Shown: piece by piece, positions 1 to 41,336 of the stretch | How the letters are laid out: the number at the start of each line of letters is the position of its first letter | Numbering within the stretch: the stretch's first letter is position 1 | Source of the DNA: an uncultured bacterium | GTDB lineage: Bacteria; Bacillota; Clostridia; Lachnospirales; Lachnospiraceae | Length of the DNA: 41,336 nt | Assembly: GCA_947647735.1 (NCBI GenBank) | Contig: CANSLJ010000033.1 | Coordinates: 1 to 41,336 of the forward strand | Reading direction: 5' to 3' | The notes under the pieces: model-generated | Told to the model about the DNA's origin: nothing | Databases searched by the model: none | The model's input: only the letters and a program-made list of their open reading frames with translations | Program-made: the position numbers and the translations under genes

Positions 1-104
1 TAGAGTAGAAAAAATCTGTATGAAAAAAATTTGCCAACGTTTACTTGACAGTAACGTATGTGTGTAATTTTGAAAAATATCTATATTTTTCAGGAGGAAT
101 CAAT

Positions 105-110
105 TATAAT
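105..110 (+). promoter_or_regulatory. possible -10 box ahead of the first gene
   Basis: TATAAT at 105-110 in an AT-rich stretch, about 70 nt before the first start codon. The hexamer 16-18 bp upstream is a poor -35. A TTGACA at 45-50 has no matching -10 at normal spacing. The true promoter may be either or may lie outside the window. Confidence 0.3.
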
Positions 111-181
111 AAAAAATAGTTGAGTTAATCAGGCAAAGAGTACAAATAATAAGCTGCGCAGACAGCGGAACGGAGGAAGAT

Positions 182-1147
182 TTGAAGATAGTCATTTTGG
201 AGAGAAACAGTGTAGGGCTTGACGTGGAGGTGGAGGCGCGCCTTCAGGAATTGGGAGAAGTGGACAGCTATCCGAATACAGTGACAGTGGAAGAAGTGGC
301 TGAGCGGGTAAAGGATGCGGATATTGTTATATCAAATAAAGCCCCCATGAGAGAAGAGTCTTTAAAAGACGCAAAAAATGTAAAACTTATCTGTGAGTTT
401 GCCACAGGTTATGACAATGTAGATATCGAATACTGTAAGAACAGAGGTATCTTAGTCTGCAATGTGAGAAATTATTCCACGGCAATGGTGGCACAGCACA
501 GTATTGCGATGGCGCTGTTTCTGATAGAAAAACTTCATTATTATGATGAGTATGTAAAATCCGGCGCTTATGCCGCTCAGAGCCGTTTTTCCCATTTTGA
601 TGAGACTTTCTGGGAGTTGGATGGAAAAACCTGGGGTATTGTGGGTATGGGAAATATCGGCAGGAAGGTGGCGAAGATCGCGGAGAGTCTTGGATGCAGG
701 GTGATCTTTTATTCCGCGTCCGGCAACAGCACCTGTACGGATTATGAGAGGGTGGATCTTGATACATTGCTTGCACAGTCGGATGTACTTTCCCTGCATT
801 GTCCTTTGAGCGACAGGACAAGGAATCTGATCGATCTGGCGGCGATGAAGAAGATGAAAAAATCCGCGGTTCTGATCAATGTGGCGAGAGGGCCCGTGGT
901 AAACAGCGGCGATCTGTACACGGCGCTGACAGAAGGAGAGATTGCGGCAGCAGGGCTTGACGTATTGGAGAAAGAGCCTATTACAGAAGAAAATCCGTTG
1001 AGTAAATTCAAGGACAGCAACCGTCTGATCATCACGCCCCATATGGCATGGGCAGGACTGGAGGCAAGGGAACGCTGTGTGGACGGCGTTTACCAGAATA
1101 TTAAGAATTTTCTGGCAGGGACGCCGAGCAATGTGGTAAACGGATAA
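182..1147 (+). CDS. D-2-hydroxyacid dehydrogenase (NAD-dependent)
   Basis: This 321-aa protein belongs to the D-isomer-specific 2-hydroxyacid dehydrogenase family, cytosolic enzymes that interconvert 2-keto and D-2-hydroxy acids with NAD(P)H. A split substrate domain surrounds a Rossmann domain with GMGNIG at residues 155-160. The catalytic triad is visible as R236 (NVARG), E265 (in LDVLEKEP) and H287 (TPHMAW). The start is TTG, set by the purine-rich GGAGGAAGA just upstream. It lies 92 nt ahead of the deaminase gene and may share its transcript. Family sequence does not fix the substrate: hydroxypyruvate/glyoxylate, phosphoglycerate or a branched keto acid are all possible. It is not full-length SerA, because there is no C-terminal ACT domain. 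Family is certain, substrate unknown. Confidence 0.9.
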   Translation: MKIVILERNSVGLDVEVEARLQELGEVDSYPNTVTVEEVAERVKDADIVISNKAPMREESLKDAKNVKLICEFATGYDNVDIEYCKNRGILVCNVRNYSTAMVAQHSIAMALFLIEKLHYYDEYVKSGAYAAQSRFSHFDETFWELDGKTWGIVGMGNIGRKVAKIAESLGCRVIFYSASGNSTCTDYERVDLDTLLAQSDVLSLHCPLSDRTRNLIDLAAMKKMKKSAVLINVARGPVVNSGDLYTALTEGEIAAAGLDVLEKEPITEENPLSKFKDSNRLIITPHMAWAGLEARERCVDGVYQNIKNFLAGTPSNVVNG

Positions 1148-1181
1148 TATAAGAAATGAAAAAGATGATTGAAATTCGAGT

Positions 1182-1211
1182 CTGTGCAGTAAATCTTGAA
1201 TATAAGCACAG
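1182..1211 (+). other. intergenic hairpin
   Basis: CTGTGC at 1182-1187 pairs with GCACAG at 1206-1211 around an 18-nt AT-rich loop, between the dehydrogenase and the deaminase. There is no T-tract, so it does not look like a terminator. It might stabilise or process a shared mRNA. Role unknown. Confidence 0.3.
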
Positions 1212-1239
1212 TCGATCATGAGAAAGGAAACAGAAAATC

Positions 1240-2541
1240 ATGGGAATTGTATTAAAAAATATTCTGGCACTCTTGCCGGAAGGTGACAAGGATGTCATTC
1301 GCAGAACAGATATTTATATAGAAGGAAGCCGTATTTCGGCTATCGGAGATAAGCCGGAAGGATTTTCGGAAGATAAAGTAATTGACGGAACAGACAGGTT
1401 TGCCATTCCGGGGCTTGTAAACTGCCATACCCATTCTTATATGTCTTTTATGAGAAACGTGGCGGATGATCTGAGTTTTATGGACTGGCTGTTCGGAACG
1501 ATCGATCCCATTGAGCAGCAGATGACGGATGAAGATACCTACTGGGGAGCCTGCCTTGCTATCATAGAGATGATGAAGAGCGGGACTACCTGTTTTAATG
1601 ATATGCAGATGAATATTCATCAGACTACCAGAGCGGTGGAAGAATCCGGCATGCGTGCTGTGATCTGCCGGGGGCTGGTGGGCAGCGGCAATGATGAGGC
1701 GGGACAGATGAGGCTGAGACAGGCTTATGAGGAGCGGGATGCCGCGGCAGGCTGCGACAGGCTGACCTTTATGCTTGGTCCCCATGCACCTTACACCTGT
1801 GACGATGGATTTATGCGTATTGTGTCTGAGGAAGCAAAGAAAAACAATATGCGGATCCATGTACATCTCTCCGAGAGTGAGAGCGAGATAGAGCAGATCA
1901 GGGAGAAATATCACTGTACTCCTATCGAGATGGCGGATAAAAACGGGCTTTTTGATGTGCCGGCGATCGCCGCCCACTGTGCACAGATCACGGAGAGCGA
2001 TATGGATATTCTGAAGGCGAAGGATGTAAGCGTCGTGACAAATCCGGCAAGCAATATGAAGCTGGGGAACGGCTTTGCGCCGGTGCCGAAAATGCTGGAA
2101 AAGGGAATCAATGTATGTATTGGTACGGACGGGGCGGCTTCCAACAACAGTTTGAATCTGTTCCACGAGATGAGCCTGCTCGCCCTGATCCATAAAGGGG
2201 TTGCGAAAACACCGCAGTGTATCAGCGCGGGGGAAACATTCCGTATTGCCACGATAAACGGGGCGAAGGCGCTTGGCCTGGAAAAGGAGATCGGTTCGCT
2301 GGAAGCCGGAAAGAAAGCGGATATCGCGATCCTGAATTTAAATACGCCGTCCCTGACACCGAGGAATAATCTGATCGCCGGGCTTTCCTATTCTGCAAAC
2401 GGTTCCGAGGTGGAAACTGTGATCATTGATGGAAAAATCACAATGGAAGATAGAAAGATATTGACGATGGATGAGGAACTGGTGTATAAAAAGATTAATG
2501 AGATCATCGTTCGGATGGGACTGGACAAGAAAGAATATTAG
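1240..2541 (+). CDS. mtaD: MTA/SAH/5'-deoxyadenosine deaminase (MtaD-like amidohydrolase)
   Basis: This 433-aa metal-dependent amidohydrolase belongs to the group that deaminates 5'-methylthioadenosine, S-adenosylhomocysteine or 5'-deoxyadenosine at the adenine 6-amino group. The metal and catalytic residues of the TIM barrel are present: H63 and H65 in CHTHSY, H207/H209 in HVHLSES with E212, H246 in AAHCAQ, and D297 in IGTDGAAS. The length is typical. An AAAGGAA ribosome binding site precedes ATG. The next gene, 129 nt downstream, is an AhcY homolog. Pairing a deaminase with such a hydrolase suggests the product S-inosylhomocysteine is passed on for hydrolysis. Family members are promiscuous, so the main substrate could instead be MTA or the 5'-deoxyadenosine released by radical SAM enzymes. 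Confidence 0.85.
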   Translation: MGIVLKNILALLPEGDKDVIRRTDIYIEGSRISAIGDKPEGFSEDKVIDGTDRFAIPGLVNCHTHSYMSFMRNVADDLSFMDWLFGTIDPIEQQMTDEDTYWGACLAIIEMMKSGTTCFNDMQMNIHQTTRAVEESGMRAVICRGLVGSGNDEAGQMRLRQAYEERDAAAGCDRLTFMLGPHAPYTCDDGFMRIVSEEAKKNNMRIHVHLSESESEIEQIREKYHCTPIEMADKNGLFDVPAIAAHCAQITESDMDILKAKDVSVVTNPASNMKLGNGFAPVPKMLEKGINVCIGTDGAASNNSLNLFHEMSLLALIHKGVAKTPQCISAGETFRIATINGAKALGLEKEIGSLEAGKKADIAILNLNTPSLTPRNNLIAGLSYSANGSEVETVIIDGKITMEDRKILTMDEELVYKKINEIIVRMGLDKKEY

Positions 2542-2620
2542 GATGCAATGATTTCCGGATAGTCCTTGTAAGTGCGATTGATTCATGCATACCAGTGATG
2601 ATAGGACAGACGACCATCAC

Positions 2621-2626
2621 TATAAT
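2621..2626 (+). promoter_or_regulatory. possible -10 box and hairpin before ahcY
   Basis: TATAAT at 2621-2626 lies directly after a small hairpin (GTGATG at 2595-2600 with CATCAC at 2615-2620). No good -35 is found at 16-18 bp. It could give the hydrolase gene its own transcript. Weak call. Confidence 0.3.
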
Positions 2627-2670
2627 AAAAATTCGGCTGAATATCTCATTATTTTATTGGAGGAAAAGAA

Positions 2671-3921
2671 ATGAACAGTGAAATCAGAGACATTAATTTG
2701 GCCGAATCCGGCGAAAGAAAGATCGAGTGGGTGAAACGGAACTGTGACCTGCTCCGCACTCTGGAAAAAGAGTTTTCGGAGACAAAGCCCTTTGCAGGGA
2801 AAAAGATCGCTCTTTCCGTGCATCTTGAGGCGAAGACAGCTTATCTGTGTAAGGTGCTGAAGGCAGGCGGAGCCGATATGTATGTGACAGGTTCCAACCC
2901 TCTGTCCACACAGGATGATGTGGCGGCAGCGCTGGTAAAAGACGGCTTGGAAGTTCACGCATGGTATGACTGCACACCGGAAGAATATGATATGCATATT
3001 CGCCACGTGCTGGAGGCGGGCCCGAATATCATCATTGACGACGGCGGCGATCTTGTCAACATGGTACATACAAAGATGCCGGAGCTGATCCCGGCAATCA
3101 TCGGCGGCTGTGAGGAGACAACCACAGGTATCATCCGCCTGGAAGCGATGAACAATGCCGGGGAGTTGAAGTTCCCTATGGTTCGTGTAAACAATGCGGA
3201 CTGCAAGCATTTCTTTGATAACCGTTACGGAACAGGCCAGTCTGTATGGGACGGCATCAACCGCACCACGAATCTGATCGTGGCTGGAAAGATCGTGGTA
3301 GTTGCCGGTTACGGCTGGTGTGGCAAAGGAACTGCCATGAGAGCCAAAGGGCTTGGCGCGCGGGTTATCGTGACAGAGATCGATCCGATCAAGGCGATCG
3401 AAGCAGTGATGGATGGATTTGATGTAATGCCGATGAATGAGGCGGCTAAGATAGGTGATTTCTTCGTGACAGTGACCGGCTGTGATAAAGTTATTGATGA
3501 AGAGGATTTTGCAGTGATGAAAGATGGTGCGATCCTCTGTAATGCAGGCCATTTTGACTGTGAGATCGATGTTGCCCGCCTTCGTGAGATCGCTCTGGAA
3601 ACCAGAGAACAGAGAAAGAACATCATGGGTTATAAGCTTCCCACCGGACAGTGGATCTTTGTACTCGCAGAGGGTCGTCTCGTAAACCTGGCAGCAGGGG
3701 ATGGACATCCGGCGGAGATCATGGATATGAGCTTTGCGATTCAGGCGCTTTCCGCTAAATATCTGGTGGAGCATGGCAGCGAGCTTACAGAGAAGCTGAT
3801 CGATGTGCCCCGTGAGGTGGATATCGATGTGGCGAAGAGGAAACTGGCGTTCCTTGGGAAAGAGATCGATGTGCTGACACCGGAACAGGAGAAATACCTG
3901 AACAGTTATACATTGGCTTAA
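2671..3921 (+). CDS. ahcY: S-adenosyl/S-inosylhomocysteine hydrolase, archaeal/Thermotoga type
   Basis: This 416-aa cytosolic NAD+-dependent hydrolase regenerates homocysteine from the by-product of SAM-dependent methylation. It has the AhcY fold: DDGGD, a GGCEETTTG stretch, N-N-A-D-C-K-x3-D with the catalytic Lys and Asp, the NAD-binding GYGWCGKG (213-220) and GHFD. Two features mark it as the short archaeal/Thermotoga-like branch: the C-terminal K-x-x-x-Y tail that reaches the neighbouring subunit's NAD in classical AhcY is absent, and the base-recognition motif reads H51-L-E53-A-K55 rather than H-x-T-x-E/Q. From memory, H-x-E-x-K is the signature of enzymes preferring S-inosylhomocysteine, which agrees with the deaminase gene upstream. 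I infer SIH hydrolase activity; databases would call it adenosylhomocysteinase. The start follows TTGGAGGAAAAG. Confidence 0.9.
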   Translation: MNSEIRDINLAESGERKIEWVKRNCDLLRTLEKEFSETKPFAGKKIALSVHLEAKTAYLCKVLKAGGADMYVTGSNPLSTQDDVAAALVKDGLEVHAWYDCTPEEYDMHIRHVLEAGPNIIIDDGGDLVNMVHTKMPELIPAIIGGCEETTTGIIRLEAMNNAGELKFPMVRVNNADCKHFFDNRYGTGQSVWDGINRTTNLIVAGKIVVVAGYGWCGKGTAMRAKGLGARVIVTEIDPIKAIEAVMDGFDVMPMNEAAKIGDFFVTVTGCDKVIDEEDFAVMKDGAILCNAGHFDCEIDVARLREIALETREQRKNIMGYKLPTGQWIFVLAEGRLVNLAAGDGHPAEIMDMSFAIQALSAKYLVEHGSELTEKLIDVPREVDIDVAKRKLAFLGKEIDVLTPEQEKYLNSYTLA

Positions 3922-3937
3922 ATGGTGTTGGGTGGAC

Positions 3938-3969
3938 GCCGGGATGGAAATAAAATTCTCCATCCCGGC
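3938..3969. other. strong 11-bp hairpin after ahcY
   Basis: GCCGGGATGGA (3938-3948) pairs perfectly with its complement at 3959-3969 around a 10-nt loop, 17 nt after the ahcY stop. No T-run follows, so it is probably a 3'-end stabiliser or an auxiliary to the terminator just downstream. Confidence 0.5.
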
Positions 3970-3997
3970 TGGGAGCTCACAAATCCAGATGATTAAT

Positions 3998-4052
3998 AAA
4001 AAATAAGGCTGCGGAAGCAATTTTTGATATGCTTCAGCAGCTTTATTTTTTA
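3998..4052. terminator. bidirectional terminator between ahcY and mtnN
   Basis: A long stem has an A-tract on the 5' side (from 3998), GGCTGC/GGAAGCA pairing with TGCTTC/AGCAGC, and a T-tract to 4051. A and T tracts on both sides let it serve ahcY on the plus strand and mtnN on the minus strand, which converge here. Confidence 0.85.
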
Positions 4053-4076
4053 GAACAGGAACAGTTCGGGATAATT

Positions 4077-4787
4077 TTAGACAGCTCCAAAATTTCTGAC
4101 AAATTCTACTGTCATTTTTGCGCAGTGCTCTGCCGCCTGTTTTTCAAAGGTCGGGAAGTCCATCTCTCCGGCGGAATCATCCGCTTTATCGGATATGGCG
4201 CGGATGATCAGGAAAGGCAGACCATTTAAATAGGAAGCCTGCGCGACTGATGCGCCTTCCATTTCCGCACAGTCTCCGTGAAAGACGGAAACGAGCCGTT
4301 CTTTTGCCTCTCTGCTGGAAATAAACTGATCGCCGCTGACAACAAGGCCGGTGCGGATATTGATATCAGGGTTTACCCGGCGGCAGACAGAGACTGCCGT
4401 ATCGATCATCGCTTTATCCGCTGGAAAGGCGAGAGTATCGATGAACGGAATCTGGCCGGGAGCAAATCCCAGAGGCGTTGAATCCATATCATGTTGAAGC
4501 GCCTTTTCGGAGACAAGGATATCACCGATGTTTAGCTCCGGATTCAGGGAGCCTGCCACGCCAGTATTGATGATATGGGTTACCTGAAACAGATCTGCCA
4601 GGATCTGTACACACATGGCAGCATTTACTTTTCCGATGCCGCACTGTACTACAACGATGGATTTTCCTTCCAGTATGCCGTCATAAAAGTCCATGCCGGC
4701 TTTTTGAGTGATGGTATTTACCTTCATTAAGTTTTTCAGGGTGGCTACTTCCAGCTCCATTGCCCCGATGATGCCGATTTTTGTCAT
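4077..4787 (-). CDS. mtnN: 5'-methylthioadenosine/S-adenosylhomocysteine nucleosidase
   Basis: This 236-aa nucleosidase of the Pfs/MTAN family cleaves the N-glycosidic bond of MTA, SAH and 5'-deoxyadenosine, giving adenine plus the thioribose or deoxyribose. It starts with the family's IGIIGAMELEV. The catalytic residues equivalent to E. coli Glu12, Glu174 and Asp197 are E13, E177 (AEMEGAS) and D200 (ISDKAD). The start follows GTAAGGAGGAGC on the minus strand. It converges on ahcY and diverges from the FGGY kinase. With the deaminase and the hydrolase, this is the third enzyme at this locus able to consume SAH, so the roles are probably split: MtnN for MTA and 5'-deoxyadenosine, or for making the AI-2 precursor S-ribosylhomocysteine if LuxS exists elsewhere. 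Confidence 0.95.
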   Translation of the reverse strand: MTKIGIIGAMELEVATLKNLMKVNTITQKAGMDFYDGILEGKSIVVVQCGIGKVNAAMCVQILADLFQVTHIINTGVAGSLNPELNIGDILVSEKALQHDMDSTPLGFAPGQIPFIDTLAFPADKAMIDTAVSVCRRVNPDINIRTGLVVSGDQFISSREAKERLVSVFHGDCAEMEGASVAQASYLNGLPFLIIRAISDKADDSAGEMDFPTFEKQAAEHCAKMTVEFVRNFGAV

Positions 4788-4811
4788 ATCGTTTGCTCCT
4801 CCTTACTAAAA

Positions 4812-4840
4812 ACACTAACGAAAGGATTGGAAAAAGTCAA
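4812..4840 (-). promoter_or_regulatory. promoter of mtnN
   Basis: On the minus strand, TTGACT (4840-4835) and TAGTGT (4817-4812) are separated by 17 bp, 25 nt ahead of the mtnN start. The -35 is good and the -10 is moderate. Confidence 0.55.
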
Positions 4841-4868
4841 GAGGGGTGTATAAAATTATTGGTGTGTT

Positions 4869-4899
4869 TTGATGCGGGATATGGTAAAGTAAATATAAA
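4869..4899 (+). promoter_or_regulatory. possible promoter of the first FGGY kinase
   Basis: TTGATG (4869-4874) and TATAAA (4894-4899) are 19 bp apart in the mtnN/kinase divergent region. The spacer is longer than ideal, so the call is weak. Confidence 0.35.
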
Positions 4900-4938
4900 G
4901 ATAAAAGCAAAGAACTATGGATGATTGGAGGAGGCAGT

Positions 4939-6471
4939 ATGAGGTATTATCTTGGTTTGGACAACGGCGGAACATCCACCAAAGCCGCCATTTTCGATGA
5001 AACAGGAAAAGAGGTGGCGGTTGCCGGTATGGATACGGCAATGCTTGTTCCGAAGGCCGGCTTTACGGAGCGGGATATGAATGAGATGTGGGACGCCAAT
5101 TGTGAGGTGATCCGGAGGGCTCTTGAAAAGGCAGGAGTAACCGGAGACAAAATTGCCTGCGTGGCGGTCTGCGGACATGGCAAGGGGCTGTACCTCTGGG
5201 GAAAGGATGATAAGCCTGTACGAAATGGAATCATTTCTACGGATAACCGGGCATGGCGTTATCCTGTGCAGTGGAAGGAAGACGGAACGGAGGAAAAGGT
5301 ATTTGAGCGTTCCTGTCAGCATATTCTGAGCAGTCAGCCGGTATCCCTGTTGGCGTGGCTGAAGGACAATGAGCCGGATACGCTGGAAAAGACACAGTGG
5401 ATCTTCGCCTGCAAGGACTATGTGCGGTTCCGCCTGACAGGGGAGGCTTTTGCAGAGCGTACAGATTATTCGGGATGTAATCTGATCAATCTTCATACCG
5501 GAGAGTATGATCAGGAGCTTCTTGATCTGTTTGGGTTGTCTGAGTGTATGGAAAAATTACCGCCTCTGAAATATTCCACGGACATCTGTGGGTGTATTAC
5601 GGAAGAGGCGGCGGAGAAAACCGGGTTGAAAGCGGGAACGCCGGTGGCGGGAGGAGCCTTTGATATTGACGCCTGTGCCGTGGCAGTGGGCGTTACAGAT
5701 GAAGAGCATATCTGTATGATCGCGGGAACCTGGAGCATCAATGAATACATCGGCCGGGAACCGGTGACGGATGGAAGTGTGATGATGAATTCGTTTTTCT
5801 GTCTGCCGGGGTACTATCTTGTGGAAGAGTGCAGTCCGACTTCCGCCGGGAATAATGAGTGGTTTATGAAGACACTGCTTCCGGAGGTGCGGGAAGAGTG
5901 TAAAAAGAACGGAACAAGTGTGTATGAGCAGATGAATACCTGGGTGGAGGAGATTTCGGTTGAGGAATTCTGTCCTGTATACCTGCCGTTTCTGATGGCG
6001 AGTAATGTGCATCCCAATGCCAGCGGAAGCTTTGTGGGGATCAGTAATTTCCATACGAGAAAGCATCTGTTAAGGAGTGTGTATGAGGGAGTTACCTTCT
6101 GCCATAGATATCATCTGGAAAAACTGTTAAAAACCCGTAAGGAACCTGTGAAATCCATCCGGCTTGCAGGCGGTGCGGCGCGTTCATCGATGTGGACGCA
6201 GATGTTTGCGGACGTAATGAAATTACCGGTGGAAAGTGTGCAGGTAAATGAGACAGGGGCTTTCGGCTGTGCATTGATCGGCGCGGCAGCCAGCGGCGCC
6301 TATTCCGATATAGCGGACGCGGCAGGCGATATGTGCCGGATTTCAGCGCCGGTTCTTCCGGATCTGGAGAGGTCTGCGATCTACGATAAAAAATATGAAC
6401 TGTATTGCAAGACCATTGAATCTCTGGATGGTCTCTGGGACTCCATACAGAAATACCGAGATGACCATTGA
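4939..6471 (+). CDS. FGGY-family carbohydrate kinase (L-xylulose kinase-like)
   Basis: This 510-aa sugar kinase of the FGGY/ASKHA superfamily transfers the ATP phosphate to an open-chain sugar or polyol. The N-terminal ATP loop is LDNGGTSTKAA. The catalytic Asp is in the GGAFDIDACAVAVG stretch, and a C-terminal glycine-rich adenosine loop reads LAGGAARSSMW. The frame opens at an ATG at 4921, but the GGAGGAGG ribosome binding site lies inside that extension, so ATG 4939 is the likely start. General sequence flavour resembles L-xylulose/3-keto-L-gulonate kinases, but no aldolase, epimerase or transporter lies next to it to confirm a substrate. It is followed 150 nt later by a second, only distantly related FGGY kinase, and could also act on a salvage sugar. 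Confidence 0.85.
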   Translation: MRYYLGLDNGGTSTKAAIFDETGKEVAVAGMDTAMLVPKAGFTERDMNEMWDANCEVIRRALEKAGVTGDKIACVAVCGHGKGLYLWGKDDKPVRNGIISTDNRAWRYPVQWKEDGTEEKVFERSCQHILSSQPVSLLAWLKDNEPDTLEKTQWIFACKDYVRFRLTGEAFAERTDYSGCNLINLHTGEYDQELLDLFGLSECMEKLPPLKYSTDICGCITEEAAEKTGLKAGTPVAGGAFDIDACAVAVGVTDEEHICMIAGTWSINEYIGREPVTDGSVMMNSFFCLPGYYLVEECSPTSAGNNEWFMKTLLPEVREECKKNGTSVYEQMNTWVEEISVEEFCPVYLPFLMASNVHPNASGSFVGISNFHTRKHLLRSVYEGVTFCHRYHLEKLLKTRKEPVKSIRLAGGAARSSMWTQMFADVMKLPVESVQVNETGAFGCALIGAAASGAYSDIADAAGDMCRISAPVLPDLERSAIYDKKYELYCKTIESLDGLWDSIQKYRDDH

Positions 6472-6515
6472 TTTGTTTTTGGGAGGATGAAACATAAAAA
6501 GAATCATAAAATAAC

Positions 6516-6544
6516 TTGTAAGATTTTCTCATTGGCTTTATGAT
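6516..6544 (+). promoter_or_regulatory. promoter of the second FGGY kinase
   Basis: TTGTAA (6516-6521) and TATGAT (6539-6544) have a 17-bp spacer, 78 nt ahead of the start. This suggests the second kinase can be transcribed separately from the first. Confidence 0.55.
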
Positions 6545-6567
6545 AAATACAAGGCAATGAATCAGCA

Positions 6568-6596
6568 GCAGCCGGTGTAATTGGTAAGACGGCTGC
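6568..6596 (+). other. hairpin or operator-like inverted repeat in the kinase leader
   Basis: GCAGCCG (6568-6574) and CGGCTGC (6590-6596) form a perfect 7-bp inverted repeat around 15 nt. It lies downstream of the promoter at 6516-6544 and 25 nt before the kinase start. There is no T-tract. It could be a repressor operator or a leader hairpin. Confidence 0.4.
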
Positions 6597-6621
6597 AGAA
6601 CTAAAATGGAGGGAAATCATT

Positions 6622-8220
6622 ATGGGCAATGCAAAGGAATTAATTGAAAGCGGGAAGGCGGTACTGGGTATCGAGTTCGGTTCCACAAGGATCAAGGCGG
6701 TGCTGGTGGATGAGAAGAACCAGCCCATCGCATCAGGCGGCCACGATTGGGAGAACCAGCTTGTGGACGGTATCTGGACATACTCGCTGGACGCGATCTG
6801 GGCAGGGGTACAGGATTGTTACAGAAGCCTTGTAGAAGATGTGCAGAAGCAGTATGGCGTGACAGTAAATAACTTTGCCGCGATCGGCTTTTCCGGTATG
6901 ATGCACGGTTATATGGCATTTAATAAGGAAGACAGCCTGCTTGTACCGTTCCGGACCTGGAGAAATACGATCACAGGGCAGGCAAGTGAAGAACTGAGCG
7001 AGCTGTTCGGTTTTCATATTCCGCAGAGATGGAGTATCGCGCATCTGTATCAGGCAATCTTAAACGGGGAAGAGCATGTATCTCAGGTAACGTTCTTTAC
7101 CACGCTGGCAGGCTATATCCACTGGAAGCTGACCGGAAGAAAGGTGCTCGGCGTAGGTGAAGCCTCCGGTATGTTCCCCATTGATATTGCGACAAAGCAG
7201 TTTCATAAAAATATGATAGAGCAGTTCGATGCGCTGGTAGAGCCGAGAGAGCTCGGCTGGAAGCTGGAAGATATCCTGCCGGAAGTTCTTGTTGCAGGTG
7301 AAAATGCAGGCGCATTGACGGAAGAAGGGGCAAAACTGTTAGATCCCACAGGTGCTCTGCAGGCAGGCATTCCGATGTGTCCGCCGGAAGGCGATGCGGG
7401 CACGGGTATGGCGGCTACCAACAGTGTGGCAAGGCGTACCGGTAATGTATCTGCGGGAACCTCTATCTTTGGTATGGCGGTACTGGAGAATGATCTCTCC
7501 AAACCCTATGAAGAGCTTGATATCGTGACAACGCCCAGCGGTGATGCGGTGGCGATGGTACATTGCAATAACTGTTCTTCCGACCTGAACGCATGGGTTG
7601 GCATTTTTAAAGAATTTGCCGAGAGCTATGGCATGGAAGTGGACATGGGTAAACTGTTCGGCGTACTGTTCAACAAGTCTTTAGAAGGGGATAAGGACTG
7701 CGGTGACGTGCTTGCCTACAACTATTATTCCGGCGAACATATAACAGGCTTTGACGAAGGAAGGCCCCTGCTTGTGCGTAAGCCTGACAGTAAGTTCAAT
7801 CTGGCTAACTTTATGAGGGCAAACCTCTATACAACAATGGGCGCTTTAAAGACCGGCTTTGATATCCTCACAAAACAGGAGGGTGTAACCTTAGATAAAC
7901 TGCAGGGACACGGCGGCCTGTTCAAGACAAAAGGCGTCGCCCAGAGCTATCTGGCAGCAGCAACAAACACCCCGGTATCCGTTATGGCAACCGCCGGAGA
8001 GGGCGGCGCATGGGGCATGGCACTTCTCGCCTCCTATATGATACAGAAAGAAGATGGAGAAGACTTAGGCAGCTACCTTGAAAAGAAAGTATTCGGGGAC
8101 TCCGAAGCCTATGTAATGGAACCGGATGCGGCAGACGTGGAAGGCTTCGAGAAATTCATGAAACGCTACAGCACCGGACTGGCGATCGAAAAAGCAGCTG
8201 TAGAAAATATGAGAGATTAA
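6622..8220 (+). CDS. FGGY-family carbohydrate kinase (ribulokinase/xylulokinase-like)
   Basis: This 532-aa kinase belongs to the FGGY superfamily. The N-terminal phosphate loop is [29 protein letters not shown] segment holds the presumed catalytic Asp. A late glycine-rich stretch ([10 protein letters not shown], then [14 protein letters not shown]) matches the adenosine-binding part. It differs strongly from the 510-aa kinase upstream, so it is not a recent duplicate. Related proteins in gut Clostridia are usually named xylulokinase or L-ribulokinase-like. The AraR-like repressor and furanose transporter about 20 kb downstream make a pentose substrate plausible, but nothing adjacent proves it. 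The ribosome binding site is TGGAGGG. It probably has its own promoter and ends before a 500-nt non-coding gap. Confidence 0.85.
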
Positions 8221-8360
8221 TTTCAAAAATAAGTATTTTAATAAAGTTGTCAGTTTTTTAATCTTCTGATGATAAAGGATTTAAATTCTATTTAACAAAA
8301 AAAGTTTTCTAAGTAAATAATGAATATTTACACTCATTGTTTACATATTACCAACACACA

Positions 8361-8497
8361 GACCGGAGGAAAAATTATTTCTTAAGGAGCCCCTTAAAAA
8401 GCGTCGGCACTTAGCGGGGTAGTTCACGAGCTTAGTGTCCGCTACGCTTTTTACGGAGCGAGAGCGCGGCGACGAAGAAATTATTTTCCCTCCGGTC
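8361..8497 (+). repeat. three-way-junction palindromic repeat, copy 1
   Basis: Outer arms 8361-8383 and 8475-8497 are complementary at 21 of 23 positions. The inner hairpin pairs 8395-8404 with 8444-8453 (a TAAAAAGCGT stem), then CGG and CACT with their complements, a T-T mismatch (8412/8433), AGC/GCT, and a 14-nt loop at 8416-8429. On the 3' side, GC-GAGA-GC at 8458-8465 forms a GNRA-type mini-hairpin. The core motifs CACTTAGCGGGGTA (8408-8421) and CGAGCTTAGTGTCCGC (8427-8442) recur in the second copy at 13128-13260 on the other strand. The inner stem ends in A5/T5 tracts and could terminate transcription in either direction. Confidence 0.85.
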
Positions 8498-8587
8498 GTC
8501 CGTTTTAATCCCCCCAACCCCCCATTTCATCACCCCTTTGTGCAAATCTCCTAAATTTCTCCCCCAATTTTAAGAACTTATTCTGGG

Positions 8588-8634
8588 CTACAAAATCTTG
8601 ACAAGGGAAAAAACAGTGCTACAATATATGGTAG
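8588..8634 (+). promoter_or_regulatory. nrdD promoter with two NrdR-like boxes
   Basis: TTGACA (8598-8603) and TACAAT (8620-8625) are separated by 16 bp. The -10 lies inside the near-palindrome CTACAATATATGGTAG (8619-8634), which resembles the 16-bp NrdR box. A second, degenerate box beginning CTACAA starts at 8588, exactly 31 bp upstream, the three-helical-turn spacing typical of paired NrdR sites. NrdR represses ribonucleotide reductase genes when dATP is plentiful. Confidence 0.65.
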
Positions 8635-8736
8635 ACGCCTCAAAAAAGGGGCGCAAAGTACCTGATATAAAGGAATCATGCAGCAAGGTCCGGCGCAGGG
8701 TTTTGGAAAAGAAAAGGGCAGAAAAAAGGGAAGAAT

Positions 8737-10938
8737 ATGAAGATCATTAAAAGAAGCGGCCAGGAAGTAGCCTATGATATTTCCAAGATAATTGCGGCGG
8801 TCAGAAAAGCAAATAACAGCGTAGTTGATGCCGAAAAGATGACGGATCGGCAGATCGATGTGATCGCTGATAATATGATCCGTCAATGTGAGAAGATGAA
8901 TCGTTCTCTTTCCGTAGAAGAAATTCAGGATATGGTGGAGAATGAGATCATGAACCAGCGTGCCTTCACGGTGGCGAGAAGTTATATCACCTATCGTTAC
9001 AGAAGAGCACTTGTCAGAAAAGCAAACTCCACGGATGAGCAGATCCTGAGCCTGCTGGAGTGCAGCAACGAGGAAGTGAAACAGGAAAATTCCAATAAAA
9101 ATCCGACTGTAAACAGCGTACAGCGTGACTATATGGCAGGGGAGGTCAGCAAAGACATCACAAAGCGTTTCCTGCTGCCGAACGATATCGTGGAAGCCCA
9201 CGAAAAGGGTATCATTCATTTTCATGACGCAGATTATTTTGCGCAGCATATGCATAACTGCTGTCTTGTCAATCTGGAGGACATGCTGCAGAACAGCACT
9301 GTGATCAGCGAGACAATGATCGATAAGCCGAAAAGTTTTTCCACGGCATGTAATATTGCGACGCAGGCGATTGCGCAGATCGCAAGCTCTCAGTATGGCG
9401 GGCAGAGCATTTCCTTATCCCATCTGGCGCCCTTTGTGCAGGTGAGCCGTGAAAAGCTCCGGAAGCAGGTAAGGCTGGAGTTTGACCGTGCGGATCTGGA
9501 GATGGATGAGGAGAAGATCAACCAGATCGCGGAAATGCGTGTGAAGGAGGAGATCAACCGCGGTGTGCAGATGATCCAGTATCAGGTGATCACACTGATG
9601 ACCACCAACGGACAGGCGCCGTTCATCACGGTGTTTATGTATCTGGACGAGGTGCCGGAGGGCCAGACAAGAGATGACCTTGCGGCGATCATTGAGGAGA
9701 TGCTGAATCAGCGCATCAAGGGCGTCAAGAACGAAAAAGGCGTGTTTATCACACCTGCGTTCCCGAAGCTGATCTACGTGCTGGAGGAAGATAATATCCA
9801 TGAGGACAGTAAATACTGGTATCTGACACAGCTTGCCGCAAAATGTACGGCGAAAAGAATGGTGCCGGATTACATTTCCGAGAAAGTGATGCTGGAGTTA
9901 AAAGGCGATGTGTATGTCTGCATGGGCTGCAGGAGCTTTTTGACACCGGACAGATTTACGGATAAGAATGTCGGAAATCTGGCAAATGCGGGAAATTATG
10001 ATCCTAAAAAGCATAAATATTACGGGAGATTTAACCAGGGCGTTGTCACCTTAAATCTGGTGGATGTTGCCTGCACGTCGGGCGGCGATAAAGAGAAGTT
10101 CTGGAATATCATGGACGAGCGGCTTGCTCTATGCCACAGGGCGCTGATGTGCCGGCATGAGAGGCTGAAGGGAACACCTTCCGATGTTGCGCCTATTCTC
10201 TGGCAGAACGGTGCGCTGGCAAGGCTGAAAAAGGGTGAGACCATTGATAAGCTGTTGTATGACGGTTATTCCACGATCTCTCTGGGGTATGCGGGACTGT
10301 GCGAATGTACACGCTACATGACCGGACGTTCCCATACGGACCCGACGGCTACGCCTTTTGCGCTGGAAGTGATGGAACGGCTGAATGCGGCATGCAAGAA
10401 GTGGAAAGAGGAATCCAATATCGATTTCAGTCTGTATGGCACACCTCTGGAATCCACAACCTATAAGTTCGCAAAGGCTTTGCAGAAACGCTTTGGTGTC
10501 ATTACCGGCGTGACAGATAAAAATTATATCACAAACAGCTACCATGTGCATGTAACGGAAGAGATCAACGCTTTTGACAAGCTGAAATTTGAGGCGCAGT
10601 TCCAGGCGCTTTCTCCGGGCGGCGCGATCAGTTATGTGGAAGTGCCCAATATGCAGGACAATCTGGAAGCGGTGCTCACCGTGATGCAGTATATTTATGA
10701 AAATATCATGTATGCGGAGCTGAATACAAAGTGTGACTACTGTCAGAAATGCGGCTATACCGGAGAGATTCAGATTATTACGGATAAGCACGGAAAGCTG
10801 GTGTGGGAGTGTCCTAACTGCGGAAACAGGGATCAGGATAAGATGAATGTGGCGCGGAGAACCTGCGGATATATCGGAACCCAGTTCTGGAATCAGGGAA
10901 GGACACAGGAGATCAAAGAAAGAGTATTGCATCTCTAA
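8737..10938 (+). CDS. nrdD: anaerobic ribonucleoside-triphosphate reductase (class III)
   Basis: This 733-aa glycyl-radical enzyme makes deoxynucleotides from NTPs under anaerobic conditions. The order is an N-terminal ATP-cone (about residues 1-90, starting MKIIKRSGQEVAYDISKI) for allosteric control, the ten-stranded barrel with its cysteines, and a C-terminal zinc site (CDYCQKC and CPNC). The glycyl-radical motif is RTCGYIG, with the radical Gly at 711. The length matches the family. The nrdG activase follows 118 nt later, after a hairpin. Regulation by NrdR is suggested by the boxes at 8588-8634. A dATP-sensing ATP-cone and NrdR would both limit dNTP overproduction. The activity fits a strict anaerobe. 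Confidence 0.98.
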   Translation: MKIIKRSGQEVAYDISKIIAAVRKANNSVVDAEKMTDRQIDVIADNMIRQCEKMNRSLSVEEIQDMVENEIMNQRAFTVARSYITYRYRRALVRKANSTDEQILSLLECSNEEVKQENSNKNPTVNSVQRDYMAGEVSKDITKRFLLPNDIVEAHEKGIIHFHDADYFAQHMHNCCLVNLEDMLQNSTVISETMIDKPKSFSTACNIATQAIAQIASSQYGGQSISLSHLAPFVQVSREKLRKQVRLEFDRADLEMDEEKINQIAEMRVKEEINRGVQMIQYQVITLMTTNGQAPFITVFMYLDEVPEGQTRDDLAAIIEEMLNQRIKGVKNEKGVFITPAFPKLIYVLEEDNIHEDSKYWYLTQLAAKCTAKRMVPDYISEKVMLELKGDVYVCMGCRSFLTPDRFTDKNVGNLANAGNYDPKKHKYYGRFNQGVVTLNLVDVACTSGGDKEKFWNIMDERLALCHRALMCRHERLKGTPSDVAPILWQNGALARLKKGETIDKLLYDGYSTISLGYAGLCECTRYMTGRSHTDPTATPFALEVMERLNAACKKWKEESNIDFSLYGTPLESTTYKFAKALQKRFGVITGVTDKNYITNSYHVHVTEEINAFDKLKFEAQFQALSPGGAISYVEVPNMQDNLEAVLTVMQYIYENIMYAELNTKCDYCQKCGYTGEIQIITDKHGKLVWECPNCGNRDQDKMNVARRTCGYIGTQFWNQGRTQEIKERVLHL

Positions 10939-10967
10939 AATGCGCAGAGGCGCGCACTTTGAGAGTT

Positions 10968-11004
10968 AAAAACGTGAGAGACAGGAGTGTTTTCTCACGT
11001 TTTT
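10968..11004 (+). terminator. terminator or attenuator between nrdD and nrdG
   Basis: AAAAACGTGAGA (10968-10979) pairs with TCTCACGTTTTT (10993-11004), followed by more T. It lies within the nrdDG pair, so it probably lets only part of the transcription through, giving less activase than reductase. Confidence 0.75.
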
Positions 11005-11056
11005 TATTCACATATTGTTTTGTAAAGAAAATAAGAAGATAAAGGGGGAAGCAGTT

Positions 11057-11602
11057 ATGTATTATGCGGAGATCAAAACCTGTGATATCGCAAACGGTCC
11101 GGGAGTGCGGGTATCGCTTTTTGTCAGCGGCTGTACGCACAGGTGTCAGAACTGTTTTAATGAGGAGACATGGGATTTTAAGTACGGCAGTCCCTTTACG
11201 GCGCAGACAGAGAATGATCTGCTGAATGCGCTGCGCCCTGCATATGTCAGGGGGCTGACGCTGCTGGGAGGAGAGCCTCTGGAGCACAGCAATCAGCAGG
11301 GGCTTCTGCCGTTTATCCGCCGGGTTAAAAAAGAACTGCCGGAAAAAGATATCTGGTGTTATACAGGGTATACTTTTGAGAGAGATGTGCTGGAAAAGAT
11401 GTGTGCGGAATGGGAGGAGACAAAGGAGCTGCTCTCCTGTATTGATGTTCTTGTGGACGGGGAGTTTGTACAGGAGTTTAAAGATTTGGGACTCCGGTTT
11501 CGGGGGTCGTCAAACCAGAGGATCATTGACCTGCAGAAATCTTTACGGGAGGGAAGGACCGTGCTTTGGGAGGATACCTGGATGAAGGTGCGCGAAACCT
11601 GA
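11057..11602 (+). CDS. nrdG: anaerobic ribonucleotide reductase activating protein
   Basis: This 181-aa radical SAM activase uses a [4Fe-4S] cluster and SAM to place the glycyl radical on NrdD, releasing 5'-deoxyadenosine. The cluster motif is C-x3-C-x2-C in SGCTHRCQNCFN near the N-terminus. TLLGGEPL is the SAM-binding GGE motif. An in-frame TTG at 11015 would add 14 residues, but AAAGGGGGAAG just before ATG 11057, and the family's usual MYYAEIK-like beginning, favour 11057. The 5'-deoxyadenosine made here is a potential substrate of the deaminase and nucleosidase at 1240-4787. Confidence 0.96.
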   Translation: MYYAEIKTCDIANGPGVRVSLFVSGCTHRCQNCFNEETWDFKYGSPFTAQTENDLLNALRPAYVRGLTLLGGEPLEHSNQQGLLPFIRRVKKELPEKDIWCYTGYTFERDVLEKMCAEWEETKELLSCIDVLVDGEFVQEFKDLGLRFRGSSNQRIIDLQKSLREGRTVLWEDTWMKVRET

Positions 11603-11694
11603 AAGAGCAGGAAAATATGGAAAGCCGGATTCCGTAACAATGGAGCCACAAGCTGAATAGTTACGCCGGACAAATATCGCGGTATAAGAAAATA

Positions 11695-11722
11695 TTGACA
11701 CATAAAAAAGAAGTGGTAAAAT
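11695..11722 (+). promoter_or_regulatory. promoter of the antiporter gene
   Basis: TTGACA (11695-11700) and TAAAAT (11717-11722) have a 16-bp spacer, 60 nt ahead of the start. Upstream, an imperfect inverted repeat (CGTAAC at 11633-11638 with GTTACG at 11660-11665, flanked by CCGG on both sides) has no T-tract. Confidence 0.65.
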
Positions 11723-11781
11723 GAGAGAGGTCAGAAATACATAGAAATACAATTACAATAAATGACCACGGAGGCAGAAAA

Positions 11782-13086
11782 ATGATTCAGATATCAGAGA
11801 CAGCAACGATATTGCTCATGTTGGGCATTTCCATGTTCTTAGGGCTCCTGATGACCCGTGTGTTAAAAAATTTCGGACTCCCTGCGGTAACCTCTTATCT
11901 GGTGGCAGGGCTTCTGATCGGCCCCTGTCTGCTGGGGCGGTTTGGGATTGGCTTCAGGACTTTTGAAGATGTGGAAAGCTTCGGGATACTCTCAGATGTA
12001 GCGCTGGGCTTTATCGCTTTTTCCATCGGAAACGAATTCCGTCTCTCGGAATTGAAACATACCGGAAGGCAGGCGGCAGTTGTCGCAGTCGTACAGGCGC
12101 TGGCGGCAACGGCACTGGTGGATGCCTGCCTGCTTGCGATCTATTACATATTTGACCTTGGCAGCAGCATCGGGATTCCCACCTGTATCTGTCTGGGGGC
12201 GATCGCAACAGCGACAGCGCCGGCAGCTACGTTAATGGTAGTAAATCAGTATAAGGCAAAGGGACCGCTGACCAGCATCCTGCTTCCTATCGTGGCGTTG
12301 GATGACGCTGTGGGACTGGTGGTGTTTGCGATATCCTTCGGCGTTGCCAAAGCGATCTATTCCGGGGCGGCGATCAGCGTAATCACGGTGCTGGTAAATC
12401 CTTTGCTGGAAGTAATCGGCTCGCTTCTGCTGGGTTTTCTGATGGGGATCGTCTTTACATTGATAGAGAAGATGTTCCACTCCAATACAAGGCGTATGGG
12501 TATCTCCATTACCTTTGTTGTGCTGACGGCGGCGCTTTCCATGGTAAAGATGGAGATTCCGGGAACAGAGATAGAACTGGGTTTTTCCAGTCTGCTGGTA
12601 TGTATGATGCTGGGTACGGTCTTCTGTAATATCTGTGACTTTTCAGCGGATATCATGGACCGTGTGGATAAATGGACGGCGCCGCTTTTTGTTGTGTTCT
12701 TTGTGCTCAGCGGCGCAGAGCTGGATCTTGGTGTATTTTCCAATATGACGGTGGTGGCGATCGGAGTGGCTTATATTATTGCTCGTTCCGCCGGAAAGTA
12801 TATCGGCGCTTCCGTCAGCGCGAAGGCTATGAAATGTGAGCCTCAGATCTGTAAATATCTGGGCATCACGCTTCTGCCTCAGGCGGGTGTGGCGCTTGGC
12901 ATGTCCGTGACAGTTGCCCAAGAGCTTGGCAGCGAGGGGGCGATCATCAGAAATATCGTGCTTTTTGCGGTCCTGATCTATGAACTGTTTGGCCCGATGC
13001 TGACGAAGATCGCATTGACGAAGGCAGGAGAGATCAAGCCGAGACCGGAGGGACAGGACAGGTCGAGGTTTGCGCCGGCGAAATAA
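11782..13086 (+). CDS. cation:proton antiporter (CPA2 / KefB-like)
   Basis: This 434-aa integral membrane protein has about 12 hydrophobic segments and the look of the Na+/H+ exchanger domain of the CPA2 family. It exchanges Na+ or K+ for protons across the cytoplasmic membrane. Characteristic pieces are the N-terminal LGLLMTRVLKNFGLPAVTSY, GFIAFSIGNEF, and a central PIVALDDAVGLVVF with the two adjacent aspartates of the ion-binding site. It stops soon after the transport domain, so it lacks the TrkA-N/TrkA-C regulatory domains of KefB/KefC. A GGAGG site precedes ATG, and it has its own promoter. Whether it carries Na+ or K+ cannot be told from the sequence. Confidence 0.88.
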   Translation: MIQISETATILLMLGISMFLGLLMTRVLKNFGLPAVTSYLVAGLLIGPCLLGRFGIGFRTFEDVESFGILSDVALGFIAFSIGNEFRLSELKHTGRQAAVVAVVQALAATALVDACLLAIYYIFDLGSSIGIPTCICLGAIATATAPAATLMVVNQYKAKGPLTSILLPIVALDDAVGLVVFAISFGVAKAIYSGAAISVITVLVNPLLEVIGSLLLGFLMGIVFTLIEKMFHSNTRRMGISITFVVLTAALSMVKMEIPGTEIELGFSSLLVCMMLGTVFCNICDFSADIMDRVDKWTAPLFVVFFVLSGAELDLGVFSNMTVVAIGVAYIIARSAGKYIGASVSAKAMKCEPQICKYLGITLLPQAGVALGMSVTVAQELGSEGAIIRNIVLFAVLIYELFGPMLTKIALTKAGEIKPRPEGQDRSRFAPAK

Positions 13087-13127
13087 AAGGGAAATTTTGC
13101 AATATTATTGAGATTATAGTAAAATGC

Positions 13128-13260
13128 GTCATAAAGAGCATATATCCTACGAAGACACGCTTTCGCTTGGAGAAAAACGCAGCGGGTACTAAGCTCGAAA
13201 ATACCTCGCTAAGTACCGGCGTTTTTCTACAGTCTTCGTAGGATATATGCTCTTTATGAC
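13128..13260 (-). repeat. three-way-junction palindromic repeat, copy 2
   Basis: Outer arms 13128-13156 and 13232-13260 are perfect 29-bp complements. The inner hairpin pairs AGAAAAACGC (13171-13180) with GCGTTTTTCT (13219-13228), then GGTACT with AGTACC, an A-A mismatch (13191/13211) and AGC with GCT. Read on the minus strand, TACTTAGCGAGGTA (13215-13202) and CGAGCTTAGTACCCGC (13197-13182) match copy 1. A GC-GAAA-GC mini-hairpin lies in the segment corresponding to 13157-13170, on the same side as in copy 1. The outer arms share no sequence with those of copy 1. Confidence 0.9.
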
Positions 13261-13273
13261 TTAGGTTTAGATG

Positions 13274-13301
13274 TTGAACTATATTTTTTAAATTGTATAA
13301 T
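13274..13301 (+). promoter_or_regulatory. promoter of the GH25 gene
   Basis: TTGAAC (13274-13279) and a consensus TATAAT (13296-13301) have a 16-bp spacer. This implies a leader of about 170 nt before the GH25 start. Confidence 0.55.
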
Positions 13302-13480
13302 AATTACAACATTTGAATGGACATAAAGGTGTTGAACCAATTCTTAAATTTATATTGTTTTTAGAGAGGAAGGATTGAGTTTCTTTGAAATATCATATAC
13401 TATGGTAGAGGAAGTTTTTGAGTTTGTATGATGTGAATGGAAGCAAAATGGGCTGCTGTGGCGGCGGGATGTGAGGAAGT

Positions 13481-14260
13481 ATGAAGAAAAAGCTGTGGAT
13501 AGGAGCGGTGGTTTTGCTGCTGCTCGATATGATTCTGTTTGGCTTGTTGATATATCAGAAAAAAATAACGATAAACCGTCCCTCGGAGGCGGATTATCCG
13601 ATCAGAGGTGTTGACGTTTCCTATTATCAGGGGGAGATCGACTGGAAGGTTTTAGCGGGGGAAAGTATAGATTTTGCTTTCATCAAGGCGACGGAGGGCA
13701 GCAGCCATATCGATACAAAATTTGAGGAGAATTGGGAAGAGGCGGGAAAGACCGGCTTAAAGAGAGGCGCATATCATTTTTTCAGCTTTGAGAGCAAAGG
13801 GGAGGCTCAGGCGGAGCATTTTATTTCTGTTGTGCCGAAGGAAGAGGGCATGCTCTCTCCGGTGATCGATATTGAGTTTTACGGTGACCGCTTCTATAAC
13901 AGGCCTGATGTGGAGGAGACAAGGAAAGAGCTGCAGAGCCTTTTGGATCGACTGGAGGAGCATTATGGCGTAAAACCACTGATCTATGCGACGGAAAGTT
14001 CCTACAGTACCTATATCAGAGGAGCTTTTGATGAATATCCGCTCTGGATCAGGAACGTGTATTTTTCCCCCAATATGGGGATGCCCGGGAAATGGACTTT
14101 CTGGCAGTATGACAGCGAGGCGAAGCTTCAGGGCTACAGCGGGGAAGAGGAACATATCGATCTGAATGTTTTCCACGGCTCGGAGAAGGAATGGATTAAA
14201 TTTTTAGAAAATCATACCATTTCCGGGAACGGTGATACAACTATGATACAAAACCGTTAA
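13481..14260 (+). CDS. GH25 family muramidase (lysozyme-like), membrane-anchored
   Basis: This 259-aa protein has an N-terminal membrane anchor or uncleaved signal (residues 4-25, after three lysines) and a single GH25 domain acting outside the membrane on peptidoglycan, cleaving MurNAc-GlcNAc bonds. The catalytic pocket motifs are D45 in GVDVSYYQG and D130/E132 in VIDIEFYG, followed by the GVKPLIYATESS strand and WTFWQYDSE near the end. No cell-wall-binding repeats are attached. It lies 66 nt before an ECF sigma factor gene and its anti-sigma-like partner. That is notable because lysozyme-responsive SigV systems are known in Firmicutes, but whether this enzyme belongs to that regulon is inference. 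The ribosome binding site is a GAGGAAG just before ATG. Confidence 0.9.
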   Translation: MKKKLWIGAVVLLLLDMILFGLLIYQKKITINRPSEADYPIRGVDVSYYQGEIDWKVLAGESIDFAFIKATEGSSHIDTKFEENWEEAGKTGLKRGAYHFFSFESKGEAQAEHFISVVPKEEGMLSPVIDIEFYGDRFYNRPDVEETRKELQSLLDRLEEHYGVKPLIYATESSYSTYIRGAFDEYPLWIRNVYFSPNMGMPGKWTFWQYDSEAKLQGYSGEEEHIDLNVFHGSEKEWIKFLENHTISGNGDTTMIQNR

Positions 14261-14263
14261 AAA

Positions 14264-14281
14264 GTTTAAAATAATTTAAAC
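14264..14281. other. AT-rich perfect inverted repeat before the sigma gene
   Basis: GTTTAAA (14264-14270), ATAA, then TTTAAAC (14275-14281), three nt after the GH25 stop and 45 nt before the sigma gene. It could be an operator or a weak terminator. No GC in the stem core argues against a terminator. Confidence 0.4.
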
Positions 14282-14326
14282 AAAACTTAAGAGAAGTGCA
14301 TCTTGAAAGTAGGAAGGAATACAGCT

Positions 14327-14890
14327 ATGTCTAAAAAAGCACTGTATGACTCTCTGGTAAAGCATGTTGTTGAGAACCAGAACCAGTTTTACCGTGCCGC
14401 ATATTATTATGTAAAAAACAGGGAAGCGGCACTTGACGTGGTGCAGAATGCCATATGTAAAGCGTTGGAAAATTACGAAAAACTGCAGAGTGAAGAGGCG
14501 ATGGCGAGCTGGTTTTACCGGATTGTGATCAATGAAAGCCTGATGTATCTGCGGAAGGAAAAAAAGTACATAGCATGGGATGAGTCGGATAATGATCTGC
14601 TGGAGGGAAGTTATGAGGAGCCGGCATATGAACCGAAGATAGAGGTGGTATCGAAGATATCGGAATTACCGACTGACATGCAGGTAGTGATCCAGTTACA
14701 TTTTTTTGAGGAAAAGACATTAAAAGAGATCGCCGAGATCACGGATACCAACTTAAATACCGTAAAGTCCAGATTATATGCAGCCTGTAAAAAACTGGGA
14801 AAAGAACTGGAAAAAGAGGACGAAGAGCTTTTAACAAGATATGGGAAATCATTAAAGAAGGCGGAGAGGGAAAGCCGGAATGAAGTATGA
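14327..14890 (+). CDS. ECF-type RNA polymerase sigma factor (sigma-70 family)
   Basis: This 187-aa sigma factor has region 2 (about residues 15-85, including YYVKNREAALDVVQNAICKALENYE and ASWFYRIVINE) and region 4 (about 105-165, ending ITDTNLNTVKSRLYAACKKL, the -35-recognising helix-turn-helix). An upstream in-frame TTG at 14303 would add eight residues, but AGGAAGG at 14311-14317 favours ATG 14327. The 3' end overlaps the next gene by 11 nt, a typical layout for a sigma factor and its membrane anti-sigma factor. It resembles the SigV/SigW-like ECF group that responds to envelope stress, and the GH25 neighbour fits that theme. The regulon is unknown. Confidence 0.9.
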   Translation: MSKKALYDSLVKHVVENQNQFYRAAYYYVKNREAALDVVQNAICKALENYEKLQSEEAMASWFYRIVINESLMYLRKEKKYIAWDESDNDLLEGSYEEPAYEPKIEVVSKISELPTDMQVVIQLHFFEEKTLKEIAEITDTNLNTVKSRLYAACKKLGKELEKEDEELLTRYGKSLKKAERESRNEV

Positions 14891-16493
14891 TTACTTTCAG
14901 GAAGAAAAACTGAAATATGAAGAGATAGAGATACCGGATGAGCTTTTACTGATGGTACGGCAGACGGTCGCTGCGGACAGGCGTAAAAAAGCAGCCGCCT
15001 GGCGCGCCCGCATCATCAAAGCGGCGGGCTCTGTCGCGGCGATTCTTTTTTTGTGCCTGACAATAGGGGTAAACAGTTCTTATGCGTTTGCGGAAACGGT
15101 GGTAAAGATACCGGTTGTGAAAAGCGTCGCAAAAGCTGTGATCGTCAGAAGTTATAAAGCGGATATCATCGCGCTGGATGAACAAAGCAGCAAACAGCCG
15201 GAAGAAAAAGCGGATACGGAACAGATGCCGGAAGAGGCGGTACCTTCTGTAAGTGACAATGATGTCATTTCAGGAAATGAAGTGACGGAGGAGCCTGTGC
15301 AGCAGGAACCGGAAGAAGTGCTGGAAGGCTTTGAGGCATGGAAGGCGGAGATGACGCCGGAGAAATTTAAAGAGGTAACGGAACTTTATACATCGGATAT
15401 GGAAGAACGGTATGCAGATACGCCGGAAAAACTCAGGACGATCCTGTTGGCGGAACTGCCTGAAAAAGAAGTTTCTCTTTACGGTTACCATGAGAATGGC
15501 AAAGTGAGCGGAACTGCCCTTCTGGTAAAAGATACTTATCAGTATTTTGACTGGAATTACATGAACAGTACAAAAAAACTGCCGGAGATCTCCTGCGCTG
15601 ATACAGACGGCGACGGGGAGGAAGAGATCGTTATCTTCCTGTACAACGGGGAACCGCAGATGAAAGCGGTATCAAAGGAGGATATGAAAGCACCGGGAAC
15701 ATCGGACAGCGCCGAAAATGCGGGAAATACAACTTCTGATAAAGATAAGGAAACAGCCGGAAGCGCAGCGTCTGATAAAAATATGGAAACAGCGGGGAAT
15801 ACAACGTCCGATAAAAGCAAGGAGGCGGCGGAGGATACAACCGTCGATAAGAGCAAGGAAACCGCAGAAAGCACAGGCACAGATAAAACGGTAGGAACTG
15901 CGGGAAGCCAGTCAGCGGATAAAAATGCAGCTGCAGCAAACACGGGAAAAACATCTGCGCAGGAAGGAAGCGACGAAAGCAGTACACAAAATACGACGTC
16001 CGGCGACAGCACAAAAGAGGCGACACCGGAAGACGGTAAACCTTCCCTTTCCGGAAATGACATAAAAGAATCCTCAGAACCGGAGGAAACACCCGGGCAG
16101 CAGGCAGGAGAAATATGGATCATATCCCTGAAGGAAGAAAGCTGGTCAGCGTCCGTTCTCTCCATCGACGATTACGAGAGCCAGATCCTGCACCAATTGA
16201 AAGCAGAATACGATGAAACCTCAAAAACCATTCAGTTATATTTGATGGAGGAACCCTTCGGAGAACCCATAGAAATATCATTTGAAAAACAGGAAAACGC
16301 AGCCTACGAAGCCATAAACCTTGCCCCTGAGAGAAAATTTACCACAGAAAGTGGCTTTTTCCTCAACTTTGACATGGAAGCTGTCTTTTCAGAGACTGAT
16401 ACTGATGAAAAAGTTCAGATCCCGTTAAACCTGAACCTGAAAGCTGAGATCTATCTGGAAGACGGATCACTCACAATTAAAAATATTGAATAA
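14880..16493 (+). CDS. anti-sigma-like membrane protein with a 12-residue tandem repeat
   Basis: This 537-aa protein overlaps the sigma gene by 11 nt. A cytoplasmic N-terminus of about 45 residues, rich in charge, is followed by one membrane segment (about 47-66, AAGSVAAILFLCLTIGV). The rest lies outside. It holds an acidic linker, a DTDGDGEEEIVIF calcium-loop-like stretch, a low-complexity region with seven 12-residue repeats (residues 274-357, consensus roughly SDKxKETAxxTT), and a beta-rich C-terminal domain. Position and topology suggest it holds the sigma factor at the membrane. I cannot recognise a ZAS zinc motif or an RsiV-like lysozyme-binding domain, so the sensor domain is of unknown kind. 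A DUF4179-like relationship is possible but unproven. Confidence 0.75.
   Translation: MKYDYFQEEKLKYEEIEIPDELLLMVRQTVAADRRKKAAAWRARIIKAAGSVAAILFLCLTIGVNSSYAFAETVVKIPVVKSVAKAVIVRSYKADIIALDEQSSKQPEEKADTEQMPEEAVPSVSDNDVISGNEVTEEPVQQEPEEVLEGFEAWKAEMTPEKFKEVTELYTSDMEERYADTPEKLRTILLAELPEKEVSLYGYHENGKVSGTALLVKDTYQYFDWNYMNSTKKLPEISCADTDGDGEEEIVIFLYNGEPQMKAVSKEDMKAPGTSDSAENAGNTTSDKDKETAGSAASDKNMETAGNTTSDKSKEAAEDTTVDKSKETAESTGTDKTVGTAGSQSADKNAAAANTGKTSAQEGSDESSTQNTTSGDSTKEATPEDGKPSLSGNDIKESSEPEETPGQQAGEIWIISLKEESWSASVLSIDDYESQILHQLKAEYDETSKTIQLYLMEEPFGEPIEISFEKQENAAYEAINLAPERKFTTESGFFLNFDMEAVFSETDTDEKVQIPLNLNLKAEIYLEDGSLTIKNIE
15699..15950 (+). repeat. seven tandem 36-bp coding repeats
   Basis: Seven in-frame units of 36 bp encode 12 residues each, within the extracellular part of the anti-sigma-like protein. 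Units begin at 15699, 15735, 15771, 15807, 15843, 15879 and 15915. Most start with (S/T/V/A)DK and have ETAG/ETAE in the middle. The DNA has drifted more than the protein pattern. Confidence 0.85.
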
Positions 16494-16504
16494 CCAGTCA
16501 ATAT

Positions 16505-16563
16505 AAAAAATATCCCTTACATAACTCTGAGCGGTCAGCGAGTTGTGTAAAGGATATTTTTTT
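16505..16563. terminator. bidirectional terminator
   Basis: AAAAAATATCC (16505-16515) pairs with GGATATTTTTT (from 16552), with further pairing of CTTACATAACTC against GAGTTGTGTAA inside. It separates the convergent anti-sigma-like gene and murG and has A/T tracts for both strands. Confidence 0.85.
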
Positions 16564-16588
16564 ATGTGGGCGTTCTCTGATCATCCAT

Positions 16589-17665
16589 TCAAGTCTGATC
16601 CGCCGCCCCCTGAATCAACTTCATAATAGAGCTGATAGAGCTCATCTGCATAGAACTGTTCATCGCGTCAATATATATCTGCCTCGTAAAATAAAGCTCC
16701 TGCACCTTCTCCACAAGGAGTTCCGGCGTCAGGTCCTTCTCCTGTATCACCATACTGTATCCCTGAGATTCAAAAGAAGCCGCATTCAAAAGCTGGTCGC
16801 CGCGGCTCGCCTCCGCAGGCAGCGGGATCAACAGATTCGGTTTCTTCAGGGCGAGAAGCTCACAGATCGCATTGGCGCCGGCGCGGGAGATGATCACATC
16901 TGCCATAGCGAACACATCTTTCAGCTCCGCTTTGAGATATTCAAACTGTTTATAACCGTTGACGTTCAACAGCTGATCATCCACCTTATCCTTACCACAG
17001 ATATGAACCACCTGAAAATCCTGCAGTAAGGCATCCAGAGCATCCCTCACAACCTTGTTGACGCTGGCGGCGCCGAGGGAACCGCCGATCACCATGACGA
17101 CAGGTTTGGATACTGTAAATTTGCAGAGCTCCAGCGCCGCGATCCTGTTTCCGCTGGATAGTTCCTCGCGGATCGGGGAACCCGTCAGCACAGCCTTCTC
17201 CTCAGGCAGCATCTTCAGGGTTTCCGGAAAGTTACAGCAGACCTTCCGGGCAATGGGGATACAGAGCCTGTTGGCAAGTCCCGGCGTCATGTCGGATTCA
17301 TGGATGATACAGGGGATGTGAAGAGAGGCCGCCGCCCTGACTACAGGGACGCTGACAAACCCCCCTTTGGAGAACAGCACATCCGGTTTTTCCTTCTGTA
17401 ATATCTTCTTTGCCTCGGCATATCCCTTGATCACTCGAAAGGGATCTGTCAGATTTTTGAGATCCAGATATCTCCTGAACTTTCCTGTTGCAATGCCGTA
17501 GTACGGGATCTCCGGAAAATCAGAGATCAATCTTTTCTCTATTCCTTCATAAGAGCCAATATAAACTATTTCATAGCCTGCTTCCTTCAGATGCGGAATC
17601 AGCGCAATATTCGGCGTAACGTGACCGGCAGTTCCGCCGCCTGTTAAAATAATTTTTTTTGACAT
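16589..17665 (-). CDS. murG: UDP-GlcNAc:lipid I N-acetylglucosaminyltransferase
   Basis: This 358-aa GT28 glycosyltransferase acts at the inner face of the cytoplasmic membrane. It adds GlcNAc to lipid I to make lipid II, the last intracellular step of peptidoglycan synthesis. It has the N-terminal loop TGGGTAGHVTPN, FSKGGFVSVPVVRAA, IIHESDMTPGLANR and the donor-site GGSLGAASVN, with ISRAGANAICEL towards the C-terminus. The length is normal. It is detached from the usual mur/fts cluster and lies 17 nt downstream of a small TSCPD gene, so the two probably form one transcript. The RBS is CGGAGGTCG before ATG. Confidence 0.97.
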   Translation of the reverse strand: MSKKIILTGGGTAGHVTPNIALIPHLKEAGYEIVYIGSYEGIEKRLISDFPEIPYYGIATGKFRRYLDLKNLTDPFRVIKGYAEAKKILQKEKPDVLFSKGGFVSVPVVRAAASLHIPCIIHESDMTPGLANRLCIPIARKVCCNFPETLKMLPEEKAVLTGSPIREELSSGNRIAALELCKFTVSKPVVMVIGGSLGAASVNKVVRDALDALLQDFQVVHICGKDKVDDQLLNVNGYKQFEYLKAELKDVFAMADVIISRAGANAICELLALKKPNLLIPLPAEASRGDQLLNAASFESQGYSMVIQEKDLTPELLVEKVQELYFTRQIYIDAMNSSMQMSSISSIMKLIQGAADQT

Positions 17666-17682
17666 GAAAACGACCTCCGCAT

Positions 17683-17928
17683 TTACTGACTGACAAGTGC
17701 TGCTTCTAATGCTTTTGCTAACTGATCAGGGCAGGAAGTGGGCTTAAAGCCGCATTTCAATCCTTTCAGCCGTCTGATGGCTTCCTGTGCGGACATGCCC
17801 TGAATGAGAGCGGCAACGCCCTGGGTATTTCCGCTGCAGCCGCCTGTAAAGCGTACTTCTTTTACAATGCCGTCCTCCAGTTCGAAATCGATCCCGCTGG
17901 AACAAACTCCTGATGGTGTGTAATGCAT
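17683..17928 (-). CDS. TSCPD domain protein (TIGR03905-like)
   Basis: This 81-aa protein has the conserved TSCPD domain, readable as GVCSSGIDFELEDG, FTGGCSGNTQG, LKCGFKPTSCPDQLA. The four cysteines suggest metal or iron-sulfur binding, though no function is established for the stand-alone family. The same domain occurs at the C-terminus of some B12-dependent ribonucleotide reductases. It is first in a two-gene minus-strand unit with murG. A GAAGGGAGAAAGG ribosome binding site precedes ATG. Confidence 0.85.
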   Translation of the reverse strand: MHYTPSGVCSSGIDFELEDGIVKEVRFTGGCSGNTQGVAALIQGMSAQEAIRRLKGLKCGFKPTSCPDQLAKALEAALVSQ

Positions 17929-17978
17929 ATTCCTTTCTCCCTTCTGTAAAAAATCGCAAGTTTCTTTACTAGAAAAGA

Positions 17979-17984
17979 ATTATA
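17979..17984 (-). promoter_or_regulatory. possible -10 box for the TSCPD-murG unit
   Basis: TATAAT on the minus strand (17984-17979), 51 nt ahead of the TSCPD start. The sequence 17 bp upstream is only a weak -35 (TGGAAA). Confidence 0.35.
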
Positions 17985-18061
17985 ACAGAAAAAGATGTCA
18001 TTTTCCAGAAAATGAAAGAAAAATTTTCCATATTTTGCTGAAAATCGGCGATGCATTTTGA

Positions 18062-18091
18062 TTGAGTCCGGGGCTTTTTTCAGATTATACT
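18062..18091 (+). promoter_or_regulatory. promoter of the unknown membrane protein gene
   Basis: TTGAGT (18062-18067) and TATACT (18086-18091) have an 18-bp spacer, about 35 nt before the start. Confidence 0.5.
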
Positions 18092-18125
18092 GAAAGTTAG
18101 CAAAACAGGGAAAGGAGCCTGCAAA

Positions 18126-18884
18126 ATGAGAAGCCTTTTTACAGAACATAAATTACTTGCCGGTACAATATTATTATTGTTTATTTTCAGTCTGCTATGC
18201 CAGATTATAACAGGTTTTCTTTACCAAAATATGATAAAAGAGACATATAATATGTCATCTACGGAAAATAAAATGCTGAAAGTATGTAAACTGAAATTTA
18301 CAAACCGCTATGAGCTGCATGAGAGGGTGGCAAATATACCGGTTTTTGTGGACAAGTTTATACATAGCATCCGGTTTGGGCCGTTTTCTGCGAGGAGCCT
18401 GCAGCATCTCGGCGGACAGCTTCTTCTGCTCTCCATCTTTATAACAGGCGCCGGAGCCTGCAGGGCGATCATAACAGAGGAGACCATAGGAGAGATTCTT
18501 TCCTATTATATCCTTTCTTTTGTGATGCTCTATGCTTATTTTGCGATCTCGGCGGCAGTGGACATCAAGGGAAAAAAGGAGGTTTTGAAAACAAATCTCA
18601 TTGATTATCTGGAGAATAATATCAGTGTGCGGATTCCTCAGTCTAAAAAGGAACAGGAGAGGCTGGATGAACTGGAGAGGGGCGTCGATCCGGAGATGGA
18701 AACGGCGGATCAGCGCGGGAAAAGCGGGATCTTCCTGAAAAACCCGGAGAAAGCAGAGAAACAGACGGCTGAAATGAAAGATTTTGCATCCCACAAAAAG
18801 AACAGGGAAGATAAAAAGCTTGCGCCGGAGGAAGTGGAGGAGCTGGAGGGCCTTTTGCTGGAATTTGTTTCCCATTCATACTGA
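18126..18884 (+). CDS. unknown membrane protein with charged cytoplasmic tail
   Basis: I do not recognise this 252-aa protein. It has a first membrane segment near residues 11-31 (LAGTILLLFIFSLLCQIITGF), an extracytoplasmic stretch of about 60 residues, then two closely spaced hydrophobic segments (about 95-115 and 122-143). A long, highly charged tail (about 145-252) is rich in Lys and Glu, with helix- or coiled-coil-like character. The sequence looks like a genuine gene: GGAAAGGAG ribosome binding site, its own promoter, and normal codon use. It lies 110 nt upstream of pgi, which has a separate promoter. The tail could be a protein-interaction platform. Confidence 0.75.
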   Translation: MRSLFTEHKLLAGTILLLFIFSLLCQIITGFLYQNMIKETYNMSSTENKMLKVCKLKFTNRYELHERVANIPVFVDKFIHSIRFGPFSARSLQHLGGQLLLLSIFITGAGACRAIITEETIGEILSYYILSFVMLYAYFAISAAVDIKGKKEVLKTNLIDYLENNISVRIPQSKKEQERLDELERGVDPEMETADQRGKSGIFLKNPEKAEKQTAEMKDFASHKKNREDKKLAPEEVEELEGLLLEFVSHSY

Positions 18885-18891
18885 ATTTCTA

Positions 18892-18920
18892 TTGAAAGAA
18901 AACCTGTTCTTTGTTAAACT
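18892..18920 (+). promoter_or_regulatory. promoter of pgi
   Basis: TTGAAA (18892-18897) and TAAACT (18915-18920) have a 17-bp spacer, directly after the stop codon of the membrane protein gene. Confidence 0.65.
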
Positions 18921-18943
18921 AAAGCTGATGAGATTAGTGTCGG

Positions 18944-18959
18944 TTCGCCGTCCGGCGAA
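18944..18959 (+). other. GC-rich hairpin in the pgi leader
   Basis: TTCGCCG (18944-18950) and CGGCGAA (18953-18959) form a perfect 7-bp inverted repeat with only two bases between, in the 5' leader about 20 nt upstream of the ribosome binding site. There is no T-tract. It may be an operator or an mRNA-protecting hairpin. Confidence 0.45.
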
Positions 18960-18994
18960 AGACAATGTAAAATTCAGGCAAAGGAGCAAAAACA

Positions 18995-20341
18995 ATGAGC
19001 AAAGTAACGTTTGACTATTCTAAAGCAGAACCCTTTATTGCGGAACATGAAGTGGAAAATATGAAAAAACCCGTACTGGCGGCAAAAGAAGTTCTTACCG
19101 GCAGAACCGGAGCGGGAAATGATTTTCTGGGCTGGATCGATCTTCCTGTAAATTATGATAAGGAAGAGTTTTCCAGAATTAAAAAGGCGGCACAGAAGAT
19201 CCAGAGCGATTCCGAGGTGCTTCTGGTGATCGGTATCGGCGGTTCCTATCTGGGCGCAAGAGCTGCGATCGAATTTTTACGTCACAGTTTTTATAATATC
19301 GTGGACAAGTCCGTCAGAAAAACACCGGAAATCTATTTCTGCGGAAATTCCATCAGCTCTACTTATCTGAAGGATCTGATGGATGTGATCGGAGACCGGG
19401 ATTTCTCCATCAATATCATCTCCAAATCCGGCACCACGACGGAGCCGGCTATCGCATTCCGCATTTTCAAGGAAATGTGCGAAAAGAAATACGGCAAGGA
19501 AGAGGCGGCAAAGAGGATTTACGCGACAACGGATAAGGCCAGAGGAGCACTGAAGAAACTGGCGACGGAAGAAGGATATGAGACCTTTGTAGTGCCTGAT
19601 GATGTAGGCGGACGTTTCTCCGTACTGACGGCAGTAGGACTGCTTCCGATCGCTGTATCCGGCGCGGATCTCGATAAGTTGATGGAGGGCGCGGCGAGCG
19701 GCAGAGAGGCGGCGCTGAATAATGCTTTTGAGGACAACGATGCCCTGAAATATGCGGCGATCCGCAATATCCTATTGAGAAAGGGCAAAACCGTTGAGAT
19801 CCTTGCAAACTACGAGCCGGCTGTACACTACATTTCCGAGTGGTGGAAACAGCTTTACGGCGAGTCTGAAGGAAAAGACCAGAGAGGTATCTTCCCTGCC
19901 AGCGTGGATCTGACGACAGACCTGCACTCTATGGGACAGTTCATTCAGGACGGCGCAAGGATCATGTTTGAGACAGTGATCGATGTGGAAAAGAGCAGAG
20001 AGACCCTCACGATCGGAGAGGAGCCTGTGGATCTGGACGGCCTGAATTATCTGGCGGGACAGACGGTGGACTTTGTGAATAAATCCGCGATGAACGGTAC
20101 GATCCTCGCTCATACCGACGGGCAGGTGCCGAACCTTATGGTAAAGATACCGGAAGTAAATGAATTCTATCTGGGACAGCTTTTCTATTTCTTTGAGTTT
20201 GCCTGCGGCGTATCCGGCTATCTGCTGGGTGTGAATCCGTTTAACCAGCCCGGTGTGGAAAGCTACAAGAAGAATATGTTCGCACTGCTTGGAAAACCGG
20301 GATATGAGGAACAGAGGGAAGAACTGCTGAAGAGACTTTAA
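18995..20341 (+). CDS. pgi: glucose-6-phosphate isomerase
   Basis: This 448-aa phosphoglucose isomerase interconverts glucose-6-phosphate and fructose-6-phosphate in glycolysis. It contains the two SIS domains. The sugar-phosphate loop reads [16 protein letters not shown], a second phosphate-binding stretch [11 protein letters not shown] follows, then a [14 protein letters not shown] segment and the C-terminal [14 protein letters not shown] that carries the catalytic Lys. This is the shorter (about 450-aa) Firmicutes form. The AAAGGAG ribosome binding site and its own promoter indicate a single-gene unit ended by the hairpin at 20370-20389. Confidence 0.98.
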
Positions 20342-20369
20342 AACAAGGTGATATATTGATGATGTGGGA

Positions 20370-20392
20370 AGCGGCACTATGGTGCCGCTTTC
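20370..20392 (+). terminator. terminator of pgi
   Basis: AGCGGCAC (20370-20377), TATG, GTGCCGCT (20382-20389), then TTCT. A strong GC stem with a short T-tract. Confidence 0.75.
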
Positions 20393-20453
20393 TGATGGTC
20401 ATGATAATTGTAGATATTGTATTGCTGATGAAATTTGTTTTGGAGATACGAAA

Positions 20454-21221
20454 ATGAATAAAAAAATAAGGGGATTTTTAATTGTTGTTTTATGTATTAT
20501 CTTTTTTTGTTCTACAGTACTGGTTTTAAAAATAATAATGGGATATCGGATTACAAACAAATTATATAAAGATTTGGCGGCAAGATTTACTATAACAGTG
20601 GAAAAAGATGAAGAAGTTCCTGAAGAAATGGAGCAGCGAAAAGAAGGTGTAGCGCCAATCATCGTGGATTTTGATGCATTACAAATTGTAAATGAAGATA
20701 TAGTTGGATGGATATACTGTGAAGATACAGATATTAATTATCCAGTACTTCAGGGGAGAGATAATGATTTTTATCTGTATCATACTTACGATGGAGCTTC
20801 CAACCGGGCGGGATCTATATTTGTAGAGGCACATAATACACCGAATTTTGTAGATTCCAATACGATTATATATGGTCATCATATGAAAGATGGTTCTATG
20901 TTTGCTACGCTTAGAAATTGGGCTGATCAAGAATATTATGAAAAACATCCAATATTTTGGTTACTAACACCGGAGCAGAATTATCAGCTGCTTTTGTTCA
21001 GTGGTTATACAACAACAGGAACATCGGATACTTATACTATTTATCAAGGCTCTTGTCAGGAATTCGATGAATATTTGAAGGCCGTTTATGTAAATTCTGA
21101 TTTCAGTTCAGATGTGAAGATAGATTCAGGTGAAAGATTCGTAGTCCTCTCCACCTGTGAATATGATTTTGAGGATGCCAGATATGTACTGCACGGCATG
21201 CTGGTGTCCTGTGATCCGTGA
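20454..21221 (+). CDS. srtB: class B sortase
   Basis: This 255-aa transpeptidase has an N-terminal membrane anchor (about residues 5-30) and an extracellular sortase B domain that links secreted proteins to the cell wall. The catalytic residues are H142 in YGHHMKDGSMF, C235 in LSTCEYDFEDAR and R243. The frame is open from 20364, but ATG 20454, preceded by TTGGAG, gives the usual beginning MNKKIRGF. The gene is much more AT-rich than its neighbours at its 5' end (66 G/C in 240 bases at 20401-20640) and approaches normal composition at the 3' end, a sign of transfer or recombination. No LPxTG- or NPQTN-type substrate gene lies beside it, so it must serve proteins coded elsewhere. Confidence 0.93.
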   Translation: MNKKIRGFLIVVLCIIFFCSTVLVLKIIMGYRITNKLYKDLAARFTITVEKDEEVPEEMEQRKEGVAPIIVDFDALQIVNEDIVGWIYCEDTDINYPVLQGRDNDFYLYHTYDGASNRAGSIFVEAHNTPNFVDSNTIIYGHHMKDGSMFATLRNWADQEYYEKHPIFWLLTPEQNYQLLLFSGYTTTGTSDTYTIYQGSCQEFDEYLKAVYVNSDFSSDVKIDSGERFVVLSTCEYDFEDARYVLHGMLVSCDP

Positions 21222-21265
21222 GAATGTTTTATGTTATTTTGTATAACAGATTTTAGGAAAAATAA

Positions 21266-21308
21266 CCGCGCTCCGGCTTTGCAGAACAGAAAGCCGAAGC
21301 GCGGTTTT
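21266..21308. terminator. bidirectional terminator between srtB and putP
   Basis: A 15-bp stem pairs 21266-21280 with 21290-21304 (one C-A mismatch), with a 9-nt loop and TTTT after it on the plus strand. It serves the convergent srtB and the minus-strand symporter. Confidence 0.85.
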
Positions 21309-21346
21309 GTATGTCAGATATTTCAAAAAATATGGCGGCGCCCTGT

Positions 21347-22867
21347 TTATTTACCGTTGACCTGATCGAACACTCTCGTGATCTCATCCTCCGGCGCTGG
21401 TGTCAGCAGGCTGACAACCACGTTGAAGAGGCAGCCGATCAGGAAAGCCGGAAGCAGTTCATAGATATTAAACGCGCCTCCCAGTTTCGCAATACCGAAT
21501 TTCCAGACAAAGATCATGATACCGCCGGAGACCATACCGGCGAGCGCACCCCATTTATTGGATCGTCTCCAGAACAGTGCCAGAAGAACGACGGGGCCGA
21601 AGGTTGCGCCGAAGCCCGCCCAAGCGAAGGATACGATCCCGAAGACGGAGCTGTTCGGATCTTTTGCGAGGAAGATCCCGATCACGGCGATGGCGATCAC
21701 AGTGCACCTTGCGATGGTCATCGCAGTTTTTTCCTTCAGCTTTATGCCGAAGAAATCCTGCATGATATTCTGGGAGATGCCGGAGGCGGCAGTCAGAAGC
21801 TGGGAGTCCGCCGTGGACATGGTGGCAGCCAGAATACCCGCCATGATCACGCCTGCGATCAGCGCAGGAAAGATGCCGAATCCGCTCAAATAACCGGCGA
21901 TCTGAATGATGATCGTCTCGGAATCCTCCAGAGCAGGGATCACGCCCGCCTGCGTCATGCTGTATCCGATGATACCGATCAGGATGGCAACCGTCATGGA
22001 GATCACAACCCATACGCTGGCAACTCTTCTGGACAGGAAAAGTTTTTCCTCATTTTCGATCGCCATGAAGCGAAGCAGTATGTGGGGCATGCCAAAATAC
22101 CCGAGCCCCCATGCGAGAGTGGAAACGATGGTCAGGGGCGTGTACGGGGAAGCGCTGCCGGAGGCTGCCACATAGGTCTGTGTAAAGCTCAGATATCCGG
22201 GCAGTGCTTTCGCATTTTCGATAACTGCGGCGGTACCGCCTGCCTGTACCACGCCGAAGCCGATCACGATAAACAGTGCGATCGTCATGATGATGCTCTG
22301 GATCAGGTCGGTGGTGCTTACCGCGAGGAAGCCGCCGAAGGCACAGTAGGTTACGATGATAACGGCAGAGACGATCATGGCAACCATATAGTTCATGCCG
22401 AACAGTGTGCTGAACAGTTTACCGCAGGCGGAAAAGCCGGATGCCGTATAGGGGATAAAGAAGATGATGATGATCACCGCCGCGATGGCTGTCAGGATAT
22501 TCTTTTTGTCGCCATAACGTTTTGCAAAGAAATCCGGTATGGTGATCGCTCCTACCGCATGGGAATACCGGCGGATCTTTTTCGAGACTATAAGCCAGTT
22601 CAGATAAGTGCCGGCAGCCAGTCCGATCACGGTCCAGCCGACATCGGCAAGTCCGGAAAGGTAAGCCAGCCCGGGAAGCCCCATCAGCAGATAACTGCTC
22701 ATGTCGGATGCCTCCGCGCTCATGGCGGTAACGAAGGGCCCGAGGGTTCTTCCGCCTAAATAGAAATCATCTGTGTTGGAATTCTTTTTGGAAAAGGAAA
22801 TACCTATGTAAAGCATTCCGCACAGATAGATCACAATAGCAAGGATGATACAGCTTTGTGTCAACAT
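21347..22867 (-). CDS. putP: sodium/proline symporter (SSS family)
   Basis: This 506-aa membrane protein of the solute:sodium symporter family has about 13 hydrophobic segments. The early DDFYLGGRTLGPFVTAMSAEASDMSSYLLMG region and the GDKKNILTA loop are characteristic of PutP, which imports L-proline with Na+. A longer frame starts 21 nt upstream, but that ATG overlaps the GAGGAGGAG ribosome binding site, so ATG at 22867 is chosen. It diverges from the sensor kinase, has its own promoter on the minus strand, and shares a terminator with the sortase. Proline is the most likely substrate, but SSS transporters also carry pantothenate or other solutes. Confidence 0.92.
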   Translation of the reverse strand: MLTQSCIILAIVIYLCGMLYIGISFSKKNSNTDDFYLGGRTLGPFVTAMSAEASDMSSYLLMGLPGLAYLSGLADVGWTVIGLAAGTYLNWLIVSKKIRRYSHAVGAITIPDFFAKRYGDKKNILTAIAAVIIIIFFIPYTASGFSACGKLFSTLFGMNYMVAMIVSAVIIVTYCAFGGFLAVSTTDLIQSIIMTIALFIVIGFGVVQAGGTAAVIENAKALPGYLSFTQTYVAASGSASPYTPLTIVSTLAWGLGYFGMPHILLRFMAIENEEKLFLSRRVASVWVVISMTVAILIGIIGYSMTQAGVIPALEDSETIIIQIAGYLSGFGIFPALIAGVIMAGILAATMSTADSQLLTAASGISQNIMQDFFGIKLKEKTAMTIARCTVIAIAVIGIFLAKDPNSSVFGIVSFAWAGFGATFGPVVLLALFWRRSNKWGALAGMVSGGIMIFVWKFGIAKLGGAFNIYELLPAFLIGCLFNVVVSLLTPAPEDEITRVFDQVNGK

Positions 22868-22950
22868 GATAAATTTTCTCCTCCTCATTTTGAACGGCGG
22901 CTTCAGATTTACAGAATCATGAAGCTCACAGCTTTGTAAAATTCTTTAAC

Positions 22951-22979
22951 AGTTTAGCACACTAAAGGATGTTTGTCAA
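22951..22979 (-). promoter_or_regulatory. promoter of putP
   Basis: On the minus strand a consensus TTGACA (22979-22974) and TAAACT (22956-22951) are 17 bp apart, 84 nt from the start. Confidence 0.65.
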
Positions 22980-22989
22980 AATCTCGCGG

Positions 22990-23018
22990 TTGCAATCGAA
23001 GAAACGGCTTGATAGAAT
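22990..23018 (+). promoter_or_regulatory. promoter of the sensor kinase operon
   Basis: TTGCAA (22990-22995) and TAGAAT (23013-23018) have a 17-bp spacer, diverging back to back from the putP promoter. Confidence 0.6.
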
Positions 23019-23099
23019 ATGGGTAGGCTGAAAAACGGAGTGGAATACCTCGGGCAGGGTTCTGACTGAGGTATGGTAATTATAAATAAGGAAAAGATC

Positions 23100-24638
23100 A
23101 TGACCGCGGAAAAGATAAAATATCCCCTGAAAAATAAACTGATCGTGCTGGTACTTGTGGCGATGGTACCGATCCTGTATATCACGATCTACCTGATCAT
23201 GGCGCTTTTAAATTACAGCCGTGCCTATGACCAGATCGTCAGCAGCATGACCGTCGCAAACAATTACAACATTAATTTTAAGGAGGAGATGGACGAGAGC
23301 CTCTATAAACTGGTGGTCAGCAATGTCACCTTTGATACGATCGAGGAGGACGGGACGCTGAAGGACCCCTATAAGCTGATCGGGGAACTGAGGACGGGGA
23401 GCAATAACCTGCTGGCGATGACGACGGACAGGGAAAGCCGGATATGGCTGCAGAGCCTTCTGCGCAATGTCGATACGCTGGAGGACAGGGTGGATGATAT
23501 CAAGCTGAATCAGGAGGCGGACGGGCAGTACGAGAAGAATATCGACATGCTGTATAACGATATCTATATTCTGACAGAACTGATACAGGATGATATCCAG
23601 CAGTATATTTATTATCAGACGAGAAGCATCGAACAGTTGAAAGTCCAATTAAATACGGAAGTGGAGCATGTTATCCTGATCAGTATTCTGCTGGGAGCAT
23701 GTATTGTCGCGGCGGTGATCCTGATCACAAGCGCTATCCTGAACAGTATCACAAAACCGATCCAGGAACTGTGCCGGATCACCAGCCAGATCGCGGAAGG
23801 AAATTTTTCGGACCGTGCCAGAATGCACACGGAGGATGAACTGGAGGTATTGTCGGACAGCGTGAACGACATGTCGGAAAATCTGGAAGTCATGGTACAT
23901 CAGATCAAAGAGGATGAGAGAAAGATGCGGCATGCCGAACTGCGGCTTTTACAGGAACAGATAAACCCTCACTTCCTGTATAATACGTTGGATACGATCG
24001 TCTGGCTGATCGAGGGGGATGATCCGGATAAAGCGGTGGATATGGTCGTGGCGCTCTCCGAGTTTTTCCGGCTTGTGCTGAGCAAGGGAAAAGAATACAT
24101 CTCCATCCGGGAGGAAAAGGAGCACATCCGGGGTTATCTGGAGATCCAGCAGGTGCGTTACCGGGATATTCTGGACTATGAGATCAATATAGACCCGGAA
24201 TTGTATCAATATAAAATACTGAAACTGACGTTGCAGCCGCTTGTGGAGAATTCTCTGTATCATGGCATTAAATATAAGCGGGCAAAGGGAAAGATCTGGA
24301 TCACGGGGGAGATGCAGCGGGGAGCATCTCCAAAGGAGGACAGGATCTTACTGTGCGTGCAGGACAATGGAGTCGGTATGGATGAGGAAGAACTGCGAAG
24401 GCTTCGGACAGAGATCAGCAAACCCTGTAAGGAGACGGAAAAGGGGTTCGGGCTTGCCAATGTAAATGAAAGGATCCGTATGAACTTCGGGATGGAATAC
24501 GGGATGACGATAGAATCTGAGAGGGGCGGCGGCACGAAGGTCAGTGTGGCTATCCCGGCTGTAAAACTGCATGAGAAACTGCCGGGAGAAGGTTTGCTGG
24601 AAAGTGCGGGAACAGATAAAAAAGAGGAGAGCGCATGA
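23100..24638 (+). CDS. sensor histidine kinase (YesM/LytS-like, PF06580)
   Basis: This 512-aa membrane kinase has TM1 at about residues 14-36, an extracytoplasmic domain of about 150 residues, TM2 at about 191-214, a HAMP linker (SITKPIQELCRITSQIAEGNFSDR region) and a His_kinase domain with the phospho-acceptor H291 in INPHFLYNTLD. An ATPase part follows (ENSLYHGIK N-box, DNGVGMDEEEL G-box). A start nine codons upstream is possible, but AAGGA before ATG 23100 decides for the shorter form. The gene overlaps the following sugar-binding protein gene by four bases and is followed by an AraC-type response regulator. This arrangement implies that the binding protein feeds the signal to the kinase. 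The likely signal is a sugar taken up by the transporter at 28963-33796. Confidence 0.93.
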   Translation: MTAEKIKYPLKNKLIVLVLVAMVPILYITIYLIMALLNYSRAYDQIVSSMTVANNYNINFKEEMDESLYKLVVSNVTFDTIEEDGTLKDPYKLIGELRTGSNNLLAMTTDRESRIWLQSLLRNVDTLEDRVDDIKLNQEADGQYEKNIDMLYNDIYILTELIQDDIQQYIYYQTRSIEQLKVQLNTEVEHVILISILLGACIVAAVILITSAILNSITKPIQELCRITSQIAEGNFSDRARMHTEDELEVLSDSVNDMSENLEVMVHQIKEDERKMRHAELRLLQEQINPHFLYNTLDTIVWLIEGDDPDKAVDMVVALSEFFRLVLSKGKEYISIREEKEHIRGYLEIQQVRYRDILDYEINIDPELYQYKILKLTLQPLVENSLYHGIKYKRAKGKIWITGEMQRGASPKEDRILLCVQDNGVGMDEEELRRLRTEISKPCKETEKGFGLANVNERIRMNFGMEYGMTIESERGGGTKVSVAIPAVKLHEKLPGEGLLESAGTDKKEESA

Positions 24639-25684
24639 AAAAAGCAATGGAAAAAATAAAACAGGTGATCTTCGGGCATGTCGGTATCTGTATTTTGCTG
24701 CTTTGTGCCGCGCCGCTTCTCTTTATCGGGCACGGCCTTTTTGAGGAGATTGAGGTGGAGCAGGCGCCTCCGGATTCGGAGGTAAAAGATCTGATCGTGG
24801 TAGGCTTTTCCCAGCTTGGCAGCGAATCCGGCTGGAGAACAGCCCATACCCTTTCGATCCAGGATGCGTTGACAAAGGATGCGGGCTACTTTCTGATCTT
24901 CAGCAATGCCCGCCAGATCCAGGAGAATCAGATCAAGGCGATCCGCAGCTTTATTTCCCAGCGGGTGGATTATATCGTGTTTGCGCCGGTGATAGAGGAC
25001 GGATGGGATACTGTGCTGCAGGAGGCAAAGGATGCCGGGATACCGGTGATCATCATAGATCGTATGGTAAATGTGGCGGACTCCTCCCTGTATACCACCT
25101 GGATAGGGACGGATGCCTGGAAAGAGGGGGAGAAGGCGGGAAAATGGCTGGAGCGCCATCTGAGAGAAAAGAACAGACAGTCGGAGGATATCAATATTGT
25201 AGTATTGCAGGGAACAATAGGCTCTACGGCGCAGATCGGCAGGACAGAAGGGTTTGAGGAGGTCGCTTCCCGCCATGACAACTGGCATATCCTGGAGTCA
25301 GCCACAGCGGAGTTTACCGCTGCCAGAGGAAAAGAAGTGATGGGGGAAATGCTTCGCCGTTATCCGAATATCGATGTGCTGGTATCACAGAACGATGATA
25401 TGACGATGGGCGCCGTCGAAGCGATGCAGGAAGCCGGTGTCAGCTTTGGAGAGCACGGCCAGGTGGCGGTCATATCCTTTGACGCTATCCGGGATGCGCT
25501 GGAAATGGTGGATGAGGGGCTGATCAATGTGGATATTGAATGCAACCCGGTGCAGGGCGCCTATATTGATATGATCATACAGAAACTGGAGAACGGGGAG
25601 CCGGTGGAAAAAAGTTATGTGGTAGAGGAAAATATATTTACCAGAGAGAATGTGGCGGAATTTCTGGAAGGCAGGACATATTAA
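24635..25684 (+). CDS. membrane-anchored sugar-binding protein, probable sensor
   Basis: This 349-aa protein is a periplasmic-binding-protein type 1 (Peripl_BP_4) domain held by an N-terminal hydrophobic segment (about 14-36) rather than a clear lipobox. Its domain closely parallels the transport binding protein at 28963, sharing VGF-x-Q-x-G-x-ES-x-WR, GWDTVLQEA-x-DAGIPV, SLYTT, and a C-terminal NV(D)IECNPVQG-like stretch. It starts inside the stop of the kinase gene (ATGA overlap) and has no permease beside it. I therefore infer it presents ligand to the kinase, as XylFII does for LytS in Clostridium beijerinckii. A hairpin (GACAGCC at 25694-25700 with its complement) lies between it and the regulator. 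Confidence 0.88.
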   Translation: MKKAMEKIKQVIFGHVGICILLLCAAPLLFIGHGLFEEIEVEQAPPDSEVKDLIVVGFSQLGSESGWRTAHTLSIQDALTKDAGYFLIFSNARQIQENQIKAIRSFISQRVDYIVFAPVIEDGWDTVLQEAKDAGIPVIIIDRMVNVADSSLYTTWIGTDAWKEGEKAGKWLERHLREKNRQSEDINIVVLQGTIGSTAQIGRTEGFEEVASRHDNWHILESATAEFTAARGKEVMGEMLRRYPNIDVLVSQNDDMTMGAVEAMQEAGVSFGEHGQVAVISFDAIRDALEMVDEGLINVDIECNPVQGAYIDMIIQKLENGEPVEKSYVVEENIFTRENVAEFLEGRTY

Positions 25685-25747
25685 TGAATCGAAGGACAGC
25701 CTGAAAAGTATGCCGGCTGTCTCTTTGACCGGAGAAAGGAAAGACAG

Positions 25748-27367
25748 ATGCTCAAAGTATTTTTGGTGGAAGACGAAAGTATTGTCAGGGAAGGATTAAA
25801 GAACAACATTCCGTGGCGGGAGTACGGTTACCAGTTTATGGGGGAGGCAAGCGATGGGGAGATGGCGCTGCCGATGATCCGGAAGATCCGTCCGGATGTA
25901 CTGATCACGGATATTAAAATGCCGTTTATGGACGGACTGGCACTGAGCCAGATCGTGACACAGGAAATTCCGGATATCAAGATCATCATCATCAGCGGTT
26001 ACGACGAGTTTGAGTATGCTCAGCGGGCGATCCGCGTGGGGGTGGAGCAGTATCTGTTAAAACCCATCACAAGAGGAGCGCTGCGGAAAGTGCTTCTGGA
26101 GATCCGGGAAAAAATTGAGACAGAACAGGAACAGAAAAATTATCTGGAGACTTTTCAGAATGAGATGAAGGAATACGAAGAGTATTCCCGCAGAAGCTTT
26201 CTGGAGAAGGTATTCGGGGGGGTTCTCTCTGTGCAGCAGATCTATGAGGAGGCTGCGAAGATATCTCTGGAACTGGGCGGCCCCTGCTATAATGTCGTGC
26301 TGCTCAGTCTGCAGGTAAAACGCCAGAATCCGGAGCTTGCGGGACAGGAACCGGAAGGCTTTGACAGAGTAAAGGAGGCGATGTTCCGGTACTTTATGCG
26401 GTTTCCCGAATATCTGGTCTTTCGATGGAATATCAGCTTGTACGGTGTTTTGATAAAAGGTGACGGGGAGCGGATGGAGGAATTAAAGGAACGCTGCCTT
26501 ACGAATATAGAAAAGATCTGTTCGGAAGAAGAATTTTCCATGGAATGGCATGTGGCGGCAGGGGAACCGGTGGAGAGGCTTTCGCTTTTGCCGGAGTGCT
26601 ATACAAAGGTGAACCATATACTTGCGCATCGCTTTTTTAATCCCAGGCAGCATATCCTGACAGAGAAGGACGCGGCGGAGTTTTTGCCGGGGAAGGAGAT
26701 CAAAAGTTTTGAGTCTGTAGACAGCGCAAAAGTGAATCCCGAGATCATTCAGGGATTTCTAAGGGAGGGAAAGCAGGAAGAAATAGAAGATTTTATAAAG
26801 GGCTATCTCGCAGGGGTGAAAGATGCGCTGGAGTCCAGATTGTTTCGGGATTACCTGCTTTTGAATATACGTTTTACAACGGTGCATTATATAGAAACCC
26901 TGGGTATAGACCAGCAGGAGGTTCTGCCGGAAAACGATCCTGACAGAATTCGGGAAGTGTCTGTGAACAGCGGCAATATACAGGATTATATGCAGGAGCT
27001 TCTTGAGAGGGCGCTGACACTTCGGGACCGGGAGAATGAAAATCAGGGTAAGCGGGTATTGAACAAAGGGCTGGAATATATTGAAGAGAATTTCAGCGAG
27101 GATTCCCTTTCCTTAAACAGTGTGGCGGGTGCGATCGGCGTCAGCGGCAATTACTTCAGCAGTGTCTTCAGTCAGGAAATGCGAATGACATTCATTGAGT
27201 ATGTTACAAAAAAACGAATGGAAAAGGCAAAGAAACTGCTGCGTCAGAGTGAAAAACATTCCGGTGAGATAGCGGCGGAGGTAGGCTATAAAGACCCTCA
27301 TTATTTCAGCTTTGTTTTTAAGAAAACAGTGGGATGCACGCCGCGGGAATATCGTAATGGAAAGTAA
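25748..27367 (+). CDS. response regulator with AraC-type DNA-binding domain (YesN-like)
   Basis: This 539-aa regulator has an N-terminal receiver domain with acidic pocket E8/D9, phospho-acceptor D55 in VLITDIKMP and the conserved Lys in YLLKPI. A middle region of about 280 residues of unclear fold follows, then a C-terminal AraC/XylS double helix-turn-helix (about 430-537, including LNSVAGAIGVSGNYFSSVF and IAAEVGYKDPHYFSFVFKK). It is the third gene of the kinase, binding protein, regulator unit and is likely to activate the sugar transporter operon downstream. An AGAAAGGAAAGAC ribosome binding site precedes ATG. The target sites are unknown; the palindrome at 28744-28755 is a candidate. Confidence 0.95.
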   Translation: MLKVFLVEDESIVREGLKNNIPWREYGYQFMGEASDGEMALPMIRKIRPDVLITDIKMPFMDGLALSQIVTQEIPDIKIIIISGYDEFEYAQRAIRVGVEQYLLKPITRGALRKVLLEIREKIETEQEQKNYLETFQNEMKEYEEYSRRSFLEKVFGGVLSVQQIYEEAAKISLELGGPCYNVVLLSLQVKRQNPELAGQEPEGFDRVKEAMFRYFMRFPEYLVFRWNISLYGVLIKGDGERMEELKERCLTNIEKICSEEEFSMEWHVAAGEPVERLSLLPECYTKVNHILAHRFFNPRQHILTEKDAAEFLPGKEIKSFESVDSAKVNPEIIQGFLREGKQEEIEDFIKGYLAGVKDALESRLFRDYLLLNIRFTTVHYIETLGIDQQEVLPENDPDRIREVSVNSGNIQDYMQELLERALTLRDRENENQGKRVLNKGLEYIEENFSEDSLSLNSVAGAIGVSGNYFSSVFSQEMRMTFIEYVTKKRMEKAKKLLRQSEKHSGEIAAEVGYKDPHYFSFVFKKTVGCTPREYRNGK

Positions 27368-27369
27368 AG

Positions 27370-27394
27370 ACTTCCGCCGGAAAAGAGCCGGAAG
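27370..27394. terminator. weak hairpin between convergent genes
   Basis: CTTCCG near 27370 pairs with CGGAAG near 27392, between the response regulator stop and the convergent repressor stop. The T-tract is poor. Confidence 0.35.
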
Positions 27395-27430
27395 ATGAGT
27401 TTGAGCGGACAGATAAAAACAAGACAGGCA

Positions 27431-28513
27431 TCAGGCAGGCGGAGGACCGGAACTGCGTTTTATGGAAAGATGCCAGGGGAGCTTCTGGGAAGTAACGGAA
27501 GTTCCCTTTATCAGTTTCAGGATATTTTCTGCGGTAACAGTTCCCATTTCATGGTTTTTATGAGACAGGGAAGTGATCTGTACGGAAGAAAGCTCGCTGA
27601 GATAGGAATTATCAAAGCAGACAATGCTGATATCTTCAGGAATCCGCAGATTTCTATAAGACAATTCTTTGATGAGCCAATAGGCGATCTCATCGTTATA
27701 ACAGACAACGGCAGTAGCGTCTTTTAACTGTTTTATAACAAATTCTGATAAAAAGCCGGTATCCTGCCTCTTCTGCAGCATATCAAGCTGGGCGGTATCA
27801 AAATAGCTGATGCGGCTCTCGCCAAAAGAAATATTTTCATCCCGCAGAGCTGACAAAAGCCCGAAACACCGCTCGGTGCCCTGTATATCATCCACTTTGA
27901 AGATGCCGGCTATTTTTTTGTGCCCGAGAGAAGTAAGATATTTTCCCAGACAGTATCCGCCCCCGTAATTGTCGTCTTTTATAGAAGGAAGATCAGGCAG
28001 ATTGGCATAGTTTCCATGAAAAAACAGGATGGAAGTGCCAATCTGCTCCAGACGGTTATACAGATCGTGGTTGGGTGTCGGAAAGACAGTCTTGCAGCCC
28101 TCGCTCAAAATGCCGCGCACGGGATTTTCCAGAAGCTGCTGGAGGATCTCCCTTTCTTTAGATACCTGGTTATCTGTCACATAGATAGTGGAAGAGAAAC
28201 CCGCTTCCTGTAACGTGCTCCGCAGATCCGCAAGAACGCCGGGATAGATGTATTCCGTATCGGAGCAGATCAAAATAGCTATATTGTCTTTTCCGGCCCG
28301 CCCGGAGAGCCCTGTTGCATAGGAGCCGCTGCCCTGCCGTTTCTCGATCAGATGTTCTGCCTCCAGGACAGAAAGGGCTTTTCTGACAGTCTGGCGGCTG
28401 ACACCATATTTTTGGCAGAGAGCAGCTTCCGTAGGCAGCCTGTAGGTATCGCCTGCGTTTTCTTCTATGAGATTTTTTAATAAACTGGCAAGCTGGATAT
28501 ATTTTGCGGACAT
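27431..28513 (-). CDS. GntR/LacI chimeric transcriptional repressor (AraR-like)
   Basis: This 360-aa regulator has an N-terminal GntR winged helix (about residues 3-68: LPTEAALCQKYGVSRQTVRKAL...GSGSYA) joined to a LacI/sugar-binding domain (about 75-355). This is the architecture of AraR, the arabinose repressor of Bacillus subtilis. The effector domain shows IAILICSDTEYIYPGVL near its beginning and VVCYNDEIAYWLIKEL with ISIVCFDNS later. The gene diverges from the transporter operon, and a palindromic site sits on that operon's promoter. It probably senses the imported sugar or a product in the cytoplasm and releases the promoter. Effector identity (arabinose, galactose or another sugar) is inference. 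No enzyme genes for sugar breakdown are adjacent. Confidence 0.9.
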   Translation of the reverse strand: MSAKYIQLASLLKNLIEENAGDTYRLPTEAALCQKYGVSRQTVRKALSVLEAEHLIEKRQGSGSYATGLSGRAGKDNIAILICSDTEYIYPGVLADLRSTLQEAGFSSTIYVTDNQVSKEREILQQLLENPVRGILSEGCKTVFPTPNHDLYNRLEQIGTSILFFHGNYANLPDLPSIKDDNYGGGYCLGKYLTSLGHKKIAGIFKVDDIQGTERCFGLLSALRDENISFGESRISYFDTAQLDMLQKRQDTGFLSEFVIKQLKDATAVVCYNDEIAYWLIKELSYRNLRIPEDISIVCFDNSYLSELSSVQITSLSHKNHEMGTVTAENILKLIKGTSVTSQKLPWHLSIKRSSGPPPA

Positions 28514-28743
28514 AAAGTTTTCCTTATCTGAGCGCTTTAAATGTGTAGAGTGGAAATATCTGTCTGTATATTAGAATAATATAAAGAGAAAGGCTGTTAG
28601 GAAAGGTGAAAAATTTCTTCTTTTTCAGGGCGGAGTTTAAAAAATTCAATATTTTTCAAAGGACATTTCTTCTTTTGGTCAATTTGGCATATATTTTACA
28701 GAGATGATAAAGCTGAAAAAATCCAGGAAAGTGTAAATAATCT

Positions 28744-28755
28744 TAAGAATTCTTA
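28744..28755. promoter_or_regulatory. 12-bp palindrome upstream of the transporter promoter
   Basis: TAAGAATTCTTA is perfectly palindromic and lies about 70 bp upstream of the -35. It is placed where an activator would bind. Whether the AraC-type regulator uses it is unknown; AraC proteins often bind direct repeats. Confidence 0.35.
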
Positions 28756-28779
28756 CAAAATCATGAAATTTCCAACAAA

Positions 28780-28828
28780 CCAAACAAAATTTGTATCGAA
28801 AAATAGCATAATATACAAAAATTTGTAT
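28780..28828. promoter_or_regulatory. putative AraR-like operators
   Basis: Site A, ATACAAA-AA-TTTGTAT (28813-28828), is a perfect 7-2-7 inverted repeat whose last base is the first of the -35 hexamer. Site B, 32 bp upstream, shares the TTTGTAT half (28790-28796) preceded by a degenerate left half. Repressor at site A would block RNA polymerase. The TTTGTA/TACAAA style resembles known AraR operators. Confidence 0.6.
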
Positions 28829-28856
28829 TGTTTAGTTGAACGAAATTAGGTAAAAT
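28828..28856 (+). promoter_or_regulatory. promoter of the furanose ABC transporter operon
   Basis: TTGTTT (28828-28833) and TAAAAT (28851-28856) have a 17-bp spacer, with the start codon about 100 nt downstream. The palindromic operator touches its -35. Confidence 0.6.
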
Positions 28857-28962
28857 GCACAAAAATAAATTGATTTCAAAAAACAGATGCGGTAGAGTGG
28901 ATTTACGGAAACAGAAAAACTGTTCCGACGCAAAAAAATTTATCCATTAGGGAGGAAAGAAA

Positions 28963-30051
28963 ATGAAGAAAAAAATTGCGTTATTATTAGTTGCTGCAAT
29001 GACAGTTTCCAGCCTGGTTGCATGTGGCGGCGCAGCAGAAGAAGCTCCGGCAGCAGCTACAGAGGAAGCTCCGGCAGAAGAGGAAGCAGCTCCGGCTGAG
29101 GAAGAAGCACCTGCAGAAGAAGCAGAAGCACCTGCAGCAAGCGGCGATGTTGTAACAGTTGGTTTCGCACAGGTTGGTCACGAGTCTGACTGGCGTGCAG
29201 CTAACACAAAGAACTACCAGGATACATTCAGTGCAGAAAACGGTTATGAGTTATCTTTCGTAGACTGCGATAATGACCATGCAGTTCAGATCGAGACAGT
29301 TCGTGGTTTCATCGAGCAGGAACTTGATTACATCTGTATCGCTCCGATCCAGTCCGCTGGCTGGGACACAGTTCTTCAGGAAGCACAGGATGCAGGTATC
29401 CCGGTTCTGATCGTTGACCGTGCAGTGGACGCTGATCCTTCTCTGTACACAACAGCTCTTGGCTGCGATATGATTGCTGAAGGCGAAGCAGCAGGTAACT
29501 GGCTTGCTGAGTACTTAAACGGCGAAGATGCAAACATCCTCGTTATCGAAGGTTCCGTTGGCGCATCCGCAACACTTGGCCGTACAGAAGGCTTTAACAA
29601 CATCGTAGCTCAGAACTCCAACTGGACAGTTCTTGATTCTCAGTCTGGTGACTTCACACAGGCAGGCGGTCAGGAAGTTATGGAATCCTTCATCAAATCC
29701 TACAGCGATTTCAACGTAGTTGTATGTCAGAACGATAACGAAGCATACGGCGCAATGGACGCAATGGATGCAGCCGGCATTACATACGGTGTTGACGGCG
29801 ATGTTATCATCATCTCCTTCGATGCTACACATGACGGACTTCAGTACACACTGGATGGCAAGATCACATGTAACGTAGAGTGTAACCCTCTGCAGGCAGG
29901 TTTTGCTGAAGAAGTTATCAAGAAACTGGAAGCTGGCGAAGAAGTTGACGCCTGGACACTGGTTGAAGATGAAGCTTTCGTAGCAGCTGGTATTGAAAGT
30001 GCTTATGCAGTAACCATGACTCAGGAAGTACTGGATGGCCGTGCTTACTAA
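28963..30051 (+). CDS. ytfQ: sugar ABC transporter binding lipoprotein (YtfQ-like)
   Basis: This 362-aa binding lipoprotein has signal peptide residues 1-20, lipobox LVAC with lipidated C21, an Ala/Glu/Pro-rich acidic linker (about 24-59), then a Peripl_BP_4 domain. Motifs VGFAQVGHESDWRAANT, DYICIAPIQSAGWDT and VDRAVDADPSLYTTALG match the YtfQ group that binds furanose sugars (galactofuranose, arabinofuranose). It captures sugar outside the membrane and hands it to the two permeases downstream. Codon use is strongly biased to a few codons (GTT, CGT, GAA, AAC, CTT), unlike its neighbours, as for a very abundant protein. A hairpin follows it, so it can be expressed above the rest of the operon. 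The ribosome binding site is AGGGAGGAAAG. Confidence 0.93.
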   Translation: MKKKIALLLVAAMTVSSLVACGGAAEEAPAAATEEAPAEEEAAPAEEEAPAEEAEAPAASGDVVTVGFAQVGHESDWRAANTKNYQDTFSAENGYELSFVDCDNDHAVQIETVRGFIEQELDYICIAPIQSAGWDTVLQEAQDAGIPVLIVDRAVDADPSLYTTALGCDMIAEGEAAGNWLAEYLNGEDANILVIEGSVGASATLGRTEGFNNIVAQNSNWTVLDSQSGDFTQAGGQEVMESFIKSYSDFNVVVCQNDNEAYGAMDAMDAAGITYGVDGDVIIISFDATHDGLQYTLDGKITCNVECNPLQAGFAEEVIKKLEAGEEVDAWTLVEDEAFVAAGIESAYAVTMTQEVLDGRAY

Positions 30052-30089
30052 GAAGCAGTAAAATACAAATAAAAGAATTTAAAATGAAT

Positions 30090-30138
30090 CGTAAAAGGGG
30101 AGAAGATCCCGGGGGGACTGGGGTTTCTCCCTTTTACG
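30090..30138 (+). terminator. intercistronic hairpin after the binding protein gene
   Basis: CGTAAAAGGG (30090-30099) pairs with CCCTTTTACG (30129-30138), continuing inward through GAGAA/TTTCTC with a bulged G. Only a short T-run (TTTT) follows. It probably stabilises the binding protein message and stops part of the transcription before the ATPase gene. Confidence 0.65.
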
Positions 30139-30195
30139 CATTTTGAAGAAAAAAGGTAATACCTGGGAAGAAAAACTCTGGAAGGAGATGTCTAC

Positions 30196-31713
30196 ATGGA
30201 AAATAATGTTGTTTTAAGTATGAAAGGAATCTGTATGACATTCCCCGGTGTAAAAGCGTTGGAAAATGTGGATTTTAATCTGAAAAAAGGCGAGATCCGT
30301 GCGCTCATGGGGGAGAACGGAGCCGGAAAATCCACACTGATTAAATGTCTTACTGGGGTAAACAAATTTGAAGCCGGAGAGATCTATCTGGACGGCATCG
30401 ATGGTCCGATCGTCAACAAGGATACGATGGACGCACAGCGAAAAGGTATCTCTACGGTGTATCAGGAAGTAAACCTGTGTCCGAACCTTTCCGTGGCGGA
30501 AAATCTTTTCATCGGCAGAGAGCCCATGACAAAGATCGGTACGGTAAACAGAAAGAAAATGAACGAAATGGCGGCAAAGCTGATGAAGGATCTGGATCTG
30601 GATATCGATGTGACACAGAATCTGGAAGAATATTCACTGGCTCTGCAGCAGATGATAGCGATCGCCCGTGCGGTGGATATGGATTGTAAGGTTCTGATCC
30701 TGGATGAGCCTACCTCCTCACTGGATGATAACGAAGTGGCAAAGCTTTTCGGTATGATGAGAAGGCTTCGTGAGCAGGGTGTCGGCATCGTTTTCGTAAC
30801 ACATTTCCTGGAGCAGGTTTATGAAGTCTGTGACGGTATCACAGTTCTTCGGAACGGTACGCTGGTAGGGGAATACAGTATTGAGGAGCTGCCCCGTGTG
30901 AAACTGGTTGCGGCGATGATGGGTAAGGATTTTGATGATCTGGCAAACATCAAGCCGGAAGGCAGCGGCGATAAATCCAAAGAGCCCCTTGTTATCGATG
31001 CAAAGGGACTCAGCCATGCGGGAACGATCAAACCCTTCGACCTGGAGATACATAAAGGAGAGGTTATCGGCCTGACAGGGCTTCTGGGAAGTGGAAGAAC
31101 CGAACTGGCACGTGCGATCTACGGTGCGGACAGGGCACAGACCGGTACATTAAAGGTAAAGGAACAGGAAGTGACGATCAAAAATCCGATCGATGCCATG
31201 AACCTCGGCATGGGGCTTCTGCCGGATGACAGAAAGGCGGAAGGTATCATTGGAGATCTGTCTGTCCGCGAGAATATCATTCTTGCAATGCAGGCAAAAC
31301 TCGGTATCTTTAAGAAGATCCCGATGGCAAAACAGATCGAGATCGCAGATAAGTTTATCGAACTGCTTCAGATCAAGACGGCAAGCAGGGAGACATTGAT
31401 CAAGCAGCTTTCCGGCGGTAACCAGCAGAAGGTTATCCTCGCCAGATGGCTTGCGACAGATCCGGATTTCCTGATTCTGGATGAGCCCACTCGTGGTATT
31501 GATATCGGAACAAAGACCGAGATTCAGAAACTGGTGATCCAGCTCGCGGAAGAGGGAAAGAGCGTGATGTTTATCTCCTCCGAGATTGAAGAGATGCTCA
31601 GGACCTGTAACCGTATGGCGGTGCTCAGAGACGGCGCCAAGGTTGGTGAGATCAGCGGTGAAGAGTTGTCTCAGGAAGGTGTTATGAAGGCAATCGCGGG
31701 AGGTGCAAAATAA
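30196..31713 (+). CDS. ytfR: sugar ABC transporter ATP-binding protein (YtfR-like)
   Basis: This 505-aa ATPase of the CUT2 class has two fused ABC domains. The first has Walker A GENGAGKS (39-46), Walker B VLILDEPTSS and a degenerate signature YSLALQQ. The second has the altered Walker A GLLGSGRTE (Lys replaced by Arg) and a good signature LSGGNQQKV (from 405). This asymmetry is normal for CUT2 ATPases. It powers uptake through the two permeases that follow and sits on the inner face of the membrane. The stop codon overlaps the start of the first permease (TAATG), so translation is coupled. The ribosome binding site GAAGGAG precedes ATG. Confidence 0.96.
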   Translation: MENNVVLSMKGICMTFPGVKALENVDFNLKKGEIRALMGENGAGKSTLIKCLTGVNKFEAGEIYLDGIDGPIVNKDTMDAQRKGISTVYQEVNLCPNLSVAENLFIGREPMTKIGTVNRKKMNEMAAKLMKDLDLDIDVTQNLEEYSLALQQMIAIARAVDMDCKVLILDEPTSSLDDNEVAKLFGMMRRLREQGVGIVFVTHFLEQVYEVCDGITVLRNGTLVGEYSIEELPRVKLVAAMMGKDFDDLANIKPEGSGDKSKEPLVIDAKGLSHAGTIKPFDLEIHKGEVIGLTGLLGSGRTELARAIYGADRAQTGTLKVKEQEVTIKNPIDAMNLGMGLLPDDRKAEGIIGDLSVRENIILAMQAKLGIFKKIPMAKQIEIADKFIELLQIKTASRETLIKQLSGGNQQKVILARWLATDPDFLILDEPTRGIDIGTKTEIQKLVIQLAEEGKSVMFISSEIEEMLRTCNRMAVLRDGAKVGEISGEELSQEGVMKAIAGGAK

Positions 31714-32780
31714 TGGATAAAGTGAAAAAAATTACAAAGATGAAACTGTTCCTGCCGATCTTCAGTATGATCCTTGTGATGATGATCAATGTGATCTATG
31801 ATATCGCCAGCGGGAATGCTCCTTTCAGTTTCTTTACGATCAGTATTAACAATGGCATTTTATACGGACGTCTGATCGATGTATTGAACCGTGGCAGCGA
31901 AGTTGCGATCCTGGCGATCGGTATGACGCTGGTTGTATCAGCTTCCGCAGGTACGGATATCTCGGTGGGTTCCGTTATGAGCTTATCCGGCGGCCTGTGC
32001 TGTATGCTGCTGGCAGGTTACGGTGTGACCAACGTGAGCGAGTATAACGTACCCCTCTGGGTCGGTATGCTGGCAGGTGTTGCGATCGCATGTGTCTGCG
32101 GTCTGTTTAACGGATTTCTTGTGGCATATATGAATATTCAGCCGATGGTGGCAACGTTGATCCTCTGGTCTGCGGGCAGGGCGATAGGGCTGCTGCTCTG
32201 CAACAGTAATATCGTGTATGTGCGTGTGCCTTCCTTCCAGTTCTTTGGAGCATACTGCGGCATTATTCCTACACCGATCATCATTGCAGCGGTCTGTGTT
32301 GTGATCGCTTCGATCATACTGCGTGTGACAGCGCTGGGTACTTATATCCAGAGTGTCGGTATCAATAAAAAAGCTTCCAGAATTTCCGGTTTTAATTCCG
32401 CAAAGATCATCCTGTTATGTTATGTGATCTGCGGCCTGTGCGCAGGTATCTCCGGTCTGGTTGCAACCTGCAGAATCTATTCTGCAGATACAAATAACAT
32501 TGGACTTAACATGGAGCTGGATGCTATCCTTGCAGTGGCACTTGGCGGCAACAGCCTTGGCGGCGGTAAGTTTAATCTTGCCGGTTCCATCATTGGTGCT
32601 TATACCATTCAGGCGATCACAACAACACTGTATGCTCTGGGCGTTTCTTCCGCACAGGCACCGGTATTTAAGGCTATCGTGGTTATCCTGATCGTGGTTA
32701 TCCAGTCGGAGCCCGTGAAAGCTTATTTCAAAAAACTGTCCGCTAAAAAGGCAGCAGCAAAGGAGGCGGTACAGGCATGA
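31713..32780 (+). CDS. ytfT: sugar ABC transporter permease (YtfT-like)
   Basis: This 355-aa BPD_transp_2 permease has about nine or ten hydrophobic segments. It has the family's GTDISVGSVMSLSG motif after the second segment and a GGNSLGGGKFNLAGSIIGA motif near the end. It starts on the last base of the ATPase stop codon and overlaps the second permease by four bases, so the three products are made together. With the YjfF-like protein it forms the membrane channel of the importer. The C-terminus is Lys/Ala-rich and cytoplasmic. Confidence 0.93.
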   Translation: MDKVKKITKMKLFLPIFSMILVMMINVIYDIASGNAPFSFFTISINNGILYGRLIDVLNRGSEVAILAIGMTLVVSASAGTDISVGSVMSLSGGLCCMLLAGYGVTNVSEYNVPLWVGMLAGVAIACVCGLFNGFLVAYMNIQPMVATLILWSAGRAIGLLLCNSNIVYVRVPSFQFFGAYCGIIPTPIIIAAVCVVIASIILRVTALGTYIQSVGINKKASRISGFNSAKIILLCYVICGLCAGISGLVATCRIYSADTNNIGLNMELDAILAVALGGNSLGGGKFNLAGSIIGAYTIQAITTTLYALGVSSAQAPVFKAIVVILIVVIQSEPVKAYFKKLSAKKAAAKEAVQA

Positions 32781-33796
32781 AAAAATTAAAACTCGGCAGC
32801 AATAATATATTACTTGCTATTACGGTAGCACTGTTTGTCATCATGTATCTGGGCGGCTGTATCATTTATGCAGACAAAGGTTTTACGCACTTTCAGACAT
32901 TCCTGAATGTATTGATCAATAACGCGGGCCTGATCGCTGTTGCAGCCGGCATGACCTGTGTGATGCTGACAGGCGGCATTGATATTTCCGTAGGTTCCCT
33001 GATCGCTATGGACTGCATGTTTCTGGCGGTCGGCATGGAAACCTGGGGCATGAAGAGCCCGGTGCTTATGGTCATGGTACTGATCATCGGTATCGTATTC
33101 GGACTGGTACAGGGATTCTGTGTGGCTTATCTGGAGATTCAGCCCTTTATCGTAACAATGGCGGGCATGTTCTTTGCCAGAGGTATGACGGCGGTGATCT
33201 GTAAGGATCAGGTAAGTATCGTTTCGGATAAACTGTTTACGGCGATCTCCAATGCGAAGATCAATATCCCCTTCGGCGGATATGAAAATAAAAAGGGCAT
33301 TTATCAGACTCCCTTTATCCGGCCCACTGTTGTGGTGGCGCTCCTTGTGGTGGTGCTTGTTTATCTGATGCTGAAATATACAAAATTCGGCAGAAGCATT
33401 TATGCTGTGGGCGGCAACCAGGTATCGGCAACATTGATGGGGCTTAATGTCCGGAAGACAAAATTACTGACTTATACATTGAGCAGTTTCCTGACCTCTA
33501 TCGGCGGTATCTGCTATTGCTTAAATACGATGTGCGGTACGACGACACAGGCGACAGGCCTTGAAATGGACGCGATCTCATCCTCGGTCATCGGCGGAAC
33601 GCTGCTGACAGGCGGTGTGGGCAATGTTCTTGGCTCGCTGGTGGGCGTTATGATCAACGGCACGATCTCAACCCTGGTAAAATCCAACGGTAAGCTGGTG
33701 AGTTCCTGGGCAAACATTATTACGGCTATCCTGTTATGTTTCTTTATTCTTCTGCAGGCAGTCTTTGCCAAGATTAAAGAAAGCAAAAAAGCATAA
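32777..33796 (+). CDS. yjfF: sugar ABC transporter permease (YjfF-like)
   Basis: This 339-aa second BPD_transp_2 permease carries GGIDISVGSLIAMDC and, later, GGTLLTGGVGNVLGSLVG. It matches YjfF more than YtfT in its early IQPFIVTMAGMFFARGMTAV stretch. A pair of different permeases (YtfT plus YjfF) is the hallmark of the galactofuranose-type transporter and argues against ribose or xylose importers, which use one. The start overlaps the previous stop (ATGA). It is the last gene of the operon and is followed by a terminator. Confidence 0.93.
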   Translation: MKKLKLGSNNILLAITVALFVIMYLGGCIIYADKGFTHFQTFLNVLINNAGLIAVAAGMTCVMLTGGIDISVGSLIAMDCMFLAVGMETWGMKSPVLMVMVLIIGIVFGLVQGFCVAYLEIQPFIVTMAGMFFARGMTAVICKDQVSIVSDKLFTAISNAKINIPFGGYENKKGIYQTPFIRPTVVVALLVVVLVYLMLKYTKFGRSIYAVGGNQVSATLMGLNVRKTKLLTYTLSSFLTSIGGICYCLNTMCGTTTQATGLEMDAISSSVIGGTLLTGGVGNVLGSLVGVMINGTISTLVKSNGKLVSSWANIITAILLCFFILLQAVFAKIKESKKA

Positions 33797-33822
33797 AAGT
33801 GACAGCAAACATTATTTTCCTG

Positions 33823-33852
33823 TAGGGACCTGCTTTTTCACGGGCAGGTCCT
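33823..33852 (+). terminator. terminator of the ABC transporter operon
   Basis: AGGGACCTGC (33823-33832) pairs with GCAGGTCCTT (33843-33852). The T-tract is poor but the stem is strong and no gene follows for 180 nt. Confidence 0.65.
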
Positions 33853-33919
33853 TACTATACCGTTTAAAATACCGGGGATGAACAAAGGCGTAAAAAAGTC
33901 TGAAAAATCAATAAAATCC

Positions 33920-33948
33920 TTGACAAACAAGGGAAAAACCACTATAAA
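33920..33948 (+). promoter_or_regulatory. strong promoter of hup
   Basis: A consensus TTGACA (33920-33925) and TATAAA (33943-33948) have a 17-bp spacer, with a leader of about 80 nt. Confidence 0.8.
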
Positions 33949-34034
33949 TATGTAGAGACGTTTTTTCCGCGTTAAATACGGAATATCAGGAAAAAATTTC
34001 AGAAACCAATCGATGTTTTATAGGAGGATTTAAA

Positions 34035-34310
34035 ATGAACAAAATGGAGTTAGTTACAGCAATTGCTGATCAGGCTGAAATTTCCAAAAAGGATGCCGAG
34101 AAAGCTTTAAAGGCTTTCACAGACGTAGTTGCTGATGAATTAAAGAAGGGCGGAAAGGTTCAGCTGGTAGGCTTTGGTACTTTTGAGGTATCCGAGAGAG
34201 CTGCAAGAGAAGGCCGTAACCCTCAGACGGGTAAAGTGATGAACATCCCTGCATCCAAAGCACCGAAGTTCAAAGCAGGCAAGGCATTAAAGGATATGCT
34301 GAACGCTTAA
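34035..34310 (+). CDS. hup: HU-type DNA-binding protein
   Basis: This 91-aa nucleoid protein bends and compacts DNA as a dimer. It has the full HU signature: MNKMELVTAIADQAEISKKDAEKAL helices, the GFGTFEVSERAAREGRNPQTGK hinge and beta-arm, and the C-terminal FKAGKALKDMLNA. The strong promoter and the AGGAGG-type site fit an abundant protein. It is followed by its own terminator and leads the rqcP-yabP-yabQ-divIC cluster, a gene order common in Clostridia. Confidence 0.98.
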   Translation: MNKMELVTAIADQAEISKKDAEKALKAFTDVVADELKKGGKVQLVGFGTFEVSERAAREGRNPQTGKVMNIPASKAPKFKAGKALKDMLNA

Positions 34311-34336
34311 ACTGGCGGACAGGCTATAGAGCACAG

Positions 34337-34371
34337 GCCCGGGCATCAATGTCCGGGCTTTTGGTTTTTCA
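34337..34371 (+). terminator. terminator of hup
   Basis: GCCCGGGCA (34337-34345) pairs with TGTCCGGGC (34350-34358, one G-T pair), followed by TTTTGGTTTTT. It is strong and close to the rqcP ribosome binding site, so rqcP transcription relies on read-through or a promoter I do not see. Confidence 0.85.
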
Positions 34372-34383
34372 GGGAGGTATATG

Positions 34384-34623
34384 ATGAGACTGGATAAATA
34401 TTTAAAAGTGTCACGGCTTATTAAAAGGCGTACAGTGGCGAATGAAGCCTGTGATGCGGGCAGAGTGCTGATCAATGAAAAACCGGCGAAAGCCGGGACT
34501 GCCGTAAAGGTGGGAGATATCATTACGATTCAGTTCGGTTCTAAAGAGGTTAAGGTTGAAGTGCTGGATGTGGCAGAGGTTGTGCGCAAGGAAGAGGCAA
34601 AAGAAATGTACCGCTATCTGTAA
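34384..34623 (+). CDS. rqcP: S4-domain RNA-binding protein RqcP (YabO)
   Basis: This 79-aa protein is a single S4 domain (MRLDKYLKVSRLIKRRTVANEA...RVLINEKPAKA). RqcP works with RqcH on stalled 50S ribosomal subunits, helping add alanine tails to unfinished chains (ribosome quality control). Two adjacent ATGs are available; the spacing from GGAGG (34373-34377) and the family's usual start favour the second, at 34384. It precedes yabP, yabQ and divIC as in Bacillus and many Clostridia. Confidence 0.92.
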   Translation: MRLDKYLKVSRLIKRRTVANEACDAGRVLINEKPAKAGTAVKVGDIITIQFGSKEVKVEVLDVAEVVRKEEAKEMYRYL

Positions 34624-34710
34624 CGATCCGAAAGTATTTTAAAACAGAGAAGATTTTGGCATCAGATGGACGTCCCGTTCATATATTTTATTAGTAGAGG
34701 AGGAAACGGG

Positions 34711-35055
34711 ATGGAAGATTTGAGCGGCATCTATAACAATAGCGGCAATAATGGAAGTAACCGCGTCGGCGGTTATAATAAGACACAGCTGCGGGCGCAT
34801 AAGATCGTGTTAAACGGCAGGAAAACCTGTACTATTACAGGTGTAAACGATGTGCTCTCCTTTGATATTAATGAGGTTCTGCTGGAGACGGAGCAGGGCA
34901 TGCTGATGATCAAGGGAACGGAGCTCCATGTCAGCAGGCTTTCGCTGGACAAGGGCGAAGTAGATGTGGATGGCAGCGTGGATTCGCTGACCTATTCTGA
35001 TACAACAGGCGCCAGAGAGAAAACGGAATCCTTTTTCTCCAGATTATTTCAGTAG
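34711..35055 (+). CDS. yabP: sporulation protein YabP
   Basis: This 114-aa member of the YabP/YqfC family is needed for spore development through the mother-cell programme. It shows the family core: H-K-I-V-LNGRKTCTITGVNDVLSFDINEVLLET, then GMLMIKGTELHVSRLSLDKGEVDVDG. The N-terminus is Asn/Gly-rich. A longer frame opens at 34666, but GAGGAGGAAACGGG before ATG 34711 marks the start. It is followed by yabQ. I found no clear sigma-E promoter directly upstream. Confidence 0.9.
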   Translation: MEDLSGIYNNSGNNGSNRVGGYNKTQLRAHKIVLNGRKTCTITGVNDVLSFDINEVLLETEQGMLMIKGTELHVSRLSLDKGEVDVDGSVDSLTYSDTTGAREKTESFFSRLFQ

Positions 35056-35084
35056 AGAAAAAGGGGAAAAAGAGGAATGCCGTT

Positions 35085-35597
35085 ATGAGTGAACTGGTGG
35101 TTACGGAGTTTGTACTGTTTCTGTATGCAGCTTATCTTGGTATTGAGATGGCGTTCGTTTATGACCTGCTCCGCATTTTCAGGCGGGTGGTAGGGCATAA
35201 CAGGCTTGCGATGGCCTTTGAGGATTTTCTGTACTGGCTCTGGGCGGGGATCAAGGTGTTTCTGATGCTTTATGAATACCATAACGGCAGCCTTCGTTTT
35301 TATACGATACTGGGCGTCTGCTGCGGTATTTTTCTTTATACGGTTTCGATCGGCGCATTTTTTGTGAAGTACAGTGCGAAGGTGCTGAACAAAACCAAGG
35401 CGGGCGCTTTTAAGGCGGCGGAAAAAGCCGGAAAAAAGGCGGAAGGGGTTCTGGAAAAGCCGAAGAAGGCTGCGGCTTCAAAGCTTTATGCTTTAAAGGT
35501 ACTCTGCGGCAGAAAGTGCAGGCATTTGGGAAGGTTCTTAAAAAAGAAGTTGACGGTGTTTCGGAAAATGATTAGAATATTATTATGTAAGCATTGA
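35085..35597 (+). CDS. yabQ: spore cortex protein YabQ
   Basis: This 170-aa membrane protein with about three hydrophobic segments (roughly 5-27, 43-62, 69-90) belongs to the YabQ family, which in Bacillus sits in the outer forespore membranes and is required for cortex formation. The N-terminal YDLLRIFRRVVGHNRLAMAFEDFLYWLWAGI is typical. The C-terminal half is very basic, with Lys/Ala-rich repeats (KAAEKAGKKAEG, KPKKAAASK) and cytoplasmic. It lies 29 nt after yabP and 30 nt before divIC. Confidence 0.88.
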   Translation: MSELVVTEFVLFLYAAYLGIEMAFVYDLLRIFRRVVGHNRLAMAFEDFLYWLWAGIKVFLMLYEYHNGSLRFYTILGVCCGIFLYTVSIGAFFVKYSAKVLNKTKAGAFKAAEKAGKKAEGVLEKPKKAAASKLYALKVLCGRKCRHLGRFLKKKLTVFRKMIRILLCKH

Positions 35598-35627
35598 CGG
35601 CCGGTATATACGGAAGGAGGCCAGGGG

Positions 35628-35939
35628 ATGGCACGCAGAAGAGTTGCATATCAGAAACAAAAACAGAATAAATTTGCCATGCTGCTGGTTACGCTGGTGC
35701 TGTTCATGCTGATCGTTGTGGTGAATATCAGAAAGGGAGAGCTCCGTGAGAAGCAGGCGGCATATGCGGTAAAGCAGGAGGAGCTGCAGGCGAAGATCGA
35801 TCAGGAGGAAGCGAGAGCGGAAGAGATCAGGGAGTATGAGAAATATACGCAGACTCAGAAATATATTGAAGATATGGCAAAAGAGAAGCTGGGGCTTGTG
35901 TATGAAGATGAGATTGTTTTTAAGACGGAAGGAGAGTAA
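35628..35939 (+). CDS. divIC: septum formation initiator DivIC/FtsB family
   Basis: This 103-aa bitopic division protein has a basic cytoplasmic N-terminus, one membrane segment (about 17-35) and an extracellular coiled coil (about 38-80) followed by KYIEDMAKEKLGLVYEDEIVF, the conserved end of the family. It works with FtsL and DivIB in the divisome. The ribosome binding site GGAAGGAGG precedes ATG. The unit ends at the hairpin at 35938. Confidence 0.92.
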   Translation: MARRRVAYQKQKQNKFAMLLVTLVLFMLIVVVNIRKGELREKQAAYAVKQEELQAKIDQEEARAEEIREYEKYTQTQKYIEDMAKEKLGLVYEDEIVFKTEGE

Positions 35940-35966
35940 GCTGTTCGGAGACGGACAGCTTTTTTC
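35938..35966 (+). terminator. terminator of divIC
   Basis: AAGCTGTTC (from 35938) pairs with GGACAGCTT (ending near 35962, one T-G pair), then TTTTC. The stem overlaps the stop codon. It isolates spoIIE from the upstream genes. Confidence 0.8.
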
Positions 35967-36019
35967 GTGGTTTGAGATCCGGGTTCATAATATCCTGCAG
36001 GAGGTTCCGGTGCGCATCC

Positions 36020-36086
36020 TGTCGAAAAAAACTTGGATTTACGGGTGCGATTTTGACAAACATCGTGGGTTTTTTGTGTCTATAAT
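36020..36086 (+). promoter_or_regulatory. Spo0A-type promoter of spoIIE
   Basis: A consensus TTGACA (36053-36058) and consensus TATAAT (36081-36086) are separated by 22 bp, far longer than the usual 17. This is the abnormal spacing of Spo0A-activated sigma-A promoters such as spoIIG (22) and spoIIE (21) of Bacillus subtilis. A perfect 0A-box TGTCGAA lies at 36020-36026, and a one-mismatch box TGACAAA (36054-36060) overlaps the -35. Confidence 0.8.
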
Positions 36087-36119
36087 CATCACACCGGATT
36101 TGTGGAAGGAGTGATGATC

Positions 36120-37298
36120 ATGGAGACAACGATAATACAGGATTATGAAAGGCAGAGGCTGTTGGAATATGCGGATTCATTCCGGGAGCTGGCGGATTCC
36201 TTTCAGAATTTCAAGACAGAAGAGGAAAATGAAAAGATCATGCAGGCGGAAGGGACAAGAGGGGTTATCTTCTGGGAGAGGCAGTTATCGGAGCAGCGTT
36301 CGGTATTTGCCGGACAGTTACAGGAAATGTCGCGGATGCTTTTCGATATTGCAAGCCAGGAGAGAAGCGTGGAGAAGATCAGCGAGAAGAAATACCGCCA
36401 GCTTGTGCGGGAGATGAAATCGGAAGGGATCCTTGTGGGAGATCTTTTTTACATACGGGCAGGGGACGGGCACAGAAGGTACAGCATACAGATGAGGACG
36501 GTAAAATCTGTCAGCGTCTCTTCGGAGGATGTGGCGGGGCTTTTGTCGGTGCTTTTGGACATGCGCATCGTGCCTCACAGGAACTGTGCCTTTTTCCTGT
36601 CACAGGAGTGGGGGACATATCTATTTCAGGAGGAGCCTTCCTTTCATGTGCTGACCGGAAGCGCAAAAGCGATCAAGCAGTCGGAGGCGGTGTCCGGGGA
36701 TTGCTTTGAGAGCTTTGAATATGGGGAGGGCAGTGTGGCTATCCTGATGTCAGACGGTATGGGCGCCGGGGAAAGTGCTTTAAAGAGCAGTTCCATGGTG
36801 GTGGATCTGATGCAGCGGTTTCTGGAGGCGGGTTTTTCCGTGGAAGCTGCCATGAGGCTGGTCAATGGCGTGCTTTTGACGAGCGGCACCAGCCAGAATA
36901 CCTCCACGATAGATTGTTGTAATATTGATCTGTATCAGGGACTCTGTCATTTCTGTAAAGTGGGGGCGGCGCCGTCCTATTTGAAGCGGGGAAATCTGGT
37001 GGAGCAGATCTCATCCAGAAATCTTCCGCTGGGGCTGGTGGAGGAGCCGGAGAGTGAGTCGGTGACCAGGTATCTGGAGGACGGAGATTATATCATCCTG
37101 TTGTCGGACGGGGTGGCGGATGCCATGAATCAGGGCATCGGGGAAGCGGCGCTGCCGGAGATCATCAGCCGTTTCCAGACGAGGAATCCCAGTGAGCTGG
37201 CGAATGATATTCTGGGATATGTACTGAGCCAGTGTAAGGGGGATATACGGGATGATATGACGGTGCTGGTGACCGGGTTTTGGGAGAGGGCACGTTAG
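36120..37298 (+). CDS. spoIIE: short SpoIIE-type PP2C phosphatase without membrane domain
   Basis: This 392-aa protein corresponds to the cytoplasmic part of SpoIIE: a helical regulatory region (about 1-190) followed by a PP2C/SpoIIE phosphatase domain (about 195-390) with metal-binding aspartates in ILMSDGMGAGESA and IILLSDGVADAM and near RDDMTVLV. SpoIIE dephosphorylates SpoIIAA to free sigma-F in the forespore. Bacillus SpoIIE is about 827 aa with ten membrane segments; none is present here and no upstream coding remnant is seen. Three in-frame starts exist, and GGAAGGAG favours ATG 36120. Position between divIC and tilS and the Spo0A-type promoter support a true SpoIIE role. Confidence 0.88.
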   Translation: METTIIQDYERQRLLEYADSFRELADSFQNFKTEEENEKIMQAEGTRGVIFWERQLSEQRSVFAGQLQEMSRMLFDIASQERSVEKISEKKYRQLVREMKSEGILVGDLFYIRAGDGHRRYSIQMRTVKSVSVSSEDVAGLLSVLLDMRIVPHRNCAFFLSQEWGTYLFQEEPSFHVLTGSAKAIKQSEAVSGDCFESFEYGEGSVAILMSDGMGAGESALKSSSMVVDLMQRFLEAGFSVEAAMRLVNGVLLTSGTSQNTSTIDCCNIDLYQGLCHFCKVGAAPSYLKRGNLVEQISSRNLPLGLVEEPESESVTRYLEDGDYIILLSDGVADAMNQGIGEAALPEIISRFQTRNPSELANDILGYVLSQCKGDIRDDMTVLVTGFWERAR

Positions 37299-37396
37299 TA
37301 GGTTGTACGATTGTGGTGGTTCCGCCAAGCCGTCGATTGTGGATAAGCGGATAGGAAAAGCTTGATTTTTCAAGGAGTATACTATAGAGTAGAGGA

Positions 37397-38848
37397 ATGA
37401 GCGCGAGTAAAAAGATAAGGGATTTTATACAAAAAGAGGGATTGATTGAAGAAGGTGACAGAATTCTTCTCGGCTTATCGGGCGGAGCGGATTCGGTTTG
37501 TCTGTTTTATGTGCTTTTAGGGCTTCGGGAGGAGCTCGGGTTTGAGCTGAGGGCGGTTCATGTGCATCATGGGATCCGCGGGGAGGCGGATGAGGATGCT
37601 GCCTATGTGGAGAGGCTCTGTGAGGAAGAGGGCGTGTTCTGTTATGTGTTTCGGGAGGATGTGCCGGGGTTTGCGAAGGAGCAGGGGCTGAGCGAGGAGG
37701 AGGCCGGGCGGATTCTGAGATATCGGGATTTTCAGGAATGTCTGGAAAACTGGGAGACAGAGGCGGAATATACATGCCGGTATAAGATCGCCACGGCGCA
37801 TCACGAAAACGATCAGGCGGAGACGGTTCTGTTTCAGCTTTTCAGGGGGTGCGGGCTTTCGGGGCTGCGGGGGATCCTGCCGGAGAGGGGAAATATCATC
37901 CGGCCGCTGCTCTGTCTTTCCAGAGAGGAGATTGAGGGATATTTAAGGGAAAAGGGTATTTTCTGGTGTGAGGATAAGACCAATGCATCGGAGGAGTATA
38001 GCAGGAATAAGATTCGGCATCGGATCCTGCCGTATGTGGAGGCGGAACTTTCAAAGGGAGCAGCCGCTCATATCGGGAAAACCGCCCAGATCGTGCGGGA
38101 GGCTGAAAGGTATATCAGGAGGCAGACGGAGGCGGTTTACCGGAGGGTTGCGGCGGAGCAGGATGAAAGCCTTGTTTTTGATATCACGCTTTTGCTGAAG
38201 GAGGATATTTTTTTACAAAAGCAGCTTATTTTGTACGGGCTTGAGCGGGTGTCAGCGGCGCGGAAGGATATCGGGGCGGTGCATGTGGAGGATATCCTGA
38301 GACTGGTGCGGAAGCAGGGGAACGGAGAGCTTGACCTGCCGGGCAGGGTGCAGGTGAGAAAGGTTTATCAGAGGCTGCTGATCGCCCGGGAAGGGCGGGG
38401 AGATGAGAGAGGCTCCATGCCGGAGTGCCCTTTGGAAGGATTTTTATATGGGGAGAGGGAGCCTTTGTTTGAGTCGGAACTGATCGATCTTTCAGACGGG
38501 AAAGCCGTAAGGATGCGTTTCGGGATTCGGGATATTTCAGAAATCATGGGATGTATTCCCGAAAAAACGTATACGAAATGGTTTGATTATGATAAAATAG
38601 AAACAGTGTTCTCATTCAGACACCGGGAGGGCGGAGACTATCTGACGATAGATAACGGGATGAAGCGTAAGAGTTTTCGGCGTTATCTGATAGAGAAGAA
38701 GGTTCCGGTTTCCTGCAGGGACCGCATCTGGCTTTTGACGGACGGGCCGCATGTGATGTGGGTGCCGGGCGGAAGGATGAGCAGCTATTATAGGATAACA
38801 GAACAGACAAAAACCATCTTGCAGATAAGGATCTGCACGGAAGAGTAA
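37397..38848 (+). CDS. tilS: tRNA(Ile)-lysidine synthase
   Basis: This 483-aa enzyme attaches lysine to C34 of the CAU anticodon tRNA so that it reads AUA as isoleucine; it is essential. The N-type PP-loop is SGGADS (28-33), followed by VHVHHGIRGEADEDAAYVE and the ATAHHENDQAETVLFQLFRG motif that positions ATP and tRNA. The C-terminal TilS domain carries the VPVSCRDRIWLL stretch. The ribosome binding site is short (GAGG close to ATG). hpt follows after 13 nt, so tilS-hpt-ftsH are likely cotranscribed. Confidence 0.96.
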   Translation: MSASKKIRDFIQKEGLIEEGDRILLGLSGGADSVCLFYVLLGLREELGFELRAVHVHHGIRGEADEDAAYVERLCEEEGVFCYVFREDVPGFAKEQGLSEEEAGRILRYRDFQECLENWETEAEYTCRYKIATAHHENDQAETVLFQLFRGCGLSGLRGILPERGNIIRPLLCLSREEIEGYLREKGIFWCEDKTNASEEYSRNKIRHRILPYVEAELSKGAAAHIGKTAQIVREAERYIRRQTEAVYRRVAAEQDESLVFDITLLLKEDIFLQKQLILYGLERVSAARKDIGAVHVEDILRLVRKQGNGELDLPGRVQVRKVYQRLLIAREGRGDERGSMPECPLEGFLYGEREPLFESELIDLSDGKAVRMRFGIRDISEIMGCIPEKTYTKWFDYDKIETVFSFRHREGGDYLTIDNGMKRKSFRRYLIEKKVPVSCRDRIWLLTDGPHVMWVPGGRMSSYYRITEQTKTILQIRICTEE

Positions 38849-38861
38849 CGGAGGAGGAAAC

Positions 38862-39386
38862 ATGGCGGAACATGTAAGGGTTTTACTGAAGGAAGAAGAT
38901 GTTGACAGGCGGATACAGGAGATCGGTGATCAGATCAGCAAAGATTATGAAGGAAAACAGGTACATCTTATCTGTGTACTAAAGGGCGGAGCTTTTTTCA
39001 TGTGCGAACTGGCAAAGCGCATCACGGTGCCGGTATCTCTTGACTTTATGTCGGTATCCAGCTATGGCAGCGCTACGAAGTCCAGCGGCGTGGTAAAGAT
39101 CGTGAAGGATCTGGACGAGCCTTTAAAGGACAAGGATGTGCTTGTGGTGGAGGATATTGTGGATTCCGGCAGAACGCTGAGTTATCTTCTGGAGATGCTG
39201 AAGGACAGAGGCCCGAAGAGCATAAAGCTCTGCACATTACTGGACAAGCCTGAAAGAAGGGTAGTGGATGTGGATGTGGACTATACCTGTTTTCAGATCC
39301 CTGACGAGTTTGTCGTGGGTTACGGACTGGATTACGACCAGAGATACAGGAATCTGCCCTACATAGGCGTGGTGGAATTTGACTGA
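38862..39386 (+). CDS. hpt: hypoxanthine phosphoribosyltransferase
   Basis: This 174-aa purine salvage enzyme makes IMP or GMP from hypoxanthine or guanine and PRPP. The PRPP motif VVEDIVDSGRT lies at residues 95-105. Other family pieces are VLKGGAFFMCELAKRI and FVVGYGLDYDQRYRNLPYIGVV at the C-terminus. It sits between tilS and ftsH as in Bacillus. Hypoxanthine is also the base released from inosine, the product expected from the deaminase/hydrolase pair at 1240-3921. Confidence 0.97.
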   Translation: MAEHVRVLLKEEDVDRRIQEIGDQISKDYEGKQVHLICVLKGGAFFMCELAKRITVPVSLDFMSVSSYGSATKSSGVVKIVKDLDEPLKDKDVLVVEDIVDSGRTLSYLLEMLKDRGPKSIKLCTLLDKPERRVVDVDVDYTCFQIPDEFVVGYGLDYDQRYRNLPYIGVVEFD

Positions 39387-39423
39387 AAAAGCCTGTTATA
39401 AAAGAAAAAAGGAGTAATAAATT

Positions 39424-41238
39424 TTGGATCAGAACAATAGACCGAATAAAGGGATGGCGGGGTATGTACTGCTTTTGATCATTCTTCTTGGCGTGCTTTG
39501 GGCTTCAAGCTTTTATACGGCGAGCAAACCCGGATACACCATTCACAATATGGAGGAGCTGCTTTCCTCGGAAGTTGTGACGGGAGCGAAGATCACACCG
39601 GATCAGACGCCGCCCACAGGTTCCGTAAAGCTGGAACTGTCAAACGGCGGGAGCATCGTTGTCCAGGTGACGGATGTGACGAAAGCCGAGAAGATGTTGG
39701 AAGAATACAATATATATCCTGAGATAAACAAAGCGCAGGGGGAGGGTATTCTGACGACTGTGATATTGCCGCTGGGGATCAGTATGCTGGTGGTTATGGT
39801 GGTGATCGCCATTATGAACAGAGGCGGCGGCGGTGCCGGCAGAATGGCAAATTTCGGAAAGAGCCGCGCGAGATTGTCCCTGGGAGACGACAGCGTTACT
39901 TTTGATGGCGTTGCAGGCTTGAAGGAAGAGAAAGAGGATCTGGAAGAGATCGTCCAGTTTTTGAAGAATCCGGGAAAATTTATTGAAGTCGGCGCAAGGA
40001 TTCCGAAGGGCGTTTTACTGGAGGGGCCTCCGGGAACCGGTAAGACCTTACTGGCGAAAGCCATTGCCGGGGAGGCAGGCGTGCCCTTTTTCTCCATATC
40101 CGGTTCGGATTTTGTGGAGATGTATGTGGGCGTGGGCGCCTCCCGTGTGAGGGACCTGTTCAGCGAGGCGAAGAAACACGAGCCCTGTATTGTATTTATC
40201 GATGAGATCGATGCGGTGGCAAGGCAGCGCGGCACCGGTATGGGCGGCGGCCATGACGAGAGAGAACAGACTTTGAACCAGCTCCTGGTGGAGATGGACG
40301 GGTTTGGCGTCAATGAAGGCGTTATCGTGATCGCGGCGACAAACCGTGTGGATATTCTGGATCCGGCGATCATGCGTCCGGGCAGATTTGACAGAAAGAT
40401 CGTGGTGGGAAGGCCCGATGTGGGCGGCAGAAAAGAGATCCTGCTGACACATGCGAAGAACAAGCCTCTGGGGGATGATGTGAATCTGGAGCATATCGCT
40501 CAGACTACGGCGGGATTTACCGGCGCGGATCTGGAAAACCTTTTGAATGAGGCGGCTATTGTTGCGGCGAGGGATGAGCGGAAATATATCTGTCAGGCTG
40601 ATATCAACAAAGCCTTTATTAAAGTGGGTATCGGTTCTGAGAAAAAGAGTAAGATCATTTCCGATAAAGAAAAGAAGATCACAGCTTATCACGAGGCGGG
40701 ACATGCAATCCTGTTCCATGTGCTGCCGGAGGTGGGGCCCGTCTATACGGTTTCCATTATTCCTACCGGAATCGGTGCGGCAGGCTATACCATGCCGCTG
40801 CCGGATAAGGACGATATGTTCCTGACAAGGGGACGTATGGAGCAGGAGATCATGGTATCGCTGGGCGGGCGTATCGCGGAGGAGATCATCTTTGATGATA
40901 TCACCACCGGGGCGTCCTCCGATATCCGGAAGGCGACGAAAGAAGCCCGCATGATGGTGACGCGGTATGGTATGTCTGAAAATATCGGTGTGGTCTGCTA
41001 TGATGACGATGACGATGAAGTCTTTATCGGCAGGGATCTCGCTCATGCGAAGAGCCACAGTGAGAATATTGCGGGAGAGATCGATAAGGAAGTAAAAGCG
41101 ATCATTGACAAATGCTACCAGAAGGCGAAGGAGATCATTTTAGAGCATGAGCAGGTTCTGCACAGTTGTGCGGCGCTTCTGCTGGAGAAGGAAAAGATCA
41201 CCAGAGAAGAATTCGAACATCTTTTTGTGCAATATTAA
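39424..41238 (+). CDS. ftsH: ATP-dependent zinc metalloprotease FtsH
   Basis: This 604-aa membrane protease degrades damaged membrane proteins and short-lived regulators as a hexamer. It has TM1 (about 12-30), a small extracytoplasmic domain, TM2 (about 110-130), an AAA domain with Walker A GPPGTGKT (201-208), Walker B VFIDEIDA and the arginine-finger region [10 protein letters not shown], then the M41 protease domain with zinc ligands in HEAGH (423-427) and a distal acidic ligand in the [14 protein letters not shown] stretch. The start is TTG, set by AAAGGAG. The C-terminus is short, without the long tail of E. coli FtsH. Confidence 0.98.
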
Positions 41239-41252
41239 CAAATTGAGACATC

Positions 41253-41311
41253 GAAATTTGTGAAATTTGTGAATTCTAAGTCTTGTGGACAGAGGGGTGG
41301 TATGCTATTAT
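41253..41311 (+). promoter_or_regulatory. promoter region for the gene beyond the window
   Basis: A 9-bp tandem repeat (GAAATTTGT at 41253-41261 and 41262-41270) precedes a probable promoter: TTGTGG (41283-41288), 17 bp, TATTAT (41306-41311). No terminator is seen after ftsH. The rest of the window is non-coding. Confidence 0.5.
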
Positions 41312-41336
41312 ACTACTTGTAACCCCCCAATACATT

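Follow-up and report, generated by a model that had tools for sequence, protein, structure and literature searches.

Two intergenic stretches in a contig of an uncultured Lachnospiraceae bacterium, each predicted to fold into a three-way junction, raise the question of what such repeats are and whether their fold serves as RNA or as DNA. They lie in a window of 41,336 nucleotides, the whole stretch of DNA that was analysed, for which a sequence-only reading had proposed one structured repeat in two copies. Both three-way-junction repeats were found where that reading had placed them (Table 1); the observation was right and, indeed, understated. Each element consists of long outer arms, a middle stem capped by a core hairpin with a T.T mismatch, and a one-sided GC-GNRA-GC mini-hairpin. 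The core, the mismatch and the mini-hairpin, said to be shared, are present in both elements, the core of element 1 carrying the variant GCGGGG where GCGAGG is otherwise found. Folding of each element on its own strand was compared with dinucleotide shuffles and gave z-scores of -6.5 for element 1 and -13.1 for element 2 (0/200 shuffles each). A covariance model, R1, was built from 36 copies, elements 1 and 2 themselves among them, and matched exactly these two elements in the window and no other copy.

Table 1. Parts of the two three-way-junction elements, in window coordinates.
Feature	Positions	Strand	Remarks
Element 1, whole repeat	8361..8497	+	model match 8374-8486, 102.3 bits
Element 1, left outer arm	8361..8381	+	pairs with 8477-8497; 19/21 positions complementary
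Element 1, right outer arm	8477..8497	+	partner of 8361-8381
Element 1, core hairpin with T.T mismatch	8408..8437	+	variant GCGGGG for GCGAGG
Element 1, GC-GAGA-GC mini-hairpin with GNRA loop	8458..8465	+	
Element 2, whole repeat	13128..13260	-	model match 13138-13249, 113 bits
Element 2, 5' outer arm (own strand)	13232..13260	-	29/29 complementary to 13128-13156
Element 2, 3' outer arm (own strand)	13128..13156	-	partner of 13232-13260
Element 2, core hairpin with T.T mismatch and tandem G.A	13187..13215	-	
Element 2, GC-GAAA-GC mini-hairpin with GNRA loop	13159..13166	-	

A known Rfam family was rejected as the identity of the repeat: there was no gathering match within the window, only sub-threshold matches were obtained for 8300-8560, and nothing overlapped the cores in seven loci. 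Nor was a prior description of the repeat family met in the literature searched, in agreement with the earlier remark that no named element of this form was known.

An exact core pattern gave 15 matches in the genome to which the window belongs (hereafter the own genome) versus 0 for the reversed control, and a slightly looser core gave 16 there and 42 in the congener G003. For R1, 38 copies had been preselected for diversity from 129, of which L081 and L253 were removed by eye. At E 0.01 this model recovered at least 76 copies in the own genome and at least 147 in G003, as well as 53 in G222, 51 in G215, 18 in G101 and 16 in G121, such counts being lower bounds where candidates exceeded 150, since at most 150 first-look candidates were scored per genome. 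The congeners G005 and G008 hold 7 and 4 copies. The expectation that the own genome would contain further copies, mostly intergenic and with covarying stems, was borne out. When 15 candidates per genome were scored at E 0.001, R1 matched 132 of the 250 genomes sampled from the same family (131 of 249 genera), which we take, from the record titles and general taxonomy, to be the Lachnospiraceae. The exact core occurred in 8 of 61 genomes of an order-level sample and was absent from 24 of 24 sampled genomes of other families in the order. Scanning GTDB contigs yielded at least 119 stretches with the core, and among the matches listed the titles named Lachnospiraceae, other Clostridia or nothing finer than 'bacterium'. 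Spread by plasmids or viruses was rejected, as plasmids gave no match to element 1 and IMG/VR gave 0 exact core matches.

Compensatory changes in the stems had been read as selection for a fold, not just for sequence. Among the 36 model copies, 24 of 31 pairs had changed on both sides, and the number of cells so changed was 196, versus a shuffled mean of 59.2. Sixty own-genome copies, taken from the 76 counted, were aligned to the model structure; 93.7% of their cells were standard pairs versus 30-46% in slid controls, a control that leans towards this structure, which had itself been derived from sequences of this kind and had guided the alignment of the 60 copies. In this set 21 of 31 pairs had changed on both sides (270 cells, shuffled mean 95.9). 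The number of further pair types showed no excess over shuffles in either set. Covarying stems, as looked for in a structured RNA family, were found, G.U being nearly absent from the own copies, and the conserved three-way-junction fold with its compensatory changes is upheld by strong covariation in both sets of copies. As for selection, the T.T mismatch, the tandem G.A and the GNRA loop, conserved though unpaired, speak for a degree of selection on the core. The covariation of the stems, however, can also be obtained by arm-to-arm templated correction, to which the lack of a consistent G-U preference and the pattern of changes between orthologues both point.

Stems kept as RNA should tolerate G.U more than A.C, and the two mismatches were therefore counted. 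The outer arms of 201 elements, a set from which elements with a weak arm match had been dropped, contained 55 G.U and 52 A.C. Only 8 of 1854 cells were G.U in the 60 own copies, compared with 53 of 770 pairs in 35 distinct tRNAs from the same loci; A.C in these tRNAs is not comparable, because ARAGORN, with which they were drawn, draws accepted pairs only. A looser alignment gave 46 G.U versus 27 A.C in the inner 24 outer-stem pairs and 44 A.C versus 4 G.U in the stem adjoining the core. The own copies held 27 A.C, 15 of them at one column, versus 8 G.U, and 13 A.C versus 1 G.U when the outer arms were taken by themselves. Mismatch skews occur in both directions, and there is no consistent G-U preference. 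The orientation of 129 full elements relative to genes, set by a simple ORF caller, was -- in 51, ++ in 30, convergent in 17 and divergent in 16, while 6 lay inside ORFs and 9 had one side missing, which argues against transcription in one orientation. In the mini-hairpin loops a purine occupied the third position in 214 of the 214 scored, the first G and the last A being demanded by the search pattern and copies without the pattern being left unscored; a purine at this position is the GNRA rule of RNA.

Six orthologous pairs of elements were compared, L017/L363 and L103/L356, whose arms align poorly, and the self-hit L122 being left aside. They showed 22 double Watson-Crick changes, 1 other double change and 13 single changes, and 304 pairs had stayed the same. 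Changes were mostly single in the three close pairs of elements (G005/G008; 8 single, 2 double) and mostly double in the three distant ones (20 double, 5 single). Where one copy of a close pair (L465/L463) has a two-base GA step, its orthologue has TC, which complements the opposite arm exactly; this one case is what template-switch correction would leave. The same two copies (G005:C7, G008:C75) have a longer apical hairpin, and their tandem G.A step is perfectly paired in one of them. Because there is no consistent G-U preference and gene direction is ignored, a DNA hairpin is favoured over an RNA gene, if not proven, its arms being kept paired by arm-templated correction and/or by selection on the folded DNA. 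A role of the element as DNA, already considered in the sequence-only reading, stays a live option.

Element 1 is flanked by an FGGY-kinase gene and nrdD, element 2 by a Na/H-exchanger-type gene and a glycosyl-hydrolase-25 gene, and neither interval contains a terminator-like site. Comparison of orthologous sites revealed that element 1 is absent from G003, G007, G001 and G006, where the interval is much shorter; the boundary of the insertion is inexact, since the own genome also carries extra AT-rich bases beside element 1. In G005 and G008 the interval at this site is longer, yet no copy was detected there, and each has one copy downstream of nrdD. A promoter-like sequence (TTGACA-16-TACAAT) lies upstream of nrdD at window positions 8598-8625. 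This promoter-like site is retained in the four congeners without element 1, and element 1 is located upstream of it. Element 2 is absent from G001, G005, G008 and G007, and its site is not simply empty in all relatives, because G003 holds a decayed family copy (30.5 bits) at that place. With four congeners lacking each element, the window copies show the presence and absence looked for in a miniature inverted-repeat transposable element (MITE).

In other genomes, copies of 174-225 bp were bounded by GTWACWGTTCA inverted repeats around the core. The 8-bp flanks of 22 end-bounded placements with a core, some of which are alternative pairings of the same ends, were identical in 9, differed by one mismatch in 3 and by two in 1, and had at least four mismatches in 9. 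Terminal inverted repeats and target-site duplications, the marks of a MITE, were thus both found in other genomes. Sharing of flanking 7-, 8- and 9-mers exceeded permutation in a mixed set of 119 copies (observed values reached in 0/200 permutations each). For the 40 copies of G003 the observed values for 7, 8 and 9 bases were reached in 8, 27 and 20 of 200 permutations, and for the 12 copies of G061 in 71, 5 and 23. The 56 own-genome copies showed no flank-repeat excess (157, 192 and 117 of 200 permutations) and just 4 ends within one mismatch versus 2 for a backwards control; own-genome copies were consequently classed by homology. Neither window copy has a detectable target duplication or recognisable terminal inverted repeats, and both look inactive. 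Outside the own genome the repeats are well supported as transposons; for the window copies we infer this identity by homology. The idea that the outer arms are inverted copies of the target was dropped, as further copies show the arms to be homologous and diverged.

Not all copies have the same ends. Eleven placements had GGTAATTGCGAAACT-like ends, and 7 of these 11 share at least 8 flanking bases, one of them 16, compared with 13 of 2000 random pairs. The 8-bp duplication was seen with GTWACWGTTCA ends and not with GGTAATTGCGAAACT ends, at which the flanking repeats are longer, and the latter combination suggests a second transposase. GGTAATTGCGAAACT-like ends flanked by repeats of 8-16 bases were observed in the copies at L081, L090, L095, L300, L323, L324 and L326. 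The 173 bp of L202:1501-1673 (G003:C84) form a unit that has GTAACAGTTCAGCC-type ends and an 8-bp duplication but in which no core was detected; the vehicle therefore moves also without the core.

A candidate source of transposase was found in G139. Locus L467 is an intact IS66-family element of 2358 bp with GTTACTGTTCA ends, an 8-bp duplication (GCCGGAAT) and a 558-aa IS66-family transposase (PF03050, E 1.6e-25). The own genome contains an IS66 remnant ending in GTAACAGTTCAGCC, the outer end lying 43 bases past the stop, and PF05717 was found in the own genome only, among six genomes searched. Of nine IS66 loci examined, L467 alone had ends matching the repeat family. GTAAGCG ends together with an 8-bp duplication mark a further IS66 element (L475), and GTAAGCG-like ends, but no duplication, were seen at L474; convincing ends were not found at the other IS66 loci examined. 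A large expansion was observed in G061, a Robinsoniella sp. MAG (L071, L143, L144, L156), with 455 GTAACAGTTCAGCC matches at up to one mismatch. PF03050 had no match in this genome, nor in G003 with its 32 ends. Because many G061 contigs stop about 40 bases inside a GTAACAGTTCAGCC-type end, an unassembled high-copy element may be present there. R1 found no core inside the IS66 elements of L467, L475, L474 and L228 at E 10, and none at E 1 within IS66 elements in 30 loci searched beside the window. The presumed IS66 link stands on one intact element (L467) and one remnant.

Core hairpins were also encountered without a detected outer stem, often in tandem. Of 50 such cases, 27 were ++, 4 --, 5 +- and 4 -+, while 6 lay inside ORFs and 4 had one side missing; lone and full copies were split by an arm-score cut-off, and the 50 include a few full elements whose arms are weak. 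Loci with lone or tandem core hairpins and no junction include L115, L120, L026, L128, L129, L139 and L060. In L120 a ZTP riboswitch (2510-2595, -) is followed closely, on the same strand, by two core hairpins in tandem (2404-2472, -), and at L128:3046-3190 three are arrayed between tRNA genes on the opposite strand. The predominant transcript orientation of the lone hairpins suggests an RNA use of the hairpin. For this reason we tentatively consider, as something that may well prove wrong, that the core hairpin CTTRRYGAG...CGARYYTAG (T.T, tandem G.A) is a Lachnospiraceae-wide signal for one putative nucleic-acid-binding protein, used alone in mRNAs; mini-transposons of two or more classes, differing in their ends, would have captured it and would use it as folded DNA to recruit a host factor.

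The repeats form a MITE-like family that is widespread and has a structured core for which Rfam has no entry, and we put the probability that elements 1 and 2 are relic copies of such a short, gene-less, non-autonomous DNA transposon at roughly 0.7. Copies would have been moved in trans, as double-stranded DNA, by an IS66-type DDE transposase, and a second transposase may lie behind those with other ends and longer flanking repeats. The interior would act, if at all, as folded single-stranded DNA, either on the lagging strand or as an extruded hairpin. A change in one arm may be copied into the opposite arm by template switching on the hairpin, which would keep the arms complementary, and/or they may stay so since mobility requires the DNA to be folded. 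For the conserved core, with its T.T mismatch, tandem G.A and one-sided GNRA mini-hairpin, the probable role is that of a binding site for a putative protein.

The fold z-scores, the stem covariation, the invariable purine in the loop, the gene orientation of most lone core hairpins and the pair of them just downstream of the ZTP riboswitch would also be expected of a structured non-coding or cis-acting RNA, transcribed from the + strand into a three-way junction with a GNRA loop, bound by a protein or an RNA, and covarying under RNA selection. We nevertheless regard such an RNA as unlikely, as full elements have no transcript orientation, G.U is not favoured over A.C overall and is rare compared with tRNA, the congener sites are empty and element 1 precedes the promoter-like site of nrdD. 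Somewhat less likely again is that the elements are passive palindromes, old insertions in which template-switch mutation alone maintains pairing and fold and core are functionless. This would fit the single changes in close orthologues, the double ones in distant orthologues and the GA step of L465/L463; the T.T mismatch, the tandem G.A and the GNRA loop, however, persist across genera, while template switching would erase them.

Two further explanations have very little to commend them. That the repeats are transcription terminators or mRNA-end hairpins could be imagined from copies that are mostly intergenic and often near a stop codon, but was rejected, given that terminator-like sites are missing from both window intervals and that divergent pairs (16) are as common as convergent ones (17, n = 129). 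Scarcely conceivable, and lowest of all in our estimate, is a REP-like element mobilised by a RayT/Y1 transposase, despite the many intergenic hairpin repeats with mismatches. The RayT/TnpA-like enzyme that had been proposed as a partner does not track the repeats: in the congener G006, 13 Y1_Tnp matches go with no exact core at all, although related copies were detected there by BLAST, and the own genome, with its 15-16 exact cores, contains a single Y1 fragment. A RayT/IS200 mobiliser was rejected on these counts. The 8-bp target duplications speak against it too. A CGTC-tagged REP, prompted by GTCC beside the right arm, was likewise discarded, as tag position, size and ends differ.

If the DNA transposon reading is correct, near-perfect covariation, usually taken as proof of RNA selection, occurs here in an apparent mobile DNA hairpin, and the family offers a natural test of template-switch maintenance versus selection on the fold. 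It is a non-Rfam repeat family present in 132 of the 250 sampled genomes of a major gut family and reaching at least 76 and at least 147 copies in two genomes. The occurrence of the same core in differently ended elements and in lone hairpins along genes points to a putative binding partner.

Among known systems, the bcr1 repeats of the Bacillus cereus group resemble the present family: in the available text (PMC2267715) they measure about 150 bp, are predicted to share a conserved structure and show features of mobile elements. They belong to another host group and are likened by description, not sequence. REPs, as far as the available parts of the reports describe them, measure 20-40 bp, carry GTAG or CGTC tags and, like REPINs, are associated with RayT (PMC3733652, PMC3116915). 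Like the present repeats, they are palindromic, occur in many intergenic copies and can fold as DNA or RNA (PMC3733652), but our unit is larger, its ends differ and Y1 transposases do not track it. Template switching was proposed as a mutation process for RNA genes (PMC8794818, available part); the double changes that restore pairing and the few G.U intermediates are alike, the difference being that this is a mutation process for RNA genes and not a mobile element. A close parallel is with MITEs mobilised by IS66-family transposases (PF03050), which are likewise short and non-coding, with IS66-family-like inverted ends and 8-bp target duplications. Unlike these, the present family has a conserved three-way-junction core, which R1 did not find in four IS66 loci, and its related copies occur also with other ends.
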